Shown here: positions 1-24,824 of the stretch, piece by piece | Layout: each line of letters starts with the position of its first letter | How positions within the stretch are numbered: position 1 is the stretch's first letter | Source of the DNA: a virus | IMG/VR virus record: IMGVR_UViG_3300048433_000171 | Location: 1-24,824 of that record | Direction: 5' to 3' (one strand) | Length of the DNA stretch: 24,824 nucleotides | The notes under the pieces: model-generated | Database searches by the model: none | Told to the model about the DNA's origin: nothing | Seen by the model: only the letters and a program-made list of their open reading frames with translations | Position numbers and translations under genes: made by a program

Positions 1-198
1 GGTGGTTACAAAGGCCAGGGCAAAGATTTGCCAGTGCATTCGCCCAGGCGTGATGAGTACGCCAGGCGTAAGCTGGCAAGGACAGAGGACAGCAGGCAGC
101 AATCATCATTTGTTGATGCTGATTTCGAGAGCATGACAGACGAAGAATTAGAGGGGCTGGTGCTGGATGGCAGAATTACTATCGATGACGGTTTGTAG
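1..198 (+). CDS. 3' end of an unrecognised phage protein (cut by window start)
   Basis: Reading frame 1 is open from the first base to a TAG at 196-198, giving the last 65 residues of a protein whose start lies outside the window. The visible part is strongly charged: a basic stretch (RRDEYARRKLARTEDSR) is followed by an acidic tail (SFVDADFESMTDEELEGLVLDGRITIDDGL). No domain is recognisable in this fragment. The next gene starts 5 bases after the stop with a Shine-Dalgarno overlapping the TAG, so the two look co-translated. A role in phage DNA metabolism or regulation would fit the position but is a guess. Confidence 0.6.
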   Translation, partial: GGYKGQGKDLPVHSPRRDEYARRKLARTEDSRQQSSFVDADFESMTDEELEGLVLDGRITIDDGL

Positions 199-202
199 GA
201 GC

Positions 203-505
203 ATGGCCCAGGATCACTTCGACTGGTCAATCAGGGAAGGTATGGGTCTGTTTATGATTGCTGAGGCTTGGGGCATCGAGCCATGGGCAAAGACGCAATA
301 TGGCGGCCATGGTGCGCTTACAGAGGGCTATGTAGTCGAGCAGATGGCATTACAGGTTAGGGAGATGATGCGTGGCAAAGAAGAAGGAAACCCATCACAA
401 AGATCACAGGGTGGAACCGTGTGTGTCTTGCGGCCAAAGCCACGCGATAGCGGCTGGGACATGGGTGATATTGGCCAGCGGAGTGCTGGTGTGTGCAAAC
501 GATAG
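203..505 (+). CDS. small hypothetical phage protein
   Basis: An ATG at 203 follows AGGAG at 197-201 with a very short spacing; in-frame starts at 167 and 242 are alternatives. The product from 203 is about 100 residues. The first 60 or so look like a normal soluble protein (DWSIREGMGLFMIAEAWGIE, then EGYVVEQMALQVREMMRGKE). After that the composition becomes rich in Q, R, G and S, as expected where a different frame is the one under selection. That change coincides with the start of the overlapping Zn-ribbon frame at 372. Either the gene truly overlaps its neighbour by 134 bases, or a frameshift or assembly error near 370 has moved the real stop. Function is not recognised. Confidence 0.45.
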   Translation: MAQDHFDWSIREGMGLFMIAEAWGIEPWAKTQYGGHGALTEGYVVEQMALQVREMMRGKEEGNPSQRSQGGTVCVLRPKPRDSGWDMGDIGQRSAGVCKR

Positions 506-749
506 GTGTTGGAGAGAGCATGTCGAAAAAATACAGATCAAATCCACCGAGGTTGGCCAAGAGGGCCATGAAGACATACGAGGACAGGGCAGTAAGCCTG
601 GGGGACTTCCGCCCGATGTTCGAGGAAATAGCGTACCGTTGGAGCATAGTGCTGGGCAGGCCGATAACGCCAGCGCAAGCAGCACGGTGCATGGCAGAGA
701 TGAAGATGGCCCGATGGAACGCTGGATACAGAGAAGATCACGCAATTGA
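372..749 (+). CDS. putative Zn-ribbon small protein, GTG start, long overlap
   Basis: A GTG at 372 has a good Shine-Dalgarno (AGGGAG, 359-364) seven bases upstream. The first 50 residues carry two metal-binding-like pairs, CVSC at 17-20 and CANDRC at 41-46, spaced as in a small zinc ribbon. Beyond residue 55 the sequence is low-complexity and polar, and it overlaps the well-supported DUF6378-like gene (from 520) by 230 bases in another frame. The zinc-ribbon half therefore looks real while the C-terminal half may be chance open frame. The true product may be shorter if a frameshift occurs near 510-520. Likely role: nucleic-acid or protein binding, inferred only from the cysteines. Confidence 0.45.
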   Translation: MAKKKETHHKDHRVEPCVSCGQSHAIAAGTWVILASGVLVCANDRCWREHVEKIQIKSTEVGQEGHEDIRGQGSKPGGLPPDVRGNSVPLEHSAGQADNASASSTVHGRDEDGPMERWIQRRSRN

Positions 750-801
750 TGCGGCAAACTATGCGTTTATCGCAGCAGCAATGGATGTGGAAAAAGATTA
801 A
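520..801 (+). CDS. DUF6378-like phage protein
   Basis: ATG at 520 with GGAG at 511-514 is preferred over the in-frame ATG at 493. The 93-residue product has the pattern I associate with DUF6378 proteins of phages: an N-terminal Y-x-D-x-x-x-x-L-G-D-F stretch, then WSIVLGRPITPAQAARCMAE, then KMARWNAGYREDHAIDAANY. The helical arrangement with the histidine/aspartate (DHAID) motif resembles nucleotide-processing all-alpha folds, but no activity is established. The stop (799-801) directly abuts the ATG of the next gene, so the genes belong to one rightward operon. Confidence 0.7.
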   Translation: MSKKYRSNPPRLAKRAMKTYEDRAVSLGDFRPMFEEIAYRWSIVLGRPITPAQAARCMAEMKMARWNAGYREDHAIDAANYAFIAAAMDVEKD

Positions 802-1158
802 ATGAGTTTTGAGGAAAAGATCCGCTGCGGTGTCTTAGACATATCAGACATTTCTAAGCTATCTAAGATAGATCATAACCTACCTATATCTATTACTAAT
901 ACTAGTCAAGTCTTAGATAGGTCGGCTGAGATTAAATCTTTGCTGGGTGATGTGGTCAAACACAGCAACCAAAATTATGCCACTGCAGTGACCAAGGCGA
1001 AGACTGACCGGCTTGCCTGGCGCAAAGACAAGGTGCTTAGGGCCATGAGGCCGCGCATGTCTGCAGACCGATACACTGATATTTGCAAAGCATTGGCCAA
1101 GCTTGATGGCACGGATCTCAATGAAGTTGTTACGCGATTGGAGATGAGATGGGCATAA
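802..1158 (+). CDS. hypothetical phage protein (118 aa)
   Basis: Starts at an ATG directly after the previous stop, with only a weak purine-rich leader (GGAAAAAGA), so translational coupling is likely. The product has a short N-terminal part (MSFEEKIRCGVLDISDISKL), an S/T/N-rich linker over about residues 20-45 encoded by unusually AT-rich DNA, and a basic helical C-terminal half (KAKTDRLAWRKDKVLRAMRP). The basic half could bind nucleic acid, but no family is recognised. The end overlaps the next gene by 10 bases. Confidence 0.55.
   Translation: MSFEEKIRCGVLDISDISKLSKIDHNLPISITNTSQVLDRSAEIKSLLGDVVKHSNQNYATAVTKAKTDRLAWRKDKVLRAMRPRMSADRYTDICKALAKLDGTDLNEVVTRLEMRWA
859..920. repeat. 10-bp perfect inverted repeat in AT-rich coding segment
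   Basis: CTATCTAAGA at 859-868 is the exact reverse complement of TCTTAGATAG at 911-920, separated by 42 bases. GTCTTAGA also occurs at 832-839. The block 841-900 is about 27 percent GC by count, much lower than its surroundings. The repeat lies inside the 802-1158 gene, so it may be a coding constraint, an operator pair or a long-range RNA stem; nothing decides between these. Confidence 0.45.
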
Positions 1159-1538
1159 AGGACATCGATGACCTACATGTGTCGCTGATTGAAGCCGCAG
1201 AGACGGAGCGTAGGCTGCCACCTGCTAGGCGTAAGCAGAAGATGGCATGCTGGCCTGACTATCCGCTGGATTGGCATGGTTACGGCTGGACGCAGGCAGG
1301 CGAGGTGATGCTAAGGCCAACAGCAGATCAGATCGATTCGCTGGATTACTTGGTTAGCCTGGTTGTTGCCATGGATGAGGAAGATCGGCGGATCATATGG
1401 GCAGCAGCTCACTCGGCTGCATTCCGGCACAGAGGGCCACAGTGGACTAAAATAACAAAAATCCTGGGGCTGAATGACCCCAGGATGGTGAAGCGACAGT
1501 ACAAGGATGCGCTGATAAAGCTGTGGTACAGGCTATGA
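1149..1538 (+). CDS. DUF6362-like phage protein, probable helix-turn-helix
   Basis: ATG at 1149 with GGAG at 1140-1143 five bases upstream; it overlaps the preceding gene by 10 bases. The 129-residue product matches what I know of DUF6362 proteins: an N-terminal RLPPARRK...CWPDYPLDW segment, a middle W-x-x-x-G-x-V-x-x-RPTADQIDSLD segment, and a C-terminal W-TKITKILGL...MVKRQYKDAL-IKLW segment resembling a sigma-70 region 4 type helix-turn-helix. A DNA-binding role in middle or late gene control is plausible but not demonstrated. Its last bases overlap the convergent leftward gene by 6 bases, and a terminator for the opposite strand lies inside it at 1451-1486. Confidence 0.65.
   Translation: MGIKDIDDLHVSLIEAAETERRLPPARRKQKMACWPDYPLDWHGYGWTQAGEVMLRPTADQIDSLDYLVSLVVAMDEEDRRIIWAAAHSAAFRHRGPQWTKITKILGLNDPRMVKRQYKDALIKLWYRL
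1451..1486 (-). terminator. intrinsic terminator of the leftward operon, inside the opposing gene
   Basis: On the minus strand, a perfect 9-bp stem (ATCCTGGGG at 1486-1478 with CCCCAGGAT at 1469-1461) with an 8-base loop is followed at once by TTTTTGTTATT. On the plus strand the hairpin has only an A-rich stretch before it and no T-run after it, so it is directional. It sits 50-80 bases past the last leftward stop codon and lies within codons of the DUF6362-like gene. Confidence 0.75.
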
Positions 1539-1799
1539 TCTACGAAACCCTGCATCAAAAGCATCATTGCCAAATTCTTGAGCGCAACGATTAGTGCAGA
1601 AATAACCGCAATACATCTCATAGCTTTCGCCATCCCACAGCGTGAGGATGTCTTGATCCCAAGTGGCTCGCTTGTTGATTACTTGCATATTCCCAACATA
1701 CGGCCCCTCATTTCTTTTCCAATGGCTTGTCGTGTGCTTCTTAGCGAGCTTGCCGCAGTTTGGACAGCTTACCTGCTCTTTGAATATTCTTCTGGGCAT
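1533..1799 (-). CDS. small Zn-finger-like phage protein
   Basis: Starts at the minus-strand ATG at 1799-1797, with AGGAGA seven bases upstream. The product is 88 residues with CPNC at 12-15 and a C-terminal YCGYFCTNRCAQEF block (C64, C68, C72), a layout like treble-clef/FCS-type zinc fingers, followed by a basic tail (AGFRRS). The middle contains KRNEGPYVGN and two tryptophans. It is the last gene of the leftward operon: its ATG shares one base with the stop of the membrane peptide (TAATG), implying coupling. It ends 6 bases inside the convergent gene. Zinc binding is inferred from the cysteines; partner and role are unknown. Confidence 0.7.
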   Translation of the reverse strand: MPRRIFKEQVSCPNCGKLAKKHTTSHWKRNEGPYVGNMQVINKRATWDQDILTLWDGESYEMYCGYFCTNRCAQEFGNDAFDAGFRRS

Positions 1800-1903
1800 T
1801 ACAAATCTCCTGTCACAGCAAATAGAAGGATCGTTGCCAGGTACAAAGAAGCGAACCAGGCAACGGTCATGATGAATTCAAAGGCCAGTCTAAGCATTGC
1901 CAT
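1799..1903 (-). CDS. 34-aa single-pass membrane peptide (holin-like size)
   Basis: A short minus-strand frame runs from ATG at 1903-1901 to TAA at 1801-1799. It follows AGGA with a 4-base spacing; internal ATGs at 1897 and 1870 are alternatives. The peptide begins MAMLRLAFEF, continues through a long hydrophobic run (IMTVAWFASLYLATILLFAV) and ends TGDL, so nearly all of it would span a membrane once. It starts 14 bases inside the upstream gene and its stop overlaps the ATG of the Zn-finger gene. This fills the otherwise unexplained gap exactly, which supports a real gene. Possible roles: holin/antiholin, membrane-stress or exclusion peptide; the sequence does not say which. Confidence 0.55.
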   Translation of the reverse strand: MAMLRLAFEFIMTVAWFASLYLATILLFAVTGDL

Positions 1904-2084
1904 CACATCCTGGGTACGCGAAGCAGCCCTGATCAGCCAGGTGGATCAGCATGTACCTGGCGTATGCTGTGAGGAATTCATGGCCATCCCAGGTGAATTG
2001 ATCCAGGTTTCTCTCGACAGCCATGTCGTAGCTTACTTTGAATGACCAAGCTTTCTCTGGTGTGAATGAAATCATATCGCTCAT
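1890..2084 (-). CDS. small conserved-type phage protein (64 aa), first gene of leftward operon
   Basis: Minus-strand ATG at 2084-2082 with AGGAGA about six bases upstream. The 64-residue product contains FTWDGHEFLTAYARYMLIHL, a pattern I have seen in short phage early proteins of unknown function (aromatic-x-W-x-G-x-x-F followed by Y-A-x-Y-hydrophobic helix). The C-terminus is short and cysteine-containing (QGCFAYPGCDGNA). It lies directly downstream of a good leftward promoter at 2114-2142 and is followed by two overlapping small genes. Confidence 0.65.
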   Translation of the reverse strand: MSDMISFTPEKAWSFKVSYDMAVERNLDQFTWDGHEFLTAYARYMLIHLADQGCFAYPGCDGNA

Positions 2085-2113
2085 GTTTATCTCCTATGTT
2101 TACTTACCTACTA

Positions 2114-2142
2114 AATATGGGCATATAGACAGATACTGTCAA
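2114..2142 (-). promoter_or_regulatory. leftward sigma70-like promoter
   Basis: On the minus strand, TTGACA (2142-2137, perfect consensus) and CATATT (2119-2114, four of six matches) are separated by 17 bases. Transcription would begin around 2105 and run into the 64-aa gene. An operator-like palindrome overlaps the spacer and the -35 element. Confidence 0.65.
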
Positions 2143-2163
2143 TAGTATAGACCGATATAGTCA
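2125..2163. promoter_or_regulatory. two operator-like palindromes 22 bp apart
   Basis: Site 1 (2128-2140) is a perfect dyad, GACAGATACTGTC. Site 2 (2150-2162), GACCGATATAGTC, matches it at 10 of 13 positions and keeps the GAC/GTC ends. Centres are 22 bp apart, about two helical turns, so a dimeric repressor or activator could bind both from one face. The sites lie over and just upstream of the leftward promoter and only 7 bases from the -35 of the rightward one. No obvious repressor gene is in the window. Confidence 0.5.
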
Positions 2164-2169
2164 AGTATG

Positions 2170-2197
2170 TTGCGAATGCCTCTAAATCTGGTATTAT
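2170..2197 (+). promoter_or_regulatory. rightward extended -10 promoter upstream of terminase
   Basis: TTGCGA (2170-2175) is followed after 16 bases by TATTAT (2192-2197), preceded by TG one base away (TGGTATTAT), an extended -10. It would drive the terminase and structural genes from about 2204, with a leader of about 95 bases that includes a tetraloop hairpin. Confidence 0.5.
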
Positions 2198-2198
2198 T

Positions 2199-2220
2199 CA
2201 TGTATCGTAGGCACTACATG
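2199..2220. repeat. short inverted repeat in the divergent control region
   Basis: CATGTA (2199-2204) and TACATG (2215-2220) are complementary across a 10-base gap, right at the expected rightward transcription start. It may be another protein-binding site or a 5' stem of the transcript; a six-base match could also be chance. Confidence 0.3.
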
Positions 2221-2256
2221 TTGTTCACGATGTTCCTCCCTAGTAACTTACGCATG

Positions 2257-2282
2257 GCTTGTCTGGTTTCGACCAGGCAGGC
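2257..2282 (+). promoter_or_regulatory. 11-bp stem with UUCG loop in the terminase leader
   Basis: Bases 2257-2267 pair with 2272-2282 (nine Watson-Crick and two G-U pairs) around the tetraloop TTCG at 2268-2271. It sits 18 bases before the terminase small-subunit ATG and is not followed by a T-run, so it does not look like an intrinsic terminator. A transcript-stabilising 5' hairpin, an RNase III site or a translational control element are all possible. Confidence 0.6.
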
Positions 2283-2300
2283 TGCGTCTTTGAGGATTGA

Positions 2301-2711
2301 ATGGCTCGGAAACTAACTAAGAAACATATGCAGGACATTGCCGACCGGCTCGGTGCAGGTGAGAGCCTGACCAGGATCTGCGCTGAGGATGGCATGCCGT
2401 CTTACCGCAGTGTCACCAGGGCAGTGCTGCAGGACGATGAGTTGTACGAGATCTATCGTAAAGGCAGACTGCTGCAGGCTGAGTATTACAGCGATCACAT
2501 CAATGACCTGGCTCGGCAGCCACTGCCTGAGACTGTTGACCCGAAGGTGCTGAATGCTGAGGTGCAGCGCAGAAGGCTTGAGGTAGACACGCTCAAGTTT
2601 ACCATGGGCAAGCTGCAGCCCTGGGGCTTGCGTGACAAGAAGGAAGATGCACCGGCAAGCAGCAGCATCACGCTGACATGGCTCAATGGTGAGGTCACGA
2701 CAGAGGGGTGA
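2301..2711 (+). CDS. terS: terminase small subunit
   Basis: ATG at 2301 with GAGGA (2292-2296) four bases upstream. The 136-residue product has the layout of Sf6-type small terminases. An N-terminal helix-turn-helix region (KKHMQDIADRLGAGESLTRI then GMPSYRSVTRAVLQDDEL) should recognise the packaging site. It is followed by a helical oligomerisation core (QAEYYSDHINDLA, then EVQRRRLEVDTLKFTMGKL) and a tail (KLQPWGLRDKKE...ITLTWLNGE) typical of the family. Its position 266 bases before the large subunit supports the call. The protein would form a ring on phage DNA and hand it to the large subunit. Confidence 0.85.
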   Translation: MARKLTKKHMQDIADRLGAGESLTRICAEDGMPSYRSVTRAVLQDDELYEIYRKGRLLQAEYYSDHINDLARQPLPETVDPKVLNAEVQRRRLEVDTLKFTMGKLQPWGLRDKKEDAPASSSITLTWLNGEVTTEG

Positions 2712-2712
2712 G

Positions 2713-2784
2713 ATGCCCATATATAAACGCCCTGTCTGGCCGAGCTTCGCGCATGAGGTTGGCCGGTCAGGTACCACAGTCTGA
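2713..2784 (+). CDS. possible 23-aa peptide after terS
   Basis: An ATG two bases after the terS stop has GAGG (2703-2706) at a good distance and encodes MPIYKRPVWPSFAHEVGRSG plus three residues before TGA. It is short and unrecognised. The same stretch holds an AT-rich promoter-like motif, so coding is uncertain. Confidence 0.25.
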   Translation: MPIYKRPVWPSFAHEVGRSGTTV

Positions 2785-2944
2785 GTGTAGTGTGCTGCAT
2801 GGCTGTGATCCGCAGTGAGCTTGGCGAGATAATGCCTGGCAGCCCGAGCTGTCTCCAGCTTGTCTCCAAAAAGGATGGGGGGTAGGTAAATTTTGGCAGG
2901 GCAGGCACCCCACCCTCGCCATATCTACCGGCCCATCTATAACA

Positions 2945-2950
2945 TATAAT
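2945..2950 (+). promoter_or_regulatory. candidate -10 box before the large terminase gene
   Basis: A perfect TATAAT lies in an AT-rich block (CTATAACATATAATATACC) 27 bases before the terL ATG. The base stretch 17 positions upstream (TATCTA) is a poor -35, so it would need an activator or a phage-specific factor. Confidence 0.3.
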
Positions 2951-2977
2951 ATACCCTGGTCTTGGAGCCTCACATTC

Positions 2978-4267
2978 ATGCAGATTGTCATCCCCTATGC
3001 ACCTCGGCCTCTTCAGGCAAAGCTGCATGACGATCTGTCTGCGAAGCGCTGGGGCGTTGTCGTATGTCATAGACGCTTTGGCAAGACTGTGATGAGTGTC
3101 AATCACATCCTGCGTGATGCGATCATGAACACAAAGACCAATCCGAGGTATGCTTACATGGCCCCGACCTACCGGCAGGCCAAGTCTGTTGCCTGGGATT
3201 ATTTGAAGGAATTTGCTGGCAGCATACCTGATACGCGCTTTCATGAGACTGAGCTGCGTTGTGACCTGCCTAATGGTGCCAGGATAAGCCTGTTAGGGGC
3301 TGAAAACCCTGACAGCCTACGCGGTATTTATTTAGATGGTTGCGTCATGGATGAGGTCGCAGACATGCCTGAAAGCGTGTTTCCTGAGATCCTTAGACCG
3401 GCGCTGTCTGATCGCCAGGGCTGGTGTGTGTTCGTAGGCACACCGCGTGGCACCAACATGTTTTATGACTACTACGAGCAGGCTGTGGCCAACGATGACT
3501 GGGTTGCCACGGTGTACAAGGCGTCTGAGACAGGCATCTTACCTGCAGAGGAATTGGATGCTGCCAGGTCGATGATGACGCCTGACCAGTATGAGCAGGA
3601 GTTTGAGTGTTCTTGGGTAGCCAATGTGCCTGGTTCGATTTATGGCAAAGAGATGCAGGCGGCGCTCGATGATGGAAGGATTACGAATGTTCCGTATGAT
3701 CCGGCAGCTAAAGTTCACACTTTCTGGGATTTGGGCATTGGCGATAGCACGGCTATCTGGTTTGCACAAACAGGCGGCTCGGCTGGTCGAGGTGTACACA
3801 TTATCGATTATTATGAGGCGCGTGGCGAAGGCTTGCCGCACTACTGTTCAGTCTTGTCGCGTAAAAATTATTTGTATGGGGATCACTATGCGCCTCACGA
3901 CATTGAAGTGCGCGAACTGGGTTCGGGCAAAAGCCGTAGAGAAGTGGCGTGGGATCTTGGGCTAAACTTTCGGGTGCTGCCTAAACTGCCGCTGGAAGAT
4001 GGGATACATGCTGCACAGATGCTTATTCCTCGATGCTACTTTGACCGAGAGAAGTGCAAGGCAGGGATCGAGGCCCTTCGGCAGTACCATAGGGCGTATA
4101 ATGAAAAGGCTCGCACATACCGGCTGTCGCCTGTTCATGATTGGTCTAGTCATGGCAGCGATGCGTTTCGGTACATGTCGATTGGGATACGAGAGGGTCA
4201 TGCTGACCGTAGGCCGCAACAGCGCCAGGCGGTAACAAGCTATGATCCGTTTGCTGTGGCAAGTTAG
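2978..4267 (+). CDS. terL: terminase large subunit (packaging ATPase/nuclease)
   Basis: The 429-residue product is the DNA-packaging motor. The N-terminal ATPase has a terminase-type Walker A (HRRFGKT, residues 31-37), an adenine-binding-like stretch (YMAPTYRQAKS), Walker B with catalytic glutamate (IYLDGCVMDE, E126) and the coupling motif VGTPRG (153-158). The C-terminal RNase H-like nuclease shows acidic residues at FWDLGIGDS (D251), HYAPHDIE (D308) and HGSDAFRYM (D395). ATG 2978 follows GGAG (2964-2967) at a rather long 10-base spacing. Length is near the lower end for large terminases but both domains appear complete. It docks on the portal encoded at 5387. Confidence 0.93.
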   Translation: MQIVIPYAPRPLQAKLHDDLSAKRWGVVVCHRRFGKTVMSVNHILRDAIMNTKTNPRYAYMAPTYRQAKSVAWDYLKEFAGSIPDTRFHETELRCDLPNGARISLLGAENPDSLRGIYLDGCVMDEVADMPESVFPEILRPALSDRQGWCVFVGTPRGTNMFYDYYEQAVANDDWVATVYKASETGILPAEELDAARSMMTPDQYEQEFECSWVANVPGSIYGKEMQAALDDGRITNVPYDPAAKVHTFWDLGIGDSTAIWFAQTGGSAGRGVHIIDYYEARGEGLPHYCSVLSRKNYLYGDHYAPHDIEVRELGSGKSRREVAWDLGLNFRVLPKLPLEDGIHAAQMLIPRCYFDREKCKAGIEALRQYHRAYNEKARTYRLSPVHDWSSHGSDAFRYMSIGIREGHADRRPQQRQAVTSYDPFAVAS

Positions 4268-4276
4268 GAGTGTTTG

Positions 4277-5194
4277 ATGAATAAGAAGGTATCTGTTCCT
4301 AGGAAGGTCAATTACAAGGGCGTACCGCACCAGCTCGCTTATGTGACAAATAAAGAGATGTCACTGATGCGTAAGCATGGCGGCAGCGGTGAGCCTGGTG
4401 TGGGTGGTATTCCGACATTTATCCCTGACGATGGCAATCGTGGCGGCCATTCTGATTTTGGCGGCGATGGGCGGGATGGTTCTGGCGCACCTAGCGGCCC
4501 AAGCAAGGGCGAGTTTGGCGGCGGCGATAGTAAAGATGCTAGCAATTTCAGCTTGGGCAATTATGATTCTAAGGCTGCCTCAAAAGGCAAAGGTCAAAGC
4601 CAAGCAAATTTAGAGGCTCAAAGAGCTGCTGCAGAAGCTGCTGCAAGGGAAAGAGCAAAGGAACAGCTAAAGGTTCGTGAGAAAAAAGCCGCTAAAAAAA
4701 CTTTGCTCGATTATACGCCTGTCGGGATGTTTTCAAAATACATGGGCCAAAAGATGCGTAGTTATTTGGGCGAGCAGCTTGATGCCGAAAACTTTGTCGA
4801 TGCTATATTTGATCAAAAAGGCAAATACGTTGGTAATGTAACCAAGAACGCTCTTGGTATGAATGTTTTTACCGGCATGAAGGTACAGGGCTACACCGGT
4901 AAATATGCTGGCCTTGTTGCTCAAAACACGCCAGGCGACAGAGACGATGAAATTGAAACCCAAGTTGTTAAAGATTACTCCGGTGGCAAATTAGACCCTA
5001 ACAAAAATGATGATGGCGTGAACCAAGTTTTACCGCCAGAGCCTGAGAAAGAGCTGAAGGAAGACGCCGACCTTGAGAATGAGGCTAAAAAGAAATACGG
5101 CCAGATGGAGCAGGTCGAAACAACACCCCAGGGGTTATTGACCAAGGCGCGTACAAGAAGACGAAGCCTGCTGGCTACAGGACTACTGACATGA
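4277..5194 (+). CDS. Gly-rich and coiled-coil phage protein of unknown function
   Basis: ATG 4277 is chosen over the TTG at 4274 because AGGAG (4266-4270) is then six bases away. The 305-residue product begins with a basic segment containing NKEMSLMRKHGGSGEP. A Gly/Ser/Asp-rich low-complexity region follows (about 36-105), then an Ala/Glu/Lys/Arg coiled coil (about 105-142), a folded-looking part (LLDYTPVGMFSKYMGQKM onward) and a polar acidic stretch. It ends in TTPQGLLTKARTRRRSLL, a C-terminal pattern seen in proteins next to the portal of similar phages. The position suggests a virion or packaging-associated protein. The gene ends with an ATGA overlap with the next one. Confidence 0.6.
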   Translation: MNKKVSVPRKVNYKGVPHQLAYVTNKEMSLMRKHGGSGEPGVGGIPTFIPDDGNRGGHSDFGGDGRDGSGAPSGPSKGEFGGGDSKDASNFSLGNYDSKAASKGKGQSQANLEAQRAAAEAAARERAKEQLKVREKKAAKKTLLDYTPVGMFSKYMGQKMRSYLGEQLDAENFVDAIFDQKGKYVGNVTKNALGMNVFTGMKVQGYTGKYAGLVAQNTPGDRDDEIETQVVKDYSGGKLDPNKNDDGVNQVLPPEPEKELKEDADLENEAKKKYGQMEQVETTPQGLLTKARTRRRSLLATGLLT

Positions 5195-5394
5195 TGCTGG
5201 GCAACAAAAAGCCACAGAACATGGCTGGACTGATGGGCGGCAACGCACCGCAGCCAATGTTTCAGAAAATGAATGAAACTACCAATCCGCTTGAGCAGCT
5301 AATGCAGAAAGTGTCTGGCAAAACGCAAGGCCGCGCCATGGCAGGCATCAAGCCAATGAGATCAATTTTGAACGGTGGTAAGACCTATGGCTAA
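5191..5394 (+). CDS. small Met/Gly-rich protein between terminase and portal
   Basis: ATGATG at 5191-5196 overlaps the previous stop, so translation is probably coupled; either ATG may be used. The 67-residue product is rich in Met, Gly, Asn and Gln (NMAGLMGGNAPQPMFQKMNE) with a basic C-terminus (AMAGIKPMRSILNGGK). It overlaps the portal start by 8 bases. No family is recognised. The conserved tight packing and the clean coupling signals are the argument that it is real. Confidence 0.55.
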   Translation: MMLGNKKPQNMAGLMGGNAPQPMFQKMNETTNPLEQLMQKVSGKTQGRAMAGIKPMRSILNGGKTYG

Positions 5395-6988
5395 AATCGC
5401 ACCAGATATTGCCGCGCTAGACCGGCGTTACAAAACGCTGTCTGACCAGCGCAAAAACTGGGAGAGCCACTGGCAACAGCTTGCTGATTATATGCTGCCT
5501 AGACGCGCTGACATTACAAAGAAGCGGTCAGAGGGCGATAAGCGTACAGAATTAATCTTCGATGGCACTGCGCTACATGCTGTAGAGCTGCTGGCTGCAA
5601 GCCTTCATGGCTATATGACAAGCCCGAGTGTGCCATGGTTTAGCCTGGGATACCGGCAGCGCCAGCTACAGGACAGTGATGCGTCTATGGAATGGCTCGA
5701 AGACGCACAAAAGCAAATGTATATGGCCTTTAATCGGTCAAATTTTCAGCAAGAAATACATGAGCTGTACTATGACCTGGTGGTTTTTGGCACGGCTTGC
5801 CTCTACATCGAGCAAGACATCGATGGCGGTATGCGGTTTAGCTGCAGACATATTGCTGAAATTTACATATCTGAAGATGCCCAGGGGCGTGTCGATACGG
5901 TCTATCGTAAGTTTAGCATGACAGCCAGGGCGATTGCTGCTGAGTTTGGCGAAGAGAACCTGCCGCAAAAAATTGCAAAAGATTTAAAGGAACACCCATA
6001 CGAAGAACACGCACTAATTCACGCTGTATTCCCTAAAGATGGCGTAAAGTCAGATTTGTTTTCACAAATTCAAAAGCCAGTAGGCTCTGTGTATTATTGT
6101 GAAGAAACGAAAATGAAGATACGCGAAGGCGGCTTTGACGAAATGCCGCTTTTGGTTGTGCGCTTTAACAAAGACAGTGAAAGCACCTGGGGTAGATCGC
6201 CAGCCATGAATTGCCTGAGCGACACCAAGATGGTCAATAAAATGTCGGAGATTACGATTCGGGCAGCACAAAAGCAGCTCGACCCACCGTTGATGGTGCC
6301 AGATGATGGGTTTTTGCTGCCTGTACGCACAACGCCAGGCAGTCTGAACTTTTACCGGTCAGGCACCAGGGATCGCATGGAGCCGATGCAGATCGGTGCA
6401 AACAATGCCCTGGGCTTGAACATGGAAGAACAAAGACGAGCTGCTATACGCCAGGCGTTTTATGTTGACCAGCTTATCCTAGATAGCAGCCCACAGATGA
6501 CTGCTACGGAGGTTCTGAGCCGCCAGGAGCAGCGTCTAAGGCTTCTTGGCCCTGTCCTGGGCAGATTGCAGGAAGAACTGCTGAAGCCGCTTATAGACCG
6601 GTGTTTCGGTATTATGTTCCGGCAAGGTGCGTTTATGGCACCACCAGAAGAGCTGCAGGGCATGGAAATCGACATTGAGATGATCAGCCCACTGGCTAAG
6701 GCGCAGAAGCAAAGCGAGCTGCAGAATACTATGCGCGGCATCGAGGTGCTGTCACAGATGTCACAGATCGCGCCAGTGCTTGACTATATCGACAGTGATC
6801 GCCTGGTTAACTACCTGATCGATGTGATGGGCATGCCAGCCGAGATCATCCGGTCAGACGAACAAGTTGCCATGTTGCGGCGTCAACAGAAGATTGCCCA
6901 GGCAGAACAGGCTGAGATGCAGCAGGAGCTGCAAGAAGCAGAGGTGGCTAACAAGGTCGCCCCATATATCAAAGCTACATCAGGATAA
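5387..6988 (+). CDS. portal (head-to-tail connector), T7 gp8-like
   Basis: The 533-residue protein matches the podovirus-type head-to-tail connector family and is nearly the length of T7 gp8 (536). The start ATG 5387 gives the typical N-terminus (DRRYKTLSDQRKNWESHWQQ, LADYMLPRRADI). Other family signatures follow: FDGTALHAVELLAASLHGYM, SPSVPWFSL, a YYDLVVFGTACLYIE block, WGRSPAMNCLSDTKMVN and TATEVLSRQEQRLRLLGPVL. The C-terminus is Q/E-rich and helical. Twelve copies form the vertex channel through which the terminase pumps DNA and on which tubular protein A assembles. The in-frame GTG at 5375 is less likely as a start. Confidence 0.92.
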   Translation: MAKIAPDIAALDRRYKTLSDQRKNWESHWQQLADYMLPRRADITKKRSEGDKRTELIFDGTALHAVELLAASLHGYMTSPSVPWFSLGYRQRQLQDSDASMEWLEDAQKQMYMAFNRSNFQQEIHELYYDLVVFGTACLYIEQDIDGGMRFSCRHIAEIYISEDAQGRVDTVYRKFSMTARAIAAEFGEENLPQKIAKDLKEHPYEEHALIHAVFPKDGVKSDLFSQIQKPVGSVYYCEETKMKIREGGFDEMPLLVVRFNKDSESTWGRSPAMNCLSDTKMVNKMSEITIRAAQKQLDPPLMVPDDGFLLPVRTTPGSLNFYRSGTRDRMEPMQIGANNALGLNMEEQRRAAIRQAFYVDQLILDSSPQMTATEVLSRQEQRLRLLGPVLGRLQEELLKPLIDRCFGIMFRQGAFMAPPEELQGMEIDIEMISPLAKAQKQSELQNTMRGIEVLSQMSQIAPVLDYIDSDRLVNYLIDVMGMPAEIIRSDEQVAMLRRQQKIAQAEQAEMQQELQEAEVANKVAPYIKATSG

Positions 6989-6990
6989 TT

Positions 6991-7221
6991 ATGGAAAACC
7001 CAGTAGAGGAATTGATCGCGGCTTACCGCCAGGTGTTCAACACGCCCGAAGGTACAGCCGTGCTGCATGATTTGAAAAAACGGTTTCATCTGTCAGTAAC
7101 CACATTTGAGCGAGGTGATCCACATTATAGTGCTTTTCTTGAAGGACAACGCAGTGTGGTGCTGATGATCGACAATATGATGGAAGAAAGAAAGGCGCGC
7201 CAACAACAAATCGAGGACTAA
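6991..7221 (+). CDS. Bbp19-like small phage protein
   Basis: ATG lies two bases after the portal stop. The 76-residue product matches the Bbp19-like pattern of Bordetella phage BPP-1 relatives: a YRQVFNTPEGTAVLHDLKKR block, then a conserved F-x-x-GDPHYSAFLEGQRSVVLM helix. The C-terminal helix is charged (EERKARQQQIED). In other phages this gene also sits between portal and scaffold/capsid, so a head-assembly role is likely, but its function is not established. The next gene starts directly after its stop. Confidence 0.7.
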   Translation: MENPVEELIAAYRQVFNTPEGTAVLHDLKKRFHLSVTTFERGDPHYSAFLEGQRSVVLMIDNMMEERKARQQQIED

Positions 7222-8076
7222 ATGGACGAGACAACCCCAATGGAAGACAGCGGATCTCAACCCGAAGCACAGGCAGTCGAGCAAGCACCGGTTAGCTTTA
7301 TCGACAGTTTGCCAGAGGATTTACGAGGCGAGCCATCACTGAAAAACTTTACTGACGCAGGGTCATTAGCAAAATCTTTTGTCCATGCCCAGCGGATGAT
7401 CGGTGCTGAAAAGTTGCCGCTTCCTGGCAAGAGTGCGACAGATGACGAATGGAATACAATCTACAGCAAGCTCGGCAGGCCCGACAGTGCTACAGATTAT
7501 CAGTTTGACGGTGTGCAAAACCTAGAGGCTGAGGAGGTTTCTTCTTTTGCTGAGGCCGCACACAAAGCTGGTTTAAGACCGCAACAAGCTGAAGCGATGC
7601 TCGGCTTCATGGATGGCAGAGATCAGGGCATGTTTGCTCAGTTTGAGCAAGGCACCCAGGAAGCCATCAACGAAGGCTATGCAGAACTGCAGCGTGAGTG
7701 GGGGCCAGCTCTTGATGAAAAGATTGGGCGAGCGACAACGGCTTTGATTTCGCTTGGTTTACCGTATGAGCGTGATGAAAACGGCAATGCCTATGTACCG
7801 CTCATGGATGAAATAAGGTTGAGTGATGGCCGTGCTTTAGGCGATCACCCAACGATGATTAAGTTGTTTGCGGATATAGCCGACAAGCTGGGCGAAGATA
7901 CCCTGGCTGGTGCCGCTACCACATTCGAGATGACGCCCAAAGAGGCGCAGGCAGAGAAATCATCTTTGACTGCTCCTGGGACGCCATACTGGGATAATCA
8001 ACACCCAGAGCATAAAGCAGCAGTGCAGCGTGTTTTGGAGTTGAATGGGATTATTTTCCCCGAAGGACAAGCCTAA
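7222..8076 (+). CDS. capsid assembly scaffold protein (T7 gp9-type)
   Basis: The 284-residue, acidic, helical protein precedes the capsid gene. It carries the scaffold signature SFIDSLPEDLRGEPSLKNF at about 25-43, then LAKSFVHAQRMIGAEKLPLP and the WNTIYSKLGRPDSATDYQF segment. The C-terminus holds PYWDNQHPEHKAAVQRVLEL, a helix of the type that contacts capsid protein. It would fill the procapsid transiently and leave before packaging ends. T7 gp9 is a little longer (307). ATG directly follows the previous stop. Confidence 0.85.
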   Translation: MDETTPMEDSGSQPEAQAVEQAPVSFIDSLPEDLRGEPSLKNFTDAGSLAKSFVHAQRMIGAEKLPLPGKSATDDEWNTIYSKLGRPDSATDYQFDGVQNLEAEEVSSFAEAAHKAGLRPQQAEAMLGFMDGRDQGMFAQFEQGTQEAINEGYAELQREWGPALDEKIGRATTALISLGLPYERDENGNAYVPLMDEIRLSDGRALGDHPTMIKLFADIADKLGEDTLAGAATTFEMTPKEAQAEKSSLTAPGTPYWDNQHPEHKAAVQRVLELNGIIFPEGQA

Positions 8077-8195
8077 CGGCCCCTTCCGCATGCCTGTAAG
8101 CCAGGTCGATTAGCTGGCGTAACTAGCAGTCACGGCCCCGAAAGGGATAACCAGACGCAATAAACCTATCGTAACTTTGTGAGAAGGAGATTGTG
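8077..8195 (+). promoter_or_regulatory. structured leader upstream of the major capsid gene
   Basis: This 119-base gap has no open frame with a ribosome site. It contains GCCAG/CTGGC complementary arms (about 8101-8120), the word CGGCCCC twice (8077-8083 and 8134-8140), the second opening a small CCC-GAAA-GGG hairpin with a GNRA loop, and then the strong Shine-Dalgarno AAGGAG (8184-8189). No clear promoter is visible. A leader that stabilises the message or boosts capsid translation is the simplest reading. Confidence 0.4.
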
Positions 8196-9056
8196 ATGTC
8201 TTCACAAATCACCACCGCATTCGTGAATCAATTTTCATCGAATGTGACAATGCTCTCGCAGCAAATGGGTTCATTGCTGCGGAGTTCTGTTGATGTTGAA
8301 ACCATCAATGGCGAAAAGGCGTTTTTTGACCAAGTTGGTCAGGCAGCGGCTGTTCAAAGAACTACAAGAAATGGCGATACACCGCTCATGGAAACACCCC
8401 ATGCACGGCGTCAAGTCACCTTGAAGGATTTTGAATACGCTGATCTGATTGATGATCAGGATAAAATCCGCATGTTGATTGATCCAACATCAACCTATGC
8501 TCGGGCTGCGGCTGCTGCCATTGGCCGTGCTATGGACGATGAGATCATTTCAGCTTTGATCGGTTCAGCCAACACTGGCAAGACTGGTTCAACATCTGTG
8601 GCTTTGCCAGCAGCGCAAAAAATCGCTCATGGCTCTGCAGGTTTGACCATTGCTAAGTTGGTTGAAGCAAAGCAAAAGTTGGACGAAAAGTCTGTTGATC
8701 CATCTATTCGCCGGTACATTGCTGTGTCGCCAAAACAGATCTCAGATCTGTTAAACAACACAACAGTCACCAGCGCAGACTTCAACACAGTCCGTGCTTT
8801 ATCGACTGGCTCGATCAACGAGTTTGTCGGCTTCACCTTCATCGTAACTAATCGTCTGAGTACCGATTCCAATAGCGACCGCCAGGTTATTGCCTGGGCG
8901 CAAGATGGTTGCAAATTGGCTATGGGTAAAGAGCCGACTAGCCGCATTGAAGAACGTGCTGACAAGTCTTACGCAACCCAGGTCTACTACTGCTCGTCTT
9001 TCTCTGCGACACGCATGGAAGAAGAAAAAGTAGTTGAGATCGCTTGTTCAGAGTAA
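8196..9056 (+). CDS. major capsid protein
   Basis: ATG 8196 is six bases after AAGGAG; the GTG at 8193 is too close. The 286-residue product is a phage capsid protein of the podovirus type found after the scaffold. Its N-terminus is ITTAFVNQFSSNVTMLSQQM. Next come the T7-capsid-like VETINGEKAFFDQVG, the RRQVTLKDFEYADLIDDQDK segment, a helix with AAAAIGRAMDDEIISAL, and a C-terminal part with FTFIVTNRLS and YYCSSFSATRMEEEKVVEI. An HK97-like fold is expected for the family. The strongest ribosome site in the window and the terminator after the next gene fit a highly expressed gene. Confidence 0.9.
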   Translation: MSSQITTAFVNQFSSNVTMLSQQMGSLLRSSVDVETINGEKAFFDQVGQAAAVQRTTRNGDTPLMETPHARRQVTLKDFEYADLIDDQDKIRMLIDPTSTYARAAAAAIGRAMDDEIISALIGSANTGKTGSTSVALPAAQKIAHGSAGLTIAKLVEAKQKLDEKSVDPSIRRYIAVSPKQISDLLNNTTVTSADFNTVRALSTGSINEFVGFTFIVTNRLSTDSNSDRQVIAWAQDGCKLAMGKEPTSRIEERADKSYATQVYYCSSFSATRMEEEKVVEIACSE

Positions 9057-9069
9057 AGGAGACTGAATA

Positions 9070-9531
9070 ATGGCTACTGTTTACTCAACACAGCGCACGA
9101 ATGCTCGTGCAACCCCTGTGGTTATGAACAAGGCAAATGAGCTTGGCGGTCGTGTCCGTGTAGCACATGGCGTGTATGAAGCATCAGCTTTGGCATCTGG
9201 CGATGCCATCGAGATGTTTTTGCTGCCAAATGGCGCACGGATCTTGTCAGGTTCATTAGCTCATGACGCAATGGGTTCATCTACTACTCTGTCAGTAGGT
9301 CACGCAGCCTACACAGATTCAGATGGCACTGCTGTTGCTCTCGATGCTGATGAGTTCAAAGCTGCTGCTGCTTCAACCTCTGCTCAAAAAGTGGATGTTG
9401 CTGCAACATTGGCTCTCGGCTCAGGTATTGAGATCGATGCGAATGAAGATGGCTATCCAGTAACTGTCACAATGGGCGGTGCCGCAGGCACAGGCACCAT
9501 TGAACTGACAATGCTGTATGCTCTCGACTAA
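9070..9531 (+). CDS. probable capsid decoration/structural protein
   Basis: AAGGAG (9056-9061) sits eight bases before the ATG and overlaps the capsid gene stop. The 153-residue product is Ala/Thr/Gly-rich and mostly beta: MATVYSTQRTNARATPVVMN, then VYEASALASGDAIEMFLLPN and GARILSGSLAHDAMGSSTTL. This protein commonly follows the capsid gene in related marine phages. A cement or decoration role is inferred from position and composition. It ends just before a strong terminator, so capsid and decoration proteins could be made in matched high amounts. Confidence 0.65.
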   Translation: MATVYSTQRTNARATPVVMNKANELGGRVRVAHGVYEASALASGDAIEMFLLPNGARILSGSLAHDAMGSSTTLSVGHAAYTDSDGTAVALDADEFKAAAASTSAQKVDVAATLALGSGIEIDANEDGYPVTVTMGGAAGTGTIELTMLYALD

Positions 9532-9535
9532 AACT

Positions 9536-9569
9536 AAGGGCAGCCCTTTGGGGCTGCCTTTTCCCTTTT
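9536..9569 (+). terminator. strong rho-independent terminator after the capsid genes
   Basis: GGCAGCCC (9539-9546) and GGGCTGCC (9551-9558) form a perfect 8-bp GC-rich stem with loop TTTG, extended by A/T pairs, and TTTTCCCTTTT follows. It lies 5-40 bases after the decoration gene stop. Confidence 0.9.
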
Positions 9570-9582
9570 ACGGAGATCGCTG

Positions 9583-10182
9583 ATGCCAAGTGTCGTTGAT
9601 ATATCAAACGCTGCGCTAAACATGCTGGGCGCTACAAACATCACCAGTTTGACAGAGGACAGCAAAGCAGCTCGATTGGTAAATCAGCGTTATACTGCTG
9701 TGCGTGATGCTGTTTTCCGCAGTCACAACTGGAACAGCTTGATTGCTAGAGCAGAGCTGGCCAGGTCTTCTACAACACCAGCATTCGGATATGCCTACCA
9801 ATACCCACTGCCAAGCGATTGCTTGCGCGTCTTAGAATTTACCAACGGCTTTTTGTCGTATCCGCAGGACAACATTACCAGCAATAACAATGGCCCAGTT
9901 TATGTGGTCGAGGGTCGCAATCTGTTGACGGATGAGGCTGTTGCAAAAATTAAGTATGTCACCAGGGAAACAGATCCAAACAAATATGATCCGCTGCTTG
10001 TCGATGCCATATCAGCTCGCCTGGCGTATGAGCTTTGCTACGCTGTGACAGGTAGTAATGGCATGATCGCTACTACCAAAACTATTTATGATGAAAAAAT
10101 GAGAGAGGCCAGATTTGTCGATGCTACTGAGGGAGCTGCTGAACGGTTTGAGGCAAGCGACCTAATCGAAAGCAGGTTTTAG
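9583..10182 (+). CDS. tail tubular protein A (T7 gp11-like)
   Basis: The 199-residue product is almost the length of T7 gp11 (196). It shows the family pattern: SVVDISNAALNMLGATNITS, then the charged SKAARLVNQRYTAVRDAVFR, HNWNSLIARAEL and the YQYPLPSDCLRVLEF strand pair. Later come KIKYVTRETDPNKYDPLLVD and an ARLAYELCYAVTGS helix. It forms the ring between portal and nozzle. GGAG (9572-9575) precedes the ATG by seven bases, right after the terminator, so this gene begins a separately set expression level. Confidence 0.88.
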   Translation: MPSVVDISNAALNMLGATNITSLTEDSKAARLVNQRYTAVRDAVFRSHNWNSLIARAELARSSTTPAFGYAYQYPLPSDCLRVLEFTNGFLSYPQDNITSNNNGPVYVVEGRNLLTDEAVAKIKYVTRETDPNKYDPLLVDAISARLAYELCYAVTGSNGMIATTKTIYDEKMREARFVDATEGAAERFEASDLIESRF

Positions 10183-10184
10183 GC

Positions 10185-12647
10185 ATGGCAAGGTCTGCCC
10201 CAAGTTTATCCAGCTTTGTAGCCGGTGAAATATCGCCGCGCCTGGAAGGCCGCACAGAGTTAGAAAAATACAGGGCCGGTGCGTCTGAGCTGCTAAACAT
10301 GGTTGTACATCCGCATGGCGGTGTCACCAGGCGGCCAGGCACAGAGTTTTTGGGCGAGGTCAAAAACAGCGCAACAAAGACAAGGCTGATACCTTTTCAG
10401 TTTAAGACCAGCGACACATACATTCTTGAGTTTAGCGACAGTATCATGCGTGTGTATCGCAATGGTGGCCAGGTTCTCGATACTGCAAAAAACATTACAG
10501 GCGCAACCCAGGCAAACCCTGTTGTCATAACTAGCGCAGCACATGGTTACTCTAATGGTGATGAGGTCTTTGTTTCCGGCGTGACCGGCATGACACAGCT
10601 CAACAGCAGAAATTATAAGGTTGCAAACAAGACTACTGACACTTTTGAAATCACAGATCTGTACGGCAACAACATCGATGGGACAGCTTTTACAGCTTAC
10701 ACATCGACAATAGGCGTCAACTTAGTTAGCGGCGCATTCACTGTCGGTGAAACTGTTAGCGGCGGCACCTCGGGCGCTACAGCTTTTTATGTGTCCGATA
10801 ATGGCACCACCATGAATTTGACCGGCGTTAGCGGTGTATTCCAAAGTGGCGAAACACTGACCGGCGGCACATCTACAGAAACTGCGACGACCACAGCGGC
10901 TGACACATCTACAAGTGGCGGCACATCTGAAAAAATATTTGAGGTTGCAAGCCCATACCCAGCGACAAAAATATTCGATGTAAAGTTTGTGCAGTCTGCT
11001 GATACCATGTACCTGGTTCACCCAGAGTACGCTGTTAGGACACTGACCAGGACAGACCATAATGCCTGGACATTTGCTACGCCTGAGTTTACCGGCGGCC
11101 CATATTTAGATCTGAACACGACTAGCACAACCGTTAATCCTAGCGGAACATCTGGCACCAAAGCACTTGTCGCTAGTGCTGATTTGTTTGCAAGCACAGA
11201 TGTTGGCCGATTGATAAAGTTTAATGGTGGTCATGCAGAAATCACTGCATTCACTGACGCCAGAAATGTAACTATTAGTATACAAAGCAATTTGACTGCC
11301 AGCACAGCTACGGTGAACTGGGAGCTAGGAGCCTGGTCTGATACAACAGGCTACCCAAGCTGCGTGACATTTTTCGAGCAGCGCCTTGTCTTCGCAGCGA
11401 CCACCGAAGAACCACAGACAATGTTCTTTAGCAAGAACGGCGATTACCTAAACTTTACATCCGGCACTAACGCTGACGATGCTTTAATTTATCAAATTGC
11501 ATCAAATCAGGTAAACAACATCCGCTATCTTTCTGCAACCAGAGTGCTGACGATTGGCACATCCGGCGGCGAATATGTGTTGACCACTACAAACGATGGG
11601 CCGGTTACACCAACCAACGCCCAGATTCGTAAATACTCAAATTATGGTACTGCGAATGTTGAGCCGGTGCAGGTTGCAGATGTGACCATGTTTTTGCAGC
11701 GAGCCAAGCGCAAGCTGCGTGAATTTAAGTATGCAGGCGAAATCAACACATCTGGTTACATTGCTACAGATCTAACCATTTTGGCTGAACATATCACCGA
11801 GGGCGGCATGCTGGGCATGGCTTACCAGCAAGAGCCTGACAGCATTGTATGGATGATACGCAATGATGGGCAGCTTATCGGCCTGACTTATCGGCGCGAA
11901 GAAGAAGTGGTTGCCTGGCACCGACACACGATTGGCGGCACATACACCGGCACACATGAAGGGCTGGCGTCTGCCACATACGCCTATGGCATGGTTGAAA
12001 GCATTGCAACGCTACCGTCTGATAGCGGTGAGGATGAGCTTTACATGATCGTAAAGCGAACTATCAACAGCGTTACAAAGCGTTATGTTGAGCGGATGAA
12101 GACATTTAACTTTGGTGACGACACAACTGAGGCGTTTTTTGTAGATAGCGGTTTATCATACAGCGGATCTGCAACGACATCATTTGGTGGGCTGTACCAC
12201 CTTAATGGCGAGACAGTGGCGTCATTGGTAAATGGCGCGACGCATCCTGATAAAACGGTAGCTGCAGGCGCTATATCGCTCGATACAAGCGCAACAAACG
12301 CTGCTGTTGGCCTGGCGTACACAAGCCGTATCAAGACGCTGCGTCTCGAATCTGGTAGCGCAGACGGTACTAGCCAGGGCAAAATCAAGCGTATTCACTC
12401 AATCACGCTTCGGTTGCATGAAACTGTAGGTGTCGAGGTTGGCAGCTCGACAAATGAGGTTGATCGCATACCGTTTAGAACATCTGCTATGGCCATGTCT
12501 GCTGCGGTTGAGCTGTTTACAGGTGACAAAGAGATTGAGTTTCGAGGCGGCTTTGAAGAAGACGAACAGATTGTTGTGCAGCAGAGCCAGCCCTTGCCGC
12601 TGACATTGTTGGCGATTTACCCACGCCTTAACACTTTTGACAAATAG
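10185..12647 (+). CDS. tail tubular protein B / nozzle (T7 gp12-like)
   Basis: The 820-residue protein is close to T7 gp12 in length (794) and opens with the family signature SFVAGEISPRLEGRTELEKY, then GASELLNMVVHPHGGVTRRP. Near 105-174 there is an inserted beta module (NPVVITSAAHGYSNGDEVFV, then VTGMTQLNSRNYKV) like the FCCH-type domain seen in many phage tail proteins. Residues 181-234 hold two copies of an F-x-x-G-E-x-x-x-G-G-T-S motif. Conserved nozzle blocks follow, such as GYPSCVTFFEQRLVFAAT and TIGTSGGEYVLTT. The protein forms the tip of the short tail and contacts the fibres. It starts two bases after gp11-like. Confidence 0.9.
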   Translation: MARSAPSLSSFVAGEISPRLEGRTELEKYRAGASELLNMVVHPHGGVTRRPGTEFLGEVKNSATKTRLIPFQFKTSDTYILEFSDSIMRVYRNGGQVLDTAKNITGATQANPVVITSAAHGYSNGDEVFVSGVTGMTQLNSRNYKVANKTTDTFEITDLYGNNIDGTAFTAYTSTIGVNLVSGAFTVGETVSGGTSGATAFYVSDNGTTMNLTGVSGVFQSGETLTGGTSTETATTTAADTSTSGGTSEKIFEVASPYPATKIFDVKFVQSADTMYLVHPEYAVRTLTRTDHNAWTFATPEFTGGPYLDLNTTSTTVNPSGTSGTKALVASADLFASTDVGRLIKFNGGHAEITAFTDARNVTISIQSNLTASTATVNWELGAWSDTTGYPSCVTFFEQRLVFAATTEEPQTMFFSKNGDYLNFTSGTNADDALIYQIASNQVNNIRYLSATRVLTIGTSGGEYVLTTTNDGPVTPTNAQIRKYSNYGTANVEPVQVADVTMFLQRAKRKLREFKYAGEINTSGYIATDLTILAEHITEGGMLGMAYQQEPDSIVWMIRNDGQLIGLTYRREEEVVAWHRHTIGGTYTGTHEGLASATYAYGMVESIATLPSDSGEDELYMIVKRTINSVTKRYVERMKTFNFGDDTTEAFFVDSGLSYSGSATTSFGGLYHLNGETVASLVNGATHPDKTVAAGAISLDTSATNAAVGLAYTSRIKTLRLESGSADGTSQGKIKRIHSITLRLHETVGVEVGSSTNEVDRIPFRTSAMAMSAAVELFTGDKEIEFRGGFEEDEQIVVQQSQPLPLTLLAIYPRLNTFDK

Positions 12648-12654
12648 GTGATCG

Positions 12655-13200
12655 ATGTTTGAGCTTATTAGCACAGGCTTACAGCTTTTCGGGGCTTACA
12701 ACAGTTATAAGTCAGGCAAAGACGCAGGCAACATGGCTCTGGCAGTCGGGGCTAAAAATGCCACGATTATCGAGCGCGATATTGATATTGCTAATAGGCA
12801 AAAAGAAATACTACAGCGCAATCTTGAGCGTAGCAACGAGCGTAAAATGTCGGCATTCGGCGCGTATCAAGCAGGCGCAAGAAATGCGACACTTGGCCAA
12901 GGCATGACGAGCCGTGGGACACCGCAAGACATCTTCATCGAAAATGTAAAAGAATTTAACTACGAGCTGGCTGTAGATCGTTACAACACAGAGATCGCCT
13001 TGCTTGAGCAAGATGATTTGATTGAAGAAACAAAATTGCGAGCTGAGGTTTCGCGTATGGGCGGCCAAGCTGAAAAAAGCGCGTTACGCGCACAAGGTAC
13101 ATCCGCTTTGATTACCGGAGCTGCAGGCGGCATTGGCACCATAGCTGATGCTGGCGGCATGGATTATCTGCGCGATGTCTGGACAGACTTGACCACATAG
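12655..13200 (+). CDS. internal virion protein (gp14-like position), helical
   Basis: ATG 12655 lies seven bases after the nozzle stop, with AGGTGA as ribosome site. The 181-residue product begins with a short amphipathic segment (FELISTGLQLFGAYNSYKSG) and is then largely helical and charged (IERDIDIANRQKEILQRNLE). GQGMTSRGTPQDIFIENVKE is a segment seen in small internal virion proteins of podoviruses. The C-terminus has a Gly/Ala-rich hydrophobic stretch (SALITGAAGGIGTIADAGG). By analogy with T7 gp14 it could form the outer-membrane pore during DNA ejection; this is inferred from position and shape. Confidence 0.65.
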   Translation: MFELISTGLQLFGAYNSYKSGKDAGNMALAVGAKNATIIERDIDIANRQKEILQRNLERSNERKMSAFGAYQAGARNATLGQGMTSRGTPQDIFIENVKEFNYELAVDRYNTEIALLEQDDLIEETKLRAEVSRMGGQAEKSALRAQGTSALITGAAGGIGTIADAGGMDYLRDVWTDLTT

Positions 13201-13210
13201 GGTGTGAAGC

Positions 13211-14878
13211 ATGGGAATTAAGATACCTGTTTATCGTTCTGAAGCGATGCCAACTACTGCAACCGGTATGCGGAGCTGGCGCACAAGGGTCGATAGCACA
13301 CCTTTCATTCAAAAAATCAAAGCCGAGAATGACCTGGTGAATGCTTTTACCGGCACTATTGCTGAGGCTCTGGCGCTTAAAGGCAAGTCAGAGCGTGAGA
13401 CTGCCGCAGCCCAGGCATTACTGGCTGCTGAGGTTTCTATGCAGCAGACAGTGGCACAGCTCGAAAATAGCAAGACGCCCTGGAATGTTATGAGCGAAGA
13501 TGTAACCCAGCCAGACAATTGGATGGGCGCGGTCAATGACATTAGAGAGACAGCCATGGCAGAACTTGGTGCCGGTGCCAAAAAAATATTCGATATTAAG
13601 TTTGGTACGTTGCAGGCGCGGTACACTGCGTCAATGCAGGAGAAGAACACCAAGCGTCTGAATAAATACGAGGTTGATCAATTTGAGATCGGCGCGTTGA
13701 CCATCGAGGCAGATTTAGGAACGGCTGACCCAGGCAATGTAAACATACCTTTGTACAATCAAAAGATGGCAGAGCTAATCACCAAAGGCGATGCTTTGAT
13801 TATGACTGGTAAAGCTGACGCCAGCGACATTACACAAAGGCTGTTAGAGGTGCAGGAAAAAACAGCAGAAAATGCACTCACATTTTTTATAAATGAAAGC
13901 CAATCACCTGTTTCAACCGCGCTGACATTAGCAAACGCATTGACCGGCGATGAAGCTGCGCCTGAGCAACTGCAAGCAATCATGCAAATGCCAGGCGGCG
14001 AGTATGCCTTGCACTTATTACGGCAGGTGAAAGACAAGTCAAAACGCGCTGAAATTGTTGATGATTTAGTAGAGCAATCGTTTAATCTCTTCGACAACCA
14101 GAACAAACTGCAAAACCAAATAGAAAAAGCTGCAGACAAGAAGAAGGCCGCTGACTACAACAGTATTTTCAGCCCGAACACTGACCCTAATGAAAGAAAA
14201 CGGATCTATAATAGTTTAGATGCTGTCAACTACATGACGCCGCAAATGCGTAAAGTTGCGGATGAATTCTTGTCTGGCGCACTTACATTTTCTGAAAACG
14301 ATGATGGCCAAACTATTTTGGATCTTGAAGATAAAGTTGCAAAAAGCAGGCTGACATCAGCCGATGTTGTTGCTGTCGCAGGAAAGCTCACACAGTCTAC
14401 TTTCCAGTCATACATGGGTGATGTAGGGCAGATCCGCTCAAGGGGCGTCACAGACGCCCTGGGAGACGCCAGGATAGCATTCCGATATGAAGAAGAACGC
14501 GGCACAGACATTGAGCCGTATGAGATTGCATCGATGACTGCTTACTACAACGCGCAGCGTAAATTACGTCAGTTTGAGCGAGACAACCCAGGTGCGTCCG
14601 GCCAGCAGATCCGAGCTGAGGCGCAAGCTATTATTGCTGAAGAAAGAAAAGGCTTGAAAGGTATCATAGAGATCGAGCTGACTGACATATTGCGCGATCT
14701 GCAACGCCGCACCCAGGGCCTGACTTTTCAAACAACGCCTAGTGGCGCTTTCAATTATGGCACTGTAGTTGAAGAAATACGAAACTACCTGGTTAGCAAC
14801 CCTAGCGGTCGAATTGAGGCTAATCTTCAAGAGATCAATTATTACCTGCAAATGATGGCGAGTTTTGGCAATGAGTGA
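13211..14878 (+). CDS. putative internal virion protein (gp15-like position)
   Basis: The 555-residue product is almost entirely predicted helix with long charged heptad-like stretches (for example SERETAAAQALLAAEVSMQQ, and QNKLQNQIEKAADKKKAADY) and no signal peptide or membrane segment. Length, position between the small internal protein and the giant ones, and the helical character fit an ejection protein of the T7 gp15 kind, although clear sequence similarity is not evident. Its stop overlaps the next gene by eight bases. Confidence 0.55.
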   Translation: MGIKIPVYRSEAMPTTATGMRSWRTRVDSTPFIQKIKAENDLVNAFTGTIAEALALKGKSERETAAAQALLAAEVSMQQTVAQLENSKTPWNVMSEDVTQPDNWMGAVNDIRETAMAELGAGAKKIFDIKFGTLQARYTASMQEKNTKRLNKYEVDQFEIGALTIEADLGTADPGNVNIPLYNQKMAELITKGDALIMTGKADASDITQRLLEVQEKTAENALTFFINESQSPVSTALTLANALTGDEAAPEQLQAIMQMPGGEYALHLLRQVKDKSKRAEIVDDLVEQSFNLFDNQNKLQNQIEKAADKKKAADYNSIFSPNTDPNERKRIYNSLDAVNYMTPQMRKVADEFLSGALTFSENDDGQTILDLEDKVAKSRLTSADVVAVAGKLTQSTFQSYMGDVGQIRSRGVTDALGDARIAFRYEEERGTDIEPYEIASMTAYYNAQRKLRQFERDNPGASGQQIRAEAQAIIAEERKGLKGIIEIELTDILRDLQRRTQGLTFQTTPSGAFNYGTVVEEIRNYLVSNPSGRIEANLQEINYYLQMMASFGNE

Positions 14879-17843
14879 ACTTAATCAGCTATTTCGGTCT
14901 GATCCAGAAAACGATCTCGATACTGACATCGAGGTTGCAAAGTATGACCAGGCAGCCGCTTTACGCGCTATGGGTATCGAGCCATTTCCTTTGCCAGAGA
15001 GCGGCATGGGAAGCCTAGCTGCACCACCTAAGAACGAGGCTGAGCAATACTTTATGACGCTGAATGAGGTGCTTGCAAAAGGATCTGATGTTGCAAAAGA
15101 AACCGGCGCAGTCGCGGTACAAAGTGTCAGGCAGCCAGTACAAGAGGGCGTAAATACTATTGTTGAATTTTTGGGCAAACAATCTGAGCAGTTTGCAACC
15201 AGCTTTGGCGTACCGCCTGAGTACACATCTGCTACACGCCCTGACAGTTATTTGCAGGAGCTACGCGATAGAGGTTACAACACCGACCTGCCGTTGAGCC
15301 ACTATCAGCCAGAAACCGAGATAGGCACAACGCTACGCGAGATAGGTGCGTTTGCGACATCTTTTTTGCTAGGCCGTGGGTCTAATACAAAAGAGATTGC
15401 TGAAACGACCTTAGACAGAGCTGGTCGGTGGGGACACGAGCTGGTTCGTAATGTCAGAGGCGGCATCATGGGCGAGCATGCACTGCATGTTGAGGAAGCT
15501 AACTTGTCACAATTAGCGGTAGACCTTGGCTTCGCTAAGGAGCTGAAAGATTATTTTGAGGCTGGTTCGGCTGCAGACGCAATGGCAGAGGGGTTGTCTG
15601 AAACAATAGCGCAGACAGCAAACCCAGAAATCCGAGGCCAGGGCGACAGTTTGAGTGCTGAGGCTAGATTGTACCGCAAAGTTGATAGCGTGATGGAAGG
15701 CAATGCTATCGGCGCACTACTAACTGGCGCTATTTTGTCTGCATCCAAAGCTGCAAAAATTGCAAGGCAGGCTCCCAAGACAACAGCCGCAGCCGGTGCT
15801 GCCCTGGCAATGCAGCCGGATGACGCGGAAAGCGCACCGGTCACAAGGTTGGCTAGAGATGTTTTGCGTGATGATCGTTTGGCTATGGGCAAGCCAGCTC
15901 TCGATGACGACACATTGCGGCAGTTTAGGCCAGATCAAACTGTAACGCTCGATGATGGTACGCCGTTGCCCATACAGCGTACTGTAGATGAAAACGAAAT
16001 AGGCTTTTACAGCCAGGCATTCCGCGCTGTTGCTGGGTTTGGCCAAGAAAAGATGACAAGCCAGCAAGCTCGCAAAATGCTGCTGAAGGCCGGTGTCAAG
16101 CCAGATGAGATGGAATGGACAGGGCTGAACGATTTATTAGCTACTAACGACAATCTGACAAAGACACAGCTTATCGATCACCTGGGTGACAACATGATGC
16201 AGGTCGATGAAATTACAAAGCCAGAGGCACCGCAAAGCGCAATCGATGATCAGCTCAGTGCGTATCAACAAGACCTAGATGATCTACGACAAAATTTACA
16301 GCCAGATATGATGAGGATTGAGGATGATTACGAATATTACTCATCTATGGCTGAAGATTTCTTTGATCAATTTAATAGCGAAGGATCAAACAGCAATTTT
16401 TACGACACAATTATGCAAATGCTGCCAAACAGGCACACTCGTTACGACAGTGATGACATTGCTGCAATCAAAGCTGGAATTGAAGAATATACGCTTAATC
16501 CATCAAAAGACATGAGTGACTTTTTTGAAAGTGTCAACTTCAAGTACAGATTTTTAGAAGAAGACATTAGAGAAATTATTAATGACGATGCGAAAGAACT
16601 TTATCTTGAAAGTGATCCATTTTTTTCAGCCAGTTTCAACATCGGACAAGCTAGGTATGATGTTCATGGCAGTGATGGCATAGGTAATTGGACAGTAAAC
16701 AGAGAAGGTGAGGTACTGTTTGATGATATATCATCACTAAATGAGGTGCGGATTAGAGTACAAGAGCATGCAGAAGACTATGGAGACATTGAGTTTCCAA
16801 GCGATGAAACTGCGCCAGGTTTTGCACAATGGGGCGATTATACTGAAGACGGCGGCAAAAACTATCGTGAGATGTTGTTGACAAACGATAATTACAAAGG
16901 CGACCCAGAGCTGCCAAAACTGTCAGATGACGATGATTATGCCAAAAAATCTCGCCTAAGAAGGTTTAATGCGACTGGTCATTATGACGAAGACAACATT
17001 ATTTACCATGTGCGCTTAAAAGACAGAGAGGCAGCAGACGGTGGCAAAGTTTTATACATCGAGGAGCTGCAGTCGGACTGGGCGCAGCGTGGCAGAAAGT
17101 TAGGTTTTTACAACCCTGACGCCAGGGTTGCCGAAACTGTTAAAGCAGAAATAGTAGACATTGAAAAGCAAAAGGCGACTATTGCTGCTCAACTAACGAA
17201 AGATTATTTAGCTCCAGATCCACGCACTGCTGGAACGGCTAATGAAAGAGTTTTAAGCCCATTGACTGAGTACGACATGGCTGAACAAAGCCCTGAGTAC
17301 AAAAAGCTAATGCAGCAAGAAAAGGCGTTAAACAAAGAATTGAATATTGGACGCTCATTGCCTCGGGGGCCGTTTGTTCAATCAACAGACAAATGGAGTA
17401 CATTGGCTGTAAAGCGTCTGCTGCGGTATGCGGCAGAAAATGGCTATGATTATATAGCTATTACGCCTGGGCAAGTACAGGCAGATCGTTGGAACAACGA
17501 GGGGCTGGCAGATTTCTATGACAATATTTTGGTCAAGAATTTTAACAACGCTCTGAAAAAAGTAGATACACCCCAGGGCGACTTGTTTAACAAGGGCATG
17601 AAGGTTGAGCAGATTCGCATACCTGAGCTTTCCTTCTCCGATAGCCCAGTTCCTGATAACAGCGATCTGGGTTACAGTTTCCCAGAAGTTGCTGAAAATG
17701 GAGTGAGAAACGCCATTAGAATTACACCAGAGGTGAAAAAATCTATAGGCACTGGCACACCATTATTCTCTGCCGGAGCCGCTACAGTCGCCGCAGGCGC
17801 AGCAATGAACCAGGAACAGGCTCAGCAACAGCCGCAAATGTAA
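14871..17843 (+). CDS. 990-aa virion protein with polyvalent-protein domain
   Basis: ATG 14871 overlaps the previous stop; the TTG at 14865 is less likely. Residues 1-300 are helical with a hydrophobic stretch (IGALLTGAILSASKAAKI) followed by an Ala-rich TTAAAGAALAMQPDDAES. This looks like the natural end of one module, yet the frame continues. Residues about 660-970 carry the polyvalent-protein type domain known from giant phage proteins: NYREMLLT (664), LYIEELQSDW (728-737), PFVQSTDKWSTLAVKRLLRY (834 on) with AAENGYDYIAITPGQ, and ITPEVKKSIGTGTPLFSAGA (951-970). Its biochemical activity is unknown to me. The DNA for about residues 480-600 is much poorer in GC than the rest. The protein is probably packaged and ejected with the genome. 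Confidence 0.75.
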   Translation: MSELNQLFRSDPENDLDTDIEVAKYDQAAALRAMGIEPFPLPESGMGSLAAPPKNEAEQYFMTLNEVLAKGSDVAKETGAVAVQSVRQPVQEGVNTIVEFLGKQSEQFATSFGVPPEYTSATRPDSYLQELRDRGYNTDLPLSHYQPETEIGTTLREIGAFATSFLLGRGSNTKEIAETTLDRAGRWGHELVRNVRGGIMGEHALHVEEANLSQLAVDLGFAKELKDYFEAGSAADAMAEGLSETIAQTANPEIRGQGDSLSAEARLYRKVDSVMEGNAIGALLTGAILSASKAAKIARQAPKTTAAAGAALAMQPDDAESAPVTRLARDVLRDDRLAMGKPALDDDTLRQFRPDQTVTLDDGTPLPIQRTVDENEIGFYSQAFRAVAGFGQEKMTSQQARKMLLKAGVKPDEMEWTGLNDLLATNDNLTKTQLIDHLGDNMMQVDEITKPEAPQSAIDDQLSAYQQDLDDLRQNLQPDMMRIEDDYEYYSSMAEDFFDQFNSEGSNSNFYDTIMQMLPNRHTRYDSDDIAAIKAGIEEYTLNPSKDMSDFFESVNFKYRFLEEDIREIINDDAKELYLESDPFFSASFNIGQARYDVHGSDGIGNWTVNREGEVLFDDISSLNEVRIRVQEHAEDYGDIEFPSDETAPGFAQWGDYTEDGGKNYREMLLTNDNYKGDPELPKLSDDDDYAKKSRLRRFNATGHYDEDNIIYHVRLKDREAADGGKVLYIEELQSDWAQRGRKLGFYNPDARVAETVKAEIVDIEKQKATIAAQLTKDYLAPDPRTAGTANERVLSPLTEYDMAEQSPEYKKLMQQEKALNKELNIGRSLPRGPFVQSTDKWSTLAVKRLLRYAAENGYDYIAITPGQVQADRWNNEGLADFYDNILVKNFNNALKKVDTPQGDLFNKGMKVEQIRIPELSFSDSPVPDNSDLGYSFPEVAENGVRNAIRITPEVKKSIGTGTPLFSAGAATVAAGAAMNQEQAQQQPQM

Positions 17844-17866
17844 CTGTACGAATGCTGCGAAATTTG

Positions 17867-17879
17867 ATATATTAAACGC
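17867..17879 (+). promoter_or_regulatory. promoter-like motif shared with the terminase gap
   Basis: ATATATTAAACGC here differs by one extra T from ATATATAAACGC at 2719-2730. Both lie in non-coding DNA before large rightward genes, but the expected -35 positions are poor, and here a terminator follows within 10 bases. A phage-specific promoter is possible; chance AT-rich similarity is not excluded. Confidence 0.25.
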
Positions 17880-17886
17880 TAAATGT

Positions 17887-17911
17887 GGGCAACTGTGGTT
17901 GCCCTTTTTTT
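17887..17911 (+). terminator. rho-independent terminator between the two giant virion genes
   Basis: GGGCAAC (17887-17893) pairs perfectly with GTTGCCC (17898-17904) around TGTG, followed by seven T. It lies 44 bases after the 990-aa gene and 12 bases before the next ATG. Confidence 0.88.
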
Positions 17912-17922
17912 ATGGGTAACTC

Positions 17923-20900
17923 ATGGCATTTGAACAACCTGACACACTGATGCGGATCGCTGATCTGCACAGCAAATCCCTAATGGATGTTGCAACGCTT
18001 GGCCCAGATGAAATAGCGCAAAGCCCAGTGCAGTATGCCAGCCTAGGCGACCTGTTCAAATTGGGTGCAAAATTCTACGGCGGCAACAGGGCGAAGCCTG
18101 CTGTTCCGAGCGATACCGGTGTTGGCAAGCCTGCTATTGATGCGCGGCCCCGAGTAGCGTCTGAAGGCAATTTGACGCCGGATGATCTGGGCTACCGGCA
18201 GACACAAGATGCGGCGGCTGCAGATGTGTTGTCGCCAGAGGGCCAGGCTAAATTTAAGGATCAGAGAGGCCCGACAGATCTAACGCCGGAAGGACAGCTT
18301 CGCGCACAAGCTCTCGATGACCTGGATGAGGGGGCTGACCTCACGCCAGATCAGCAGCTTGACCAGGTTGTTGGCACAGCACAGCGTGGTCAGCTTAACG
18401 AGCAACAAGGCTTCCGCGTGACAGACGAAAGCAGCGGCTTTGCTGATGAGGGGCAAGCTGTTGAGGTTTTGACCGGTGCTACTAAAGGAGATCAGTATCT
18501 AAAAAGCATTGCCGATGGTGCGCCATTTAATTGGAACAACATCGAAGAACCAGACGATGTAAAGTTTTTGATGCAGGCTGTATCTGACAGCCTGGCTGAT
18601 CCACAGCAAGCTGCGACCAGAGGCATTATAAGTAATACAGAAACGCTTGAAAACGCGCAGGGCCAACTGGTTAACAGCTTGGGCGTAACTAAACGCATCT
18701 TAAAACGAAAAATAGGCACTACCTTTGCGAATGCAGCAGACGCAACAGCAGCGCGTATTGTATTATCTGACAGTGCTAAAAAGCTGGCTGACCTGGCTAA
18801 AAAGGTGGCTACCGGTGAGGGCGGCGACCAAACAATGCTTGCATTCCGCAGGCAGCTCGCAATTCACAATGGTATACAGCTACAAATCAAAGGCGCACAA
18901 ACTGAGGCAGCCAGATTGCTGCAGTCGTTCAATATACCGGTCACTGGCGATATGGACGCCATAGAGGCTGCAGCGCTACGGACAGACACAATCAACGCAG
19001 CAGGCGGTGCCGAATCAATACGCAAAGCCGCAGTAGGATTGGTAAACGCTGCCAAGCAAGGCGAGGGGCAGTTCAATCAGGTAGCGCAGCAAAGCGTTAT
19101 GAGCCGTTTTAAAGATGGCATGGAGCATCTTTACATCAACGGCCTACTGTCAAACCCTCGGTCTAATTTAAAGAACATACTCGGCAATGCTCTGTTTATG
19201 GGCTACCAGGTGCCAGAAGAAATACTGGCTGGGCTGTATGGCACAGGTGAAAGAGCCATACGAAAAGCTGTAGGATCAGAGATTGACTATACAAATCAAG
19301 TGTATATGGGCGATGCTTTAGCTCGTATGTCAGGTTGGTTTTATAGCTTTGGTGATAGCTGGGCGGCGGCTGGCGAGGGCTTCCGGCGAGGCATACCAGG
19401 CGATTCAGTCAACAAGATTGATGTCAATCGATACGAAAATTTTGGCAACCCAGACAATGTGTTTGGCCGCGCAATGACGCAGCTCTATCGCAGCACCAGC
19501 ATACCGACAAGGTTTTTGCTGGCAGGCGATGAGTTTTTTAAGGTCATGTCACAAAATGGCGAAATGGGTGTCCAGGCACACCGGCAGATGAAAGCTGCCT
19601 ATACTGCTGGCATGTCGCGCCAGGACGCTGTTGACGAAGGCATGATGGTCATGCTGTCGCCGCGCACATACCAGGCAAAGGTAGATTACAAAAGCCGCCA
19701 CGATACGCTGATGAGCGACCTGGGCGAGTTCGGCAAAGCTGCCGGTATGTTGCAGAACACAATGTTTGGCCGGTTTATTATGCCGTTTGTTACGGCTCCG
19801 ACCAATGACATACTGCGTACTATTGAGCGTACACCATGGCTTGCTGTGGCTAATCCTTACACATATAGGGATGTGTTTGGCAAAGATGCCGTAAAGAGGC
19901 AAAACACACTGGGCAGATTAAGCCTGGCTGGCTTGTCGATGGGGTATGTAGCTCACTACGCAATGGCTGGGCAAATCACCGGAGCTAGACCACAAGACCC
20001 ACGTCAGCGCGAAAAACTGCCGCCAGGTTGGCAGCCGTACTCTTTTGTATTTAGAGGCGGAGGTTTCCCTGTTGATGAGGATGGCGATCCATTGCCGTTG
20101 TACGACAGGTTTGGCAACCCTAATGGCCCACTAAATTATGTAAACTACAGCGGCCTTGGCCCTGCAGCGTCAATGATCGGAATTACCGTCAATGCTTTGC
20201 AGTTTAAATCTATGGCTAGGAGTGCAGAGGATCGCCAAGGCATAGCGTCTGCGGCAGTTTTTGCCGCAACAGACTATTTTAAAGAGCTGCCATTTTTGCA
20301 AGGTGTGAGCGACACATTTTTGGCTCTGCAACGACAAGATGCCAGCTACCTGGTTAGCGGCCCACTTGGTTCGATGAATCTTGTGCCTGGTGTGCCTAAC
20401 CCATTTAGCAGCCTTATGAGAGCTGGCGATGCAGCAATTGATCCAAGGCGCAAAAAGATCAATGTCGATTTTGACATATATACAGAGCAAGATGTTATTG
20501 ACCTAACTGATCAAGAAATACTGCCAGAATCAATAGAAGGTGGTTACGATTTTCGTTATGTTGGATTAGCCAAAGGTGGCCAGGGCGAACAGTTTTTCCA
20601 AACTGTTGAAAAAGGCTTCAACCAAATGATCCAAACAAATGTGTTTGCAGACAGCCCAGATGTAAATGTGCCAATGTATGACACGCTGGGGCAGGTGCTT
20701 ACAAAAGGCCCAAGCCTGGCAGAAAACCCAATATTGGCAACATATAATGCTGTCAGCCCATTTATGATCAGCAGCTCAGATGAACAGCCCGAGTATGTCA
20801 AAGAGCTGGTTCGGATCGATTGGCCGATACCGCAGATGCCGAAGACATACAAAGGCATTGATTTAACTGTCGAGCAGCAAAGCCTAATGACCTGGCTGGC

Positions 20901-21192
20901 CAAGGGCCGAGCTGAGGATGCGCCTGAGCTGTTTAAGCAAATGGGTATTACTGAGCCGCTAACGATCAAACTCGATAACCGGCGCAATGATTTTATCGGT
21001 GCCATCGAGCGGCGTATGGGAACGCGCCAATACCGCAAATCAGACCGGCGGCGTAAGCAGGCGCTGATTCGTGATGTGCATCAACAGTTTTTAGCAGCAG
21101 CCTGGAACGAGCTGACAGCTCTGCCAGGGTTTGAGCGTTTAGGCCAGGCCGCGCTCGAAATCGACAGCCTAATGGAAGGGGGCTATAGATGA
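17923..21192 (+). CDS. 1089-aa large internal virion / ejection protein
   Basis: ATG 17923 has only a weak ribosome site (GGGTAA). The N-terminal 200 residues are disordered-looking, with four LTP/LSP-x-x-Q repeats (84-147). The core has the block MSRFKDGMEHLYINGLLSNP, then SNLKNILGNALFMGYQVPEE (about 392-432), characteristic of giant virion proteins at the position of T7 gp16 in marine podoviruses. STSIPTRFLLAGDEFFKVMS and GRFIMPFVTAPTNDILRTIE follow, then a hydrophobic stretch (LSLAGLSMGYVAHYAMAGQI). No lytic transglycosylase motif is visible. It would be carried in the head and inserted in the cell envelope at infection. The end overlaps the fibre gene (ATGA). Confidence 0.72.
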   Translation: MAFEQPDTLMRIADLHSKSLMDVATLGPDEIAQSPVQYASLGDLFKLGAKFYGGNRAKPAVPSDTGVGKPAIDARPRVASEGNLTPDDLGYRQTQDAAAADVLSPEGQAKFKDQRGPTDLTPEGQLRAQALDDLDEGADLTPDQQLDQVVGTAQRGQLNEQQGFRVTDESSGFADEGQAVEVLTGATKGDQYLKSIADGAPFNWNNIEEPDDVKFLMQAVSDSLADPQQAATRGIISNTETLENAQGQLVNSLGVTKRILKRKIGTTFANAADATAARIVLSDSAKKLADLAKKVATGEGGDQTMLAFRRQLAIHNGIQLQIKGAQTEAARLLQSFNIPVTGDMDAIEAAALRTDTINAAGGAESIRKAAVGLVNAAKQGEGQFNQVAQQSVMSRFKDGMEHLYINGLLSNPRSNLKNILGNALFMGYQVPEEILAGLYGTGERAIRKAVGSEIDYTNQVYMGDALARMSGWFYSFGDSWAAAGEGFRRGIPGDSVNKIDVNRYENFGNPDNVFGRAMTQLYRSTSIPTRFLLAGDEFFKVMSQNGEMGVQAHRQMKAAYTAGMSRQDAVDEGMMVMLSPRTYQAKVDYKSRHDTLMSDLGEFGKAAGMLQNTMFGRFIMPFVTAPTNDILRTIERTPWLAVANPYTYRDVFGKDAVKRQNTLGRLSLAGLSMGYVAHYAMAGQITGARPQDPRQREKLPPGWQPYSFVFRGGGFPVDEDGDPLPLYDRFGNPNGPLNYVNYSGLGPAASMIGITVNALQFKSMARSAEDRQGIASAAVFAATDYFKELPFLQGVSDTFLALQRQDASYLVSGPLGSMNLVPGVPNPFSSLMRAGDAAIDPRRKKINVDFDIYTEQDVIDLTDQEILPESIEGGYDFRYVGLAKGGQGEQFFQTVEKGFNQMIQTNVFADSPDVNVPMYDTLGQVLTKGPSLAENPILATYNAVSPFMISSSDEQPEYVKELVRIDWPIPQMPKTYKGIDLTVEQQSLMTWLAKGRAEDAPELFKQMGITEPLTIKLDNRRNDFIGAIERRMGTRQYRKSDRRRKQALIRDVHQQFLAAAWNELTALPGFERLGQAALEIDSLMEGGYR

Positions 21193-22565
21193 CCGTATCT
21201 AGCACCGCAACAAAAGCTAGCCTATCTGCCAACGGCACCAATCACAGTTTTGCCTACGGCTTCAAGATCTTTGCAGATGCAGACCTGGTTGTAATTATCA
21301 GGGACGCAGCAGGCGCAGAGACAATTAAGACACTAAACACGCATTATGTGGTTACTGGTGCTGGCAGTGATACCGGCGGCAATGTGCTGTTCAAGTACAA
21401 CACCGGCGAAACCTCTGATGCTCACTACAGCGCCACAGACAACCGGCCTGCCAACGGCGAGACTGTTGTGATCAAGCGGTCACTGACGCTGACCCAAGGT
21501 ACTGATTATGTGGCTAACGATCCATTTGCTGCAGAAGACCATGAAACCGCCCTGGACAGATTGACATTTATAGCGCAGCAGCAGCAGGAAGAAATCGACA
21601 GAACATTTAAGGTTTCGCAAACTAACACCATTGCAACAGCGGATTTTACTGCAGACGCGGCAAGCCGTGCTAACAAGGTGCTAGGCTTTGACGCAAGTGG
21701 AGATTTAATTGCTTCCCAGGAGCTAGGTGTATTTCGTGGCACAGACACTACCACGACAACGACAGCCTACAATGTCAGGGATCTCGTAAAGTCAACAACG
21801 ACAGCGCAGCTCAACAATGTTTATATAGCGCTGCAAGATTCGCCATCCGGCACACTGCTCACGAACACGACATACTGGGCGCTTATTGTTGACGCTGTGG
21901 CTGCGGCGACATCAGCCGCAAATGCTGCGGCATCAGAAACAGCGGCTGGCAATAGTGAAACAGCTTCTGGTAACAGTGAGGCTGCTGCTTCGACATCAGC
22001 GACCAAATCTGAAAACTATGCTGTAAAAGTTGATGGCGCAGTTCCAAGCACATCCGACCATTCATCAAAAGCTTGGGCGGTCGGCGGCACCGGCGTTACT
22101 GACACAGCCGGGGCTGGCGCAGCAAAGCAGTGGGCTGTTGATCAAACAGCAGATGGCGTTGATGGTACTGAGTTTAGCGCAAAGGAATATGCCATTGGTG
22201 TTCAGCAATCTGTTGGATCTGCCAAGCAGTGGGCCTTGGGCGGAGGCGGCAGCTTTGACAGAGATACTGCTGTAACAGGATCAGGTCTTACTGCTGAATA
22301 CTCAGCAAAGTATTGGGCTAACCAAGCAGCTAACTCAGCTAAAGACTTCGTTGATGTTTACTACGGCGCATTTACAACAGATACAGCCGCTGAAGATTAC
22401 CAGCTAAATACTAATGAAGGTTCAGTGAATGTTGGAGATCTGTACTTCAACAACAGTGATAATGTTTTAAAGGTACGGACATTCGCTGGATGGCAGGACG
22501 CCGCCGCAGATACATCTAGCTTTGCAACGGCTGGCTTCAGTATAGCCATGAGTATTGCTTTGTGA
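21189..22565 (+). CDS. tail fibre protein with T7 gp17-type N-terminus
   Basis: AGGGGG (21177-21182) precedes the ATG, which overlaps the previous stop. Residues 1-150 match the T7 tail fibre attachment domain (ATKASLSANGTNHSFAYGFK, VIKRSLTLTQGTDYVANDPF, ETALDRLTFIAQQQQEEIDR). After a spacer comes an Ala/Ser/Thr-rich coiled-coil rod (about 235-275). Repeats follow around the core SSKAWAVGG / AAKQWAVDQ / SAKEYAIG / SAKQWALGG / SAKYWANQ. The C-terminus (VDVYYGAFTTDTAAEDYQLN) ends in a small hydrophobic segment rather than a large receptor domain, so receptor binding is probably done by the separate adhesins downstream. The fibre attaches to the nozzle/tubular A junction. Confidence 0.88.
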   Translation: MTVSSTATKASLSANGTNHSFAYGFKIFADADLVVIIRDAAGAETIKTLNTHYVVTGAGSDTGGNVLFKYNTGETSDAHYSATDNRPANGETVVIKRSLTLTQGTDYVANDPFAAEDHETALDRLTFIAQQQQEEIDRTFKVSQTNTIATADFTADAASRANKVLGFDASGDLIASQELGVFRGTDTTTTTTAYNVRDLVKSTTTAQLNNVYIALQDSPSGTLLTNTTYWALIVDAVAAATSAANAAASETAAGNSETASGNSEAAASTSATKSENYAVKVDGAVPSTSDHSSKAWAVGGTGVTDTAGAGAAKQWAVDQTADGVDGTEFSAKEYAIGVQQSVGSAKQWALGGGGSFDRDTAVTGSGLTAEYSAKYWANQAANSAKDFVDVYYGAFTTDTAAEDYQLNTNEGSVNVGDLYFNNSDNVLKVRTFAGWQDAAADTSSFATAGFSIAMSIAL

Positions 22566-22580
22566 CCTTGGAGATAAACG

Positions 22581-22916
22581 ATGGCACAGAATTTTAGAAG
22601 ATACACATTAAACGCAGTTGGCACAGTGGCTGCTGATATACCAGACGGTGCCAACTTTGACAGCTTTGATACGATTGTCGGCATCCATCTAGCGAATGTG
22701 ACAGCCAATGCGGTGACTGTTGAGGTCTACATTAATGATGGAACTAACGATATTCATCTCATCAAGGACGCACCCATTGCGGCTGGCGGTGCGCTTCAGG
22801 TCTTAGATTCTGGTGCTAAGTTTGTTGTTCAATCAGGTGACAGAATGTATGTCAAATCATCTGTCAATAGCAGCGTAGATGTCTGGGTCAGTGCTGTAGA
22901 CGCAATCAGTACATAA
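22581..22916 (+). CDS. small beta-rich tail/fibre-associated protein
   Basis: GGAG (22570-22573) lies seven bases before the ATG. The 111-residue product is a compact beta protein (FRRYTLNAVGTVAADIPDGA, then VEVYINDGTNDIHLIKDAPI, VVQSGDRMYVKSSVNSSVDV). Similar small proteins occur beside tail fibre genes of pelagic phages and resemble a single jelly-roll or Ig-like module. Its role as fibre accessory or tip is inferred from the position between the fibre and the adhesin genes. Confidence 0.6.
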   Translation: MAQNFRRYTLNAVGTVAADIPDGANFDSFDTIVGIHLANVTANAVTVEVYINDGTNDIHLIKDAPIAAGGALQVLDSGAKFVVQSGDRMYVKSSVNSSVDVWVSAVDAIST

Positions 22917-22927
22917 GGGGTTTTGCT

Positions 22928-23764
22928 ATGGCTTACATAGGCAATCAACAAACTGAAGGGTTTTCTAAGATACCCCCAAAGCAGGATTTAACAGGGGCTA
23001 CAGGTTCTAGCCTAACTCTGTCCCATGCTGTATCTAGTCCAGAAAGCATAGACCTTTTTATTAACCACGTGCGTCAGGAACCTACTGAGTCGTATACCAC
23101 AGATGGTACTACAGTTAATCTAGTAGGATATAGCGTAGCAGCCACAGATGACATTTACGTTGTCTATAACTCACTGGCACAGCAGACCAGCACACATCCA
23201 AGCAATCAAGCACTGCAAGCTACCACTGGTGCGTTTAGTGGTAACGTAGACGTAGGTGGTTCACTGCTGGTGGATACTATCAAAGAGGGGACTGGCACTA
23301 ACACTGCGATGACTATTGATAGCAGTGGTCGTGTAGGGTTTTCAAATCCAATCCTTGTGCAAGCGTATAAGACAACTACACAAACATCTGCTGGCATAAT
23401 GATTTGGAACAATGAAGTCATCGACACCGCCAATGCCTATGACCACACTACTGGTCAATTTACTTGTCCGAAAGCAGGGTATTATGAGGTTTCGTTCAAT
23501 TATGTTGCCAGAAGTGTGAGTTCTGGACACCGAACAAATGTGCGAAAAAATGGTGTTAAGCAGAGCATTGATTCAAGCAACGCTAATGCTTCTCTAGTTT
23601 GGTCAACATTTCCTTCTGGCAGTGAAATAAATATAGCGGCATCAACGATTGTTGACTGTGTCGCAAATGATTTATTGGATGTCCATCTTACCACTATTGC
23701 TGCTGGGGATATTTATGGAAGCACTAACGCACATAACAATATGACTATAAAGTTCCTGGGGTAA
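22928..23764 (+). CDS. fibre/adhesin protein with C1q-like C-terminal domain
   Basis: AAGGGG (22915-22920), overlapping the previous stop, lies seven bases upstream. The 278-residue product is modular. MAYIGNQQTEGFSKIPPKQD starts an N-terminal fibre module whose core is IDLFINHVRQEPTESYTTDG followed by DDIYVVYNSL. A short linker follows, with DSSGRVGF. From about residue 140 there is a C1q/TNF-like jelly roll, recognised by FTCPKAGYYEVSFNYVARS, an R-K-N-G turn (NVRKNGVKQS) and the final NNMTIKFLG strand. C1q-like tips form trimers and bind surface ligands, so this is a likely receptor-binding adhesin. Confidence 0.7.
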   Translation: MAYIGNQQTEGFSKIPPKQDLTGATGSSLTLSHAVSSPESIDLFINHVRQEPTESYTTDGTTVNLVGYSVAATDDIYVVYNSLAQQTSTHPSNQALQATTGAFSGNVDVGGSLLVDTIKEGTGTNTAMTIDSSGRVGFSNPILVQAYKTTTQTSAGIMIWNNEVIDTANAYDHTTGQFTCPKAGYYEVSFNYVARSVSSGHRTNVRKNGVKQSIDSSNANASLVWSTFPSGSEINIAASTIVDCVANDLLDVHLTTIAAGDIYGSTNAHNNMTIKFLG

Positions 23765-23770
23765 TTAGAC

Positions 23771-24313
23771 ATGGCACTTTCTAAAATTATAAATGGTGGT
23801 GTAAGCGGGTTATCAATTGCTAGTAATGGTCGTGTGACTATGACAAACACTGTCGAGATAGACGCTTGGCGGCTGACATCTAACTTTACTACAGACCTCG
23901 CAACTATTAGTGGTTGGGAAAGAACTGACGATTCTACTTTTGCATATGCTGGGACAGGTATGAGTGAAAGCAGTGGAGTTTTTACATTTCCAAAAACTGG
24001 TTTGTATAAAGTAACGCCTCAAGTAGAAATCATCACCTCTAATAGCGACACGGTTGTAACTGTTGATGCAGATGTGTCGTCAGACAGCGGTTCTAATTAT
24101 GACCGAAGGGGTTATTTCAATGTCAGAGGCACCGCTAGTGACCCCAATGGTGGTGGTGCAATGACCCGTAGTATTTTAGTCAATGTCACAAACGCATCAA
24201 CATTTAGATTTAGACTTCAAACTGCCAGTTTGGGGTCTGGGAGTAACATCGCAGGTAACACGGACTACGACAGAACATCACTTATGTTTGAACTCATCAC
24301 GGATAGTCAGTAG
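23771..24313 (+). CDS. second C1q-like fibre/adhesin protein
   Basis: The 180-residue product starts MALSKIINGGVSGLSIASNG, a short N-terminal linker of the kind used by phage adhesins to dock on a fibre, with SNGRVTM matching the linker of the preceding protein. From about residue 45 it is a C1q/TNF-like domain: FTFPKTGLYKVTPQVEI, a RRGYFNVRGT strand, and the closing TSLMFELI strand. The ribosome site is weak (GGGG nine bases upstream). It is encoded six bases after the first C1q-like gene, suggesting duplication and divergence of the receptor-binding tip. Confidence 0.68.
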   Translation: MALSKIINGGVSGLSIASNGRVTMTNTVEIDAWRLTSNFTTDLATISGWERTDDSTFAYAGTGMSESSGVFTFPKTGLYKVTPQVEIITSNSDTVVTVDADVSSDSGSNYDRRGYFNVRGTASDPNGGGAMTRSILVNVTNASTFRFRLQTASLGSGSNIAGNTDYDRTSLMFELITDSQ

Positions 24314-24329
24314 GTTAAGGGAAATCATC

Positions 24330-24794
24330 ATGCCATACATTGGAAAAGCACCTGTAGGTGGTGGGTTTAATAAACTATCATTCCCTTCTGCCTCTGCTAC
24401 AGCAACCTACGCTTTGACGCTAGGTGGTGCAGCATACTTTCCAGAGACTGCAAATCATTTAATTGTATCTCTCAACGGTATTGTTCAAGCCCCTCAAGAT
24501 TCGTTCACGGTCAGCGGCAGTAACCTTGTATTTGCTGAGGCTCTAACCACTAGCGACACAATAGACTTTATTGTTGCTCTTGGGGATGTATTTGATGTGG
24601 GTTCTGTTAGCGATGGAACAATCACAGCTAGTAAAGTATCTAGCAATTTAATTCGTAATGGTATCCGTATCAACACAGGCACACTGTCAACAAACACAAC
24701 CATTGCTGCGTCAGAGCGTGGTGTTGTTGGTGGTAGTTTGACGGTTGATAATGGTGTCACACTTACAATAAATGGGGAGCTAACCATTGTCTAA
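24330..24794 (+). CDS. small fibre protein sharing the N-terminal adhesin module
   Basis: The ATG at 24330 is chosen because AAGGGA lies just upstream; the longer in-frame start at 24183 would sit inside the previous gene. The 154-residue product starts MPYIGKAPVGGGFNKLSFPS and carries HLIVSLNGIVQAPQDSFTVS then SDTIDFIVALGDVFD, the same module as residues 30-85 of the protein at 22928. After the module comes GTITASKVSSNLIRNG and a repetitive beta end (GGSLTVDNGVTLTINGELTI) that resembles a beta-helix cap. There is no C1q domain. A further gene overlaps its last eight bases. Confidence 0.7.
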   Translation: MPYIGKAPVGGGFNKLSFPSASATATYALTLGGAAYFPETANHLIVSLNGIVQAPQDSFTVSGSNLVFAEALTTSDTIDFIVALGDVFDVGSVSDGTITASKVSSNLIRNGIRINTGTLSTNTTIAASERGVVGGSLTVDNGVTLTINGELTIV

Positions 24795-24824
24795 ATTATA
24801 TGTAAATCAATTAGCCCCCAAAAC
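24787..24824 (+). CDS. start of another fibre gene, TTG start, cut by window end
   Basis: TTG at 24787 is seven bases after GGGGAG (24774-24779) and opens a frame whose first twelve residues, reading the TTG as Met, are MSKLYVNQLAPK. That is a common opening of phage tail fibre and adhesin proteins. It overlaps the previous stop by eight bases in the +1 frame, as other genes here do. Everything beyond residue 12 is outside the window. Confidence 0.5.
   Translation, partial: MSKLYVNQLAPK

Follow-up and report, generated by a model that had tools for sequence, protein, structure and literature searches.

A small-gene cassette beside the terminase genes of a marine HTVC010P-type podovirus is probably an exchangeable operon under CI-like repressor control

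The DNA analyzed here (the window) is a 24,824-base IMG/VR virus record, IMGVR_UViG_3300048433_000171, a fragment of an HTVC010P-type marine podovirus genome that carries three small leftward genes just upstream of its terminase genes. Our main reading, to which we assign a probability of roughly 70%, is that these genes form an exchangeable accessory operon of a temperate phage, and that this operon would be controlled by the CI-like repressor of the phage. Judging from the sequence, the cassette promoter carries the operator common to a CI/Cro-type switch. An earlier note on this DNA had described three overlapping minus-strand genes equipped with a promoter of their own, a pair of operator-like sites and an intrinsic terminator, and all of these elements are present.

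The window has a large terminase (TerL) homologous to that of the HTVC010P-type phages, and its terminase, connector, capsid and tail tube genes follow one another as they do in that group. Its TerL shows 52-57% identity to those of the HTVC010P-type pelagiphages HTVC010P, HTVC034P, Lederberg and Skadi. Regarding base composition, the window has a GC content of 49%, and environmental genomes with HTVC010P structural genes form a large group with GC contents from 31 to 57% (PMC5332604). Contig L001, with 99.8% identity to positions 3-3379 of the window, extends 4.5 kb further left, and this extension contains leftward genes that include a CI-like repressor and a recombination operon. The window record ends short of the repressor gene and contains no integrase. 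Hence, the earlier statement that every other gene runs rightward is correct within the window but not for the phage, and reflects a property of the fragment. Positions 1-198 of the window are part of a gene that is complete in L001 (reverse complement of 4283-4663); its product starts MKCPKCKGATSVKDSRD and, judged by eye, looks like an NrdR-type zinc ribbon. A profile scan of genomes with the terminase profile matched only contigs in metagenome-assembled genomes (MAGs) and one single-cell genome. One contig binned in a Euryarchaeota MAG, L089, is a relative of the phage group (TerL 66%) and is probably misbinned; it encodes a clear Mom protein at 3634-4293 (PF25680, E 1.6e-38) along with a Cro-like protein, and an operator site is located at 8211.

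The cassette lies in a slot with conserved borders, namely a DUF6362 gene on the left (1149-1538, plus strand; PF19889, E 7.6e-12) and the gene of an Sf6-like small terminase subunit (TerS) on the right (2301-2711, plus strand; PF20901, E 9.6e-19). Beyond the right border, positions 2712-2977 form a 266-bp stretch without a convincing gene between the small and large terminase genes, which might contain a packaging site; in some relatives, the distance between the two genes reaches several hundred bases. The leftward promoter, PL, occupies positions 2114-2142 of the minus strand, with a -35 box TTGACA (2142-2137), a 17-bp spacer and a -10 box CATATT (2119-2114). The left arm of the operator palindrome O1 (2126-2142, minus strand TTGACAGTATCTGTCTA) is the -35 box itself. 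O1 spans from -35 to about -19 of PL, so a protein bound there would be expected to block RNA polymerase. It is the only site in the window with at most one mismatch to TTGACAN5TGTCAA (0.06 expected), and the chance of finding such a palindrome in a 220-bp intergenic region is about 0.00075. The -35 box TTGACA is invariant across all relatives examined, and the palindrome TTGACA-N5-TGTCAA with this box as one arm was present in 23 out of 23 cassettes checked (22 aligned, plus that of L028). The earlier proposal of a compact, separately controlled cassette is supported, and it gains in detail from the operator that the cassette has in common with a CI/Cro-type switch. The 22 aligned intergenic regions read TTGACA, five bases and then TGTC(A)(A), 54-86 bp upstream of the first gene. 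We discarded the possibility that the palindrome arises merely by chance from the -35 box, given the conservation of its other arm and the presence of further copies at CI/cro. A weaker operator-like site, O2 (2148-2164, minus strand TTGACTATATCGGTCTA), has its center 22 bp from that of O1 and is restricted to the close clade of the window (also L009, L010 and L011). Besides, we propose a divergent rightward promoter of the terminase genes, PR, at 2170-2197 on the plus strand (TTGCGA-16-TATTAT, with TG ahead of the -10 box); the pattern TTGnnA-N16-nATnnT and its spacing are kept in the aligned relatives.

At the other end of the cassette, an intrinsic terminator (1461-1486, minus strand) with a 10-bp stem, a T tail and a folding energy of -18.3 kcal/mol is located inside the protein-coding part of DUF6362, a rightward gene. 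The stem is retained through compensatory changes in L010, L011, L026 and L028, and in these contigs the DUF6362 protein retains LGxNDPR or LGLDPR despite the base changes in the stem. The hairpin is absent downstream of the last cassette gene in the clade of L012-L023 and L053, so leftward transcription may there continue antisense through DUF6362 and further. In the window, promoter-like and terminator-like matches are no more numerous than in shuffled sequence; it is therefore their conservation alone that argues for the promoter and the terminator.

The palindrome is also found at other promoters of the relatives. Allowing a single mismatch, we identified 17 sites in six records, all of them intergenic in the stretches examined, compared with 0.02-0.12 sites per record for permuted palindromes. 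They are located in the promoter regions of CI/cro, of the recombination genes, of the integrase and of the cassette. CI-like helix-turn-helix (HTH) proteins of 210-289 aa are encoded divergently from Cro-like proteins of 70-72 aa, with palindrome sites in between; in G001 and G002, two sites lie in this intergenic region, about 40 bp apart. A further site lies just upstream of the leftward recombination operon, which encodes a 327-335-aa protein, an ERF annealing protein and an SSB-like protein, and another upstream of the integrase operon. In Pfam, the CI-like proteins score above the cut-off for HTH_3 or HTH_26, and they also match PHROG repressors; the 386-aa protein matches Phage_integrase (4e-17) and the 195-aa protein ERF in Pfam, with PHROGs in agreement. 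L001 encodes a 210-aa CI-like protein and a Cro-like protein and has three palindrome sites, with no integrase on the contig. The divergent arrangement of an HTH repressor and a cro-like gene with operators between them was observed in L001, L082, L083, L085 and L086. In the cousins L160 and L163, a variant operator (TTGACGN5CGTCAA) precedes an integrase operon that carries a relative of the first cassette gene, so the operator sequence varies while its position over the -35 box stays. Four records (G004, G005, G008 and G009), some of which are fragments, gave no palindrome site and no integrase, Cro-like or HTH_26 match.

The repressor differs in each relative, and Cro-like or host proteins could also bind these sites. 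One could argue that the regulator acting at O1 is the Cro-like protein or a host factor, and that the cassette is an immediate-early operon that is later shut down, in a divergent early/late switch with PR resembling that of phi29. The Cro-like protein is indeed more conserved between clades (52-70% identity) than the CI-like protein (about 28%), with the operator being shared, a conserved PR-like divergent promoter adjoins O1 and O2, and lytic pelagiphages retain the Cro-like protein. Nevertheless, those lytic pelagiphages that have a Cro-like protein but lack CI show no operator at the slot, and we regard this alternative as unlikely. It would mostly supplement control by the CI-like repressor rather than replace it, as CI and Cro usually share operators.

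The three cassette genes are minus-strand open reading frames that overlap stop-to-start, each preceded by a plausible ribosome binding site (AGGAG/AGGA). The first, ORF64 (1890-2084, minus strand), encodes a 64-aa protein of a phage family in which F7, A22, F30, G34, L38, Y41, A42 and Y44 are invariant. We found this family at 30 loci in viral contigs, and the window/L010 pair gave a dN/dS of 0.38, which indicates purifying selection. Its AlphaFold model has an alpha-beta-beta-alpha fold (pLDDT 76); structure comparison returned only matches to this common arrangement, with Z values of 5.2 or lower, and the best tblastn hit against annotated phages had an E-value of only 0.8.

The second gene, TM34 (1799-1903, minus strand), encodes a single-pass membrane peptide of 34 aa from an ATG, or 35 aa from an upstream GTG, with a mean hydropathy of 2.09 across residues 10-28. 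It is the most conserved gene of the cassette, with E9, F17, S19, Y21, I25, L26, L27, A29, G32 and L34 invariant in 13 sequences and a dN/dS of 0.10 for the window/L009 pair. In the relatives, TM34 is invariably leftward and invariably within this slot. It gave no match in Pfam, PHROGs or NCBIfam, nor by tblastn against annotated phages, and the family is new to the databases searched.

The third gene, ZnF88 (1533-1799, minus strand), encodes an 88-aa zinc-knuckle protein with the family signature CxxC ... PYxGN ... LWDGESY ... FC-x3-C. Its cysteines C12, C15, C68 and C72 are invariant in 25 sequences and form two CxnC pairs, as in zinc-ribbon and treble-clef proteins, predicted to bind zinc. 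The family was detected at 48 loci in many kinds of phage; in the window/L003 pair, the proteins are 88% identical with a dN/dS of 0.05. Like ORF64, TM34 and ZnF88 are thus under purifying selection. One of five AlphaFold models was good (86) and the other four scored about 50; the model matched no known fold in the PDB and a single viral relative only. By tblastn against annotated phages, we obtained only weak matches to Caulobacter phages, and the PHROG match (phrog_10186, a family without function; E 2e-5) spans only 30 residues. Overall, ORF64, TM34 and ZnF88 gave no confident family match in Pfam, PHROGs and NCBIfam, the two soluble proteins, ORF64 and ZnF88, had no match in PADLOC, and none of the three matches a known anti-defense family. 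An antisense open reading frame at 1578-2045 (plus strand) was taken as spurious, since it is not conserved in L003 or L009.

Using the small terminase subunit as bait, we gathered 56 related loci, in about 20 of which the interval between DUF6362 and TerS was complete enough to be read. Every readable slot contained a leftward run of small genes. The search for the same three-gene order in related contigs succeeded for the near-identical L001 and L002, which are the only ones with the full trio; in the other relatives the slot is kept but its genes are exchanged, and the idea of a self-contained three-gene system is not supported, as the genes are swapped independently. In this sense, the cassette of L003 has TM34 and ZnF88 after a different first gene, ORF64 relatives occur without TM34 in L010, L011 and L025-L028, and TM34 is found alongside other genes in L012-L023 and L053. 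With 12 of about 19 relatives, TM34 is the gene found most often. Among more distant relatives, L123, L128 and L129 have ZnF88 in the same slot. The cassette region of L128 (1188, 2248 and 3242-3364) also shows two operator palindromes and a 40-aa one-pass peptide; this peptide has no clear similarity to TM34 and occupies the last position, the place of TM34 in the group of the window, so a membrane peptide at the last position of the cassette may be a recurring theme.

The small overlapping genes could suggest a toxin/antidote pair or trio that acts as an obligate unit, one of the possibilities raised previously. Against it, each of the three is found in many phages that lack its two partners (ZnF88 and ORF64 are each also found alone in unrelated ones), and the database searches described above retrieved no PADLOC match for ORF64 and ZnF88 and no Pfam, PHROG or NCBIfam match for TM34; with its components occurring separately, such a unit seems extremely improbable. 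Lysis timing had been proposed as well, and a 34-aa one-pass peptide such as TM34 could be seen as a small holin, antiholin or pinholin-like protein tuned by the other genes. Yet TM34 is missing from the cassettes of L010, L011, L026, L028, L034 and L035, and the control of the cassette would be shared with recombination and integrase genes and not with late genes. In addition, G001 and G002 have a separate module near the integrase, with an endolysin-like 153-aa protein and a 101-aa neighbor that has a hydrophobic segment, as judged by eye. Taken together, these observations make a lysis-timing unit very unlikely.

Regarding the exchange of cargo, the first cassette gene of L013 shows 80.5% identity to the first gene of the integrase operon of G001, and in the cousins L155-L166 ORF64 is located downstream of a tyrosine integrase (confirmed as such for L155, L160 and L163). 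From these sequence comparisons, cargo appears to move between two repressed loci, the cassette and the integrase operon, and we infer that the operator-promoters common to both could act as recombination anchors. The cassette of L016 encodes a Mom-like DNA modification protein (E 7.6e-17), and ten further cargo proteins from the cassettes of relatives gave no family match. According to this one Mom-like gene, the rapid turnover of the cargo and general knowledge of phages, the cargo is probably directed against the host or its defenses. A role in host takeover or exclusion, as contemplated in the earlier note, is possible.

Integrase and repressor occur together in G001, G002 and G003, the repressor of the latter being truncated at the contig end. 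HTVC010P and Greip have been reported without lysogeny genes (PMC8163748). The overall layout seen in the relatives of the window recurs in Skadi-4, Lederberg and HTVC034P, and in Skadi-4 and Lederberg about nine small genes form a leftward cluster directly upstream of TerL. Their slot cargo is unrelated to that of the window group, and a TM34 profile search of both cassettes found no relative. In Skadi-4, the slot shows no operator, and no repressor such as CI is encoded between the nuclease and the Cro-like protein. These lytic relatives keep leftward genes in the slot without CI or operator, so control by CI is not needed for the slot. The Cro-like protein of L086 (8622-8831) has weak relatives (36-41%) in the cultured pelagiphages Skadi-4, HTVC034P and HTVC203P; that a Cro-like protein is kept in these phages, with Skadi-4 lacking CI, suggests that their ancestors were temperate. 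The slot thus seems to be common to the HTVC010P-type group as a whole, with repressor control as a feature of its temperate members.

These comparisons also bear on a lysogenic-conversion (moron) operon, which would be expressed from the prophage and would protect the lysogen, for instance through superinfection exclusion by the membrane peptide. The cassette has its own promoter and terminator, runs against its neighbors, exchanges its cargo and encodes a membrane peptide, all of which is typical of morons. Still, the -35 box of PL is formed by one arm of the operator that is also found at CI/Cro and at the recombination operon, which predicts that the cassette is shut off in the lysogen, and lytic pelagiphages without a repressor also retain leftward small-gene cassettes. 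We consider a moron operon improbable.

In the reading that we prefer, an accessory operon under the CI-like repressor, this HTH protein or the adjacent Cro-like protein would bind the palindrome sites, and the cassette would be silent in the lysogen, as expected from the position of the operator. It would then be switched on together with the recombination and integrase genes at phage entry or induction, and its transcription would end at the terminator within DUF6362. The small cargo genes, with their rapid exchange, would most likely target the host or its defenses as part of the early lytic program, with the 34-aa peptide TM34 acting at the inner membrane. A more specific version is a ‘launch cassette’, that is, a repressor-gated anti-host slot with cargo exchanging between two CI-operator loci (the cassette and the integrase operon) and TM34 as a hitherto undescribed core effector that acts together with the rotating cargo at entry or prepares the ground for it; we put it forward tentatively, as a possibility with the odds against it.

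Phages of the HTVC010P type rank among the most abundant marine viruses, and our literature searches found no description of this locus. The repressor/Cro switch, the integrase and the readable operator of the relatives make lysogeny control in the HTVC010P group directly testable. Besides, promoters with TTGACA-N5-TGTCAA provide a sequence handle for finding accessory small genes that are probably anti-defense.

Compared with other HTVC010P-type pelagiphages, the relatives of the window share the succession of recombination genes, Cro-like gene, rightward small genes, leftward cluster and then terminase and virion genes, and differ in having CI, operators, an integrase and a GC content of about 49%. 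The Mom-like protein of L016 and the rapid turnover of small genes resemble phage accessory and anti-restriction loci such as Mom of phage Mu, whereas the three proteins of the window match no known anti-defense family. The c1 operators of phage P1 are a multi-operator repressor regulon, as are the stoperators of cluster A mycobacteriophages (PMC6550527). Here too, one repressor site is repeated at several places in the genome, although all sites found are at promoter regions, with none within genes or coding arrays, and the palindrome is of the N5 type and belongs to a marine podovirus. The type of regulation is thus already known, and its setting here is new. Finally, the lambda-type CI/Cro switch likewise has paired operators that separate divergent CI-like and Cro-like genes, additional operators that overlap early-operon promoters, a repressed leftward operon with recombination genes (here, an ERF-like annealing protein and an SSB-like protein) and an integrase. 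In contrast to lambda, the repressors described here match by their HTH only, the integrase operon also carries the operator, the virion genes are HTVC010P-type and not lambdoid, and the cassette is a separate transcription unit beside the terminase with its own operator-promoter.
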